From: an uncultured Pseudomonadota bacterium | Lineage (GTDB): Bacteria > Myxococcota_A > Bradymonadia > Bradymonadales > Bradymonadaceae | Direction of reading: 5' to 3' | DNA: 52,599 nt | NCBI GenBank assembly: GCA_950059285.1 | Contig: CATLTV010000010.1 | Location: forward strand, 1-52,599 | The notes under the pieces: model-generated | Database searches by the model: none | What the model saw: the letters and a program-made list of their open reading frames with translations, nothing else | What the model was told of the DNA's origin: nothing | Position numbers and translations under genes: made by a program | Part shown: positions 1-52,599 of the stretch, in pieces | How positions within the stretch are numbered: the first letter of the stretch is position 1 | Layout: every line of letters starts with the position of its first letter

Positions 1-619
1 AGCGGCCAGGAGAGTCGGGCGCAGGTGCGATGAGGTTATGTTTCTGGAACGACACGAGGGTTCGCAGGTGTGTTTTGATGGCGAAGTAATCGGTGTCAAG
101 TTCATCAAAGTAGTGTGCCTGTCGTTGTGGTGAGAGTCGTCGCAAGCTCCAGGAGTGGTAGACGCCGTGCATGGCGGCGTGGAGCGACTCTGTGTTGATA
201 TCTGAGCCGATGATCGTGGTGGGGATGTTTGCCTCATGTGCGAGCATGGCGAGTGTGTAGGCTTCTTCACCAGTGGAGCAGCCAGCGCACCAGATGGTGA
301 TGGGGTCCTGTTCAAGATCGCGCTCTGTCCTGAGTTGTTCAAGGACCATGCGGATGGCGTCGAGTTGAGGTTCATCTCTCCAGAAGGCTGTGAGGCCATT
401 GGTGACGAGGTTGATGATGAGCGTGACCTCGGGATCGTGTGGTGAAGCCTTTTCAAGGATATCGACGTAGTGTCCAGCAGAGGGGAGCGCGAGTTGTTGT
501 GCGCGTTGTGTGAGGAACTGGTAGATGCGTCGTGAGGGTGTAGAGAGGGTGATGCCGATCCATTTTTCCACTAGCTTTGCGACACGGGAGATCAGGATGT
601 CCATGATGGTCTTATGCAT
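1..619 (-). CDS. cheR: CheR-type chemotaxis methyltransferase (3' end beyond window)
   Basis: About 206 residues are visible; the C-terminus lies outside the window. CheR enzymes use S-adenosylmethionine to methylate glutamates on chemoreceptors in the cytoplasm. The N-terminal helical part is followed by FWRDEPQ, which matches the FFR(D/E) motif of the family, then the SAM-binding motif WCAGCSTGEEAYTLAM and IIGSDINTESLHAA, the acidic ribose-binding strand. The start is the ATG at 619-617, preceded by AGGAGATAACC. It begins 2 bases after the cheB stop, so the two are surely co-transcribed and probably translationally coupled. The upstream gene is a large Ser/Thr kinase; no CheA, CheW or receptor is in view, so which receptors it serves is unknown. 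Identification is firm; pathway is inference. Confidence 0.93.
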   Translation of the reverse strand, partial: MHKTIMDILISRVAKLVEKWIGITLSTPSRRIYQFLTQRAQQLALPSAGHYVDILEKASPHDPEVTLIINLVTNGLTAFWRDEPQLDAIRMVLEQLRTERDLEQDPITIWCAGCSTGEEAYTLAMLAHEANIPTTIIGSDINTESLHAAMHGVYHSWSLRRLSPQRQAHYFDELDTDYFAIKTHLRTLVSFQKHNLIAPAPDSPGR

Positions 620-630
620 GGTTATCTCCT
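620..630 (-). promoter_or_regulatory. cheR ribosome binding site embedded in the cheB stop
   Basis: Read on the minus strand, AGGAGATAACC supplies the Shine-Dalgarno for cheR while AGG AGA TAA forms the last two Arg codons and stop of cheB. This fixes the cheR start and implies translational coupling. Confidence 0.8.
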
Positions 631-1707
631 GGGTGTCTGGGCGCAAAATTCAACAATAAAGGATGCGATCTGGGTGGGGTTCAGGAGATGTTTTGAGGCA
701 CCGAGTTGATGTGCGACCTTGGGCATGCCCCATACGACGCTGCTCTCTTTATCCTGCGCGATGGTTGTGCAACCTTGTTGTTGCATGTGGAGGAGTCCTT
801 GAGCTCCATCATCACCCATCCCACTGAGTATGATGCCCAGGGTGAGATCGGGGTGCGCATTGCGCGCGAGACTTTTGAGGAGGATATCTCCGCTTGGGCA
901 GTGTCCCGAGAAGGATGTGTGTGGCCGTTTAAGTCGCAGTGTTCCGTGGTTGTTCAGGGTCATGTGTCGTCCGCCAGGTGCGATGATAATTGATCCTGGC
1001 TTGGGGCGCATTTGATCGGTCGCTTCAAGCGCGTTGAGAGGAGAGTTTGCATCAAGCCATTTGGCCAGATGAGAGGTGAATCCATGCGTGATGTGTTGCA
1101 CGATGAGGAGCGTGGCAGGGAGATTGGCAGGGAGGTTTTGGCAAATTGTAGCCAGTGCCTTTGGACCACCTGTGGATGAGGTGATGCCGATGAGCATGGG
1201 GGATGATGATCGTGGTGGCGTGATGGTGCGCGTGGGTTTTGTGTAATGTATTGATGTGCTTGTGCTTTTGCGTCGTCCGCGCACATGTCGAATGACAGGG
1301 ATTTGGGAGAGCAGGCGAATTTTTGCGATCAGTTCTTGATTGGCGTGGTGTTGGTTTTGTGTGGGGTTGAGGCGTGTCTTTGGGTAGAGGTCAAGTGCAC
1401 CTGCGGAGAGCGCCTTGAAGGAGATATCGATTCCGCCTTGGAAGGGATCTGCGGTGATAATCAGGATAGGCGTGGGGCACTGGGCCATGATCTGCTCTGT
1501 GGCTGAGAGCCCATCAAGGCGAGGCATTTGCACGTCCATGAGGACGATATCAGGTTGTAGTTGAGCGCATGCCTGGACAGCATCTTCGCCATTGTCAACG
1601 ACCTGAATGATCTCGAGATCATGCGTTGAGGACAGGATCTCCTTGAGGAGGGAGACGAAGATGATGCTGTCTTCTGCGAGGAGGATGCGAATAGGAGGAT
1701 CATTCAT
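622..1707 (-). CDS. cheB: CheB chemotaxis response regulator / protein-glutamate methylesterase
   Basis: 361 residues, the usual CheB length. CheB demethylates (and deamidates) chemoreceptors, opposing CheR. An N-terminal receiver domain carries the acidic pair in LLAEDS (about residue 12-13) and the phospho-acceptor Asp in IVLMDVQMPRLDG (about residue 58). A polar linker leads to the esterase domain with catalytic Ser in GITSSTGGPKAL, His in IVQHITHGF and Asp in SGMGDDGAQG. The start is the ATG at 1707-1705. It lies 46 bases downstream of the kinase gene and 2 bases upstream of cheR, giving a kinase-cheB-cheR order. A CheB/CheR pair without CheA beside a Ser/Thr kinase suggests an alternative signalling module, which is inference. 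Confidence 0.96.
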   Translation of the reverse strand: MNDPPIRILLAEDSIIFVSLLKEILSSTHDLEIIQVVDNGEDAVQACAQLQPDIVLMDVQMPRLDGLSATEQIMAQCPTPILIITADPFQGGIDISFKALSAGALDLYPKTRLNPTQNQHHANQELIAKIRLLSQIPVIRHVRGRRKSTSTSIHYTKPTRTITPPRSSSPMLIGITSSTGGPKALATICQNLPANLPATLLIVQHITHGFTSHLAKWLDANSPLNALEATDQMRPKPGSIIIAPGGRHMTLNNHGTLRLKRPHTSFSGHCPSGDILLKSLARNAHPDLTLGIILSGMGDDGAQGLLHMQQQGCTTIAQDKESSVVWGMPKVAHQLGASKHLLNPTQIASFIVEFCAQTPRR

Positions 1708-1753
1708 GATGAAGCATGCCTTGAGGGAGATGAGTGTGGGTGTGTTTCCCTGC

Positions 1754-4700
1754 TCAATCTCCCAGTGAGCGCAATTGATAGACAGTCATGGCGAGGCCCT
1801 CTCGCCAGTCGAGCTCTTTACAGATGTGTTGACTTTCAGTGAATGCAGTTTTTGCCTTGAGCCTGTCACGTGATCGTAAGTGAACAAGTCCCTGATTAAA
1901 AAGGAGTTTTGCGACACCAACGAGCTGGCCAGCCTGACGTGCGATTTGAAGCGCCCTGTCAATTTCATGCAGTGCAGCATCGCCGTCATTTTGCATGGAG
2001 AGGAGTGTTGCGAGGTTACCACGCACAGTCATTTCTCCGAGGCGATCATCGGCACGTTGAATGTGTTGAAGCGCCACGGTGAACATTTTTTGAGCGCCCT
2101 GTGTGTCGTGATCCTTGAGTCGAATGCGGCCAAGTTGATTGAGAGGCTCCCAGAAGAGGGATGCACCAACAGGGTTATTTTGGGGGTCTTGAAGTACAGG
2201 TTGATAGCGCTCAATGAGTTCAACGGTGTCGAGGAGCGTCTGTGTGGCTTGCGTAATATGGCCCAACTTTTCCTTGGTTTCGGCGAGGAGTGTCATGGCG
2301 CGGATGAGCATCCAGGCGAGGTTGGGCTTGGATGAGAGCTCCGAGAGTAGGGTTTGGGTGAGTTGTTGGAGCATTTGATCAAGTGTGCTGGGGTCTTCTT
2401 GTTGAAGCCACAGACGAGCGAGTTCAATGCGAACTTCATAACTCAGGGGAGGATTGATTTTGGGGTCGCGGTCGAGTTTGACCGCAATTTGTAGCGCGTT
2501 TTGCAGCTCATTCTGTGCTGCGATCAGGCGTACATGATCAAGTGCGTAGCGTTGTTTTTGTTGGTAATCAAAGGACGTGAGCTTGGATGCGTTTTGCTCA
2601 ATTAGGTGGAGGAGTTCCTGTGCGTCCTGGTACTGGAAGGACTGGAACGCCTGCGTGTAGAGCAAGCTGAGGTGAGAAATGGCGAGGTCATGGCGTTCCA
2701 TGGCCGCGAAGTGTTTGGCGAGCGCACGTCGTTCGGTGTTGGAGAGGGCGTGTTCTTTTTGGAGTTTTGTGTGGAGGTAAACGGCGGCGCGATCATGGAT
2801 GCGGAGGCGATTTTTTCGAGAGAGGTTCTGGTAGGCGACCCAACCAAGAGCGCTGGGGACGAAGAAGAGTCGAGCGCCCTGATCGTGTGCTTCTACGTCG
2901 ATGAATCCGCGATCATAGAGGACCTGTAGGGTTTGTTCCGGGTCCCAGCTTTGGCTGCTGAGACTGCGCAACATGCTGGCTTCGGTGGCATCACCAAGGA
3001 CAGCGAGGACGGCGAGGATATTTTGAGCAGATGAGGGGAGAGAGTTGAGTCGAAGCCTCATCAAGGTGTTGATATCATTGGATTGTGCGAGCGATTGTAA
3101 GATGTCATCAAGGGAGGTTTCGGGGTTTTCCTTGATGATTGTTGAGACGGTTTTGATCTGTAGGGGGTTGCCATGAGTGTACTTGATGATCTGGGTTAAT
3201 TTTGCAGGCTCAACGGAGATCTTGTTCTGGCCAAGGAGGTTGCGCAGCAGCACCACAGCGGAGGAGTCATCAAGGGGGCGGACATGGATTTTGGTGGAGT
3301 CTTCGATGCTTTGAATGGGTTCAGTACGGAGTCCAAAGCAGGTGAGGACGGAGGTGAGTTGAAGGTATGTCGCAAGTCTTTCGCAGAGTTGCGAGAGGGG
3401 AGCGTCAAGCTCATTGATCTCATCGAGGATCAGGATCAGGCCGTTGTCTTTTGCGATAAGCGTGAGGAGTTTGCGCAGGGAAGCCTCGATCGCAAGTTCG
3501 GTATTGGCTTCAGGTTGGAGTGCGTTGACGCCTCCTTGATAGCCGATGACAGCGTTGAGATCGTCGGTGAGGAGTCCTTCAAGGAGGAGCGCACATTCTT
3601 GTTCAAGGCCGTGAGCTTCAAGTTGAGTGGCGACAGATTGGTCCTGTGAGACGCCGAGGTGTTGGAGAGCCTGGTGGGTCCATTGTGTGAGGATTTCACG
3701 AACACCTTGAGCGCCCGAGTAGAGTTTTCGGGTGTAAAATGCGGGGATCTGGCGTTCTTTGGCGAGCGCGCACATGTGTTTGAGGAGCGCGGTTTTACCC
3801 GATCCACCATCACCAAAGAGTTGGCACGTACCGCCCTGACCGCGTAGTGTGTTGTTGATGCAACGCAGCATGGATGCGGTTTCAATGTCCCTGCCGATCA
3901 GCGCGGGTTGACTGGCGTCTTTGGGGGATTGTGTTGTGTGGGTGTTCTGGGAGGTGTAAGGGGTGCTCCTGAGTGAGATCAGTTGAGGTGCGCGATCGTC
4001 GTCCTGGATCTCAAAGCCCTGCTCAAGTTTTTGAGCGAGGTTCTGGCCTGCAATGAGGATGGTGTTGTCTTGAGCGTTGCGAGCAAGTTCGGTGGCTTCA
4101 CTGAGGGCAGGTCCATCGGCGCGCTCGATGCGTTGTTTGGGGGCAAAGAGCTCGCCATGTGCGAGCGCGAATGCAAACTGAACGGAAGACGAGATGGTCT
4201 GGGCGAGCGTATTTCTGAGTGATATTGCGAGGTTTGCCGCACGCATATGATCTTCAGAAGAGGGGCGATCATAGCCAATGAGCAGGGTGGTGTAACCACC
4301 TTGACGCGAGTGAAGTTGAGCGCCCCACTGGGGATCGATCGCGTTGATGATGTGCTCAAGTTTATCATGTGTTTCGACGAGTGTCTCTGCGTCGAGTTGT
4401 GATTTGATGCGTTGATGGATCACAAGGATCGCGGCGTGTTTCTTCTCACCGAGCAGATCATCGCGAAGGTCTTGTACATTGAGCCCAAGAGAGTCCGAAG
4501 GTTGGAATGGTGGGGAGGTGGAGGGGGGCTCCATCCCCTGTGTGTCCCGCTGTGTGAGGACGGTGTTTGCCTGGGAGGGTTCAGACAGAGGTTGTCCAAA
4601 GAGGTCCGAGACGTTGACCATCATGGCATCGGAGTGTTCCTTGAGGTTTGGCTCGGCCAGTTTTTGAGGAGGTGCGACAGGGAGTTGAGAGGGGCGAGGT

Positions 4701-5665
4701 GGATCGACCTCGGTGGTCAAGCTCGGCTGTTTTGTGGCGCTTTTGGGGCGTTTGAAGATGAACTTTGCGGCAGGTGCAGAGGTTTGCTGCGCGTTGTTAT
4801 TCTTTACGCGTTCAAGGGCTTCGCGAAACTCACGAGCTGTTTGGTAGCGGAGGTCTTTTTCCTTGTGGAGCGCGCGCAAGCAGATGGTTTCAAGCTCGGG
4901 ATCGATGTCCACGTCACGGCATAGTGCGGAGGGAGGGACAGGGTTGTGAGTCATGACCCGCATGAGGATTTCGGGCATATTGTCCCCCGTGAAGGGGAGC
5001 AGGTTGGTGAGCATTTCGTAGAGGATGGTGCCCATGGCAAAGAGGTCGCTACGCGCGTCGACGCGCTCTCCACGGGCCTGTTCAGGGCTCATGTACTGGG
5101 GCGTTCCGAGGATTGCGCCCTGCTGAGTCAAGACGCCGCCCTTGCTCTCATTGTCGCGCAGGTGTGCGATACCAAAGTCGAGGATTTTGACCTGATTTTT
5201 GCCTGAGCGTGTGCGCTCGATCATGAGGTTATCAGGTTTGAGATCGCGGTGGATGATGTGGTGTGCGTGCGCTTCTTCAAGACCAGAGAGCGTTTGTTGC
5301 ATCAGGTCGATGATCAGCTCTTTTTGTAGAGGGAACTCATCGACGAGGATGTCTGTAAGCAGGCTGCCAGGGACAAATTCCATGGCGAGGAAGAGGGTGT
5401 CGTCGCCGTCCTTACCGAAGTCGATGATCTGGATGATGTTGGGGTGTCGGAGTTTCGCGACGCTTTTGGCCTCGCGTAGGAAGTATTCTGCTGCGAGGGG
5501 GTTGCGCGCGTGCTCTGGTGTCATGATCTTGAGTGCCAGTCTACGCTCAAGGTGTTCCTGGTATGCTTCATAGACAAAGCCCATGCCTCCTTCGCCGATG
5601 CGCCGAACGATTTTAATGCTGCCTCGAATGGTGCGCCCAATCATGGGATCATGAAGATTTGACAT
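1754..5665 (-). CDS. Multidomain Ser/Thr protein kinase with cyclase-like, AAA ATPase and TPR regions
   Basis: About 1,300 residues. A complete Hanks-type kinase domain comes first: glycine loop IGEGGMGFVYEAY, Lys in LALKIM, catalytic loop IIHRDLKPDNLM, DFG, and GTPQYMSPEQ. A Pro-rich linker follows. A region near residues 420-580 resembles a class III nucleotide cyclase fold (GYTTLLIGYDRPSSEDH, then AANLAISLRNTL) but lacks the metal-binding Asp pair, so it is probably a non-catalytic sensor. Next come a Walker A GDGGSGKTALL and Walker B LILILDEI of an AAA/STAND ATPase, and TPR-like helices to the end. Order and length recall PknK/MalT-type kinases. I chose ATG 5665; an upstream in-frame TTG at 5707 would add 14 residues, and neither has a strong ribosome site. 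A weak promoter candidate (CTTCCA-17-TATTAT) lies at 5757-5729 on the minus strand. First gene of the cheBR cluster. Confidence 0.92.
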   Translation of the reverse strand: MSNLHDPMIGRTIRGSIKIVRRIGEGGMGFVYEAYQEHLERRLALKIMTPEHARNPLAAEYFLREAKSVAKLRHPNIIQIIDFGKDGDDTLFLAMEFVPGSLLTDILVDEFPLQKELIIDLMQQTLSGLEEAHAHHIIHRDLKPDNLMIERTRSGKNQVKILDFGIAHLRDNESKGGVLTQQGAILGTPQYMSPEQARGERVDARSDLFAMGTILYEMLTNLLPFTGDNMPEILMRVMTHNPVPPSALCRDVDIDPELETICLRALHKEKDLRYQTAREFREALERVKNNNAQQTSAPAAKFIFKRPKSATKQPSLTTEVDPPRPSQLPVAPPQKLAEPNLKEHSDAMMVNVSDLFGQPLSEPSQANTVLTQRDTQGMEPPSTSPPFQPSDSLGLNVQDLRDDLLGEKKHAAILVIHQRIKSQLDAETLVETHDKLEHIINAIDPQWGAQLHSRQGGYTTLLIGYDRPSSEDHMRAANLAISLRNTLAQTISSSVQFAFALAHGELFAPKQRIERADGPALSEATELARNAQDNTILIAGQNLAQKLEQGFEIQDDDRAPQLISLRSTPYTSQNTHTTQSPKDASQPALIGRDIETASMLRCINNTLRGQGGTCQLFGDGGSGKTALLKHMCALAKERQIPAFYTRKLYSGAQGVREILTQWTHQALQHLGVSQDQSVATQLEAHGLEQECALLLEGLLTDDLNAVIGYQGGVNALQPEANTELAIEASLRKLLTLIAKDNGLILILDEINELDAPLSQLCERLATYLQLTSVLTCFGLRTEPIQSIEDSTKIHVRPLDDSSAVVLLRNLLGQNKISVEPAKLTQIIKYTHGNPLQIKTVSTIIKENPETSLDDILQSLAQSNDINTLMRLRLNSLPSSAQNILAVLAVLGDATEASMLRSLSSQSWDPEQTLQVLYDRGFIDVEAHDQGARLFFVPSALGWVAYQNLSRKNRLRIHDRAAVYLHTKLQKEHALSNTERRALAKHFAAMERHDLAISHLSLLYTQAFQSFQYQDAQELLHLIEQNASKLTSFDYQQKQRYALDHVRLIAAQNELQNALQIAVKLDRDPKINPPLSYEVRIELARLWLQQEDPSTLDQMLQQLTQTLLSELSSKPNLAWMLIRAMTLLAETKEKLGHITQATQTLLDTVELIERYQPVLQDPQNNPVGASLFWEPLNQLGRIRLKDHDTQGAQKMFTVALQHIQRADDRLGEMTVRGNLATLLSMQNDGDAALHEIDRALQIARQAGQLVGVAKLLFNQGLVHLRSRDRLKAKTAFTESQHICKELDWREGLAMTVYQLRSLGD

Positions 5666-6079
5666 CGCTTCTGGGTCTGGTGTGCTGGAGGTTGAGGGTA
5701 AGGGCAAGAGGTCATCTGGCCAGAGAACATAATAAAACAGGTTACATCAGGTGGAAGTTTGAGTCGATAACACTCTGTGGGTCAGCAGAGCTTTTCGCAA
5801 TGAGAAAAGAGAATGATGCGGAGCTTGCGTGAAACGGGATCTCCATGTATTGAGGTCCGCCCTGAGGTGAGCATGGCAAATTTCAAGCTGTGCAAACGCA
5901 GGTATAATGGTATGTTTTGAGCCGAAAGAGAGGCGAACTCATGCACATAAAGGTCTTGATATTGAGCAGTAAGAAGTATTTTGCTGCTCGTCGTTGTTGA
6001 GAGTTATGGGTACGAGTTTGGAGGCAGCATGTGCCGATGCACAGGATGCATTTGAGCTGCCTTGCCGAGTTGATGGCAC
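5666..6079. other. Divergent intergenic region, no gene seen
   Basis: About 410 bases between the minus-strand kinase operon and the plus-strand gene at 6080. Apart from a weak minus-strand sigma-70-like candidate at 5757-5729 I see no hairpin, repeat or convincing ORF. It must hold promoters for both sides. Confidence 0.5.
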
Positions 6080-6808
6080 ATGGTAATGAACATGATTGAT
6101 ACACAACGCATCCAGTCCGCGCCCCGTTGTATCTCTGGTATTGCAGAGGTCGCCGCGACGCTAGCGAGGGGCCACAATGATCACTGCACACATGCGTTGG
6201 AGGTGACGACTTGTTTTCCTCTTGATGTGGAGACCATTGGCCATGTGCTTGATGGTTTGGGTGAGCGCGCAGGCATTGAAGTCCTGCAACAAAGTGATCT
6301 GCGATACCTGTATATTGCGCGTCCTGATGATTACAACTTACGGATGCTTGACCTGAACCATGGCGAGCATCTGGAGTCCAATGTCAGTCTGCTCAAGCAT
6401 TTGGCTGAGCTGCGCAGTGATGATGCCTGGGTGCGTAAGGTTCATGAGCAGCATGAGATCCTCAAGATCGCATCCATGTCAAAAGGGACATCCACCACAA
6501 ACCGTTTGACGGTCGAGGACTTCACCTCACGAAGCAACCTCACCAAGCCTCGTATTCAGAGCGCACTAAACGACCTGCACGCGAGCGGTCATATTATGGT
6601 CGACATTGATGAGCACACGCATGATGTGCACTATGTCTTCCCTCGCTTTGAATATCCAAAGGTGCGTTACCAGAACAACATGAACTTGCTTGATGAGCTT
6701 CAGCCCACCGAGGAGAAGCATCACAGGCATGTGTTGGCAGCAGCGCTTGTCCTGACCTTCATTTTGGCGGCGGTTGTGCTCTTTACCATGCTCTCCCCCC
6801 TGACATAG
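6080..6808 (+). CDS. Hypothetical protein with C-terminal membrane anchor
   Basis: 242 residues, family not recognised. The first 200 residues are soluble and rich in His, Asp and Leu; residues about 145-185 (SRSNLTKPRIQSALNDLHAS) read like a winged-helix element, though I would not assign it. A single strongly hydrophobic segment, VLAAALVLTFILAAVVLF, lies at about residues 216-236 with only a few residues after it. It is therefore a candidate tail-anchored inner-membrane protein facing the cytoplasm. The start ATG 6080 is one of several close ATGs. It stands alone between a divergent kinase operon and a lipoprotein gene. Confidence 0.75.
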   Translation: MVMNMIDTQRIQSAPRCISGIAEVAATLARGHNDHCTHALEVTTCFPLDVETIGHVLDGLGERAGIEVLQQSDLRYLYIARPDDYNLRMLDLNHGEHLESNVSLLKHLAELRSDDAWVRKVHEQHEILKIASMSKGTSTTNRLTVEDFTSRSNLTKPRIQSALNDLHASGHIMVDIDEHTHDVHYVFPRFEYPKVRYQNNMNLLDELQPTEEKHHRHVLAAALVLTFILAAVVLFTMLSPLT

Positions 6809-6970
6809 CATGACATGGGGCTTGATCCTCAACTCACACAACGCTATGCTTTGCCCGCGACAGGTACTTTGAATTTACAGAGGTATTCACGCTCTGTGTG
6901 TGGTGTCCTGTGCGCGCGTTACCGGGTGTTGGACACCCCACGATTATTATAAACTATTTCAAGAATTTGG

Positions 6971-8764
6971 ATGTCGATCATGATATTCCCTGCCTCTGTG
7001 CACGATAAGGCCCCGTCTCTTCGTCTCCTCATCCTCGCGTCGCTCTGTGCGCTCACCACTGCGTGTGGTGGTTGTGATGAAGACTCTAACAATGAGACTC
7101 CCACAGAAACAGATATGCCCAAAGCCGTGGATATGCCTGCGGATCTGTTTGATGATGCATCCATGTTGGATGACATGACGGATATGGCGCCTGAAGAAGA
7201 TATGGTCGACATGGCTCCTGAAGAAGATATGGCCGATATGTCGGGCATTCCTGATGGTCCAGAGGTCAAGCCGCTGACGTTCTCCATGTATCCACCCATC
7301 CCCGTGAGCTGTGATAATCCTGGTGAGAATGCGCGCTACAGAATCCCTGTCGCCATCCTTGCCGAGGAGGAGGAGACCGATATCCGTCGTCCTCTGCGCC
7401 CTTATGACCGCATCGCAGGTCGTCCGTTGATCATTAACAACACGGTGAATGTCGGCGCGATCGCAGCAGAGCGTATCAGGATCTCTCAAGACTCAGGTAC
7501 AGCGTGTCAGGCAGATGCAGACTGCGCCACAGGCTTTATCTGTGCCACAGGTGGTGATCGCAACGCGTCCAATGTGTGTGTGAAGCGCTCTGGCCTCTCC
7601 TTTATCCCTGACTCTGTGTCGGTTGATTACGATCCAGGTGGGACAGGCAAGCAGCAGCTTGTGACCGTGCTGTATGAGAACTCTGGTGGTCTTGTGGGCT
7701 TTACTCCTCAGGAAGTGGGCCAACTCTTTGATGCCGCTGGTGAGAAGGATCTCTTCAAGAATGATGCTCGCGCCTCGGATGCGGCGACCGTATCTCGCGT
7801 GGCGATGGAGCAGTTCATTTATTACATCGCATCTTACGTGGACATTGAAAACACGCAGCTTAGCGCGTGGTGGTTTGCGGGTGATGACTCCATTGAAGTT
7901 GTCCCCATGACCAACATCAACTCCAACGAAGATCACTTCACCACCAACCTTGAGGAGCCAGCACCGCTTTATGCCAACTTGCCGACTCCCTCGGCTCGTC
8001 TTGGTACAGGCAATGTCTACCAGGCGATTCACCGCGTGATCGACAAGGATCTTGGCCTTGATAAGTTCAAGGATCACGAGAAGTTCCTCTTTGTGGTCGT
8101 CGATGGTCCCAACGAAGTCTGGGATGCCGATGCTTCACGTGAAACAGTGCTCGCCGCGCTTGAAGAGCACGATATCCATGTCTTCTTCATTCACTTTGAC
8201 TCCGATATTGACCCCTCTCAGATGCGTGATCCTCTCGCATACTGGGCTGGTAATGCGCGTTGTCGTGATGCCGAGTGTGGCTCTGCAAACCCATGCGCGA
8301 CAGACAATGACTGCCAGAACTTTGAAGAGTGTCGACCTGCCACGCTTTACTCCGAATCCGAAGATGTGGAGCCAACTCAAACGGCGCTCTCCTACTGCTT
8401 GCCAAAGTACCGTGATGACGGACGCCTTGGCCCTATCAACGCCTATGCTGATATGGCGTGTCGCACAGGTGGTAACTACCTGTACTTCACCGATCCTCTC
8501 GCGCTTGAGCCGAGCCTTCGTGAGCTTCCCTCTGCCATTGATGGTCAGTGGTCCTTTGAGGCCGAGATCAACTTCCTTGATCCCATGCGTCAGGATGCAG
8601 GCTTCTACCGCATGAGTGGTGTCTTCCTCGGGCTGTTTGGAAACTCCTCCATTGGCGCAAGGCTTACCTCCGATATCTACGAGCCGTGCTTTGATAATCC
8701 AAACGAAGAGTGCCTCAAGATCTCTGATAACAGACCTCTGATTCGTCTGGGTCAGGTTGAGTAA
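6971..8764 (+). CDS. Lipoprotein with Asp-Met linker and von-Willebrand-like domain
   Basis: 597 residues. A signal peptide ends in a lipobox-like LTTACGG near residue 32, so the mature protein is probably lipid-anchored and exported. It is followed by a low-complexity linker with many DM, DMA and EEDM motifs (about residues 48-92). The body has a weakly von-Willebrand-factor-like region: FLFVVVDGPNEVWDADAS, then HDIHVFFIHFDSDI, and paired cysteines typical of secreted proteins (CQADADCATGFICA, CATDNDCQNFEEC). No ribosome site is obvious at ATG 6971; a second ATG is at 6980. The gene ends before a 32-bp-arm hairpin shared with the convergent gene. Function unknown; the same plan recurs in the tandem pair at 41.6-45.4 kb. 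Confidence 0.85.
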   Translation: MSIMIFPASVHDKAPSLRLLILASLCALTTACGGCDEDSNNETPTETDMPKAVDMPADLFDDASMLDDMTDMAPEEDMVDMAPEEDMADMSGIPDGPEVKPLTFSMYPPIPVSCDNPGENARYRIPVAILAEEEETDIRRPLRPYDRIAGRPLIINNTVNVGAIAAERIRISQDSGTACQADADCATGFICATGGDRNASNVCVKRSGLSFIPDSVSVDYDPGGTGKQQLVTVLYENSGGLVGFTPQEVGQLFDAAGEKDLFKNDARASDAATVSRVAMEQFIYYIASYVDIENTQLSAWWFAGDDSIEVVPMTNINSNEDHFTTNLEEPAPLYANLPTPSARLGTGNVYQAIHRVIDKDLGLDKFKDHEKFLFVVVDGPNEVWDADASRETVLAALEEHDIHVFFIHFDSDIDPSQMRDPLAYWAGNARCRDAECGSANPCATDNDCQNFEECRPATLYSESEDVEPTQTALSYCLPKYRDDGRLGPINAYADMACRTGGNYLYFTDPLALEPSLRELPSAIDGQWSFEAEINFLDPMRQDAGFYRMSGVFLGLFGNSSIGARLTSDIYEPCFDNPNEECLKISDNRPLIRLGQVE

Positions 8765-8782
8765 ATCGTGCCTTGCACGAGA

Positions 8783-8849
8783 CAAGAAAAAGAGAGAGGG
8801 GGCGGCAAAAAATCGAAGATTTTTTGCCGCCCCCTCTCTCTTTTTCTTG
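8783..8849. terminator. Bidirectional terminator, 32-bp perfect arms
   Basis: Arms 8783-8814 and 8818-8849 are perfect reverse complements around a GAA loop. The outer arm is A-rich on the left and T-rich on the right, so each strand has its own U-run. It sits between convergent genes. Confidence 0.92.
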
Positions 8850-8861
8850 CTCTTTTAACGT

Positions 8862-9869
8862 TCAGGTCTTCACTGTAAGTGTCTGAGGCAACACATGAAA
8901 GAGTGCAGGAAGCCGACCAGGTTGCTCGCCGTCGACATCCAACAACACGTTACGTTCACGTTGTCTTGAACGCACGGAGATTTGCTTGGCCGAGCGCTTC
9001 TGGACCTTGTCGAGGTTGAGGTGTGTGCCGCTGTACACCTTGGCCATGTTGGAGATCGCTTCAAGTTTGCCAAAGTCGCCAAGGGTGACAAATTGCAGGT
9101 GTCCATCGGTCAGAGACGCACCAGGTGCGATGCGCATGCCACCGCCAAAGTATTCGCCATTGGCGGCGGTGAAGGTGTGGACGCGCAGGTCTGTCAACTC
9201 CTCCATTTCGTCGAGTCGAACGTCGATGTCGGCGTTGTTCCATGTGGCGAAGGTGCGCAATGTGGCGAGCGCAAAGCCAGCCGTGCCGCCAAGCTTCTTG
9301 TTGGAGCGGTTGATACGTTGATCCACATCACCCGAGAATCCGCCCGAGGCGATGTTGACAAAGAACCTCGAGGCGAGGTTACCCTGGTGGTTGATGAACC
9401 CAACCTGGCCGATGTCAATGCAGCGTGTGTTCTCGGTGGCGAGCGCACGAATTGATTCTTTCCAGCCGCCCATGAGGCCGAGGCTGCGTCGAAAGTCACC
9501 GCCAGTGCCCAGAGGAATGACACCAAGGACAGCATCAGCGTTGATGGGTTTTGGCAGGATGCCACGATGCACAACCCAGCCATCAGGCGTAAGTTTGTAG
9601 TGTTGCCGTGGATCGATCGGCTCAAAGAAGCCGTTGACGACCTCGTTGATGGTGCCATCACCACCCACGGCGACGACCATTTCCCAACCTGCTTTGATCG
9701 CCTCTCGGGCGAGCAATGTGGCGTGTTCAGGACCACGAGTGAATGCGACGTCGTATTCAGTGAGGGTATTCTTGAGCATGCGCTCGATCACGTCCCACTC
9801 ACGCTTGACCGCGCCACCTCCCGAGGTGGGGTTTGCGATGACAAAGGTCCGCAGTAGATTTGAGCTCAT
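8862..9869 (-). CDS. Diacylglycerol/lipid kinase family protein
   Basis: 335 residues. This family phosphorylates diacylglycerol or related lipids with ATP at the inner face of the cytoplasmic membrane. The N-terminal nucleotide-binding motifs are clear: ANPTSGGG near residue 14, VAVGGDGTINEVVNGF near residue 66, and LGVIPLGTGGDFRRSLG near residue 116. The C-terminal beta-sandwich includes ANGEYFGGGMRIAPGASLTDG, typical of DagK/YegS enzymes. The ATG at 9869 is preceded by AAGGA. It is transcribed alone and converges on the lipoprotein gene, sharing its hairpin terminator. Exact substrate (diacylglycerol, sphingoid base or another lipid) cannot be told from sequence; the ceramidase-like gene at 23.2 kb makes a sphingolipid link worth considering, but that is speculation. 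Confidence 0.93.
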   Translation of the reverse strand: MSSNLLRTFVIANPTSGGGAVKREWDVIERMLKNTLTEYDVAFTRGPEHATLLAREAIKAGWEMVVAVGGDGTINEVVNGFFEPIDPRQHYKLTPDGWVVHRGILPKPINADAVLGVIPLGTGGDFRRSLGLMGGWKESIRALATENTRCIDIGQVGFINHQGNLASRFFVNIASGGFSGDVDQRINRSNKKLGGTAGFALATLRTFATWNNADIDVRLDEMEELTDLRVHTFTAANGEYFGGGMRIAPGASLTDGHLQFVTLGDFGKLEAISNMAKVYSGTHLNLDKVQKRSAKQISVRSRQRERNVLLDVDGEQPGRLPALFHVLPQTLTVKT

Positions 9870-10038
9870 GAATTGTCCTTAGTTAAGTTGTTGAACTGTA
9901 TGGTTAAATGTTGTTTTTTGTCAGTGGTGTCGACTGAGGCACCTTACCTTGCAATCTGTGGCGTGAAAAGTAGATTATGCAGTGGATAAAGTGATTCGTG
10001 GTATAGATTATGGCGAAGGGAGCGGTGTGCGAAGTTGC

Positions 10039-10575
10039 TCAGGGTGATGAGGATGTCTTTTCAATCAGGAAGGAGATCCAGTGTTGGATCTGGTGTTGGT
10101 GTTCATCAAACCATCGAAAGGCCGCAGGTGTGTGGTCCGAGTCCTGTGTGAAGATGATGGTGATGGCGCGTTCAATGAGCTGGTCCGCGTTGCCTTCCAC
10201 GTGCTTGAGGAGACCTTGCACACGCATGCGTTGCTCATCGTCTGTCAGCCATTCGATGATGCGCTCATCCGCATGGTCGAGGAGTTCAAACCACTCCACC
10301 TGTTTGAAGAGTTCGAGCGCGGGGTAGATGAAGGTGTCTCGGAGTTGGGTCCAGCCAGCCATGGTGAGCGCGTCTATATCGTGCCATTCATCGCGCTGAA
10401 TCTGTGTGTGGATCTTCTTGATCAGATCAGCGCTGTGTAGTGAGAACCCATAAATAAGCGTGGCGATCTCCATGAGCTGATCCAGGTTCAGGCGTGGCAC
10501 AGCGTGCTCACCAGTGTATGCAGGGAGGGCGAGGTCTTTGAGTTCCGAAAAAATGGATTCAACGCTTTTGAACAT
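10039..10575 (-). CDS. Hypothetical cytoplasmic protein
   Basis: 178 residues with no signal peptide or membrane segment. It is predicted by eye to be mostly helical, acidic, and rich in Trp, His and Asp (for example QVEWFELLDHADERIIEWL). No family recognised. The only start in reach is ATG 10575, without an obvious Shine-Dalgarno. It is divergent from the GST-TetR gene, 156 bases apart, so the two could share a control region. Confidence 0.7.
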   Translation of the reverse strand: MFKSVESIFSELKDLALPAYTGEHAVPRLNLDQLMEIATLIYGFSLHSADLIKKIHTQIQRDEWHDIDALTMAGWTQLRDTFIYPALELFKQVEWFELLDHADERIIEWLTDDEQRMRVQGLLKHVEGNADQLIERAITIIFTQDSDHTPAAFRWFDEHQHQIQHWISFLIEKTSSSP

Positions 10576-10702
10576 GAGCTGTAAATCAAGGGGTTGTGCG
10601 GGCGCGTGATGGTTTCAAGGCACATCATGGTGTATTATTCTAGGCAAAATCATGCTAACAGAGCAAGTGTAAGGTGTACGTGTGAGAAGGATGATGTGTG
10701 AG

Positions 10703-10714
10703 GCACTTTAAGTG
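10703..10714. promoter_or_regulatory. Candidate operator palindrome upstream of the GST-TetR gene
   Basis: GCACTTTAAGTG contains the 11-base palindrome CACTT-T-AAGTG. It ends 17 bases before the ATG of the GST-TetR gene, just ahead of its ribosome site GAGGGG. The identical core recurs at 12035-12047 and a shortened form at 12175-12184. Autorepression is inference. Confidence 0.35.
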
Positions 10715-10731
10715 AGGATGGTGAGGGGCAA

Positions 10732-11985
10732 ATGATTACAGTTCATCAGTATATTTATGCGGACACTCAGGCGGTGTTGTGGCTATTGGAAGAGCTAAAC
10801 CAGACCTATGAGTTGGTGTATTACGAGCATCAGGGCGTGCAGGTTGGTGAAGGTGAGGGGAGACGCCCGTTGCCTGCGATGAGTACATCGCTTGTGCTGG
10901 TGGATGGCGATGTGCAAGTATCTGAAATGGGGGCGATATTTGAATATTTGCTCGCCACATATGACATGGCGCATGAGCTCTTCCCCGAGTCAAATCACAG
11001 CGCTTATTTCAAGGGTTTGTTCTGGTTTTATTATGCGCAAAGTTGTGCAGCGAGCGTGCTTGATGGTGGCCTCGATGGCGAGGTATTAGCGGAGCATGTG
11101 GCGTACTGGGATCATGCGCTTGAGCAGGGCAACGGCTGGTTTATGGGTGGCGAGTTTTCAGCCGTCGATATGCTCATGTCGGGGCTGTGTGTGAGGGCGT
11201 TTGAGCAAGGTGCGCTGGAGGACGCCACGCATGTGCGAAAGTTGTTGGCGAAGTGTCAGGCTGTCCCGTCCTGGGGACGAGCGCAAGCGCGTTGTCGCCG
11301 ATTTGCTCAGCCAGCGCAGTCCCTGTTGAGCGCTTTGAAGGTGGATGGGGTGGATTACGACATCTTTACGCCCGAGCGGTTGATGGAGATCGCCAATCAG
11401 TTGTATGCGACGGATGATGGTGGTAATCGTCGCGGGGTCAAGACAAGGCAGAAGCTTGCCGAGGCTTTGCTGACGTTGATTCGAAAGGGAGAGCTTGCCC
11501 CTACTGTCGAGCAAATTGCACAGGAGGCTTCGGTTTCACGACGCAATATCTTCCATCACTTTGAGCACCTTGATCTTGTGTATGCCGAGGCGATCAAGCT
11601 GCATGGGCGTCAACTGTTGGGGCGCGTCAAGTTGATTGATGGAGGGCTGCCTCTTGAGGAGAGGATCGATGCGTTTGTAAAGTTGCGTGCGGATATGTTT
11701 GAATTTATCTTCCCCGTGCGTCAGAGCGCGCTGTTGCGTATGCACGAGTCCGAGGTCATCACCGAGAGCGTCAAGATGGCTCAATTCATGATGCGTATGG
11801 ACGTGACGCGTTTGTTTGCACGGGAGTTTGAGGAGAACCCCGAGGGTGGCAAGCCAGTTTTGTTGACCTCACTTGAGGCGTGTAGCTCCTGGAGTTTTTG
11901 GCAGGTCTTGAGGGAGCAGCAGGAGCTGAGCGTGGAGGATGCTCAGGAGGTGTTAGCACAGACCTTGTTGACGCTCTGCACCTGA
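10732..11985 (+). CDS. Glutathione S-transferase-like / TetR-like fusion regulator
   Basis: 417 residues. Residues 1-80 look like a GST thioredoxin-fold domain, with VSEMGAIFEYL matching the (S)E..AI..YL glutathione-contact motif. Residues 85-200 look like the GST helical domain, with FSAVDM (142-147) as the N-capping box. From about 235 a TetR-type DNA-binding domain follows: KTRQKLAEALL, then TVEQIAQEASVSRRNIFHHF (258-277), then a helical ligand/dimer domain to the end. Start ATG 10732 has GAGGGG just upstream. A single open frame joins all parts, so it is a true fusion and not two genes. It may sense a thiol conjugate or electrophile through the GST part and control transcription; that is inference. 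The downstream DUF1254 lipoprotein and monooxygenase are candidate targets. Confidence 0.88.
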   Translation: MITVHQYIYADTQAVLWLLEELNQTYELVYYEHQGVQVGEGEGRRPLPAMSTSLVLVDGDVQVSEMGAIFEYLLATYDMAHELFPESNHSAYFKGLFWFYYAQSCAASVLDGGLDGEVLAEHVAYWDHALEQGNGWFMGGEFSAVDMLMSGLCVRAFEQGALEDATHVRKLLAKCQAVPSWGRAQARCRRFAQPAQSLLSALKVDGVDYDIFTPERLMEIANQLYATDDGGNRRGVKTRQKLAEALLTLIRKGELAPTVEQIAQEASVSRRNIFHHFEHLDLVYAEAIKLHGRQLLGRVKLIDGGLPLEERIDAFVKLRADMFEFIFPVRQSALLRMHESEVITESVKMAQFMMRMDVTRLFAREFEENPEGGKPVLLTSLEACSSWSFWQVLREQQELSVEDAQEVLAQTLLTLCT

Positions 11986-12005
11986 ACTCAGCGGCATCGA
12001 CTTTT

Positions 12006-12076
12006 ACAAAGAGATGGGCGAGGATTAATGTTTTGCACTTTAAGTGCAAAACATTAATCCTCGCCCATCTCTTTGT
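12006..12076. terminator. Terminator hairpin with 35-bp perfect arms
   Basis: Arms 12006-12040 and 12042-12076 are perfect complements around one central T, followed by a T-run. The centre GCACTTTAAGTGC repeats the palindrome found upstream of the GST-TetR gene. It lies 18 bases after that gene's stop. Confidence 0.9.
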
Positions 12077-12174
12077 TTTTAAATGTATTTTTGTGTTTAT
12101 TGAGGGGTGTATTGAGTCTGTGGATGGTTTTTTGCCTTGAAAGAGTCATCGAACGTGCTAAAACTTTATTTATT

Positions 12175-12184
12175 GCACTTAGTG
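12175..12184. promoter_or_regulatory. Candidate operator upstream of the DUF1254 lipoprotein
   Basis: GCACTTAGTG holds the palindrome CACT-T-AGTG, a shortened version of the CACTT-T-AAGTG sites at 10703 and 12035. It lies about 40 bases before the ATG at 12224, where a repressor could act. A palindrome this short can occur by chance. Confidence 0.3.
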
Positions 12185-12223
12185 TGAAGTTTTGTTGGTT
12201 TTAGTTTCTCTGGAGGTTCAATT

Positions 12224-13813
12224 ATGGGGCGTTGCGCGTTGATTATTCTTGCAAGTTTTTCCATGGGGTCATTCCTGCTTGGCGCAGGTTGTGGTGCCGA
12301 GTCTTCATCATCATCGACCACCTCATCCGTGGATTCTGGCATGAGCGTTGTGGATATGCCTGTTGATGCAAAGGCAGAGCTTGCGCTCATGGATGCGGGG
12401 AGTTCTGCTGATGCTGCGTCATCTGCTGATGCTGACATGCTCACCACTCAGGATATGGCCAGTGAGGAAGAGGAGACCTATCCTCCTGCTCCAGAACAGG
12501 ATGAGATCCGTTTACTCAGGGCAAATCGGCTCGCGACGAACGCATATATCTATGGCCTCCCTGCGGTGTTGATGGATGTGACGCGACAGGGGTTTGTGGA
12601 TGCAGGTGTGCCCATGAATGTGATGGTTCATCTTGAGGAGATCCCTGCGGCAGGATTCACTGCGGTGGTGCGTCCAAATACAGACACGCTTTATTCATCC
12701 GCGTGGTTAGATCTGGAGCATGAGCCTGTTGTCCTTGAAGTTCCCGCCATCGCCCCCAGTGAGCGATTCTACATGTTTGCTCTGCTGGATATCTGGACCA
12801 ATGCGTTTGCCTCACCAGGTTCACGTACAAACCTTGGCGCAGAGAAGAAGTATATGATCGTTGGGCCTGATTATGTGGGGGGTGATGTAGCTGGACTTGA
12901 GACGATCACAGCACCCACCAATGTGGTGTGGATCATTGGTCGCACAGAAGTGCGTGGCCAGGAGGATGTCCCCAATGTGATCGCTCTCCAGCAGGATTAC
13001 AAGCTCTCCACCCTGAGTCAGTTTCAGTCTGGGGATTATCCCGAGATTGATCTTCCTGATTACAGCGCGCTCTCGGGTGATGTTGGGCCTGCCGAGTTTG
13101 TGGAGCAAATGTCTCCAGAAGATTATTACAGTCGCTTGATTCAAATCATGCGAGACAATGCTCCGCCCGAGCAGGATTCCGACATGCTTGATGATCTTGC
13201 AGAGCTTGGAGTGAATCACGAGTTTCAGTTTGATTTTCAGTCGCTTAGTGATAATCGCAAGAGCGCGCTTGAGAGCTCCTCGGATTACGCAAGAACGGTC
13301 CTTGATATGGCCCTGTCGCTGAACAATCGCAACGGAAGCTGGGGGCCTCCTGCGTCCATTCCTCTGGGGGATTATGGTACATCTTATACCATTCGTGCTG
13401 CTGTGGCCGAGATAGGACTTGGTGCAAACCTCAATGTGGATGCGCGCTATGTGAATACATCGGTGGACTCCTCTGGCGAGGAGCTTGATGGTTCCAACAG
13501 TTACACCATTCACTTTGATGCCGATGAGATTCCACCTGTGAATGCGTTCTGGTCGATGACGCTCTATGGTTCAGATGGTTACCTTGTTGATAATCCGAGC
13601 AACAAATACACGGTGGGGTCAAATACAGACCTTTATTACAATGCGGATGGTTCGCTTGATATCTTTGTTCAGCCCACGCCACCGATGACGGCTGCAAACT
13701 GGCTGCCCACGCCGACCACAGGGGCGTTTGAGTTGACCATGAGGATGTACTGGCCTGAGGCGCCTGTGTTGACAGGTGAGTGGGAGGCTCCTCCTGTGAC
13801 TCGTGTGCCCTGA
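12224..13813 (+). CDS. DUF1254/DUF1214 domain lipoprotein
   Basis: 529 residues. A signal peptide ends at a lipobox (LLGAGCG, near residue 24), followed by a Ser/Asp/Ala/Met linker. DUF1254 spans about residues 100-240, with NAYIYGLPAVLMD near the start and VVRPNTDTLYSSAWLDL. DUF1214 forms the C-terminus, with PVNAFWSMTLYGSDGYLV and LTMRMYWPEAP. These two domains usually occur together in secreted proteins of unknown biochemical role. ATG 12224 has GGAGG seven bases upstream. A candidate operator lies at 12175, and the GST-TetR gene is immediately upstream, so regulation by that protein is plausible. A 19-bp-arm hairpin ends the transcript. Confidence 0.9.
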   Translation: MGRCALIILASFSMGSFLLGAGCGAESSSSSTTSSVDSGMSVVDMPVDAKAELALMDAGSSADAASSADADMLTTQDMASEEEETYPPAPEQDEIRLLRANRLATNAYIYGLPAVLMDVTRQGFVDAGVPMNVMVHLEEIPAAGFTAVVRPNTDTLYSSAWLDLEHEPVVLEVPAIAPSERFYMFALLDIWTNAFASPGSRTNLGAEKKYMIVGPDYVGGDVAGLETITAPTNVVWIIGRTEVRGQEDVPNVIALQQDYKLSTLSQFQSGDYPEIDLPDYSALSGDVGPAEFVEQMSPEDYYSRLIQIMRDNAPPEQDSDMLDDLAELGVNHEFQFDFQSLSDNRKSALESSSDYARTVLDMALSLNNRNGSWGPPASIPLGDYGTSYTIRAAVAEIGLGANLNVDARYVNTSVDSSGEELDGSNSYTIHFDADEIPPVNAFWSMTLYGSDGYLVDNPSNKYTVGSNTDLYYNADGSLDIFVQPTPPMTAANWLPTPTTGAFELTMRMYWPEAPVLTGEWEAPPVTRVP

Positions 13814-13824
13814 TCCTTGATTGG

Positions 13825-13865
13825 ACAAGACAGGAGGAGCATATATGCTCCTCCTGTCTTGTTTT
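13825..13865. terminator. Terminator hairpin, 19-bp perfect arms
   Basis: Arms 13825-13843 and 13844-13862 form a perfect palindrome with no spacer, followed by TTTT. It lies between the DUF1254 gene and the monooxygenase. It also rules out the longer upstream start of the next frame. Confidence 0.85.
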
Positions 13866-13893
13866 TGTGTTGTCCTTCTCGGCTGGAGCGTTC

Positions 13894-15363
13894 ATGGAAG
13901 CTGTGGATATTGTGATTATTGGTGCGGGTTTATCTGGTATTTGTGCGGCTGCTTATCTGAAGAGGCGTCATCCTGAAAAGTCCGTTGTGATTCTTGAGCG
14001 CCGCGCCCAGATTGGTGGGACATGGGATTTGTTCAGGTATCCTGGCGTGCGCTCTGACTCCGACATGTACACGCTTGGGTATTCATTTCGACCATGGTCT
14101 TCGCCAGATACCGTCGCATCAGGTGAGCACATTCGCGATTATATCGAGACCACGGCGCGTGAGCTTGGGTTGTTTGGGTTGATTCGTTTTGAGTCCACGG
14201 TGTCTCACGTGTCCTGGTCAAGCGCCGAGCAACGCTGGACAGTGCAGTACACTACAGCCGAGGAGGCAATGTGCGAGATACGTTCCACGATGCTTGTGGC
14301 GTGTACTGGGTATTACGATTTTGATGAAGGTTATGTGCCTGATATTCAAGGTCTAAGTGGTTTTTCTGGCGATGTCATTCATCCACAGCACTGGCCTGAT
14401 GGTTATACGCTTGAGGGTAAGCGAGTTGTTGTGGTGGGTTCGGGCGCAACGGCGGTTTCACTGGTGCCTGCGATTAGCCAGCAGGCTGCCCATGTGACGA
14501 TGTTGCAGCGCTCTCCTTCGTATTTGTTGAGTCGTCCCGCCGAGGATTGGTTGGGGTCTTATTTGAGTACACCTTATCAAAAGCTGGCATTCTGGGCTGG
14601 GCGAGCTCGTGCGATCGCGGGTCAAAACCTGTTGGTCCAGCTTTCAAAGCGTTTTCCAGAGAAAGTGCGAGAGGTGTTGCTTGGGCGTGTGCATCAGGCG
14701 TTTGAAGGGAGTGATGTTGATGTGCAGGCTCATTTTTATCCTCACTACAACCCGTGGGAGCAGCGGCTGTGTCTTGTCTCGGATGGAGATCTGTTTGAGA
14801 GCGTGCGTCAGGGGGATGTTTCCATGGTGACGGATCACATTGATAGGGTTGAAGAGGATGGGATCAGGTTGCGCTCAGGTGAGTTTCTTGCTTCTGATGT
14901 GATTATCATGGCGACAGGGCTCAAGTTGTTGTTTCTTGGGCATATTTCGATGAGTGTGGACGGTGAGCAGATCGATCCATCCTCATTGTTGTGCTATCGC
15001 GGCGTGATGTTTGATGGGGTGCCTAACTTTGTGTCCATGTTTGGGTATACGTCTGCTTCGTGGACGCTCAAGATCGAGCTTGTGTCCTCGTACTTGTGTG
15101 ATCTTCTTGAGTTCATGGGTGATGAGGAGTTTGGCGTGGTGATGCCGCATATGACGCGTGCAGAGCGAGAAAAGATGTCCACGCGTTCCATCATGGATAA
15201 TCTCTCATCGGCAGGTTACGTCAAACGAGCGAAGGATATCTTGCCTCAACAGGGGTCACATCAGCCGTGGTGTAATCTGGACAATTATGTGCTTGATATG
15301 CTGGCGTTCAGGAGGCCATCTTTCCGCGAGCCTGCGCTCAAATTTGAGCGCAGGCGGCGTTAG
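13894..15363 (+). CDS. Baeyer-Villiger-type flavin monooxygenase
   Basis: 489 residues. These NADPH- and FAD-dependent cytoplasmic enzymes insert oxygen next to a ketone or oxidise S or N. The FAD site IIGAGLSG is at residues 8-15, GGTWDLFRYPGVRSDSDMY follows, the type I Baeyer-Villiger fingerprint FxGxxxHxxxWP appears as FSGDVIHPQHWP near residue 157, and the NADPH site VVVVGSGATAVSL comes soon after. I chose ATG 13894 (GGAG nearby) because the frame's upstream extension to 13780 runs through the preceding gene's end and its hairpin terminator. The last codons contain a perfect 26-base palindrome. Neighbouring regulator and DUF1254 gene suggest a ketone- or xenobiotic-processing locus; the substrate is unknown. 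Confidence 0.93.
   Translation: MEAVDIVIIGAGLSGICAAAYLKRRHPEKSVVILERRAQIGGTWDLFRYPGVRSDSDMYTLGYSFRPWSSPDTVASGEHIRDYIETTARELGLFGLIRFESTVSHVSWSSAEQRWTVQYTTAEEAMCEIRSTMLVACTGYYDFDEGYVPDIQGLSGFSGDVIHPQHWPDGYTLEGKRVVVVGSGATAVSLVPAISQQAAHVTMLQRSPSYLLSRPAEDWLGSYLSTPYQKLAFWAGRARAIAGQNLLVQLSKRFPEKVREVLLGRVHQAFEGSDVDVQAHFYPHYNPWEQRLCLVSDGDLFESVRQGDVSMVTDHIDRVEEDGIRLRSGEFLASDVIIMATGLKLLFLGHISMSVDGEQIDPSSLLCYRGVMFDGVPNFVSMFGYTSASWTLKIELVSSYLCDLLEFMGDEEFGVVMPHMTRAEREKMSTRSIMDNLSSAGYVKRAKDILPQQGSHQPWCNLDNYVLDMLAFRRPSFREPALKFERRRR
15330..15355. repeat. Perfect 26-base palindrome at the end of the monooxygenase gene
   Basis: Arms 15330-15342 and 15343-15355 are exact complements and end 6 bases before the stop codon. 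There is no following T-run. It may protect the 3' end or act as a weak terminator. Confidence 0.6.
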
Positions 15364-15461
15364 TTCGCATCAGCGATTCACAAATCTTTATCCTCGATCT
15401 GTATGAGGATATGTTATAGGTCTTTTCACTAATGAATGAACTCTTGCGTGAGAGGTGCCTT

Positions 15462-16175
15462 GTGAAGCTCATTATTGCGACGAAAAATAATAATAAAGTC
15501 AAAGAGATCGATGCTTTTTTTGATACGGTTTTTCCCCGTTCAATGAGCATGAGTTCACTGGATAATTTGCCCGAGTTTGAGCCATGGCCAGATGTGGTTG
15601 AGGACTGTGAGACGTTTGAAGGTAACGCGATCAAGAAGGCGTTTGAGTTGGCGTTGCACGCGAAGCGTTCGGTGTTGAGTGAAGATTCTGGGTTGGTGGT
15701 GGATGCGCTTGATGGGAAGCCTGGTGTGAAGAGCGCGCGTTTTGCGGGTCCTGCCAAGGATCATGCAGCGAACAACGCACGTCTTGTGCGTGAGCTTGGT
15801 GCATTGCAAGAGGCAGGTCAGGCAACGCCTCCGTTTACTGCGCGTTACGTGGCTGTTGCAGCGCTGGCGCTCTTTCCCGATGATGCTGTAGGCGAGTGGT
15901 TTCTCTCGCATGTGGACAGGTCGAAGGCGGTGGAAGGAGAGCCAGGTGAGCAGGGCCAGCTTGGTGTGGTGGATGGCGTGTATTTGATTTACTGGAGAGG
16001 GGAGTGTGAAGGTGAGATTCTATTGGAATCTCAGGGTGATGGAGGGTTTGGTTATGATCCTCACTTCTATGTGCCTCAGCTGGGTAAATATATGGCCGAG
16101 CTTGGTGTGGAGCAAAAAGGAGAGATCAGCCACAGGCGTCATGCATTGCAGCGTATGGTTGACCAACTAAAATAA
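15462..16175 (+). CDS. rdgB: Non-canonical purine NTP pyrophosphatase (RdgB/HAM1 family)
   Basis: 237 residues from a GTG start. The enzyme hydrolyses ITP, XTP and their deoxy forms to monophosphates, keeping damaged purines out of nucleic acids. Signature motifs are LIIATKNNNKVKEI at the N-terminus, EDSGLVVDALDGKPGVKSAR with the catalytic Asp, GDGGFGYDPHFYVP, and SHRRHAL at the C-terminus. GTG 15462 is preferred because it has AGAGG six bases upstream and starts exactly at the family's first strand; ATG 15432 would add 10 residues with no homology. It is somewhat longer than the usual 200 residues because of an acidic insertion near residues 115-170. The lipoprotein gene follows 18 bases later. 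Confidence 0.93.
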   Translation: MKLIIATKNNNKVKEIDAFFDTVFPRSMSMSSLDNLPEFEPWPDVVEDCETFEGNAIKKAFELALHAKRSVLSEDSGLVVDALDGKPGVKSARFAGPAKDHAANNARLVRELGALQEAGQATPPFTARYVAVAALALFPDDAVGEWFLSHVDRSKAVEGEPGEQGQLGVVDGVYLIYWRGECEGEILLESQGDGGFGYDPHFYVPQLGKYMAELGVEQKGEISHRRHALQRMVDQLK

Positions 16176-16193
16176 TAGGGTGGGTGTAAGAAG

Positions 16194-17060
16194 ATGAATC
16201 GTATTTTTCAGGTGTGTGTTATTGCTCTTGTGAGCGTGGTTTGGGCAGGTTGTGCGAGCACAACCATGCGTACTGCGAGGCAACTTGAGCCTGGTGATGT
16301 GGTGCTCTCTGGTAGTCTCGATGAGCTTGGTACGTTGTACATTCCTCGTGTAAATGCACAGGCAATATATGGCTTTGGTGCGGGTGATGTCAGCGCGCAT
16401 GTGGGGACATCACTATTGCTGTACAATTTAGGTGTTGGGGGCAGGTTCTACCTTGGTGAGGATTGGAACCTTGGCCTTCAGTATGACGCCAATGGTTTTC
16501 AGGATCTTGATCTCTTTGGTTCGACGACAGGTTTGACTGTACTGCATTCAGGTTCCGTGACCTTACTAAGCTCAGTGAGTCGTGACACAGGGTTTTATGG
16601 TGGTCTGTATTCAGGTGTACATGGTCTGACACAGGATGAGGCCACTGAATTTGCTGGCGTAAACGTGGGCGGTACGGTTGGTCTTGATGCGTTAATTGGC
16701 AACAACTGGGGGGTGCAACTTGAGGCAAGGTTTGCACCGTTTATGGTGACCAGCTCAGGATCATTAACGTTGTTCCCGGGAAGTCTGGTGAGCTCAAATA
16801 ACACCGAAGAAGCTGCCAGCAACACTATCTTTGTCGGGCAGATCGGCTTTGGTGTGTACAAGAGGCTCAAGACCAGAGAGAGAATTCCAGCCAGTGAATC
16901 TGCCTGGATGACGTCCTCGGAGGAGAGCTTTGAGCGAGCACGTCAGCAGGGGCAGCAAGTCGATGAGCCAACCAACGAACAAGAAGCGCCAGTCAAGCAA
17001 GAGCGTAAAAGGACTGCGCCATCATCAGGAGGTGCTCCTGCTCCGCCCATGCCCGATTGA
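16194..17060 (+). CDS. Beta-barrel-like lipoprotein, first tandem copy
   Basis: 288 residues. Signal peptide and lipobox VWAGC end at about residue 20; the mature protein begins CASTTMRTARQL. The body is rich in Gly and aromatic residues with alternating hydrophobic strands (FGAGDVSAHVGTSLLLYNLG), like small outer-membrane barrels. The C-terminus is a hydrophilic tail rich in Gln, Glu, Lys and Pro. The first 123 bases are nearly identical to those of the copy at 17211, while the rest has diverged. The ATG has TAAGAAG just upstream. The gene may be read through from rdgB. Function unknown; the barrel is my reading of the strand pattern. Confidence 0.82.
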   Translation: MNRIFQVCVIALVSVVWAGCASTTMRTARQLEPGDVVLSGSLDELGTLYIPRVNAQAIYGFGAGDVSAHVGTSLLLYNLGVGGRFYLGEDWNLGLQYDANGFQDLDLFGSTTGLTVLHSGSVTLLSSVSRDTGFYGGLYSGVHGLTQDEATEFAGVNVGGTVGLDALIGNNWGVQLEARFAPFMVTSSGSLTLFPGSLVSSNNTEEAASNTIFVGQIGFGVYKRLKTRERIPASESAWMTSSEESFERARQQGQQVDEPTNEQEAPVKQERKRTAPSSGGAPAPPMPD

Positions 17061-17109
17061 GTCTGGATTGGCTTTGTGGTGCTTTATTAGTGTAAAACTA
17101 CATTGGTAG

Positions 17110-17145
17110 GACGAGCATAGTTGTTTGTTTTTGCTCGTCTTTTTT
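17110..17145 (+). terminator. Intrinsic terminator of the first lipoprotein copy
   Basis: GACGAGCA at 17110-17117 pairs with TGCTCGTC at 17132-17139, followed by TTTTTT. This is an ordinary short hairpin, unlike the long perfect ones elsewhere in the window. Confidence 0.75.
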
Positions 17146-17210
17146 GAACATTTGATGTGCATTGCTGGGGTTTTGAATTACTGATGTTCAAAACCTTCGG
17201 GGGTAGGACG

Positions 17211-17333
17211 ATGAATCGTATTTTTCAGGTGTGTGTCATTGCTCTTGTGAGCGTGGTTTGGGCAGGTTGTGCGAGCACAACCATGCGTACTGCGAGGCAA
17301 CTTGAGCCTGGTGATGTGGTGCTCTCTGGTAGT
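17211..17333 (+). repeat. 123-base near-identical repeat of the first copy's 5' end
   Basis: Bases 17211-17333 match 16194-16316 with one difference (T 16220, C 17237). Divergence is abrupt afterwards. It covers the signal peptide and first mature residues, so either recent conversion or strong selection keeps it. Confidence 0.9.
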
Positions 17334-17942
17334 GCGGAGGAGTTTGGTGCTTTTCTCATTCCTCGTGTAAGTGTCCAGGGCATATATGGTTTTGGCCTGG
17401 GTGATGTCAGCGCGCATGTGGGTACATCAGTGTTTTTGTACAATGCAGGTGTGGGGAGCAGATTCTACCTTGGAGAGCGCTGGAACCTTGGTCTTCAGCT
17501 TGATGGATTTACTTTGCCAGGGGCACGTCCCACGTGGCAATTGGCGACAGGAGCTATATTCTCGGGCTCTTTGACGCTTACGAGTTCTGTAAGGAGTGAC
17601 TCTGGAATGTATGGCGGGCTTTATCTGGGGGCGCTTGGTGCGCATGAGCAGGATACGTCTACGTTTGAGGGGATGAACGCTGGCATCATTTTTGGTGCTG
17701 ATGTGTTACAGGGCGATAACTGGGGAATGCAGGTGGAGTCAAGGTTCTCGCCACTTATGTTGAGTTCAACGGGGCGAGTTGGTGTGTTCCCTGTGAGTAC
17801 AATCAGGTCTGTAGATTTTGATTCGAATCTGACTTTTATACTTCAGTTTGGCGTTGGGATATATAGACGCCTCAGAACAAAAGAGCAGATACCAGCCAGT
17901 GAATCTGTCTGGATGGTATCTTCGGTGGAGAGTTTCGAGTGA
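17211..17942 (+). CDS. Beta-barrel-like lipoprotein, second tandem copy, truncated tail
   Basis: 243 residues from ATG 17211, which aligns exactly with the start of the first copy. The signal peptide and lipobox VWAGC are the same. The body follows the same strand plan with clear divergence. The hydrophilic C-terminal tail of copy 1 is missing: where copy 1 reads GAG CGA GCA CGT CAG, this copy reads GAG TGA TCA CGT CAG, so a CGA-to-TGA nonsense change ends it. The remnant of the tail and the downstream flank can still be followed at 17943-17981, with a deletion. A MITE sits 39 bases after the stop. Still likely functional because the barrel part is intact; function unknown. Confidence 0.8.
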   Translation: MNRIFQVCVIALVSVVWAGCASTTMRTARQLEPGDVVLSGSAEEFGAFLIPRVSVQGIYGFGLGDVSAHVGTSVFLYNAGVGSRFYLGERWNLGLQLDGFTLPGARPTWQLATGAIFSGSLTLTSSVRSDSGMYGGLYLGALGAHEQDTSTFEGMNAGIIFGADVLQGDNWGMQVESRFSPLMLSSTGRVGVFPVSTIRSVDFDSNLTFILQFGVGIYRRLRTKEQIPASESVWMVSSVESFE

Positions 17943-17981
17943 TCACGTCAGGTGCAACAAGCCATGCCCAATTGAGTCTGG

Positions 17982-18141
17982 AGCGTAATAAAGAAGAATT
18001 TGGAAGGAAAAGCTCGTGGAAAGCGAGGATTTCAGTGTCACAAAACCAGAAGGTAACATGGCTACATTTCTTGGTTTTTGTTCCTCGAACTCCGCGCGTT
18101 CTCCTTCGCTTTTCTTCTTCCATTTCTTTCTTCATCACGCT
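17982..18141. mobile_element. 160-bp palindromic MITE-like element, copy 1
   Basis: The element begins AGCGTAATAAAGAAGAA and ends TTCTTTCTTCATCACGCT, which are imperfect terminal inverted repeats of about 33 bases. It is bounded by CTGG at 17978-17981 and 18142-18145, a 4-base target duplication. The matching flank of the first lipoprotein copy (ATTGAGTCTGGATTGGC at about 17056-17072) has one CTGG and no insert, so it is the empty site. The middle (CCAGAAGGTAACATGGCTAC) is also palindromic, so the whole element can fold on itself. No ORF. A second, diverged copy is at 22028-22188. Confidence 0.85.
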
Positions 18142-18192
18142 CTGGATTGGCTTTGTGGTGCATGATGGATGAAGTGTGTTCATGACGCATAA

Positions 18193-18262
18193 GCAACGGC
18201 GAAGCACAAAAAAGGCAGCACATGTGTCCACATGTGCTGCCTTTTTTGTGCTTCGCCGTTGC
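18193..18262. terminator. Bidirectional terminator, 34-bp perfect arms
   Basis: Arms 18193-18226 and 18229-18262 are exact complements around TC, with A6 on the left and T6 on the right inside the arms. It would end both the lipoprotein transcript and the remnant gene read from the minus strand. Confidence 0.9.
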
Positions 18263-18272
18263 CTAATAGAGG

Positions 18273-18380
18273 TTAACCTCCGCAGGTGCTGTATGGGTAC
18301 TTTGTGGTTGCTGTCGCGCAGGGGCCCTGATTTCCTTGTGGGCACTGATATTCCCAGCTCCCGTTGTTACAAAATGCCCA
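18273..18380 (-). pseudogene. 3' remnant of a Cys-rich lipoprotein paralogue
   Basis: Read on the minus strand it encodes WAFCNNGSWEYQCPQGNQ and onward to a stop at 18275-18273, matching the last part of the lipoprotein at 20726-21910. Bases 18295-18380 match 20748-20833 with two differences. The final residues differ (YPYSTCGG here, YPNNECSN there), so this is a remnant of a separate paralogue and not a plain copy of the neighbour's end. Upstream an in-frame stop precedes WAFC, so no functional start exists. Its terminator hairpin at 18193-18262 survives. Confidence 0.8.
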
Positions 18381-18768
18381 TCTCTAGCGCGGCTTCCGCC
18401 TCTTGTGTGCGATCTCTCGAGCTCTTATGCCCCCTACGATTTGCCGCGTGTAGCAGTTGAACACCACTATGATGCGCAGCATCGTTTGCGCGTGCTCCTT
18501 CTTCCAGCGCTTGCCATAGCTCTTGAGTAGCATGTTGATCACCCGTCTTATCATCGACTTCACCATCCCTGAACTGCATGGTTGATTGTGCTTCTTGTTG
18601 ATATTAGAGCATCCTTAGGTTTGGAGTTGTGTGGTTGTTTTGCTTCACTTGAGAGGCTCTTTGTTGTTCAACTTCATATCTTTTTATGCAGGGGGAGAAA
18701 AGGTGGAACAGAAGAATCCATAAGTTATCCAAATGATTAGTCAGTAGTTTTGCCTGAGAATGGATTAC
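18381..18768. other. Gene-poor junction region
   Basis: About 390 bases between the remnant and the RCC1 gene. A minus-strand frame of 60 codons (18566-18384) encodes a very basic peptide (KRWKKEHAQTMLRII) that looks like debris of a longer gene, but I cannot name a family. The rest is AT-rich with no hairpin. It probably holds the breakpoint at which the low-GC segment joined. Confidence 0.5.
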
Positions 18769-20670
18769 CTAATCGTAAATAATAGCATTAGCTGGAGGCA
18801 TTTCACCTTCATCATCCCCAATAATATCAGTATGGCCTACTCCCAATTGACCGAAGTCATTTCTGCCCCAGCATTTCACTTCTCCATCTGACATGAGAGC
18901 ACAGTTATGTGCGGTTCCGGTGGCAATTTGAACAGCTTTCCCTCCAAGTTCTATAGGGATGTTTGCACGTGGATGAATGGTTTCATTTGATTGAGGAATA
19001 TAACCAAGACGTCCATCTCTGTTGTATCCCCAACATGTTACATTTCCGTTATCTAATAGACCACAACTACTTGAACCACCAGCACTGACCTGCTTTACAA
19101 AGGATACGTCTGCCAATGATACTGCTGGGACAGGAAATTCAGACATGTTGTTGCCTACGAAGTCGTCAAGGTTATGTCCTAGTTGTTGGTACATGTTGTT
19201 TCCCCAACAATATACTTGTGTGTGCCGTTCAAGAGCAATGCATGCATGGTTTTTACCTCCACTAAAAGAGATGACCTTTGTAGAGCGTCCAGAGACGTTG
19301 AGAAGTGGTGGTGGCATATCTCCAGTTTTGTCTCCTATGTTGCGATCAAGTAACCAGTTTCCCCAACACATAATAGTATCGTCTTCACCTAATGCACACA
19401 TTCCAGATTCGACCGAAATAACAGATTTTATAGGACGTCCCAAGTTCAGATATTCAAAAGGAGGCAGTTCTCGTATAACCATGTCTTCATACCCTAGTAT
19501 GATATTATGATTGGGCGACCAGCAATTGACCTCGTCTGATGTCGCTATGGCACAGAAATTAAGCCCATTTGATGATGACATAAGGTGTGAGACAGGTTTG
19601 ATGAACGTAAAGGGTTCAGGAGGCATTTCACCATCTTCATCACCAATGAATATAGATGTGTTTATATTCCCCGTGACTTTTTGCCATCCCCAGCATGAAA
19701 CAGTTTGATCGGTGCTCAGTGCGCAAGTGCCGGAAGAGCTGAGAGACAAGCTAACCACATTTAGTCCGATATCAACGTATGGTGTGGGGAGCTCGTCAAG
19801 CGAATCACCTAAGTGAACTGTGTCTTCATATCCGAGCAGGCCAGGAGTATTCGCCCCACCTCCAAAGCACTTAACTCTGCTATTGTTAAATAAAACACAG
19901 GTTCGTTCGCCTATTGCATATACGTGTGTTGCAGCGAGTCTTTGCGAGACTATAGAGGATGTTTCAAATGTTTTTTCATTAGATGGGTAAATGACTGCTT
20001 TATAGTGTCTTTTGTCTCCGTTAAGTGGCGCGTTACTATCTTTTACTACTATGTTTTCCATGTTTGTACGATATAGTTCAGACCACTCTGACTCATCATC
20101 GGAATACATGATAATAGCTTCTTTCAATTCAGGCTTGTGTTTTGCCCAAACAACTCCTTGTGCAATAGGTTCTTGTGCTACTGCACGAACTTCATATCTC
20201 TTCTCTTCTGATGCTGGTATTACTATATCGGATATTATAATTGTTGCTTCACCCCTTGTTAGCGTATTGCTAGGTTTAATTGAAGCTGTTCCTGTGTTAT
20301 GTTCAATACTATCATCTAAATAGCTAAGAGGATCTTCTGTTTTTATCCACGGACCATTATTAATTTTGATCTCATAATACTCAGCATTAGGAATGCTTTC
20401 CCATTCAATAAGAACAGCATTGTCTGTTTGTGTTGTTAGTAGGTCCAATTTTTTCACAGAAGTAATGATTCCAGTATCATTAGATAAATCCTCTGTTTCT
20501 TGTTTTTTGGTCATGTCCCATTCAGTGACATGCATGTCAAGGTTACAGCTATATTCTCTTTGTTGGGATGGTGTCAGCTCTGGATTTTCGCATATGTTTT
20601 CATAAATTTTTCCCGAGCTACTGCATGCAGTAGCCGAGAGGATTAATATTAAGTTGATTTTGTAACTCAC
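18769..20670 (-). CDS. RCC1-repeat lipoprotein, low GC
   Basis: 633 residues. A short signal peptide with lipobox SATAC near residue 16 leads to a fibronectin-like segment (residues about 75-180) and then at least six RCC1/beta-propeller blades, each with a CAL..D..V.CWG core such as CALSTDQTVSCWGW and CALMSDGEVKCWGRNDFGQLGVG. RCC1 propellers are binding scaffolds; in bacteria these secreted forms have no settled role. Start is GTG 20670 with GGAGGGAC seven bases upstream. Base composition is unlike the neighbours: sampled lines are 40% and 33% GC against about 58% in the adjacent gene. It lies between two 86-base direct repeats (18295-18380 and 20748-20833). Both points suggest horizontal acquisition. 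Confidence 0.9.
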   Translation of the reverse strand: MSYKINLILILSATACSSSGKIYENICENPELTPSQQREYSCNLDMHVTEWDMTKKQETEDLSNDTGIITSVKKLDLLTTQTDNAVLIEWESIPNAEYYEIKINNGPWIKTEDPLSYLDDSIEHNTGTASIKPSNTLTRGEATIIISDIVIPASEEKRYEVRAVAQEPIAQGVVWAKHKPELKEAIIMYSDDESEWSELYRTNMENIVVKDSNAPLNGDKRHYKAVIYPSNEKTFETSSIVSQRLAATHVYAIGERTCVLFNNSRVKCFGGGANTPGLLGYEDTVHLGDSLDELPTPYVDIGLNVVSLSLSSSGTCALSTDQTVSCWGWQKVTGNINTSIFIGDEDGEMPPEPFTFIKPVSHLMSSSNGLNFCAIATSDEVNCWSPNHNIILGYEDMVIRELPPFEYLNLGRPIKSVISVESGMCALGEDDTIMCWGNWLLDRNIGDKTGDMPPPLLNVSGRSTKVISFSGGKNHACIALERHTQVYCWGNNMYQQLGHNLDDFVGNNMSEFPVPAVSLADVSFVKQVSAGGSSSCGLLDNGNVTCWGYNRDGRLGYIPQSNETIHPRANIPIELGGKAVQIATGTAHNCALMSDGEVKCWGRNDFGQLGVGHTDIIGDDEGEMPPANAIIYD

Positions 20671-20725
20671 TGCGTCCCTCCAATTGTAGTTAATATTAAT
20701 TTTGTTCTATTGGGTGTGGCTAATG

Positions 20726-21910
20726 CTAATTGCTACACTCATTATTAGGGTACTTTGTGGTTGCTGTCGCGCAGGGGCCCTGATTTCCTTGTGGGCACTG
20801 ATATTCCCAGCTCCCGTTGTTGCAGAATGCCCACAAGCAGCCCCATGTCCCATCAGATGTACACGTGTGATAGGTGTTATCTGGAGCGTTCTGGACACAA
20901 GTACCGTGGTCTACATATGTATTGCCCAGGGTGGAGCTGTAGCAGGGATCGAGGACCACGCAGGTGCCTGTGTTGACCCAGTCAAGGCAGCCTGTCGCCT
21001 GACGTGAGCAGGTCTGCTCGTTGTTGTTTGCATCGCATCGTGTGGCGTCTTCTGTGGTGCAGCGATCGGTGCATGTGGGTCCACATGCTGTTGCGTTTCC
21101 TGTGTTGACCCAGTCAAGACAACCATCTGCCTGTGTGACACACTCCTGCTCCACGGAGCCCTGACAGCGCTTGTCTCCAAGCATTGAGCATGTGTTGTTG
21201 CATTCGCGGACGCAGTCGCCGTTATTACAGGTGCTGCCTGCGCCACAGTTAAATGTGGACGCTGCAAACTGGAAGCAACCGCCGCCAATGTCTTCACACT
21301 TTTGGTAAGTCTGGCCGCCTTCTGTGACACAGCGTTGATCGCCCTGTGCACACTGGCTTTGACATTGTGCCTGACACACGCCCTGACCTGTGCAGAAGCC
21401 ACCTTCAAGACATGGTTCGGGTTCGCTCCAGACAAGGCAACCGTTTTGCATTTCGCATGTCTGGACGCCACCATTGCCACACTGTTTCTCACCTTCTCCA
21501 GGGCAGGGCTCATCACAGCAAAGACCAAGCTCATCAACACAGATGCTAAATGGGCAGTACGAGGGCTGACTCCAGACCGAGCCGCCTTCACCATTGGGAG
21601 TACAGGTTCTAAAACGCTGCTCATCCACGCACTCGGTAGCATCAACCTCACAGTTGTCATTGGGCGTGCCCGTGCCTGTGTTGGGTGTGCCAAGATCGGG
21701 AGTGGTTGTGTTGTTCCCGCCCAGATCGGGCATGTTGCCTTCTCCACCAATGAACCCCATGTCCATGGTGGTGGATGTGTTTGGGTTGCTCGTTGAGTTG
21801 TTTGCGGTGTTATCTTCTGGTTCAAATACAAGAGGTTCAGGGCCACAACCCACGAGGGCGATGGTCATGATTGTGAAGAGATATCCTGCTTGTTTCTTGT
21901 GTTGCCACAT
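20726..21910 (-). CDS. Cys-rich repeat lipoprotein
   Basis: 394 residues. Signal peptide and lipobox IALVGC end near residue 22. A long Asn/Thr/Ser/Gly linker with MDMG, MPDLGG and TPDLG follows. The mature body has roughly five units of about 45 residues built on a pattern of C..RC....QQ.C....GCL.W (for example QADGCLDWVNTG and QATGCLDWVNTG), so it should be heavily disulphide-bonded outside the cytoplasm. The last 35 residues are shared with the remnant at 18273-18380. Likely a surface-exposed binding or structural protein; function unknown. A MITE copy lies in its upstream region. Confidence 0.87.
   Translation of the reverse strand: MWQHKKQAGYLFTIMTIALVGCGPEPLVFEPEDNTANNSTSNPNTSTTMDMGFIGGEGNMPDLGGNNTTTPDLGTPNTGTGTPNDNCEVDATECVDEQRFRTCTPNGEGGSVWSQPSYCPFSICVDELGLCCDEPCPGEGEKQCGNGGVQTCEMQNGCLVWSEPEPCLEGGFCTGQGVCQAQCQSQCAQGDQRCVTEGGQTYQKCEDIGGGCFQFAASTFNCGAGSTCNNGDCVRECNNTCSMLGDKRCQGSVEQECVTQADGCLDWVNTGNATACGPTCTDRCTTEDATRCDANNNEQTCSRQATGCLDWVNTGTCVVLDPCYSSTLGNTYVDHGTCVQNAPDNTYHTCTSDGTWGCLWAFCNNGSWEYQCPQGNQGPCATATTKYPNNECSN
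20748..20833. repeat. 86-base direct repeat partner of 18295-18380
   Basis: This is the 3' coding end of the Cys-rich lipoprotein gene. It matches 18295-18380 except at two positions. The pair brackets the low-GC RCC1 gene. Confidence 0.9.
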
Positions 21911-22027
21911 GCTTTACTCTGCCGTTGTTTGCTTGGTTTACGTGGTCGACGTCCAGACGGATTGTCTCATTGCAAGGGCTGAAACTCAAGGTTTTGTTGA
22001 TGAGACAGGCGTTGTTTTTATTGCCAG

Positions 22028-22188
22028 AGCATGATGAAGAAGGATGTAGTTGAGGAAAGGCGAAGAAGAAAGAGATGGCGCTCAAAACGCAAAAATCAAG
22101 ATGTGTAGCTGTGTTACATTCTGTTTTTGCGACACGAAACCTCTCGCTTTATACACGCGTTCCTTGTCTGTTCTGTCTTGATTGCGCT
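22028..22188. mobile_element. 161-bp palindromic MITE-like element, copy 2 (reverse orientation)
   Basis: It starts AGCATGATGAAGAAGGATG and ends CTTGATTGCGCT, with terminal inverted repeats of the same kind as copy 1, and is flanked by CCAG at 22024-22027 and 22189-22192. Compared with copy 1 in reverse complement, the central and distal parts align clearly (GATGTGTAGCTGTGTTACATT against GAAATGTAGCCATGTTACCTT, then CTCGCTTT in both). Length differs by one base. It lies between the divergent Cys-rich lipoprotein and EI24 genes, ending 21 bases before the EI24 start codon, so it may carry promoter or leader functions. Confidence 0.72.
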
Positions 22189-22209
22189 CCAGGTTTGTAA
22201 GGACTGGTG

Positions 22210-23151
22210 ATGCCAGTTCCTGTCATGGAGAATTGTGTGAGTGTGAAGCCAGAAGAATCTCAGCCCATGGTGCGTCAAGAACATCGGTCCGAGATCACAC
22301 ATTATAAACCTTTAAATCCTGATGATGAGCGATTGCACCCCCTGATGCGCCACGCTCTGCGTGGCTATTTGACACCATCGTCGTGGCGTAGAGGGATGTC
22401 TGGTTTGAGAGTTCCTCTGAAGGCCGCCACGTTTCTGATCAAGAATCCTGCGCTCTGGCCCTGGGCGATTGCGCCTGCCTTGATCAACTTTGCGATCTTT
22501 GTCTCCTCACTGTTCTTCTCCTTGCCTGCTGCAAGCCAAACCTTTGGATCGTTGTGGGCAATGCCTGAAATCGTAGCATGGTACCATTATGGTCTGATCG
22601 CGTTGTGGGGCGTGGTGTACCTCCTGGTGATGCTCCTCACACTTGTCCTGTCATACATGGTCGCCATGATGATCGGCGGTGTGATTGCCTCTCCCTTCAA
22701 TGATGTGCTCAGCGAAAAAACCGAAAAGCTTTTGCTAGGTGAGCTCTATCAAGATCCTCAAGAAGGTGCTCCATTTCTCCCCTCCTTGCTCAAGTCCATG
22801 GCGAGCTCTGCGGCAGTCGCGCTGATGTACTTTGCGATCATGGTTCCGATGCTCTTGCTTCACTTTATCCCTGGTGTGGGGAGCATTGCATATACGCTTG
22901 TGGGCGGGCTAGTGGGCGGCTACTTCATGGCGCTTGAGTATTCTGATACCTTGCTTGAACGTCGAGGCACTGGCTTTAAACGCAAGCTCAACCTCGTCTG
23001 GCAAGAGCGCTCCTATACGCTCGGCTTTGGTGTGGGCACTAGCCTGATGCTCGCCATTCCACTCATCAACTTCTTTTGTCTCCCCATCGCTGTCATCGCT
23101 GGCACGGCTGTCGGAACTGCGCTGTTGGAAGATAAGCGTGACGCACAGTGA
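22210..23151 (+). CDS. EI24/CysZ-like integral membrane protein
   Basis: 313 residues from ATG 22210, which has AAGGA upstream; a GTG directly before it is less likely. After about 60 hydrophilic residues the EI24 domain starts with LRVPLKAATFLIKNPALWPW, and four or five membrane segments follow (for example YGLIALWGVVYLLVMLLTLVL and SLMLAIPLINFFCLPIAVIAG). The family includes CysZ, a sulphate-uptake protein of the inner membrane, but many members have no assigned cargo. Transport role here is inference. A MITE copy occupies most of the upstream intergenic region. A 32-bp-arm bidirectional hairpin follows the stop directly. Confidence 0.88.
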   Translation: MPVPVMENCVSVKPEESQPMVRQEHRSEITHYKPLNPDDERLHPLMRHALRGYLTPSSWRRGMSGLRVPLKAATFLIKNPALWPWAIAPALINFAIFVSSLFFSLPAASQTFGSLWAMPEIVAWYHYGLIALWGVVYLLVMLLTLVLSYMVAMMIGGVIASPFNDVLSEKTEKLLLGELYQDPQEGAPFLPSLLKSMASSAAVALMYFAIMVPMLLLHFIPGVGSIAYTLVGGLVGGYFMALEYSDTLLERRGTGFKRKLNLVWQERSYTLGFGVGTSLMLAIPLINFFCLPIAVIAGTAVGTALLEDKRDAQ

Positions 23152-23152
23152 T

Positions 23153-23219
23153 AGACAGACGCGGCGTGGGGGCGGCCAATTTACGCAGTAAATTGGCCGC
23201 CCCCACGCCGCGTCTGTCT
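23153..23219. terminator. Bidirectional hairpin, 32-bp perfect arms
   Basis: Arms 23153-23184 and 23188-23219 are exact complements around GCA. It begins two bases after the EI24 stop and lies between convergent genes. It lacks a long T-run, so termination would depend on the stem. Confidence 0.85.
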
Positions 23220-23231
23220 GTCTGTCTTCTC

Positions 23232-26162
23232 TTACAATGTGATCGATGTGTTCATTGTGCCCGAGTTCCCGTAGTTATCCTCAACGTATACGGTGAGTGT
23301 GTAGTCTCCAGGAGGCACTCCCTGCAACGACACATCTGACAGATACGATGTCGGGATGTTTGCCCTTCCATCCACGGTCTCGCCAATAAGCTCCAGTGTA
23401 CCTGCGTTGTTGCCATCCAGCGTGATCACCTGCCCGTTGTTGCTGCGTGTCAGCGTGACGGTGATCTTATCAACCTGTACATCCTCATCGGGGATCATGG
23501 GCGTGTCGAATCCTGTGGGCACTTCAGGGTTGCGCATTCTGTAGCTCCCCGTCGTTCTCGCAGGATCTTCAAGTCCACCGCCGCCAATATCAATGTTGTC
23601 CACGGCTGCGTAGCTCAGTCTGAAGCTCATGGTGTCATTTGTGATCACTGGCTCCGAGATCTGGAGTGTATCATCGGGCATCATGGAGAAGTTGGAGGAG
23701 TAGGTGGTGTACGCCACGCGCTCTCCTGCATCATTTAAATAATGCCCCTCAACCTTGAAGCGATAAATGCCAATGGGGAAGTCCTTGAGCTCTTCCCAGT
23801 GCACGACCCACTCGCGGCGGTTGCCATCTTCGTCAAGACGCAGACGTGTCAACATCAGGGGCTCGCGGTTGGTGTACGGGCGAGTGTTGGTGTGTGTGGC
23901 TGATTCAAACGAATCGTTGGGTTGCTGGGCCTCAAGTGTGACGAGGGGGGCCTGAGGCATTTCTGCGCCAGGATCACCACCGATCCATGCGAACTCCATG
24001 GGCTGATTACGCTTGACCTGATCGGGGACATCCTGCGCGATCATTCCAACGACTTCTTCAGGTGTGCTCTCGACGGGGAAGGGTTCGGAACCTCGTGGTG
24101 AATACTGAATGGGCATTGGCTCTTCATAGAGCAGGTTCAGAGGTTCGCCTAACAAACGACCTGCTGCATCCACGGCACGATCCACGAGATAATCTCCCAT
24201 GCGCCCACCCCAGATGGTGAAACCTGCCTCGTAACCACCCTGATAGTAGCTAAATGCGTAGTCAGGATAGTCATCGGGAGCCATCGGTGTGGAGATGCCA
24301 GGGAACGGAGGGAGTTCGCCGCGCAAGTTGGAGGGGGTCAGATAGAACTGGTGATCCTGTGCATAGCCCCATGTCCACAACTTGAAGATGTCAAGATCAT
24401 GCGCCTTGCTGACCTCGCGGATGACCTGCCAACCAAGCTCCATGGCCGCCTCTCCAGGCAGTGTCATGATTGTAAGCCCATCAATGTTGAGCGCGGTCAT
24501 CTGGCTGCGCAAGAAGAGCGTGGGCGGGCGGTTGTACATCGTGTAATCGATGCCAATACAGCGCACTGATCCGGGCTCTTCATGGGTGGTGTAATCGTTG
24601 TCTTCTGCGCCTGCGACGCTGCACTGTAAACCACCATACTTGTGATCCTCGGTGCTTCCAAACGCACCGTGCCACTCGCCTGGCTCGTAGCCAAGTTGCT
24701 CATAACCAAGCGGGAACCTGAGCGTTTTTCCTTTCAGGTTTACATCTCTATCTGTTTGAATTGTATTGATTCTTGACCACACGTGGTTCACAAAACGGTA
24801 GCCAATGTGCTCAACTTTCTGGTTGTCGCGGTGGCCGTGTCGGTCGCCACGAGGAGACATGGTGCCACCATTTTGATTGAAGAACATGGTTGGCACGAAG
24901 GTGTCATAATCCTCGCCAAATTTGCTCTCCAGCGCGCGTTCAATGCCCGATGCCGCGTCGCCTGATGCGTACGCATTGTCAAAGAACGTGCCGTGCATGC
25001 CAAAGCTAAACAGGAGCGCGCGAGGGTTCCCCTCGGTGTCATCTACACGCATTAACAGAATACGGTTGTCATCAAATGGTGGCGTGGCGCCCCATCGGTC
25101 ACTTGCGATCTCGTCGTCCGTATCAAAGGACTCCATGATCTCCCATCCAAAGCGAGCGTCGCTCAGGTCATTCATCGCATCTTCAGCTGCATTGACCGCA
25201 GAATCGGCGATCCACTCAAATGCCTGATCATGGAAGTTGTCCGTGCCAAATGAACCAAGTGGGAGCACCGTGTTATCGGGCGAAGGCAGGTGCAGGAATC
25301 GGCCTGGACCGGAGTGTGTGTGCGTCCCTGAAATCACGAGGCTATTGCGCCAGTCCTTGCCTGTTTTCTCCTGGAGTCTTCGTGCAACAACCTCAAGCAG
25401 CGGCGCTGTGGGGAAGATAATGGGCATGCGAATGAGCATGATCTGACGATCTCCGCTATCCAGCAAAATTGCGCGGGCATACAGACCATGCATCTGCCCG
25501 TGACTTGACACCAGCGCCTCGGAGTAACGGCCTCCATCATCACCAGCGCGTGTGCCATAACCCCCAAGAGACATCCCAATAGGGAACTGCATCAAGGTGT
25601 TACCCACTCCTGCCTTGAAGGGAGCAGGCGCATCTCCGCCAGGATCTTCTCCTGTGAGATTTCCTGTGAACTCGGCGCAGATGCCATCATCAGTACAGAC
25701 GAAATCATCAGCACAATCAATGTCTTGTGTGCACCCTGGCTGGCACTCTCCTGCGTCTGCGTTGCAAAACAGCGCGTCCTTTTCATCCTCTGAAAAACCA
25801 AGTCGCTCAAAGAACCGTACGCAGCGAGGGCCGTCCTTGGGGGCTGCGCAGATATCCTTACACTCGCCTTGAGAGCTGCAGTATTGTGTGGACGGGCAAT
25901 CCTCATGCTCTGTGCATCCCACCATCATATCAGCCATGTCTTCGCCAAGATCAGGTGTATCGCTCAGATCTTGTGTGGTGTTCATGTCAGCATCAGGTTG
26001 CATGGTTTGATCTGGCATATCCTGCGACATGTCAGGCAATGCCGACATATCACCCTGTTCCGAGTTCTCACTGTCACATCCCGCACATCCTGTGAACGGG
26101 ACGGAGAACATGAACAGAGCAGAGAGCGTGGCGCGATAAAGGAGTACATGGTTGACGTGCAT
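23232..26162 (-). CDS. Neutral/alkaline ceramidase-like lipoprotein
   Basis: 976 residues, larger than typical bacterial ceramidases (about 650-700). Signal peptide and lipobox VPFTGCAGC end near residue 26. An Asp-Met-rich linker (to about residue 80) and a Cys-rich stretch to about 170 (TEHEDCPSTQYCSSQGEC) follow. The ceramidase-family domain then starts: FKAGVGNTLMQFPIGMSLGGYG, YARAILLDSGDRQIMLIRM, and the zinc-site motif SGTHTHSGPGR. A C-terminal beta-sandwich and added domains complete it. Known family members hydrolyse ceramide to sphingosine and fatty acid outside the cell; true substrate here is unproven. Acting as a surface enzyme on host or prey lipids is plausible inference. It converges on the EI24 gene. 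Confidence 0.83.
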   Translation of the reverse strand: MHVNHVLLYRATLSALFMFSVPFTGCAGCDSENSEQGDMSALPDMSQDMPDQTMQPDADMNTTQDLSDTPDLGEDMADMMVGCTEHEDCPSTQYCSSQGECKDICAAPKDGPRCVRFFERLGFSEDEKDALFCNADAGECQPGCTQDIDCADDFVCTDDGICAEFTGNLTGEDPGGDAPAPFKAGVGNTLMQFPIGMSLGGYGTRAGDDGGRYSEALVSSHGQMHGLYARAILLDSGDRQIMLIRMPIIFPTAPLLEVVARRLQEKTGKDWRNSLVISGTHTHSGPGRFLHLPSPDNTVLPLGSFGTDNFHDQAFEWIADSAVNAAEDAMNDLSDARFGWEIMESFDTDDEIASDRWGATPPFDDNRILLMRVDDTEGNPRALLFSFGMHGTFFDNAYASGDAASGIERALESKFGEDYDTFVPTMFFNQNGGTMSPRGDRHGHRDNQKVEHIGYRFVNHVWSRINTIQTDRDVNLKGKTLRFPLGYEQLGYEPGEWHGAFGSTEDHKYGGLQCSVAGAEDNDYTTHEEPGSVRCIGIDYTMYNRPPTLFLRSQMTALNIDGLTIMTLPGEAAMELGWQVIREVSKAHDLDIFKLWTWGYAQDHQFYLTPSNLRGELPPFPGISTPMAPDDYPDYAFSYYQGGYEAGFTIWGGRMGDYLVDRAVDAAGRLLGEPLNLLYEEPMPIQYSPRGSEPFPVESTPEEVVGMIAQDVPDQVKRNQPMEFAWIGGDPGAEMPQAPLVTLEAQQPNDSFESATHTNTRPYTNREPLMLTRLRLDEDGNRREWVVHWEELKDFPIGIYRFKVEGHYLNDAGERVAYTTYSSNFSMMPDDTLQISEPVITNDTMSFRLSYAAVDNIDIGGGGLEDPARTTGSYRMRNPEVPTGFDTPMIPDEDVQVDKITVTLTRSNNGQVITLDGNNAGTLELIGETVDGRANIPTSYLSDVSLQGVPPGDYTLTVYVEDNYGNSGTMNTSITL

Positions 26163-26382
26163 AATTCAGGATTCCGTGTAGCGTGTTTTAAAACCAAACG
26201 ACGAGTCACAATTGTGTCTTATGTATCAGATATTACACGGTATGCAAAACACGGAGCTTAGTAAATCGTCTTTGCGAGTTTAAAAAACTTTGTCTGCTAC
26301 ACAACTCTTCGCGATGTGCTGCCGATAACAGCCACGACATGGTCACGACTTCCACCGCAATGACACGTTTTGGTACACACGT

Positions 26383-27168
26383 ATGAGCTCGAAGATAAAC
26401 ACGTCACAGCCTCAAAACTTTGCGCAAACCTCCAAGGCGCATGCCAAGCGAGCCCAGCAAAAGCTTGCAAGTAAGCGCTCTCTTTTGGCTAAACAGGAGG
26501 ATGGCAAGCGCGCCACTTTCGCACAAAAGATGGAGGCCAGAGAGGATATGCGCCATCAATCTGGTCTAAGAGAAAACCTTGATGCAGTCGCCACACAACA
26601 GGACCGCCAGGACTTAAAAACCATGGACTCGCGCTCGCTTGACCGACGCGCTGAGGCAAGACACACCTCACAAAACCTTGAAGAACAGCGCTCTGATATT
26701 AACCCTGACGCCGAGTCCACCGACACTCTCCAGCACGACAGGCCAGAGCAACTCGCGGAACACGCCACCCTGAAAAAAGAGGAGCGCGCCCTAAACACGC
26801 TCCCCACAGAAGCGCTTGCTGTGAACGAGCTCGATTCGAATCATCAGGTTCAGCAAGGGACTGCCGAAGTTGAGCAGAGTTCAATGCCGAAAGATGTGGA
26901 ACAAATTCAGGCTCTTACAGAGATGCTTGTCAAGGAATGTCGCCTTGGCGAGGGCAAGCAAATGGCCAAACGCGTGATGTTGCTTGACCTCTCTGTGCCA
27001 GGAAAGGGGGATGTGCGCGTGCGTGTCATGCGTGATGGCGATGGGGTTCAGGTCAGGTTCAGAGCAGCAGACAAACAGACCGCACAGTGGTTACATGACC
27101 ACAAGGAAAAGCTTCGCGACCAGGGCCATCAGAGGGGAGTGGTCTTCAAACGTATAGAAGTGGTATAG
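26383..27168 (+). CDS. Probable type III secretion needle-length/FliK-like protein (SctP)
   Basis: 261 residues. The first 160 are hydrophilic, Gln/Glu/Arg/Lys-rich and low in structure, as is normal for SctP and FliK rulers. Residues about 195-245 resemble the FliK-type C-terminal domain: VMLLDLSVPGKGDVRVRVMRDGDGVQVRF, then AADKQTAQWLHDHKEKLRDQG. Such proteins measure needle or hook length and switch export specificity. The assignment is strengthened by the next gene, 28 bases downstream, which is SctQ-like; sctP-sctQ order is usual in type III gene clusters. No strong ribosome site precedes ATG 26383. Family call is moderate, from motif and context. Confidence 0.65.
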   Translation: MSSKINTSQPQNFAQTSKAHAKRAQQKLASKRSLLAKQEDGKRATFAQKMEAREDMRHQSGLRENLDAVATQQDRQDLKTMDSRSLDRRAEARHTSQNLEEQRSDINPDAESTDTLQHDRPEQLAEHATLKKEERALNTLPTEALAVNELDSNHQVQQGTAEVEQSSMPKDVEQIQALTEMLVKECRLGEGKQMAKRVMLLDLSVPGKGDVRVRVMRDGDGVQVRFRAADKQTAQWLHDHKEKLRDQGHQRGVVFKRIEVV

Positions 27169-27196
27169 ATACACTCCGGCCAGCTTTGGAGAATAT

Positions 27197-28549
27197 ATGA
27201 ATCAGGAAGATGCAACACAGATGCTCCAGCGCCCACTTCATGAGGTGCTGGAGAACCACCGCTCGCCCGTGACGGGCGAGGCAAAATTACACAAAAGACC
27301 CGAATCCGCGCGCATTCTTGGACCAAGAGAGCGTCCAAGATCGCTGGACCTGAAGACACTGTACGAGCCCGTCTCACGCGAGCAAGTCGCGCTCTCCAAT
27401 CAGCTTCTTTCGCTTGGGAGGCGTTCGGGAAGAGGTCTGCTTGATACCGTTCAGGATGTGATCAGAGAGATTTCAGGTCTTGATGGACTGCGCCTTGATC
27501 TTCACGGGATGGCAGTGCATCGCAACATCGAAAAGACCTCCTGGCGCGGAGTTGGGCATGCCTCTCTCACTCGCCTGGAGCTTCCCCCTGAGGGCTCGTA
27601 TGGCGTGATGAGCGTGGACCAGTCACTGGTTGATCCTGTGCTTGGGGCGATGCTTGGTGAGGCCACAGGAGGTGTCAGACGCACCGTGGGCTTGAGTTCT
27701 CGCGATCACGGGCTCTTTGGGTGGGTGTTGCTCAATGTGCTTGATGCGCTTGTGCGAGAGCTGCAATTCCCTCCGTTTGTGTTCAGCGTGGAGCCACCTT
27801 CACGCCATGAGTGTGAGGTGATGCTCAGCAAGGGCAATATCGTTGAGGTGGTATTTTTGGCGAGCTTCAAGAGCTGTGCAGGGTTCGTAAGGTTCTGGTT
27901 TCCAGAGGTTTTGGTGCGCAAGTTTAGCGCCGTGTGGCCCGAGGCAGAAGGGCGCGCACAACAGGCACAGCTTGGACGTGTGTCAGGCAGTGAGCTGGGA
28001 CTCTCCGTGGGACTTGCGCATGTGGTGCTTGGTCAGGTTGATCTCTGGGAGCTGCAAGTTGGTGATGTCGTGATGCCCTCGGATCATGGTCTGTGTGATG
28101 CGTGGTCATCACGACTGGGGATTCAGGAAAAGGGGCAAGGAATGGCGCGATTGTACCTTGATATGGGGTGTGAGCGTTATGTTCCTGTGAGCCTGACCTC
28201 GGATGATACGCTGGGGCAGTGGGCCTGTGAACTGGAAGATGTTTCTGTGCGTGAATTGAAAGATACTGAAAAGAAAGGAGAATTTGGCATGGCAGAGGGA
28301 GCACATAGTGAGAGCAGCGCATACACGGCGCATTTGTTGAAGGAAGCACAGGTTGAGTTGGAGGTGCGTTTTGCCTCGGTAGGCGTCAAGGTTGATGATC
28401 TCGCAGGTCTTATGCCTGGGCAGGTGTTAAGCCTCGGGATGCCCATTGGCGAGCCTGTGGAGCTTGTCGCAGGTCGACAGGTTATTGGTACGGGTGAACT
28501 GGTAAATATCGAGGGTCGCCTTGGCGTCAGAGTGCTGAGCAAAAAGTAG
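27197..28549 (+). CDS. sctQ: Type III secretion cytoplasmic ring protein (SctQ, SpoA family)
   Basis: 450 residues. SctQ forms the cytoplasmic sorting platform that docks substrates and the ATPase. The N-terminal part has the family's chemotaxis-like fold (SYGVMSVDQSLVDPVLGAMLG). A first SpoA domain lies near residues 255-300 (GRVSGSELGLSVGLAHVVLG, then VGDVVMPSD), and a canonical second SpoA domain closes the protein (DDLAGLMPGQVLSLGMPIGE, then GTGELVNIEGRLGVRVLSKK). A candidate internal start for a separate C-terminal SpoA product is noted at 28289. A flagellar FliM/FliN protein is the main alternative, but no flagellar gene is near. ATG 27197 sits 28 bases after sctP. The rest of the secretion cluster is not in this window. 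Confidence 0.85.
   Translation: MNQEDATQMLQRPLHEVLENHRSPVTGEAKLHKRPESARILGPRERPRSLDLKTLYEPVSREQVALSNQLLSLGRRSGRGLLDTVQDVIREISGLDGLRLDLHGMAVHRNIEKTSWRGVGHASLTRLELPPEGSYGVMSVDQSLVDPVLGAMLGEATGGVRRTVGLSSRDHGLFGWVLLNVLDALVRELQFPPFVFSVEPPSRHECEVMLSKGNIVEVVFLASFKSCAGFVRFWFPEVLVRKFSAVWPEAEGRAQQAQLGRVSGSELGLSVGLAHVVLGQVDLWELQVGDVVMPSDHGLCDAWSSRLGIQEKGQGMARLYLDMGCERYVPVSLTSDDTLGQWACELEDVSVRELKDTEKKGEFGMAEGAHSESSAYTAHLLKEAQVELEVRFASVGVKVDDLAGLMPGQVLSLGMPIGEPVELVAGRQVIGTGELVNIEGRLGVRVLSKK
28289..28549 (+). CDS. Candidate internally initiated SctQ C-terminal product
   Basis: In-frame ATG 28289 is preceded by AAAGGAG (28274-28280) with an 8-base spacer, a much stronger ribosome site than at the gene's own start. 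It would give an 86-residue protein holding just the second SpoA domain. In several characterised systems (YscQ, SsaQ, Spa33) an internal start in the same place makes a short SctQ-C that assembles with the full-length form. Production here is inference from that precedent and the visible site. Confidence 0.55.
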   Translation: MAEGAHSESSAYTAHLLKEAQVELEVRFASVGVKVDDLAGLMPGQVLSLGMPIGEPVELVAGRQVIGTGELVNIEGRLGVRVLSKK

Positions 28550-28603
28550 CGTATAACGATCAATCGTTGTCTTGTGTACCATACAGGATGGCGCTATCGC
28601 TTG

Positions 28604-28644
28604 TGACGAGCGTTCTGACATGAGGTCAGAATGCTCGTCATTTT
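28604..28644 (+). terminator. Intrinsic terminator after sctQ
   Basis: Arms 28604-28619 and 28625-28640 pair over 16 positions with one G-U, loop ATGAG, followed by TTTT. It ends the sctPQ transcript. Confidence 0.82.
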
Positions 28645-28817
28645 GTATTGTGATGATGTGGTGAAGAAAATGTTGAGACCCATGTGTTCGATCTTCGTCT
28701 GTACAGAGAGAGGAGAGTCTGTCTGTGCAGGAGGATTGTATGATGTTTCCCATTTTACATTGGATTGTGACCGTTCTCTCACCTCGGGAGTGCAGGTACG
28801 GGGTGTGGAGGCAAAGC

Positions 28818-29750
28818 ATGTCTGAGTATGTGGCAGACAACATAAGGGCTCTTTTTGTCCAGACTGCTCCCGAGTTAGCGACGCTCCTTGAGTCTGATGA
28901 GGAGCAGTTCAACATGCTCTTGAAAAAGCTCTCACAGGCATTTGATGCGCTGGAGCCGCTCGCCAAATTCCAGGTACATTTTATTCAAAAGCTCGCCATT
29001 GAGCTCATGACCCAAAAGCCCTCACCTCACCTGTCCACAATCGAGGCGATTCATTTTGATGATTACTTCCTCGCCACATGTTGCGCCGAAGGAAGCACCG
29101 AGGCGATTGAGTTGTTTCGTTATAAATTTCAACATGATATGGATAGGGTGTCGCGGAAGTTCAAGGGCCGTCGTTACGACGGAGACGATCTTGTGCAGAT
29201 CCTCTTTGAGAAGTTATTTGTCGGTGAGGACGCAAAGATTCATGGTTACAATGGCAGAGGTTTCTTACAAAACTGGTTGCGTGTAACCGCGACACGCACC
29301 TGTATTGACCTGATCAAGGTGGGGGCTCAACACAAGCGTGAGGCGTTGGGTGAGGATGATTCCCTTGAGCAGGCTGCTTATCAGGACCTCTCAGGTTATG
29401 ACCTTGAGGCCCAGTTTTTAAAGCGTGAGTACCGAGCCAAGTTTAAGGATGCATTTGTGTGTGCGATGAAGGGGCTGGATAGCTCTCATCGTACGATCCT
29501 GCGTCAACATCTGGTCGAGAGCATGAGTATTGATCAGCTCGGAAAGATGTATGGCGTGCATCGCTCAAGCGCCGCTCGCTGGTTGGCTGATGCCCGCCAG
29601 GCTCTCTTTCTCTCCACACGTCAGGAGTTGATGAACCAACTCCAGGTGAGCCAGGGAGAGTTTGACTCGATTATGGCCCTGATTGAGTCCAATCTTGACG
29701 TGAGTATGATGCGTTTGCTTCGAGAGTCTGAAGATGTCAGGGGGCGCTGA
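28818..29750 (+). CDS. Sigma-70 family RNA polymerase sigma factor
   Basis: 310 residues from ATG 28818, which has GGAGG (28807-28811) six bases upstream; the frame stays open back to 28725 but with no such site. Sigma region 2 is at about residues 100-160 (GDDLVQILFEKLFVG, then GFLQNWLRVTATRTCIDLIK), and region 4 at about 220-265 (LDSSHRTILRQHLVESMSI, then YGVHRSSAARWLADARQAL). The long N-terminal extension and group resemble the Myxococcales-specific sigma families. Its stop overlaps the start of the next gene (TGATG), a zinc-finger/kinase fusion, so that partner is very likely its anti-sigma and sensor. Targets are unknown. Confidence 0.9.
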   Translation: MSEYVADNIRALFVQTAPELATLLESDEEQFNMLLKKLSQAFDALEPLAKFQVHFIQKLAIELMTQKPSPHLSTIEAIHFDDYFLATCCAEGSTEAIELFRYKFQHDMDRVSRKFKGRRYDGDDLVQILFEKLFVGEDAKIHGYNGRGFLQNWLRVTATRTCIDLIKVGAQHKREALGEDDSLEQAAYQDLSGYDLEAQFLKREYRAKFKDAFVCAMKGLDSSHRTILRQHLVESMSIDQLGKMYGVHRSSAARWLADARQALFLSTRQELMNQLQVSQGEFDSIMALIESNLDVSMMRLLRESEDVRGR

Positions 29751-32700
29751 TGGGGGAGCATAGCACACTGACATCGTGCCCTGATGATAACGTCATCGTG
29801 GCGCTGCTTGAGGGCGAGCTTCAGGAGCATGAGACGAGAACTATTCAAGCGCATCTTGATTCGTGTGAGTCATGTTCTGAGTTATTTCAGGAGCTTATGG
29901 CTGTGATTGAGTCACAGCCTGGGCCAATGATGAGCGATGATGGGGCGAGCGCTGGCGTGCCAGCGCTCGCCCCATCATCGCTCATCATTGGCCGTTATGA
30001 GGTGCGTAGCATACTTGGCTCGGGTGCAATGGGGGTGGTGTACAGGGCATTTGATCCAGATCTGCAACGTGAGGTCGCGTTAAAGGTCTTGCGGCCTGAC
30101 AGGTTCCAGCAGGAGTCTTCGCGGCAGGAGGCTACAGAACGACTACTCAAGGAAGCACGTGCGTTAGCTGGTTTGAATCACCCTCATGTGGTGACTGTGT
30201 ATGATGTGGGGACCTGGAAAGAGGGGCACATCTTTATTGCCAGTGAGCTGATCGAAGGTGAGACAATTCATGAATGGGCCAAAGCGCGGTCATGGCAAGA
30301 GATCGTAAGCGCTTATGAACAGGTCGCAAGAGGGTTGTACGTGGCTCATGAGCGCGGTTTTGTTCACCGCGACGTCAAGCCTGCAAACATCCTGGTGCGT
30401 CGTGGCGGGCATGCATATCTGATGGACTTCGGCCTTGTTCAGGATCAACCCAGGCTGATGACAAGCTCACAGGTCGACTCAAGCCAGCTCTCACTGACAA
30501 TGACAGGCGTGATCTTGGGGACACCTGTGTATATGTCACCCGAGCAGCTGGATGGGCAGGGGCTTACAAGTTATTCGGATCAATACTCTTTTTGTGTTTC
30601 TCTTTATGAGAGTATTTATGGTTTTAGACCCTTTACAGGGAGTAACCTCGCGGAGCTCTCCGAGTCGCGCAAGAGAGCATTAAGCAAACCTCCAAGCAAG
30701 GAGATCCCGGAGTCCATATTTCGTGTATTGGAGAAGGGTTTGAGCCCCCGTATTCAGGAGCGCCACGCGTCCATGGAAACGCTCGCAGATGCACTCTCCA
30801 AAAGCACCACGCCTACATATAAAACGCCTCTGTTATGGACCGCAGGAGTGACAGCGTTAATCACACTCCTTGTGCTTGGCGTGTGGTCACAACAGCGAGG
30901 CTCACGTCAGGAGAGCAAGGAGCTGCCAGACTCAGCCTCACCCACGAATACGATCGCGTTGATCGAGGATATGCATGCAGTGCAGGATGATGATGTTATT
31001 GATGAAGTTGAATTAATTCAGGAGGATATGGGGTTTGTTTTGCGTGTTGAAGATATGGGCAAAGATGCACATGACGTCAGCACGCGCGAGCTTGACGTCG
31101 TTGATAAGCCTCCTGTTGTGGTCGCACGACAAGAGGAGCGAAAGGATGATGTGAGGTCTGTAAGCGCTGGCTCTTCATCAAAATCTGTGACACCCAAGAA
31201 GGGGCCATCTTTGGAGCAGGTCTATGAGAAGTGCTTACCTTCCATGGACTGTGACAAGATCCCTGACTGTTTGCCCATGGCATTGCAATACATCAAGTAC
31301 AATGAGCCCAGGGATAATGAGGAGCTGCGAAACCTGTATGCTGTGACTGTGCGCGCCAAGACCTGTGCCTACAAGCAGAGACGATGTGGTGATGCCGACG
31401 CATTGCACTGGTATGAGTTTCGCGAGTTTGCCAAGCCGTCCACGTGGAGCTCCACGGAATACAAGCGCAGTCATGCCAGAGTGTTTGGTATGAAATCTCC
31501 TTATTGTCCGTTGGGGACAAAGCATATCAACACCCCCGAGCTGAAGGTTGAGCAGCTTTTGGGAGCGTTGATTGCGCTAGGCGCGCAAGGCACCGCCCAG
31601 TCATGTAAGAAGGTTTGGGATGATCTGCGGCCAGGGTATGACGCGCTATACAAGCTTGATCCTCAGCCTGAGAACCTCAAGGCGTTGGCTGGCCAGTTTG
31701 AGCAGCTTAATACCTGTCTCAGGAGAGGCGAGTGTGACACTGCGCTGAAAGTGTGGACGGAGGTCTTGAACCTCAAACCTGACGCCAAATATATCAAGTC
31801 TCATGGTGTGGAGGAGTCGTTTTATTACAAGTACTCAGAGTGCGTGCCTCCAAAGGGGAGTGATTCTCAGGTTCAAGCCACATGGCTTCGCGCGAAGTTG
31901 AATTCAATCGATTACAAAAAGCAGGGGTCCTGTCAGGATGCCTATGAGCTTGTGGATCAGATATGGCCTGCGCTCGATCTCTCTGTGTTAGATAAGAGTA
32001 CGTTGGACGCGCTTGATTCTGGGCTTGATGATGTGACCAGGTGTTTGGTGCCAACGCATTGTGACAGGGCAAAGACGACCTGGTCAAGACGTAAGGGTTT
32101 GGGTTTTAAACCAAATTTGTTTGATGACTTGGAGGACGCGTTTGCATATCGCCACTGGCAGTGCGTTGAGGAGACATCAACATCAGAGCATCTGGCGTTG
32201 AAGGTTGAAGGACAACTCCACGCTGCATCAATGGAAGTTGCTCGCAAGAGTGATGGTGAATCGCTCAGGTTTTTGCTCGATACTTGGGCTCAGGCGAGCG
32301 ACACGTTGAAGTTGATCAAAACCAAAGAGCTTGATCGTAAGAGGCAGGAGTCTTTGTGGGGATATGTAAGGAATCTGGCAGCTTATATTGCGGTGAAGGG
32401 GGATTGTGATTCAGGGGCCAGGATTTGGGCTGATATGAAGAAGATGGGGTTTTACACGAGTCCACCAAGTTATGTGAATCAGTATGGAAAGAGCGGGCGG
32501 CGGTTGACCTTTGATGAGCAGCGGTTGAGGGAGTGGGCAGCGCATCCAGGTGTATGTGTACCTTCGGTCAAGGAGTTCAAGCCATACACGGTGTGGTTGA
32601 GCCGTTATCTTGAGACTCATGTGAGAAGTGTGGGCCTCAAGAAGTGTCAGAAGCAGCTCTCTTATGTGGCGTTAGATCCCAGGAGTTGGGGACAAGAAGC

Positions 32701-32908
32701 AGATCCCTACCTCAAGCATAAGATCTCATATTCGTTGACTATTCTTACTGGTTGTCTCGCCGAGGGCGGTGATTGTGATGATGCAAAGAAGGTTGCTGGT
32801 GTGATCCGTGCGCTGGGTGATTTTGGTGCATATGGAGACGCAGATACTTACACCTTGGTGTCCTCCAGACTGGAAGAGAGTAAGTGCCCTCTTAAGTTTG
32901 AAAAGTGA
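29750..32908 (+). CDS. Zinc-finger anti-sigma / Ser/Thr kinase / Cys-repeat receptor
   Basis: 1,052 residues. An N-terminal zinc-binding anti-sigma motif HxxxCxxC (H35, C39, C42) is followed by a linker encoded by a 35-bp-arm perfect hairpin. A full kinase domain spans about 77-345 (LGSGAMGVVYRAF, VALKVL, FVHRDVKPANILV, DFG). One membrane segment lies near 362-382 (LWTAGVTALITLLVLGVW). The remaining 650 residues, predicted to be outside the cytoplasm, carry about eight units with C-x-x-A-x-x-V/I-W cores (GECDTALKVW, THCDRAKTTW, GDCDSGARIW, GSCQDAYELV). Start ATG 29750 overlaps the sigma stop. The design reads as a receptor that couples an outside signal through a kinase to the sigma factor; this is inference. 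Confidence 0.92.
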   Translation: MGEHSTLTSCPDDNVIVALLEGELQEHETRTIQAHLDSCESCSELFQELMAVIESQPGPMMSDDGASAGVPALAPSSLIIGRYEVRSILGSGAMGVVYRAFDPDLQREVALKVLRPDRFQQESSRQEATERLLKEARALAGLNHPHVVTVYDVGTWKEGHIFIASELIEGETIHEWAKARSWQEIVSAYEQVARGLYVAHERGFVHRDVKPANILVRRGGHAYLMDFGLVQDQPRLMTSSQVDSSQLSLTMTGVILGTPVYMSPEQLDGQGLTSYSDQYSFCVSLYESIYGFRPFTGSNLAELSESRKRALSKPPSKEIPESIFRVLEKGLSPRIQERHASMETLADALSKSTTPTYKTPLLWTAGVTALITLLVLGVWSQQRGSRQESKELPDSASPTNTIALIEDMHAVQDDDVIDEVELIQEDMGFVLRVEDMGKDAHDVSTRELDVVDKPPVVVARQEERKDDVRSVSAGSSSKSVTPKKGPSLEQVYEKCLPSMDCDKIPDCLPMALQYIKYNEPRDNEELRNLYAVTVRAKTCAYKQRRCGDADALHWYEFREFAKPSTWSSTEYKRSHARVFGMKSPYCPLGTKHINTPELKVEQLLGALIALGAQGTAQSCKKVWDDLRPGYDALYKLDPQPENLKALAGQFEQLNTCLRRGECDTALKVWTEVLNLKPDAKYIKSHGVEESFYYKYSECVPPKGSDSQVQATWLRAKLNSIDYKKQGSCQDAYELVDQIWPALDLSVLDKSTLDALDSGLDDVTRCLVPTHCDRAKTTWSRRKGLGFKPNLFDDLEDAFAYRHWQCVEETSTSEHLALKVEGQLHAASMEVARKSDGESLRFLLDTWAQASDTLKLIKTKELDRKRQESLWGYVRNLAAYIAVKGDCDSGARIWADMKKMGFYTSPPSYVNQYGKSGRRLTFDEQRLREWAAHPGVCVPSVKEFKPYTVWLSRYLETHVRSVGLKKCQKQLSYVALDPRSWGQEADPYLKHKISYSLTILTGCLAEGGDCDDAKKVAGVIRALGDFGAYGDADTYTLVSSRLEESKCPLKFEK
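29922..29993. repeat. Perfect 35-bp-arm inverted repeat inside the kinase gene
   Basis: Arms 29922-29956 and 29959-29993 are exact complements separated by GT. They encode the linker between the zinc finger and the kinase domain. There is no T-run and translation reads through, so it is not an ordinary terminator, though it has the form of the terminator hairpins elsewhere in this window. Confidence 0.93.
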
Positions 32909-33114
32909 TTTTATATCAGTTGCTTAACGGTGGTGTGCGAGTGCCATTTGTAAGCGCGTGAAAATTTTTGTGAAAAAGTGTGAGACCTGAGCGAAGGTGC
33001 TTCGTCCGAAGGGAGTGAAGTGAGTTGTGGAGCGATTTAAAGGCGCTCTCAGTTTGAATCCCTTATGAATGCACACCACAGGATGTTGGTGTGTTATGAT
33101 GCACAGGTAACACA

Positions 33115-33789
33115 ATGATGAACAAGAATGTAAAACGCGCACTGTCTCTGACCACCCTCCTCTTTGTCTGTATGAACCTGAGTGGTTGTGTGGTGTTGCA
33201 AATGGTCATGGCGAAGAAGCAGCAAGATGAGCAGATGGCAGAGTACGAGAGGCAACGCGCAGAGAATGCAAAGCGCCAAGCCGCAGCGCAGGAGGAGTAT
33301 GCCTATCAGCAAAAAGTCGCCGAGGCTCAAAACCAGATATTTATGACCGCAATGGATGAGCAGGTTTATCAGAAGTCGTGCGAAGCTCTTCGCAAAGATG
33401 TGGAAGATGTGGTCACGTTGCTTGCATATGATGTGCACTACACTTCTGATGAGGAGAAGGTGATTACCAGCTGGAGGTATGTGAGCGCTGATTATGCAAA
33501 TGGCCAGCAGATTCGCAAGTCATCAAAGAACCGTTACACGACCGAGTTAAAAGCTGAAGGAGAGGGGTGTAAGGTGAGTTCTCTGTATCAGGTGAGCATG
33601 GAAAATGAACCTGTTCAGAATGCCAGGGCCGTTGATTTTGAGGAGGCATTATTAAAGAAGGTTGAGCCCGAGAAGTACAACGCTCTTGAGCAGGCGCTTG
33701 ATAAGGTCAAGGAGGATATGGATTCTGAGAGAGCCAAGTCCAAGGAGGAGGAACAGCAAGCAGTAGACTCACAGACTACAGAGTCTTGA
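33115..33789 (+). CDS. Small lipoprotein with coiled-coil segments
   Basis: 224 residues. Signal peptide with lipobox MNLSGC (Cys near residue 25). A charged Gln/Glu/Ala/Lys-rich coiled coil spans about 35-75 (KKQQDEQMAEYERQRAENAK), a small globular part spans about 80-175 (YVSADYANGQQIRKSSKNRY), and a second charged helix runs to the end. No family recognised. It is exported and membrane-anchored. It stands between the receptor kinase and the WGR gene without terminators on either side that I can see. Confidence 0.8.
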   Translation: MMNKNVKRALSLTTLLFVCMNLSGCVVLQMVMAKKQQDEQMAEYERQRAENAKRQAAAQEEYAYQQKVAEAQNQIFMTAMDEQVYQKSCEALRKDVEDVVTLLAYDVHYTSDEEKVITSWRYVSADYANGQQIRKSSKNRYTTELKAEGEGCKVSSLYQVSMENEPVQNARAVDFEEALLKKVEPEKYNALEQALDKVKEDMDSERAKSKEEEQQAVDSQTTES

Positions 33790-33928
33790 TATCGTGTGAG
33801 TTTTCTTTCATGTGTGTATGTGGATTGAATGATGTTGTAAGACACACTACTAGCGCCTTGTCTGCAACCGCTTCTTACAGGTATGCTGAACACACTTGGT
33901 TTTATGAATTGTTTTTTGGAGGATGAAG

Positions 33929-35344
33929 ATGTCAGAAGTGTTTTCAAAGTATTTGATTTCGGAGAGTAGTTCGGGAGGGAAGTTCTGGGAAGTGCTTGTC
34001 AATGATTCGAATATGAGTATTCGATATGGCAAGATTGGTCAGGACAAGAGCTGGAAGACGACAGGGTTTGCGTCGCATGCGTTGGCTGTAAAAGAGGCCA
34101 CCAAGAAGATGAACAGCAAGCTCAAAAAGGGTTATGTCGAGGGTGAGGGAGGAGCAGACGGTGGAGCTGTACCCACACCCGCTGCGGAGCGTTCGTTTGA
34201 TGAGCTTTTTGGTGAGATTCGCTCCTTGCTTGAGGGCAAGGTGAAGAAGGCCGATATGAAGCAGGTCAAGAAGTTCTACAACGCGATCTGGGAGCAGGAT
34301 AAGGATAAGGCTGAGGCCGAGATTGATCCTTATCTTTATGATAAGTTTGCAGATTTGCCGTACACCTACTTTTCGCACAAGGTCGAGCAGGTTGGTCGTA
34401 AAGGATCAATTCCTGCGGCGATTAAGCCCTTGTTTGATGCTGATGATCTGAAGCTCAATCCATTTGCCAAGTTCTCACGGGAGCTCAAGCATCGTTACAA
34501 TGGCAGGTATATGCCAGGAGATGATGTGGAGCCTACATCATATCATGAAGAGTATTGGATTGGTCAGGCGTTTAGCCTGACGGATTTTGTCGCCAATCCA
34601 GTGAATCAAAATATTGAAAGCCTGTATTTTGATTATAAAGACATGTGTGAAATGCAGAGCTACTCCAATCTGATGTATCCTGTTGGAATCAAGACATTGA
34701 TCTCTAACTTACCAAAGCTCAAGCACTTGCAATTTGCTAACAACTGGCAAACGCGTCGATGTGGTGAAGTGTTTCATGATGCTGGTGTGATCGCAAAGCT
34801 GGAAACCCTATGGTTCTCAGATTCAGGTAATAATCCTGGTGATCTGAAGAAGATCGCAACCGCCGAGAGTTTAAGTGAGTTGACCACATTACAGGTTGGT
34901 TTTGCAGGCCGAGGCAGTCGAGATGGTTTTGTTCCTGATGAGTTGAAAGCACTGGCCGAGTCCACCGTGATCACCAAGCTCAAGCACTTTTCAATGCATA
35001 CGGATGGTTGGAGTAGTGCAGAGTTTTCTGAGGTTGTTCGAGGCTCGAAAGTGTTTGAAGGTCTTGATGTTCTTGAGTTTTATGGTGGGACCATTGAGCA
35101 GGGCTTTTTGGATGCGCTGTGTCAAGAAGGCGAGAACAAGTGGGGTTTGAAGGAGCTGCATTTGGATGTTGGCCCATCGATTAGTGACATATTGGATGAG
35201 ATGGAAGGGAGCGTGTGTTGGAAGACACTTGTCATTCAGTTGAACTGGCGTTGGGACAATGATTCCAAGTCTCGTTTGGAGTCGGTGGCCAAGAAGAAGA
35301 AGTTCAAGGTTAAGTTTAAGAAGTATGTAGAGCATCCATTTTGA
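33929..35344 (+). CDS. WGR-domain protein with leucine-rich-repeat-like C-terminus
   Basis: 471 residues. The WGR domain covers about residues 1-70 (FWEVLVNDSNMSIRYGKIGQ, then GFASHALAVKEATKKMNSKL), a small nucleic-acid- or protein-binding fold known from PARPs and from MolR-type bacterial proteins. A charged linker leads to a C-terminal half with leucine-rich-like strands (LPKLKHLQFANNWQTRRCGE, LETLWFSDSG, LSELTTLQVGF, LDVLEFYGGTIEQGF), resembling STM4015-type LRR proteins. I chose ATG 33929 because GGAGG at 33918-33922 is six bases away; the ATG at 33923 directly abuts it. Cytoplasmic. The role is unknown; WGR-LRR pairs occur in several predatory and multicellular bacteria. Confidence 0.85.
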   Translation: MSEVFSKYLISESSSGGKFWEVLVNDSNMSIRYGKIGQDKSWKTTGFASHALAVKEATKKMNSKLKKGYVEGEGGADGGAVPTPAAERSFDELFGEIRSLLEGKVKKADMKQVKKFYNAIWEQDKDKAEAEIDPYLYDKFADLPYTYFSHKVEQVGRKGSIPAAIKPLFDADDLKLNPFAKFSRELKHRYNGRYMPGDDVEPTSYHEEYWIGQAFSLTDFVANPVNQNIESLYFDYKDMCEMQSYSNLMYPVGIKTLISNLPKLKHLQFANNWQTRRCGEVFHDAGVIAKLETLWFSDSGNNPGDLKKIATAESLSELTTLQVGFAGRGSRDGFVPDELKALAESTVITKLKHFSMHTDGWSSAEFSEVVRGSKVFEGLDVLEFYGGTIEQGFLDALCQEGENKWGLKELHLDVGPSISDILDEMEGSVCWKTLVIQLNWRWDNDSKSRLESVAKKKKFKVKFKKYVEHPF

Positions 35345-35358
35345 TGCGATGAGCCTTG

Positions 35359-35427
35359 CACAAAAAAGAGGCGAGAGGGGGCGGCTATTGCTGCGCAATA
35401 GCCGCCCCCTCTCGCCTCTTTTTTGTG
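35359..35427. terminator. Bidirectional terminator, 33-bp perfect arms
   Basis: Arms 35359-35391 and 35395-35427 are exact complements around TGC, with A6 and T6 inside the outer arms. It separates convergent genes. Confidence 0.92.
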
Positions 35428-35441
35428 TGAGTTGAGTGTGC

Positions 35442-37376
35442 TCAGTCCGAGTTTTTCTGACGTTCGCGTAGCGCTTTGATGCGTTGCGATAGTGTGCTCA
35501 ATTTCGTGGTGGTGGAGCTGTCCTGTTGAGGTGTGGGGAGCTCCTCCTTGTTGCGTTGTTTGGTGTGCTCATCATCGCCCCACGCGAGCGCGGGGATCGC
35601 GTCATCAGAGGAGGCGAAGTTGCTGTGTTCAAAGGTGATTTGCGTGGGTTCGTCAGGTTGGGCTGGTTGCCACAATCCTGCGGGAACCTCGGGTCGTTGT
35701 GGTTCATCCTGGTTGAGCGAGGAGAAGATTTCGGGATCATCAGGTATGGAGAGATCTGTGACACCCTTGATGGAGGTGTCAATATCATCCTCGCTAGAGG
35801 CCTGTGTTGTGGGGGGATCATCAAACATATCAGCATGAATGCCCGTGGCTTCATCGTGATGTGCCAGCATCAGTTCACGCTCCATACGTTTGAGTTCATT
35901 GTAGGGAGGTGGTGTGTTGTCATCGATTGGCTGATAAGGTGTCTGGTTGACCAGCTCCTCATAGTCATCGGGCAGCTCCGAGATGGGGCTTAAATCGGTG
36001 GGTGACTCATCGGCCTGAGGGAGGTTTGTTGTGACAGCCATGGGATCATTGGGGAGATCAAAGGGCTCCAGAGGATCGAAGGATTCTTCAATGATATCAG
36101 GCTCATCATCGACAAAGTCATCGAGGATAATGGGTTCAGAGGCTTCTTCACCAAATGGATCTTCATGGCTTGGGAGGAAGGCTTCTGGAGGAAGCGCTTC
36201 AAGAGCAGGAGATGTGGAGGATTGGACCTGTGTATTGAACTTTGAGCGATCAAACGGGATCGCGGTGGTGATATCGTCGCTGATGGCGTTGTTTTCCTGA
36301 CTGGCCTCGGAGTCATCATCGCGTACACGAGGTCCAATACCAGGATGTGTGCTGAGCAGGTGATTATCGGGGGTGATGTGTGTTTGTAGCAGTGATGCGA
36401 CCTGTTGTCGGCTGACCACATGTTCGGAGTGCAGCTCGGTGATATCTGCGGTGACACGAAGGTTGCTGTCTGAGGCTGCGGCAGGAAGTTCCAGCGGGAG
36501 AGGTGAGGCAGGTGTCTTTGTTGGTGTGGGTGTGGGTTGCTCCTGGAGGGGGAGCAGTCGGTTGGCGCACTCGATCAGATGATTGGAGAGCGCGCTTGAG
36601 GAGTTGCTTTGCCAGCGTTTTCCTTGCTTGAACAGAATGACAGGGGGAATGTCCTGGTGGTAATGCGGCTCCATCCAGACGATATAATCGAGCGCTTCAA
36701 TGATCTGTGCATGTGAGAGCACACCGAGAGCTGCTTCAGGATCGCGCGCATCAAGCGTGCTCCAGCGTTGTTGTGTTCCAGGTTGTGCGAGTAGTTGAAC
36801 AAGAGCGTGTGGTACGGGGATTTGCTCCCAAAACACGGCGGGGCAAAAGCGCATGGATTTCCACAGTTTGCGGCGCTCTTGTTGGTCTTGCGGATACTGG
36901 AGTGTGATATGATTTGGCCGTGGTTTACTGGGCGTGCGAGGCGTGACACACATGGCAAATTCGGTGGGGAGCCATGAGGAGATCTTCTCAAGCAGCAACT
37001 CCTTGGGCGAGGATGGTGATCCAAGAATAATACCGTTTGAGCCCTGAAGAATGGCTTGCATGAGGAGCTCCTGTTGCTCTCCCTGCAAGGTCAGCTTGAA
37101 GGATTCGGCCTGTCGTACAAGCGCCATGGTGTCATGTGCGATGAAGTGGATTTTGAAGTGCGAGATGATATTTTCTTCGAGAGGATCATCGCACATTTGT
37201 TTGAGCACACTGAGTGCATTGATAGGCAGGGGTTGCTCATGCGTTCTCCAGGATCCCTGGTGTAAGGAGTGCCAGTGTCCCTGTGATGCAGAGATCAGGA
37301 CGTGATCACAGGCAGGATCTTTGATGACCTCAGACAATGAGGGGAGTGCATTATCAATGAAATTGAGCAGAGACAT
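35442..37376 (-). CDS. Degenerate secretion-ATPase-like protein with acidic C-terminal tail
   Basis: 644 residues. The N-terminal 260 residues follow the CpaF/VirB11 ATPase plan: a region equivalent to Walker A reads IILGSPSSPKELLLEKISSW (no GKT/S), then an Asp-box-like stretch HITLQYPQDQQERRKLWKS, and a segment MRFCPAVFWEQIPVPHALVQ then RWSTLDARDPEAALGVLS that parallels the family's RPD...GE...STLHANS...A. The catalytic residues are lost, so ATP hydrolysis is unlikely. From about 290 the protein is Pro/Asp/Glu-rich and low in structure (many DDP and EEP). It may be a regulatory partner of a pilus or secretion ATPase. The family parallel is my alignment by eye and is moderate. It is 58 bases downstream of the PEGA lipoprotein gene on the same strand. 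Confidence 0.7.
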   Translation of the reverse strand: MSLLNFIDNALPSLSEVIKDPACDHVLISASQGHWHSLHQGSWRTHEQPLPINALSVLKQMCDDPLEENIISHFKIHFIAHDTMALVRQAESFKLTLQGEQQELLMQAILQGSNGIILGSPSSPKELLLEKISSWLPTEFAMCVTPRTPSKPRPNHITLQYPQDQQERRKLWKSMRFCPAVFWEQIPVPHALVQLLAQPGTQQRWSTLDARDPEAALGVLSHAQIIEALDYIVWMEPHYHQDIPPVILFKQGKRWQSNSSSALSNHLIECANRLLPLQEQPTPTPTKTPASPLPLELPAAASDSNLRVTADITELHSEHVVSRQQVASLLQTHITPDNHLLSTHPGIGPRVRDDDSEASQENNAISDDITTAIPFDRSKFNTQVQSSTSPALEALPPEAFLPSHEDPFGEEASEPIILDDFVDDEPDIIEESFDPLEPFDLPNDPMAVTTNLPQADESPTDLSPISELPDDYEELVNQTPYQPIDDNTPPPYNELKRMERELMLAHHDEATGIHADMFDDPPTTQASSEDDIDTSIKGVTDLSIPDDPEIFSSLNQDEPQRPEVPAGLWQPAQPDEPTQITFEHSNFASSDDAIPALAWGDDEHTKQRNKEELPTPQQDSSTTTKLSTLSQRIKALRERQKNSD

Positions 37377-37434
37377 GGTGACAAAAGCCTTCTTAAAAAA
37401 TTAAAAGCAACAAGCAAGTGTGTTTCGCGATCAG

Positions 37435-37806
37435 TTATTCAGGAGTGATGTCATTGGGGAGCGTGAGTTCTGGCTCCAACTTGACCGTGAGGGTAAGCAT
37501 TTCACGGGCGTTCAAGTGGAGATCAAAGCGTTCCGAGATGTGTCCATCTGCACGAATTTGTATGCGGTGATCACCAGGAGATACAGGGATCACACCATCT
37601 CTCCACTTTGCGATTTTACCTGAATACTCCTCATCGATGTACACCTCGGCATGTTCAGGTGAGACAGCGAGTTGAAGCAGCGCACTGAGTTTGGAAGAGG
37701 CATCGCCCCTGCGTGAGCCCGCAGATGTGTAGCACGAGGAGGCGAAGGCCCCGAGCATCAGGAGTGGGATGAGCAGTTTGAGATATGAGCGCAAGTGATA
37801 TGTCAT
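37435..37806 (-). CDS. PEGA-domain lipoprotein
   Basis: 123 residues. Signal peptide with lipobox GAFASSC near residue 21. The rest is a PEGA domain: LLQLAVSPEHAEVYIDEEYS, then VIPVSPGDHRIQIRADGHI. PEGA domains are short surface beta-sandwich modules common in lipoproteins and S-layer-linked proteins. It precedes the ATPase-like gene on the same strand, separated by 58 bases, so an operon is likely. Confidence 0.85.
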   Translation of the reverse strand: MTYHLRSYLKLLIPLLMLGAFASSCYTSAGSRRGDASSKLSALLQLAVSPEHAEVYIDEEYSGKIAKWRDGVIPVSPGDHRIQIRADGHISERFDLHLNAREMLTLTVKLEPELTLPNDITPE

Positions 37807-38119
37807 GAGTGTGTGCAGGTGTGTTTACATATGTGTGTTTTTTGAGTCACACGGACAGGGGATGATAACATGCTCATGTGAAGTGGACAAAGTTTTGACA
37901 GGGAGAAGTGGATAAAAGGTGTGCCAGTTATTGGATGAGCAGAGCAGCACATGGACAATGATTTCTGAGGTTGTGGTGTGAACTTGTGCGTATGCGTGCT
38001 TTGTAATGTTTTGTTTTTATAGTGTTTTGTGCCTGTTTTTGTTTAATGGCTTGTAGTTTGCAGGTTTTTTTGGTGTTGTGAGTTCTGTCAAACGCAAACT
38101 GGGTCAGGAGATGGAGAAG
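37807..38119. other. Divergent intergenic region
   Basis: About 310 bases between the minus-strand PEGA gene and the plus-strand ASH lipoprotein. It has a TTGACA at 37895-37900 but no acceptable -10 at the right distance. No hairpin or repeat seen. Confidence 0.45.
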
Positions 38120-39748
38120 ATGAAGAGTAGAGCATGGAAAGCGGTTGTTGTATCCACGTATGGGGTCATGCTTTTGGCGCTAGGTGGGTGCTCGTCATGC
38201 GACGATGAGGGTGGGAATCCCGAGGTTGAGAATTACTTTCAGCCATTAGAGATCGGTGATTTTGAGCTTGTATTGGAGCCAGCGCTTCAGGTGGCAGAGC
38301 GCGTGGACTTTGGTTTTCTTGCTCCTGGCGAGAGTGCGTCACGTGTGGTTGAAGTCAGTAACGTGGGGCGTGCAGCGCTGCATATTGATCGATGGCAGAT
38401 GAGCTCGGATCGGTTTGAGATGACCTTTGTGGGTTTTATGGGTGAGGAGACCCCCAGAGTATTGGAGCCAGGTGAGACGATCAAGGTTGTGTTTAGTTAC
38501 AGAGCGATCTCCGAGGAACCTGAGCAAGCCGAGCTGTTGATCTGGAGTGATGATCCCGATCGCGAGTACACCAAGGTGAGCGTGACGGCCAATGTGTTGA
38601 CCGAGTGTATTACTGTATCAGAGCGAGAGCTTGGGTTTGGTCTTGTCGCGCCCGAGGAGCAGGTGAGTCGTGCGTTTACAGTGAGTAACTGTTCGGATGT
38701 GTTGCCCGTGTCATTTGAGGCACGTGCTATTTTGCAAGATCAGGGGGCGTTCAGGTTCGAGAATCTGTCGCCTGATGAGGTTGTGGAGCTTGAGCCAGGA
38801 GAAGAGCGAGAGGTTTCGATACGTTTTCGCCCTCAGGAGCCAGGCAATTACAACGCGGTGCTGCCTCTTGTTTCGGAGGCGTTTGAAACTGGCGAGGTTG
38901 ATGTTGATTTGATCGGTGTGGGAGCGCCTTATGCGTGTCCCGAGGCGGTGATTTTGGCGAGCAATGAGGCGTCAGGAAGGGAGTCCCGAGCGAATCCTTA
39001 TGGTGAATATTATGGCGTGCCGCTCGATCGTCTCTTCTTTGACGGGGGAGAGAGCTTTAGTTCAGATGGCTCGCCGATCGTGCGTTACCGCTGGAGCCTT
39101 GTGCGTCGTCCTGCGGACAGCGGCGCGGTGTTGAATCAGGAGAACACATCTACGAGTGGACTTTTTCTTGATTTGACAGGGGATTACAGGGTTGAGCTGG
39201 AGGTGTGGAACGCGCGTGGGATCAAGTCGTGTGAGCCTGCGGTGATGGACATTTCAGCAACACCTGATGAGGATGTGCACATTCAGCTCGTGTGGGACAC
39301 CTCCAATGACAACAACCAGTTTGATTCTTTTGGCAGTGATGTGGATCTGCACCTTTTGAAGCAAGGAGGGATCTGGAACCTTGAGCCATGGGATTGTTTC
39401 TGGCAGAACCTTGAGCCTGATTGGGGCGTGCGAGGAGATCGCAGTGATAATCCGTCTCTTGATATTGATGATACGGATGGTTGGGGCCCCGAGAACATCA
39501 ACCTGAACAACCCCGAGAATGGGGAGCGCTACCATGTGGGAGTGCACTACTTCTCGGATCAGGGTTTTGGTGTGAGTTATGCGACCGTGCGCCTGTATCT
39601 TGGTGGGCGGTTGGTGAGAGAGTTCAGGCGTCAGCGCCTGACCGATCAGGACTTCTGGCATGTGGCACAGATCAGGTGGCCCGAGCGAGAAGTGATTGAT
39701 TACAATGATATGTATTCCACGTTCCCCTCAGGTGTGTTTGAGCCGTGA
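38120..39748 (+). CDS. ASH-domain lipoprotein
   Basis: 542 residues from ATG 38120. The frame is open further upstream to a GTG at 38078, but ATG 38120 has AGGAG nine bases away and begins a clean signal peptide with lipobox LALGGC. Two tandem ASH/choice-of-anchor-D-like domains follow (VDFGFLAPGESASRVVEVSN and LGFGLVAPEEQVSRAFTVSN), then a PKD-like region (FDGGESFSSDGSPIVRYRWS) and a C-terminal domain with IQLVWDTSNDNNQF. Such proteins are exported and often surface-exposed in deltaproteobacteria; role unknown. The gene is followed 24 bases later by the metallophosphoesterase. Confidence 0.87.
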   Translation: MKSRAWKAVVVSTYGVMLLALGGCSSCDDEGGNPEVENYFQPLEIGDFELVLEPALQVAERVDFGFLAPGESASRVVEVSNVGRAALHIDRWQMSSDRFEMTFVGFMGEETPRVLEPGETIKVVFSYRAISEEPEQAELLIWSDDPDREYTKVSVTANVLTECITVSERELGFGLVAPEEQVSRAFTVSNCSDVLPVSFEARAILQDQGAFRFENLSPDEVVELEPGEEREVSIRFRPQEPGNYNAVLPLVSEAFETGEVDVDLIGVGAPYACPEAVILASNEASGRESRANPYGEYYGVPLDRLFFDGGESFSSDGSPIVRYRWSLVRRPADSGAVLNQENTSTSGLFLDLTGDYRVELEVWNARGIKSCEPAVMDISATPDEDVHIQLVWDTSNDNNQFDSFGSDVDLHLLKQGGIWNLEPWDCFWQNLEPDWGVRGDRSDNPSLDIDDTDGWGPENINLNNPENGERYHVGVHYFSDQGFGVSYATVRLYLGGRLVREFRRQRLTDQDFWHVAQIRWPEREVIDYNDMYSTFPSGVFEP

Positions 39749-39772
39749 GGCGAGTGTTATGATGAGGTTTGT

Positions 39773-40609
39773 GTGCGCATAGGGATGATATCCGATCTAC
39801 ATCTTGCTCCAGGGAGAGATTCCCGATGTACGACCTCACCAGAGGATCTTACCAGGCTGATTGATCAGCTTCAGGAGATCTGTGATGAGGTCGTGATCGT
39901 TGGGGATGCATTTGATCTGTTGCGAGCACGGAGGTTACGGGGATGGGCACGTGCGCTAGATCGTTTGCGCGTAGAGCAACCTGATCTGATGGCGGCGATA
40001 TCAGGATGCAAGCAGGTTGTGGGGAATCATGATCATCCGTTATGCGCCAGAGGTGTGCCTGCGGAGGTGAGTTATGTGTCTGATAAGTTTAAGTTTATTG
40101 TGATGCATGGACATCAGTGGGACGTCTGGCTCAAGAAGATCTGGGGGATGGAAGAGGGAGCAAACTTCGTGGCGGGCTGGTGTGAGCGTGTGGGTCTTGG
40201 CAAGGTTTCCGAGTGGATGGGAGATGTACCAGGCAAGGTTCAGGAGTGGACAATTGGAGCCACCGAGTCCGTGCCACCCGAGGAGCAAAGCGCATGGCAT
40301 GGGGCGGAGCAGGAGCTTGAGAGGGGCTGGGATATTCTGGCGATGGGCCACACACACGGGCTTGAGTTGAAGGTGATCGAGGAGACGGGCAAGCTTGTGA
40401 TCAACACGGGATCACATGTGCATGGTTATCAGGATCTGGCGATCCTTGATCTTGCCCAGGGAGTGGCGTGTACGGTGCGTGATCGGAAGTTGGTGCAAGT
40501 GTCGGTATTTGATGATAAATGTGGTGGTTGGGAGGTGTCCAGGGAAGATGGCAGAGATCGGGCGTGGTGCGTGCAGGAGTATGGTGAGCTTCTTGAGGAT
40601 GAGAAATAA
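39773..40609 (+). CDS. Metallophosphoesterase (LpxH-like calcineurin superfamily)
   Basis: 278 residues. The metal-binding motifs of the superfamily are all present in order: SDLHLAP (Asp/His), VGDAFDLL, VVGNHDHP, VMHGHQWD, and MGHTHGLEL. Its overall shape resembles UDP-2,3-diacylglucosamine hydrolase (LpxH) and related phosphoesterases, but the substrate cannot be assigned. The start is GTG 39773 with GAGG six bases upstream. It is 24 bases downstream of the ASH lipoprotein, so they may be co-transcribed. Confidence 0.9.
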   Translation: MRIGMISDLHLAPGRDSRCTTSPEDLTRLIDQLQEICDEVVIVGDAFDLLRARRLRGWARALDRLRVEQPDLMAAISGCKQVVGNHDHPLCARGVPAEVSYVSDKFKFIVMHGHQWDVWLKKIWGMEEGANFVAGWCERVGLGKVSEWMGDVPGKVQEWTIGATESVPPEEQSAWHGAEQELERGWDILAMGHTHGLELKVIEETGKLVINTGSHVHGYQDLAILDLAQGVACTVRDRKLVQVSVFDDKCGGWEVSREDGRDRAWCVQEYGELLEDEK

Positions 40610-40931
40610 GAGGCAAAATTGGCGCTAAGTGCGGGGGAGTGGGGGGAAAAAGGCGTGAGCCATGAAAAGATCCTTGCCACCATGTGAAAGATCCTCTATG
40701 GTCGTCGGCCTTGTCGGGAAAAATCCCGCATTGTGACTGACTTTCGGCTTGATGGAGTCATCAATATACGATGTCTATCAAGTACTTAACCTGCTTCACG
40801 GCTCATGTTGTTTGGGGTTGTTCAGAGCGATGCTCGAGCAACAAAGCTCAACAAAACATGGGCGCACCAAGCCTCTCAACGAGGAGAGGTGGTGCGACAA
40901 GTGGAGCCTCAGATCGATTTGAGAATTAACC
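40610..40931. other. Leader region of the rpmG-rpsR pair
   Basis: About 320 bases with no gene. It holds a small hairpin CGGGA-AAAA-TCCCG at 40715-40728 and two near-repeats GAAAAGATCCT (40664) and GAAAGATCCT (40686) spaced 22 bases apart. These could be regulatory, but nothing is conclusive. Confidence 0.4.
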
Positions 40932-41102
40932 ATGGCAAAAAATTCCAAGCGCGAGAAAATCAGGCTCGTCTCCAGCGCCGGGACGGGGTATTTTTATACA
41001 ACACTGAAGAACAGGCAGAACACACCTGACAAGCTTCGTCTTCGTAAGTACGATCCAAAGATCCGTCAGCACGTCGAGTTTGTTGAAGCCAAGATCAAGT
41101 AA
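40932..41102 (+). CDS. rpmG: 50S ribosomal protein L33 (bL33)
   Basis: 56 residues: [20 protein letters not shown] at the start, then [20 protein letters not shown] and a [10 protein letters not shown] end. This is a full-length bL33. It has no cysteines, so it is the zinc-independent form. It is followed 66 bases later by rpsR. It is below 60 codons, so easily missed. Confidence 0.95.
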
Positions 41103-41168
41103 TTGATTTTGTGTGTATGTTATTCAAAAACACATTGAACGTATAAAAATACAAAGAAGAGGATTTTC

Positions 41169-41414
41169 ATGGCAAAGAGATATTCACGTATTAACTGGCG
41201 TCGCCGTCGTAAAATTGACCCCTTTGAGCAGAACAGCTCCTGGAAGATCGACTACAAGAACCCTGAGCTCTTGAAGTTGTTTGTGACCTCCACAGGCAAG
41301 ATCCTTCCTCGCCGCATCACAGGCGTCAGCGCTCGTAACCAGCGTAAGCTTCGTCGCGCTATCCTTCGCTCCCGTCAGATCGCTCTCCTTCCTTACACCA
41401 CACACGTGTCCTAA
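41169..41414 (+). CDS. rpsR: 30S ribosomal protein S18 (bS18)
   Basis: 81 residues with the family core [40 protein letters not shown] and ending [12 protein letters not shown]18 binds the central platform of the 30S subunit with S6. The usual neighbours S6, SSB and L9 are absent; L33 is the partner here. AGAAGAGG precedes the ATG. A long perfect hairpin terminates the operon. Confidence 0.97.
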
Positions 41415-41445
41415 GGAGTTGAGCGCTCGTTAGAGCGTTGAGCTG

Positions 41446-41507
41446 AAAAGCAAAAAAGGAAATGCGACACCCTGATTTCAGGGTGTCGCATTTCCTTTTT
41501 TGCTTTT
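41446..41507 (+). terminator. Terminator of rpmG-rpsR, 30-bp perfect arms
   Basis: Arms 41446-41475 and 41478-41507 are exact complements around TT, with A6 on the left and a T-run on the right continuing to 41509. Confidence 0.93.
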
Positions 41508-41579
41508 TTGTATTTGTGCTATGTTTCGCGGACAACTGTGCAGAGTTCATATCAAGAGATGATGGTAATGAGGGGACAT

Positions 41580-43394
41580 ATGAGAGTTTCTACAGCGAAG
41601 TTAGTGCGAGTGTGTGCTTCACGCATGTCGATGTTGGTTGCATGTGTGGTGTTGAGTTCGTGTGGGCAGTGTGATGAGGTGTTGCAGCCTTCAAATGCCA
41701 GAAGGGGAGCTCCGCCTGAGCCAGACGTTTTCGGTTACCCTGTGTACGTTGGGAGTGGGCAACCACCGGTGGACATCTTGTGGGTGGTGGATAACTCCTC
41801 TTCGATGTGTCAGGAGCAGAAGGTGTTGCGTGATAACTTCTCGGAGTTTGTGGCTGTGTTGGGCTCCACGAGTCTGGACTTCCACATTGCGTTGACCACG
41901 ACGCATGCGCCTGAAAGCTCGGCGACGATTGAGCCCGTGGCACGTGAAGCAAGGTTACAGTCCACACCACAGCCTGTGCCAGGAAACAACCAGGGGTGTC
42001 TGAGGGATGACAATGGCTTTGGCCCTCTTCGCGAGTCTCTTGATGCGGCCAAGCGTTGTCTTGCCGATGAATCCACGGCGGGCAATTACGAGTGGACTGA
42101 TGCCCAGATCGACTGTGCGTTGCAGAGCCCCACAAAGCAGGGGCAGACAGGGTGTGTGGCTTCTTCCAGCCTTCCTGATCGCAATGGTGATGAGCGCTAC
42201 GATATCTTCGATTTGTTCCCCTCAAGCAATGCGTACCGTTCAATTCCAAAGGTGTTGAGGGCGGAAGATTATCGACAGGCCAACGGTGCGCTTGATGAGG
42301 CGCGCCTTGAGCTGGACTTCTCCTGCATGGCGACCGTGGGAACGCGTGGTGATGGTTACGAGAAAGGTCTTCGCGCTGCTGTAAACGCGGTATCTCCCGA
42401 ACTGACAGGTAGTGCTGTTGAGCTTGCGACCGCAGACATGACCGCAGATAACCACGGCTTCATTCGTACAGATGCAGATTTCACGTTGATCTTTGTGACC
42501 GATGAGAACGATTGTTCACACGATGGTAGCGTGATGGAGCTTGGTAACACATGTGGTTCAAATATCTGCGAATATATGAACTCAAGTGCAGTGGCAGCAG
42601 AAGATAGCGCGTTGATTTCTGTTGAAACTTTGGCTGAGCAACTTCGTGAGAACCTCGCCACAACCAAAGGGCTTGCTGATGTCAGCGAGTTGAACGAAGT
42701 TGGCCTCTCCGTGTCATCGATCAACGGTACATCAAGGCGTTACAATGAGCCTTTCCCCACCTGTGGTTCAGGCATGAACCCTGAAGTGATCCCCGCATGT
42801 GCATCTGCGTTGGGTGAAGCGTATTCAGGCGATCGCTATGAGCGATTCATGAGGCAGTTCAGGAACTTCTACCCCAACAGTGTTCTTGATGGTGCAGCTG
42901 ATCCTGAAGCGGTTCGTCTTGACTTCACCAGGTACGAGCCACTGGGCTGGATGTGTACAGATACATTTGCTCCTGCGCTGACTGCGATTGCTGAATTCAT
43001 CGTCAAGCCTTCTGGTGGTTGTGTTCCCGTGATTTCAGAGGGTTGCGCTGATGGAGTGAGCTGTCCTGTGGACAGGTTCTCTGGAGAGCAAGGTGAGTGT
43101 AAGATGTTGGGGGGAGGATTGGGGTGGTCGTATTGTGACAGTGCTGTGAGGGTTGTGATGGAGCGTAAGCCCTTGCATGTGTTGGACATGTCGATTGAGG
43201 AGAGTGGGTATTGCATACCAGGGTCTATTGATGTGTTGGACAGAAGTGAGTCATCATGTGTGGTTGATCCTTCAAAGTATACGATTGATGCATGTGACAC
43301 AGGAGCAGGGTTCATGGTGACATGGACAGATGAGCTTGATGTGGTTGAGGAGAAGCTGGCTGGATACAAGGTTGAAGTGCAATATGGGCAGTAG
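41580..43394 (+). CDS. VWA-domain lipoprotein, first tandem copy
   Basis: 604 residues from ATG 41580, which has GAGGGG just upstream; several in-frame ATGs lie 12-21 bases earlier. Signal peptide with lipobox VVLSSC. A von Willebrand A domain starts with the MIDAS motif DILWVVDNSSSM and continues with FTLIFVTDENDCS; it is interrupted by large insertions with paired cysteines. VWA domains bind metal and protein ligands, so a surface adhesin-like role is plausible. Bases 41869-42910 are identical to 43867-44908 in the next gene, while both ends differ. No terminator separates this gene from its twin. Confidence 0.87.
   Translation: MRVSTAKLVRVCASRMSMLVACVVLSSCGQCDEVLQPSNARRGAPPEPDVFGYPVYVGSGQPPVDILWVVDNSSSMCQEQKVLRDNFSEFVAVLGSTSLDFHIALTTTHAPESSATIEPVAREARLQSTPQPVPGNNQGCLRDDNGFGPLRESLDAAKRCLADESTAGNYEWTDAQIDCALQSPTKQGQTGCVASSSLPDRNGDERYDIFDLFPSSNAYRSIPKVLRAEDYRQANGALDEARLELDFSCMATVGTRGDGYEKGLRAAVNAVSPELTGSAVELATADMTADNHGFIRTDADFTLIFVTDENDCSHDGSVMELGNTCGSNICEYMNSSAVAAEDSALISVETLAEQLRENLATTKGLADVSELNEVGLSVSSINGTSRRYNEPFPTCGSGMNPEVIPACASALGEAYSGDRYERFMRQFRNFYPNSVLDGAADPEAVRLDFTRYEPLGWMCTDTFAPALTAIAEFIVKPSGGCVPVISEGCADGVSCPVDRFSGEQGECKMLGGGLGWSYCDSAVRVVMERKPLHVLDMSIEESGYCIPGSIDVLDRSESSCVVDPSKYTIDACDTGAGFMVTWTDELDVVEEKLAGYKVEVQYGQ
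41869..42910 (+). repeat. 1,042-bp identical tract, copy A
   Basis: Reading both copies I find no difference between 41869-42910 and 43867-44908 (constant offset 1,998). Identity drops abruptly at both ends (A 41868 against G 43866; G 42911 against A 44909), which is the mark of gene conversion or very recent partial duplication. Confidence 0.93.
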
Positions 43395-43571
43395 GTTGAG
43401 TGAACCATACAGGACGCAGATTTGACCGTGGTCGTGCTCGACTTTTGTAAGGGAGTAGGCTAGAGTGGCGAGGGATAGTAATTTTGTGACTTCGACATCG
43501 TTATTGTGAGTCTCTCGTGTTGTTCGCAATGGGTTCACTGGAACATTGAAAGATAGGTTTAAGGAAGCGTT

Positions 43572-45404
43572 ATGAAGAAGCGTTCAAACTCAACACAAAC
43601 CAGCTCTTCACGTCAGCATATGAAGGGAATGCTTGCAACTGCTTGCATGGCGGGATTGTTCAGCATCAGCCTCTTTGGTGCGTGTAACACAAACACTGTG
43701 GAGTATTTGAGCTCCGCAGGCGTGGTGAACAAGACCACTGTGACTCCAATTGGCGGACAGGTTCCGATGGACATCTTGTGGGTGGTGGATAACTCATTCT
43801 CGATGTGTCAGGAGCAAGAGGTATTGCGCGAAAACTTCTCGCAGTTTGTGGGCGTGTTGGGCTCCGCGAGTCTGGACTTCCACATTGCGTTGACCACGAC
43901 GCATGCGCCTGAAAGCTCGGCGACGATTGAGCCCGTGGCACGTGAAGCAAGGTTACAGTCCACACCACAGCCTGTGCCAGGAAACAACCAGGGGTGTCTG
44001 AGGGATGACAATGGCTTTGGCCCTCTTCGCGAGTCTCTTGATGCGGCCAAGCGTTGTCTTGCCGATGAATCCACGGCGGGCAATTACGAGTGGACTGATG
44101 CCCAGATCGACTGTGCGTTGCAGAGCCCCACAAAGCAGGGGCAGACAGGGTGTGTGGCTTCTTCCAGCCTTCCTGATCGCAATGGTGATGAGCGCTACGA
44201 TATCTTCGATTTGTTCCCCTCAAGCAATGCGTACCGTTCAATTCCAAAGGTGTTGAGGGCGGAAGATTATCGACAGGCCAACGGTGCGCTTGATGAGGCG
44301 CGCCTTGAGCTGGACTTCTCCTGCATGGCGACCGTGGGAACGCGTGGTGATGGTTACGAGAAAGGTCTTCGCGCTGCTGTAAACGCGGTATCTCCCGAAC
44401 TGACAGGTAGTGCTGTTGAGCTTGCGACCGCAGACATGACCGCAGATAACCACGGCTTCATTCGTACAGATGCAGATTTCACGTTGATCTTTGTGACCGA
44501 TGAGAACGATTGTTCACACGATGGTAGCGTGATGGAGCTTGGTAACACATGTGGTTCAAATATCTGCGAATATATGAACTCAAGTGCAGTGGCAGCAGAA
44601 GATAGCGCGTTGATTTCTGTTGAAACTTTGGCTGAGCAACTTCGTGAGAACCTCGCCACAACCAAAGGGCTTGCTGATGTCAGCGAGTTGAACGAAGTTG
44701 GCCTCTCCGTGTCATCGATCAACGGTACATCAAGGCGTTACAATGAGCCTTTCCCCACCTGTGGTTCAGGCATGAACCCTGAAGTGATCCCCGCATGTGC
44801 ATCTGCGTTGGGTGAAGCGTATTCAGGCGATCGCTATGAGCGATTCATGAGGCAGTTCAGGAACTTCTACCCCAACAGTGTTCTTGATGGTGCAGCTGAT
44901 CCTGAAGCAGCTCGTCTGGACTTCACCAAGTACGAGCAAACTGGCTGGATGTGTACAGATTCATTCGCTCCTGCGCTGACTGCGATTGCTGAATTCATCG
45001 TCAAGCCTTCTGGTGGTTGTATTGATGAGCCAGTGTACAGGTGTGAGACTGATGCTGACTGTCCTGCCAAGCTTTTCTCAGGCCAGCCAGGTGTGTGTAC
45101 TCCATTCCCTGGTATTGAAGGTCAGTCCTACTGTGACAGTGGTGTGGTGTTGAAGATCGAGCGTGATCCAAAGCAGGAAGCTACAGTGGATGATATCAAT
45201 GGTATCGAATATTGTATCCCTGACTCCATCAACCAGCTTGAGTCTGATAACGCCTCCTGCGTGATTGATCCTTCAAGGTATACGCTTGGTGGGTGTCCTG
45301 CTAGCCCAGGTGTTCAGTTCCAGTGGGTTGAGGCTCCCGAGGTTGTCTCCAACAAGCTTGCTGGTTACACACTTGAGACCATCTTCAGCATTACTCCCGA
45401 GTAG
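43572..45404 (+). CDS. VWA-domain lipoprotein, second tandem copy
   Basis: 610 residues. Signal peptide with lipobox SLFGAC near residue 37. The MIDAS motif is DILWVVDNSFSM, with the same Cys-paired insertions as the first copy. The central 347 residues are encoded by DNA identical to the first copy. N-terminus and the last 165 residues differ, for example YRCETDADCPAKLFSGQPGV here. ATG 43572 has AAGGAAG six bases upstream. The variable ends around a fixed core suggest distinct anchors or ligands. The gene ends in a 28-bp-arm hairpin shared with a convergent glycosyltransferase. Confidence 0.88.
   Translation: MKKRSNSTQTSSSRQHMKGMLATACMAGLFSISLFGACNTNTVEYLSSAGVVNKTTVTPIGGQVPMDILWVVDNSFSMCQEQEVLRENFSQFVGVLGSASLDFHIALTTTHAPESSATIEPVAREARLQSTPQPVPGNNQGCLRDDNGFGPLRESLDAAKRCLADESTAGNYEWTDAQIDCALQSPTKQGQTGCVASSSLPDRNGDERYDIFDLFPSSNAYRSIPKVLRAEDYRQANGALDEARLELDFSCMATVGTRGDGYEKGLRAAVNAVSPELTGSAVELATADMTADNHGFIRTDADFTLIFVTDENDCSHDGSVMELGNTCGSNICEYMNSSAVAAEDSALISVETLAEQLRENLATTKGLADVSELNEVGLSVSSINGTSRRYNEPFPTCGSGMNPEVIPACASALGEAYSGDRYERFMRQFRNFYPNSVLDGAADPEAARLDFTKYEQTGWMCTDSFAPALTAIAEFIVKPSGGCIDEPVYRCETDADCPAKLFSGQPGVCTPFPGIEGQSYCDSGVVLKIERDPKQEATVDDINGIEYCIPDSINQLESDNASCVIDPSRYTLGGCPASPGVQFQWVEAPEVVSNKLAGYTLETIFSITPE
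43867..44908 (+). repeat. 1,042-bp identical tract, copy B
   Basis: Partner of 41869-42910. It includes the third codon positions, so the identity cannot come from protein selection. Confidence 0.93.
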
Positions 45405-45412
45405 AGCGTACT

Positions 45413-45471
45413 CAAGAAAGAAGAAGGGGCGACCATTTGCGCAGCAAATGGTCGCCCCTTCTTCTTTCTTG
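45413..45471. terminator. Bidirectional terminator, 28-bp perfect arms
   Basis: Arms 45413-45440 and 45444-45471 are exact complements around GCA, the same loop as the hairpin at 23153. It lies between convergent genes. Confidence 0.92.
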
Positions 45472-45476
45472 GCGCC

Positions 45477-46550
45477 TTACAATAAGCCTGAAGCGGCCTT
45501 GTCCAGAAGCTCATCGAGTTTTTCAAAGAGATCCGTGTTGTCCTTTGATGGGTAGTCCTCAAGGTGCGAGGAGAACTCATCATGACGCTCAAGGAAATAC
45601 TCCAGAGTATGGAGGTCCAGGTGGGTGTCGTAGGTGCCGTAGCCAAGTTTTTCGAGATAACGTGAGTTCAGGATCTGTTCAAACTGCTTGCGAATGGGGG
45701 TGGCGAGGTAGGGTTTTTTGAGGTGCAGCGCCTCGCCCATGAGGGTAAACCCAGCCGATGCCACGACAGCCTTGCTTGTGGCGAGATCGTGGATGAACCC
45801 CTGTTCACTGAATGGCTTGAAGGTGAGGTTGCCATCTTGCAGTGGTTCTTCGAGATCGGACTTCAGGCCATAGATGATCGAAGGAATGTTGAGTTTTTTC
45901 AGGATCTTGGGTAGGTGTGAATAGGACTCAGAGGTTTGATAGACGAGCAGGTGCTCGCCTTGCTCTGGCGTGGTGTTGAGGATCTCAGGACGCAAGATGG
46001 GGTAGACCATGGTGGTGCGTTTCTTGCGGATTTGAGGGAAGAAGAACGAGGTGATCAGGTAGTGTTTTGCACCAGGGCATTTGGCCTTGACGATGGAGCG
46101 AGTGAGCTTGAATTCGGCTTGATTATCCGCGATGACATCAGGTGAGTGTTTACAACGGTTGATGACCTGAATGTTATCAATGCAGATCAGTGGGATGTTG
46201 TGTCGTTTGGCAAAGAGCCAGGACCAGGATTCAAAGTCACTGATGACGACATCAGGTTCAAAGGATTCTTCGATCTCGAAGTATTGCTGAATATTTTGAG
46301 GGAAGCCAGTCAGGGCGCCCTTGAGGTTTTTAGCGAGGGTGAGTCGATTTTTGACTTCATTGTTATCAAGGCTCATGGTGAGTCCCCAGATTTGAGAGAC
46401 CTGAGGGAATCGAGCTTTGAGGAAGCTGTGAGCGCGTCCGCTGACGACGATATGAACCTGATGGCCATCGCGAATAAGTTTATCAATGATGACACTTGAG
46501 CGAATGGCGTGTCCCATGCCTTCACCGACGACGCCGTAGAGGATTTTCAT
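45477..46550 (-). CDS. MurG-like family glycosyltransferase (MJ1255/VC2487 type)
   Basis: 357 residues from ATG 46550, which has GGAG six bases upstream; the ATG four codons earlier overlaps that site. It has the GT-B fold: N-terminal MKILYGVVGEGMGHAIRSSV with the GxGHxxR motif, DVVISDFESWSWLFAK, a C-terminal sugar-nucleotide half with LLVYQTSES and the acceptor/donor loop VVASAGFTLMGEALHLKKPY. This group transfers sugars from UDP donors; acceptors are unassigned for most. Cytoplasmic or membrane-associated. It stands alone. Confidence 0.87.
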   Translation of the reverse strand: MKILYGVVGEGMGHAIRSSVIIDKLIRDGHQVHIVVSGRAHSFLKARFPQVSQIWGLTMSLDNNEVKNRLTLAKNLKGALTGFPQNIQQYFEIEESFEPDVVISDFESWSWLFAKRHNIPLICIDNIQVINRCKHSPDVIADNQAEFKLTRSIVKAKCPGAKHYLITSFFFPQIRKKRTTMVYPILRPEILNTTPEQGEHLLVYQTSESYSHLPKILKKLNIPSIIYGLKSDLEEPLQDGNLTFKPFSEQGFIHDLATSKAVVASAGFTLMGEALHLKKPYLATPIRKQFEQILNSRYLEKLGYGTYDTHLDLHTLEYFLERHDEFSSHLEDYPSKDNTDLFEKLDELLDKAASGLL

Positions 46551-46841
46551 ATTAAGCTCCAAATGGTGTGAGATACTTTCTTGAGAGGCGGCTTCTGCGT
46601 GTCGTGGACTTTATCATGGTGAGCGTGGGGGAGGTAGTGATCACCTGATCTTGAGTAAGAGAAGTTTTTGGACAGGTTGAAGTCTTGTTTGTATGGTAAG
46701 GAGAGCAGTGTGCTTCAAAGAGAGTAAAGAAGTGTTGTGAAGCAAGGGCCAAGACTGCTATTGTGTTTTGGAGAATGATTTGCAGATTTTGAAGTATCAT
46801 GCGGAGAGAAGAAAAACCTGATGTGTACACAGGAGCAATGG

Positions 46842-47666
46842 ATGCTGTATGTCGCAGCAAAGACAGATGTGGGGATGTTGCGTGAGCATAACGAGGACAG
46901 CCTTGGGATGTTGGCGCAAGATGGATTATTCGTAGTGGCTGATGGCATGGGAGGACATGCCTCAGGAGAGGTCGCCTCACGTATTGCAATTGACACGGTG
47001 CTGGAGTGTTTTCAGGACGGTATAGATGTCAGTGAGCCCGAGGAAGGGCTTGGCTTTGCAAAGACCGAAGTGTTGTATGGCGGAAAGGGTGAGGTTGCAG
47101 ATGAGGGTGCGTCAAGCATGCTTGAGTCGAGCATCAAGCTAGCAAACCTGCGCATCTTCGAGACGGGCACAAGTGAGCAAGCACACAAAGGAATGGGGAC
47201 GACCATTGTCGCGATGAAGGTCAGTCAAGGGACTGCTCATCTTGCGCATGTGGGTGACTCCAGGATTTATTTGTATCGTGGTGGAGATCTGTTGCACATG
47301 ACAAGGGATCACTCATGGTTTGCAGACTTGATGGCCAATGCACATGAGTTCACACCACAGACGTTGGCGTATGCAGCGCGCTACAAGAATGTGATCACAC
47401 GCGCGCTGGGTATGGAGGCGAGCGTGGAGGTGGACCTTGCGCAGGTAGACCTTGAGGATGGCGATGTGTTTTTGCTATGTTCGGATGGTTTGCACGATAT
47501 GATCGAGGACGACGAGATCGCCGAGGTTCTGTCGAGAGATGAGGCGTTGGATGATCGTTGTGCAGCCTTGATTCGTGCAGCGAACAATGCTGGTGGTGAT
47601 GATAATATCTCCGTGATTTTGGTGGAGGCATCATCAGCAAGCCAGCTTGAAGGGGAAGAGGAATAA
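46842..47666 (+). CDS. PP2C-type Ser/Thr protein phosphatase
   Basis: 274 residues from ATG 46842, with AGGAG six bases upstream; an ATG at 46821 would add seven residues without homology. The family opening is AKTDVGMLREHNEDS, followed by VVADGMGGHASGEVAS, LAHVGDSRIYLYRGGDL, CSDGLHDMIEDDEI and NNAGGDDNISVILVE, which include the metal-binding Asp residues. It dephosphorylates phospho-Ser/Thr proteins in the cytoplasm and probably opposes Ser/Thr kinases. It is a paralogue of the next gene. Confidence 0.94.
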   Translation: MLYVAAKTDVGMLREHNEDSLGMLAQDGLFVVADGMGGHASGEVASRIAIDTVLECFQDGIDVSEPEEGLGFAKTEVLYGGKGEVADEGASSMLESSIKLANLRIFETGTSEQAHKGMGTTIVAMKVSQGTAHLAHVGDSRIYLYRGGDLLHMTRDHSWFADLMANAHEFTPQTLAYAARYKNVITRALGMEASVEVDLAQVDLEDGDVFLLCSDGLHDMIEDDEIAEVLSRDEALDDRCAALIRAANNAGGDDNISVILVEASSASQLEGEEE

Positions 47667-47794
47667 AACACGTCAGGGGTATGATTTGGGCAGATCGATT
47701 TATTGCCAACCTCATTCTCTTTGTGGTAAAAACAGGCGTGCATCAAAGGTTAGGTGTACGTCAGCACCTTAATTGAAACGTAAGGTAGAAATCA

Positions 47795-48568
47795 GTGGCT
47801 CTTAAACTTAGTTACGCAGGAAATACGCACGTAGGTATGAAGCGTTCTCACAACGAGGACAACCTCTGTGTTGTTGCCGAAGAGAACCTTTACATGGTTG
47901 CCGATGGAATGGGTGGACACGCCGCAGGAGAGGTCGCCTCTCAGTTGGCTGTGGACACCATTGCAGAGTTCTTCCGTGATACCAGTCGCGACGAGGAAAT
48001 CACCTGGCCCTACAAGATGGAAAAGGGTCGTCGCTACGAGGAGAACAGGTTGTCAGCAAGCATCAAGCTTGCGAACTTGCGTATCCACGAGATGGGCGTG
48101 CAAAACCCTGACAAAAAGGGGATGGGCACCACGGTTGTGGCGATCTTCTTCTCGGGCAACAGCGCGTATGTGGGTCACGTGGGTGATTCGCGTATCTACC
48201 GCCTCTCAGGAAGCAAGCTCACACAGGTGACAGAAGACCACTCCTTGCTCAATGATTACATCAAGATGAAGGACCTCACTCCACAGGAGATTGAGAACTT
48301 CCCACACAAGAACGTGATCGTGCGTGCGTTGGGAATGAAGTCCACTGTTCAGGTTGATGTGGTGCAGGAAGAGCCTGGCGATCAGGACATTTACATGCTG
48401 TGCTCCGATGGTCTTAACGGGATGATCGATGACCCCACCATTGAACGCATCATGAACGAGAACAGGAACGACCTTGAAGAGTGTTGTGCGCAATTGATTC
48501 AGGCTGCCAACGATAACGGCGGTACAGATAACATCACTGTGGTGGTTGTCGCGGTCTCTCGTACCTAA
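47795..48568 (+). CDS. PP2C-type Ser/Thr protein phosphatase, second copy
   Basis: 257 residues from GTG 47795, preceded by AAGG. Motifs match the first copy: GNTHVGMKRSHNEDN, VADGMGGHAAGEVAS, VGHVGDSRIYRL, CSDGLNGMIDDPTI and NDNGGTDNITVVVV. The pair is 128 bases apart with no terminator seen, so they may be co-expressed. The two share more than general PP2C features, such as SIKLANLRI(F/H)E, so a tandem duplication is likely. A hairpin follows. Confidence 0.94.
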   Translation: MALKLSYAGNTHVGMKRSHNEDNLCVVAEENLYMVADGMGGHAAGEVASQLAVDTIAEFFRDTSRDEEITWPYKMEKGRRYEENRLSASIKLANLRIHEMGVQNPDKKGMGTTVVAIFFSGNSAYVGHVGDSRIYRLSGSKLTQVTEDHSLLNDYIKMKDLTPQEIENFPHKNVIVRALGMKSTVQVDVVQEEPGDQDIYMLCSDGLNGMIDDPTIERIMNENRNDLEECCAQLIQAANDNGGTDNITVVVVAVSRT

Positions 48569-48597
48569 ATCTCTTAAATAAAAGCTTTCATTGTGAT

Positions 48598-48633
48598 AAG
48601 AGCGCCTTGAGCATATATGCTCAAGGCGCTCTT
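48598..48633. terminator. Terminator-like hairpin, 18-bp perfect arms
   Basis: Arms 48598-48615 and 48616-48633 form a perfect palindrome with no spacer. It has no T-run, so termination is less certain. It lies 30 bases after the second phosphatase. Confidence 0.7.
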
Positions 48634-48755
48634 GCATGAAGAGCACTCCCAGACAGTGAGATGGTGTTGACAGTGATTCAGAAACTGAGTTGTGTGTTGT
48701 GAGTGTTGTTGATACGCGTCGTGATGTTCCTGATCGTTAGACTTTGGCAGGTTGT

Positions 48756-50141
48756 ATGGCAGATGTCCTCCCTTTTCGTAGCTTCCGCTTTGATATGAAT
48801 CGCTATTCGCACGCGCAGCTCGCGCGCTTGCTCTCCTATCCTTACGATGGCATTGAGCAAGATTCACAGGAGGACTTGCAAGGTGACTCGTTCTCACTTG
48901 AAGCTCTCGATGCGCTCGCGCGCGTTCGCATCGCGCCCACTCGCCATTATCCCACTGCCCACGTTCAGGAAAATAACTATACGCAAACACGTCGACGTAT
49001 CATGGACTGGCTTGCTGAAGGTGTCCTGAAGATCGATGATCAGCCGATGCTTTACATCTACCATCAGACGTTCTTCTCACCACACGGTGAGAAGCTCACA
49101 CGTCAGGGCATGATCGCCAGGGTGCAGCTTGAGGACTATGAAAACAAGGTGGTGCTACCACATGAGCGAACGCTGAGCGCGCCCAAGGTGGACCGCCTTA
49201 ATTTAATGAAGGCCACTGAGGCTAATTTGAGCCAGGTCTTTATGCTCTATGATGACCCTGAGCATTGCATCAACGCGATGTTGGAGGATGTCATTCAGAG
49301 CAGCTCGCCGTTGCTTGAGATCACCACCGAGGATGGCATTCTGCATCAGTTATGGGGCTCATCCAATGAGGTGCTTGCGGGGGCTGTGTCGGACTTCTTT
49401 TCATCTCGACAGCTGCTTATCGCAGATGGACACCACCGCTATGAGACAGCGCTTGCTTACCGTGATTTTCGCTGTGAGATGGACTGTCCATCTTCAGCCG
49501 ATGGTGATGATGAGCACAACGCACCTTACAACTACATCATGACGTTGCTTGTGAATATGCATGACCCGGGGTTGTTGGTGTTACCCACACACAGGGTTGT
49601 ACATGATGTGGAGGATTTTGATGCGCAGGAGCTGTTGGGTGCGCTTGAACGCTCTCCATTTTTTGAAGTTACACCGCTTGATGTGACAGGAGAGATGAGC
49701 GTCGTGGACCGTGGGCTTGAATGGCTCAAGGCATGTGAGCAGGCAGGGGAAGAACGCCCAAGTTTTGTGTTGTGTTCCAGGTACTTTGATGTGCCTGTGT
49801 TGGTGAGTTTCACAGGGTCTGAGTCCTCGGCGATCTTTACCAACGATACGCCTGAACCTGTGAGGGCGCTGGATGTTACGATCTTGCATGAGGGGATTTT
49901 GGACGACATTCTCGGGATCGATCGTGAGGCACAGGCAGCGAAGACCAACCTACGTTACAAGAAGCATCTTGAGGAGGCGTTGTTGGAGCTTGAATTGCCT
50001 GATACACAGCTTGTGATCTTGATGAACGCTACACCTGTGGAGCAGATCAACAGGGTGTGTCAGTCTGGAGGAAAGATGCCTCAGAAGTCGACGTATTTTT
50101 ATCCCAAGATTCTCAGTGGTTTGATGATCTGTCCGTTGTGA
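48756..50141 (+). CDS. DUF1015 family protein
   Basis: 461 residues from ATG 48756; a TTG four codons upstream is less likely. It follows the DUF1015 pattern: an opening VLPFRSFRF, SYPYDGI, the NNYTQTRRRIMDWLAEGVL and VVLPHERTLSAPKVDRLNL segments, and the strongly conserved LLIADGHHRYETALAYR. The family is widespread, cytoplasmic and mostly of unsettled function; some members have been linked to serine kinase activity. It is 36 bases upstream of the RlmI-like gene, so an operon is likely. Confidence 0.9.
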   Translation: MADVLPFRSFRFDMNRYSHAQLARLLSYPYDGIEQDSQEDLQGDSFSLEALDALARVRIAPTRHYPTAHVQENNYTQTRRRIMDWLAEGVLKIDDQPMLYIYHQTFFSPHGEKLTRQGMIARVQLEDYENKVVLPHERTLSAPKVDRLNLMKATEANLSQVFMLYDDPEHCINAMLEDVIQSSSPLLEITTEDGILHQLWGSSNEVLAGAVSDFFSSRQLLIADGHHRYETALAYRDFRCEMDCPSSADGDDEHNAPYNYIMTLLVNMHDPGLLVLPTHRVVHDVEDFDAQELLGALERSPFFEVTPLDVTGEMSVVDRGLEWLKACEQAGEERPSFVLCSRYFDVPVLVSFTGSESSAIFTNDTPEPVRALDVTILHEGILDDILGIDREAQAAKTNLRYKKHLEEALLELELPDTQLVILMNATPVEQINRVCQSGGKMPQKSTYFYPKILSGLMICPL

Positions 50142-50177
50142 TTTTAAATTGTTTTTAGGTTTTTAGGAGGTTTCCAG

Positions 50178-51380
50178 ATGGGTGCAAAGTCTTATCCTGA
50201 GGTTACATTGACACAGTCCCTGGAGCAGACATTGCGACTGGGGCATCCATGGATTTATGCCGACGCGGTGCGCCATCGTAAGCACTCCCTGAAGGCGGGG
50301 GATGTGGTGGATGTGGTGGACAGGGACGGTGAGTTTGTTGGGCGAGGAGTGATTGATCCTGACAACCCTGTAAGGGTACGTGTGTGGACGCTGAACAAGG
50401 ATGTGGATGTGGACGACGAGTTGTTGCGCAGCAGGATCAAAGCTGCACGACGCAGGCGTCAGTATCCCGACGGGATGACCACAGGGTTCAGGTTGCTCAA
50501 TGGCGAGGGCGATCGTATTCCTGGTTTGGTGTGTGACATTTATGATGATGTGGCGGTGTTAAGGCCCGATGGATTGGCTGCGGAGAAGCGCTGGCTTGAG
50601 CCTGCACGTGACATCATCTCAAGGATGTTTTCGATCAAGCACTGGGTGATCAGGCGTTCGGCGATTCATTCAAGCAAGGAGCGTCCCGTATCGCAGTGGT
50701 GGGGAGAGGCGCGACCGCAAGGGAGCGTGGTTGAGTTTCTGGAGCATGGTCTTCGCTACGAGTGTGATGTGATCGAGGGCCAGAAGACAGGGTTTTTCCT
50801 GGATATGCGTGCCAATCGTGAGCGTGTGGGCAAGCTTGCAGCGGGCAAGCGAGTGTTGAATCTGTTTGGTTATACAGGTGGGTTTTCGCTTGCGAGCGCA
50901 GCGCAAGGCGCAGCGTTGACTACGACCGTGGATCTTGCAGCGCCCGCGATTGCTCAAGCAAAAAGGCACTTTGAACTCAATGGTTTATACCATCCTGGTC
51001 ATGAGTTTGTGGTCAGCGATGTGTTTGATTATCTTGAGCAATTTGATGAGCAGACTGCGCCCTTTGAGTTGGCAATTTGCGATCCGCCAAGTTTTGCTCA
51101 CAAGCGTCGTGACTTGCCACGCGCAAGTCAGGCGTACATCAGGTTGTTTGCCTCCCTGATGCGTGTGATGCCATCAGGGACGATGTTGGCGCTGGGGTCA
51201 TGTAGCAGTCATATTGGTCGCGATCTGTTCCTTGATTTGATCGCGCAGGCGGCCAGAGAGGCAGGTGTTCAGCTTGTGTTGGTGGGTGTGCATGGCGCGG
51301 ATCATGACCATACGTTTTTGCCAGGATTTCTGGAGGGAGATTATCTCCAGTGTGTGCTGGCGACATTGCACCGAGACTAG
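50178..51380 (+). CDS. RlmI-like 23S rRNA cytosine-C5 methyltransferase
   Basis: 400 residues. An N-terminal PUA RNA-binding domain (LGHPWIYADAVRH, then VGRGVIDPDNPVRVRV) precedes a Rossmann methyltransferase domain: GQKTGFFLDMRANRERVGKL, SAM motif VLNLFGYTGGFSLASAAQGA, and the catalytic-loop-like AICDPPSFAHKRRDL. Known RlmI methylates C1962 of 23S rRNA; the position here is inferred. ATG 50178 has the strong site AGGAGG. Confidence 0.9.
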   Translation: MGAKSYPEVTLTQSLEQTLRLGHPWIYADAVRHRKHSLKAGDVVDVVDRDGEFVGRGVIDPDNPVRVRVWTLNKDVDVDDELLRSRIKAARRRRQYPDGMTTGFRLLNGEGDRIPGLVCDIYDDVAVLRPDGLAAEKRWLEPARDIISRMFSIKHWVIRRSAIHSSKERPVSQWWGEARPQGSVVEFLEHGLRYECDVIEGQKTGFFLDMRANRERVGKLAAGKRVLNLFGYTGGFSLASAAQGAALTTTVDLAAPAIAQAKRHFELNGLYHPGHEFVVSDVFDYLEQFDEQTAPFELAICDPPSFAHKRRDLPRASQAYIRLFASLMRVMPSGTMLALGSCSSHIGRDLFLDLIAQAAREAGVQLVLVGVHGADHDHTFLPGFLEGDYLQCVLATLHRD

Positions 51381-51464
51381 TATAGTGTGCGCATAAAGTT
51401 GTTTATAGTGTGGGGTTTAAGTGCTCTACATGTGGGGTTTTGAATTTTGACATGGTGGAGATGA

Positions 51465-52406
51465 ATGAGTCAGATACAAGAGGACATGGAGCTATCTACA
51501 TTAGATGAGCGAAGTCAAATGACGACATCTTCTCCGAGCGTGGTGATTATCTCAGGGCTTAGTGGTTCTGGGAAGTCCACGGCGATGAGGTCGCTGGAGG
51601 ATCTCGGGTTCTTTTGCATTGATAACTTGCCTGTGCCATTGCTTCCAAGGGTTCTGGAGTTGACGGCGACAGGCGAGGAGAGATCCTATGCGTTTGTGGT
51701 GGATACAAGGGAGCGTCGTTTTTTGCATGACGCGGGCAAGATCATCGAGGAGCTTCGTCAGAGCGGCGTGGATGTACAGGTTGTATTCCTTGAGGCAAGT
51801 GACACGATCTTGATGCAGCGCTACAGCGAGACGCGTCGTCGGCATCCTCTGAGTGGAGAGGGCACGGTGCGAGATGGGATTGAGGCAGAGCGAGAGCTTC
51901 TTGAGCCCTTGAAGGAGCTTGCGGATGTGTTGATCGATACGACCAAGCACACTGTGCACACGCTCAAAGCCTTGATTCAGGAGCTTGTCAGTGAGGTGAG
52001 CGAGCCCACGCTAACGTTGACGATTCTGAGCTTTGGCTTCAAGTATGGGATTCCCACGGAGTGTGATCTGATTCAGGACGTGAGGTTCTTGCCAAACCCC
52101 TATTTTGTGGAAGGTTTGCGCAGTCGCACGGGGCTTGAGCGTGATGTCTCTGATTATGTGCTCGGGTTTGATGTGGCGCGAGACTATCTTGATAAGTTGC
52201 TTGATTTAATGGACTTTACGTTTCCTCTGTACAAGCGTGAAGGGAAGACCTACCTCACGCTTGGCATTGGATGCACGGGGGGCAAGCACCGATCCGTGGC
52301 GATTGGTGAGGAGATGGCCAGGAGGCTGCGCTCCCGTGGGTTGCGTGTGAACGTGCGTCACAGAGACAGGTTGAGGACGGTGAACATCAAGCAAGATGAG
52401 AGTTAG
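51465..52406 (+). CDS. rapZ: RNase adapter / nucleotide-binding protein RapZ (YvcJ family)
   Basis: 313 residues. Walker A GLSGSGKS is at residues 31-38, followed by ALEDLGF-like MRSLEDLGFFCIDNLPVPLL, LSFGFKYGIPTECDLIQDVR and the C-terminal signature GIGCTGGKHRSVAI. RapZ guides RNase E to small RNAs controlling glucosamine-6-phosphate synthase in enterobacteria; in other phyla it is a GTP/ATP-binding protein of less clear role. There is an extra N-terminal stretch of about 24 residues compared with most members. GGTGGAGATGA precedes the ATG. No PTS genes are adjacent in view. Confidence 0.95.
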   Translation: MSQIQEDMELSTLDERSQMTTSSPSVVIISGLSGSGKSTAMRSLEDLGFFCIDNLPVPLLPRVLELTATGEERSYAFVVDTRERRFLHDAGKIIEELRQSGVDVQVVFLEASDTILMQRYSETRRRHPLSGEGTVRDGIEAERELLEPLKELADVLIDTTKHTVHTLKALIQELVSEVSEPTLTLTILSFGFKYGIPTECDLIQDVRFLPNPYFVEGLRSRTGLERDVSDYVLGFDVARDYLDKLLDLMDFTFPLYKREGKTYLTLGIGCTGGKHRSVAIGEEMARRLRSRGLRVNVRHRDRLRTVNIKQDES

Positions 52407-52417
52407 CACGTCTTTCA

Positions 52418-52599
52418 TTATTGACATGTATCAGGGGCGGGGAGGGCGCTGATGGTGAGCGTCTGAATTGTGCGTGGCGAGAGCTTTGCCAGCGTGGAGA
52501 GCGCCGACAGCAGCTCATCTTGTGTGCTCTCGGGTTGAGGTGCCAGCGTAAATGTGGGGCAGAGGTTGGGGCGTGATGTAGCCGCCGTGAATATCTCTT
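52418..52599 (-). CDS. 3' end of an unrecognised gene (cut by window)
   Basis: Sixty codons are open to the window edge on the minus strand and end at a TAA (52420-52418). The visible residues are Pro/Thr/Leu/Ala-rich (LLSALSTLAKLSPRTIQTLT). Codon choice looks like the rest of the window and the other two minus frames carry a stop or an implausible product. No family recognised. It converges on rapZ with 11 bases between stops. Confidence 0.55.
   Translation of the reverse strand, partial: EIFTAATSRPNLCPTFTLAPQPESTQDELLSALSTLAKLSPRTIQTLTISALPAPDTCQ

Follow-up and report, generated by a model that had tools for sequence, protein, structure and literature searches.

A stop-codon-associated family of short palindromic elements with Y-TA-R targets in a Bradymonadaceae genome

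The window, by which we mean the whole 52,599-nt stretch of DNA analysed here (contig C10 of a 6.65-Mb assembly in 441 contigs), holds two copies of a short inverted-repeat element. Copy 1 (17981–18142, plus strand) is 162 bp long, reads GAGCGTAATAAAGAAG...CTTTCTTCATCACGCTC and belongs to a subgroup of 8 copies that are 94–97% identical. Upstream of it lies a tandem lipoprotein paralogue (17157–17942, plus strand), which ends before the insertion and contains a repeat block (17199–17498) that is 87% identical to 16182–16481. The left terminal inverted repeat (TIR) of copy 1 spans 17981–17997 (plus strand; family consensus GAGCGTAATAAAGAAGG) and the right one 18126–18142 (minus strand; inward reading GAGCGTGATGAAGAAAG, family consensus GAGCGTGATGGAGAAGG), with a duplicated TG on either side, at 17979–17980 and 18143–18144. 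A paralogous empty site, a single uninterrupted CTGG (C-TG-G, of the form Y-TG-R) at 17063–17066 on the plus strand, stands just 3′ of the TGA stop (17058–17060) of the upstream lipoprotein copy. Aligned with the sequence bordering copy 1, the surroundings of this site are 95% identical over 21 bp and 92% over 26 bp, in agreement with the first-pass annotation, which had pointed to it. That annotation also described a 160-base insert with CTGG on both sides, and the sequence is present as described, CTGG at 17978–17981 and 18142–18145 bracketing the insert (CTGG-AGCG...CGCT-CTGG); the best element boundaries are 17981–18142, GAGCG...CGCTC. Further along, a fragment 3′ of copy 1 and of a terminator hairpin (18295–18380) is one member of an 86-bp pair repeated at 98%, the other member (20748–20833) lying in the 3′ part of ORF 20726–21910.

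Copy 2 (22027–22189, minus strand, 163 bp) is the most diverged full-length copy of the family, its nearest relative being 74.8% identical. It is flanked by a 2-bp duplication of CA (22025–22026 and 22190–22191), which is TG in the orientation of the element, and its site is intergenic, between divergent ORFs starting at 21910 (minus strand) and 22207 (plus strand). The kinship of the two copies, suspected when the second was noticed, is confirmed by their alignment in reverse orientation, at 67% identity with an E value of about 1e-14 within the window, and by a profile score for copy 2 of 109.6 bits in nhmmer. The further suggestion that the whole element folds into one long hairpin holds for copy 1 as DNA (−32.1 kcal/mol, z −4.1 versus shuffled sequence) and fails for copy 2, whose fold is no better than that of shuffles (z +0.3).

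With copy 1 as query, BLAST scores 40 matches in the same genome at 77–100% identity, and a family sequence model built from 43 copies returns 134 rows; counting rows on opposite strands of one palindrome as one leaves about 89 distinct places. The supposed MITE-like, palindromic, non-coding family of many copies is thus present. Roughly 50 of these places hold full-length copies; many of the remaining copies are truncated at contig ends, the element itself being a cause of breaks in the assembly. A near-exact TIR pattern has 132 matches in the genome versus 0 for a reversed control, and a copy number derived from looser TIR counts (647 versus 166 in the control) was abandoned as an overestimate in the light of the model search. 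In its properties the family is a MITE: short (162 bp), with no long ORF of its own, with TIRs of about 17 bp and element ends GAGCGTRATRRAGAAGG, dispersed with fixed ends among unrelated flanks, and accompanied by a target duplication (2 bp, identical in 31 of 47 copies) and the empty site at 17063–17066. Pairwise identity has a median of 80%, with nearest neighbours at up to 98.8%, so old and recent copies are both represented in the family.

Besides the full-length copies there are miniature forms of 51 bp, in which both ends are kept and the middle is lost; these are mostly TA-flanked and often at stop codons, and in this genome they occur at C81:135–185, C83:10701–10751, C9:24365–24415, approximately C8:37470–37520 and C4:11755–11805. 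A few further forms are of intermediate size. A second partial end (TA or TT followed by GAGCGT...) adjoins the copies at L133:14413, L127:9568, L131:17014, L112:10250 and the end of L053, which suggests repeated insertion beside an older copy.

Outside this genome, the family model was run under stricter filters on 378 other genomes of the phylum and matched none of them, and BLAST found nothing in 38 relatives; plasmid and phage records gave no match either. In GTDB contigs, searched with the exact 19-base end motif only, there are 22 single, unpaired matches, about the chance expectation. Isolated matches to the TIR, in relatives as well as in GTDB and viral contigs, were set aside, being unpaired, failing the profile and numbering close to chance. 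To date the family is known from this genome only, the sole member of its genus among those searched. Further copies, which the first-pass annotation had proposed to seek in the genome and its relatives, are therefore found in the former and in none of the relatives searched.

The flanks of 47 full copies define the target. The flanking dinucleotides are identical in 31 (TA/TA in 28, TG/TG in 3) and mixed in the rest, base −3 is Y (C or T) in 43, base +3 is R (A or G) in all 47, and the element has invariant ends, G as its first base and C as its last. The 4-bp CTGG duplication around an AGCG...CGCT element that had been read from the two window copies is not upheld: left and right tetranucleotides agree in only 7 of 47 copies, compared with 31 of 47 fitted by a 2-bp model, so the target rule is Y-TA-R with a 2-bp duplication, usually of TA and sometimes of TG/CA. 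Flanks that lack a CTGG duplication do occur, which refutes the CTGG rule and leaves the reading as a mobile element unaffected. The CTGG of the window is one Y-TA-R-type site (C-TG-G), and the four bases first read as duplicated are two duplicated ones together with a conserved G on one side and a conserved C on the other; more generally, conserved end bases can simulate a 4-bp 'duplication' when only two copies are compared. For the 16 of 47 copies with unequal dinucleotides, later mutation or a relaxed duplication must be assumed. In a subset of copies (for example L103:3742, L104:1806 and L122:9818), AGAACC adjoins the duplicated dinucleotide (AGAACCTA/AGAACCTG), a possible sign that some members of the family favour a longer target.

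These features are, in our judgement, probably those of a non-autonomous cut-and-paste MITE that multiplied in this lineage through a transposase acting in trans, most likely of the IS630/Tc1-mariner type, with stop codons as neutral docks. A near-palindromic, gene-free element with TIRs of about 17 bp would have multiplied in the lineage as a transposase supplied in trans cut at GAGCG...CGCTC, and insertion into a Y-TA-R site, at its TA or sometimes at TG/CA, would have duplicated those two bases. IS630 is said, in the title of a 1991 report by Tenzen and Ohtsubo, to prefer the TA in CTAG. Elements of the IS630 family (ISY100, IS630) insert at TA with a 2-bp duplication (PMC2170065), as the present family does; unlike it they encode a transposase, and no encoding relative with the MITE ends was found here.

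Searches of the genome, the class, GTDB contigs and viral contigs yielded no transposase with matching ends; this absence is weak evidence, as multi-copy insertion sequences are often lost from fragmented assemblies. The sole IS630 (DDE_3) remnant in this incomplete assembly lies at the edge of contig C78 and was rejected as a partner, its end sequence being different from that of the MITE. Three DDE_Tnp_1 genes in the genome are without MITE-type ends, and a flank search of IS630 elements in the class showed no sharing of these ends. A candidate autonomous element at C176:1211–2697 (1,487 bp, the sole long TIR pair, with flanking TAs) was also rejected, as it contains no transposase and is bounded by two truncated MITE ends; its ORF, judged by eye from the translation, we take to be ketoacyl-synthase-III-like. 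The full-length transposon with AGC...GCT ends to which the first-pass annotation had looked did not appear anywhere searched, and so we infer mobilisation in trans. The TA target and the 2-bp duplication (with TG/CA as exceptions), and these features only, point to the IS630/Tc1-mariner type; a DDE_3 partner with the same TIR did not emerge, so we describe the family as probably working like an IS630-type MITE and do not file it as one.

Descent of the same MITE from an IS5-family insertion sequence is an unlikely alternative to an IS630-type origin. Its attraction lies in the YTAR preference and the GAG ends: MITEPsy1, a 100-nt MITE of Pseudomonas syringae whose assignment to IS5 carries a question mark, has CTAG or YTAA as its insertion sites, and in the IS5-family element ISPsy19 the ends start with GAG (PMC3189936). 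However, MITEPsy1 has different TIRs and a 4-nt duplication (PMC3189936), a length that fits only 7 of the 47 copies here, and neither of the IS5-type domains DDE_Tnp_1_2 and DDE_Tnp_4 has a match in the genome.

Many copies sit exactly on the stop codon of a gene. In 21 of 49 complete TA-flanked copies (about 40%), the in-frame TAG stop of the adjacent gene consists of TA and the G of the element, and with single ends included this is the case for 30 of 86 TA-flanked elements. Among the single ends of the 86 is an end-like match at 45404 in the window, which probably belongs to a long terminator hairpin (45413–45471) and not to a MITE. Within the same 1.39 Mb, 15.7% of the YTAR sites that do not interrupt an ORF are stop codons, or 11.5% after flanking-base weighting (p about 3e-8 for complete copies), and complete copies at stop codons are about three-fold enriched over other intergenic YTAR sites; these statistics use simple ORF calls, not curated annotation, and most of the contigs counted were selected by TIR presence, not gene context. 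A 400-kb sample from other contigs has 2 of 3 usable copies at stops, a number too small for replication. The neighbouring genes are intact. When the flanks are joined, TAA or TAG reappears in 20 of the 21 stop-codon copies, and hence these proteins keep their full length. Pfam domains reach the protein end in an Aldedh protein (461/461), a FadL-type protein (421/421) and a di-haem oxidoreductase (499/499) with an element-made stop, and nearly to the C-terminus in an acyl-CoA dehydrogenase.

Because an in-frame Y-TA-R is TAA or TAG and G is the first base of the element, a copy landing in a stop codon would rebuild a stop (TA + G = TAG) and leave the protein unchanged, and stop codons would thereby become neutral docks. 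Selection against insertion within genes would explain most of the enrichment. Active targeting of gene ends, coupled for example to the ends of translation or transcription, could act in addition, the YTAR choice and the end base then making stop codons preferred, self-repairing sites besides selection; this addition to the MITE reading is possible and rather doubtful. It draws on the persistence of the enrichment against YTAR sites 3–60 nt downstream of stops (odds ratio 2.9, p 9e-4), where insertion should also be near neutral, although insertion between a stop and its terminator may not be neutral and the ORF calls are approximate. If targeting were active, the family could spread in a gene-dense genome without protein damage. 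A target rule of YTAR together with an end base G that regenerates the stop at the insertion point offers a simple, testable answer to the question of how non-autonomous elements can become numerous in a compact bacterial genome with the host unharmed.

The placement of copies directly at stop codons and 3′ of genes, and the palindromic fold of copy 1, could also be those of a functional intergenic repeat, a REP-like or terminator-like RNA retained because it acts at gene 3′ ends, for example in transcription termination or mRNA stability. We regard this as quite improbable, since precise 2-bp duplications and an empty site indicate insertion, copy 2 lies between divergent ORFs with a fold at chance level, no Rfam family matches above its gathering score, and the genome has its own, different long hairpins after genes. 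In a fold of the family alignment the terminal stems are conserved, and covariation contributes only −0.94 of −14.4 kcal/mol, so a selected hairpin is not supported; the palindrome is best seen as the extended inverted repeats of a DNA element, not as a selected RNA. Chance similarity or segmental duplication without a mobile family, which might have been entertained from the mere 67% identity of copy 2 to copy 1, is refuted by the constant boundaries and unrelated flanks seen at about 89 places.

As a MITE, then, the family is new and of a known kind, close in habit to RUP of Streptococcus pneumoniae (PMC2229807, PMC3049150). Similar to the present family, RUP (107 bp, proposed mover IS630-Spn1) is a short, intergenic TIR element with about 100 copies in one genome and a TA-containing target, for which IS630-type mobilisation was inferred from target and ends (PMC2229807, PMC3049150); it differs, in a comparison made by description, in having a matching IS630 in its own genome and a density peak 50–150 bp from genes, not on the stop. 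Correia/NEMIS, Nezha and Chunjie, likewise compared by description, are bacterial MITEs of a comparable size class (PMC2229807, PMC10969869). BOX repeats of S. pneumoniae encode the 3′-end stop of a gene in 36 copies without evident truncation (PMC3049150), and the idea of a stop-supplying element thus has a partial precedent, but BOX is modular and is described as itself encoding the stop, which differs from a stop rebuilt out of a duplicated TA and a first base. A stop rebuilt exactly from the duplicated TA and the first base of the element was not found in the literature searched, and the words 'stop codon' are absent from a 2024 review of prokaryotic MITEs (PMC10969869).

Other repeats occur in the same DNA. 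Perfect hairpins with arms of 27–33 bp and tiny loops, all different in sequence, lie at 8783–8849, 12006–12076, 18193–18262 and 23153–23219, and further ones of the same type at 29922–29993, 35359–35427, 41446–41507 and 45413–45471. In 1.79 Mb of the genome there are 253 perfect hairpins whose arms measure 22 bp or more (up to 39 bp), and 159 of the 197 tested follow an ORF stop by no more than 60 nt; they resemble terminators of unusual length and perfect pairing. The window also holds two copies, 96% identical and about 2 kb apart, of a 300-bp block (41766–42065 and 43764–44063), which is probably part of a larger tandem duplication.
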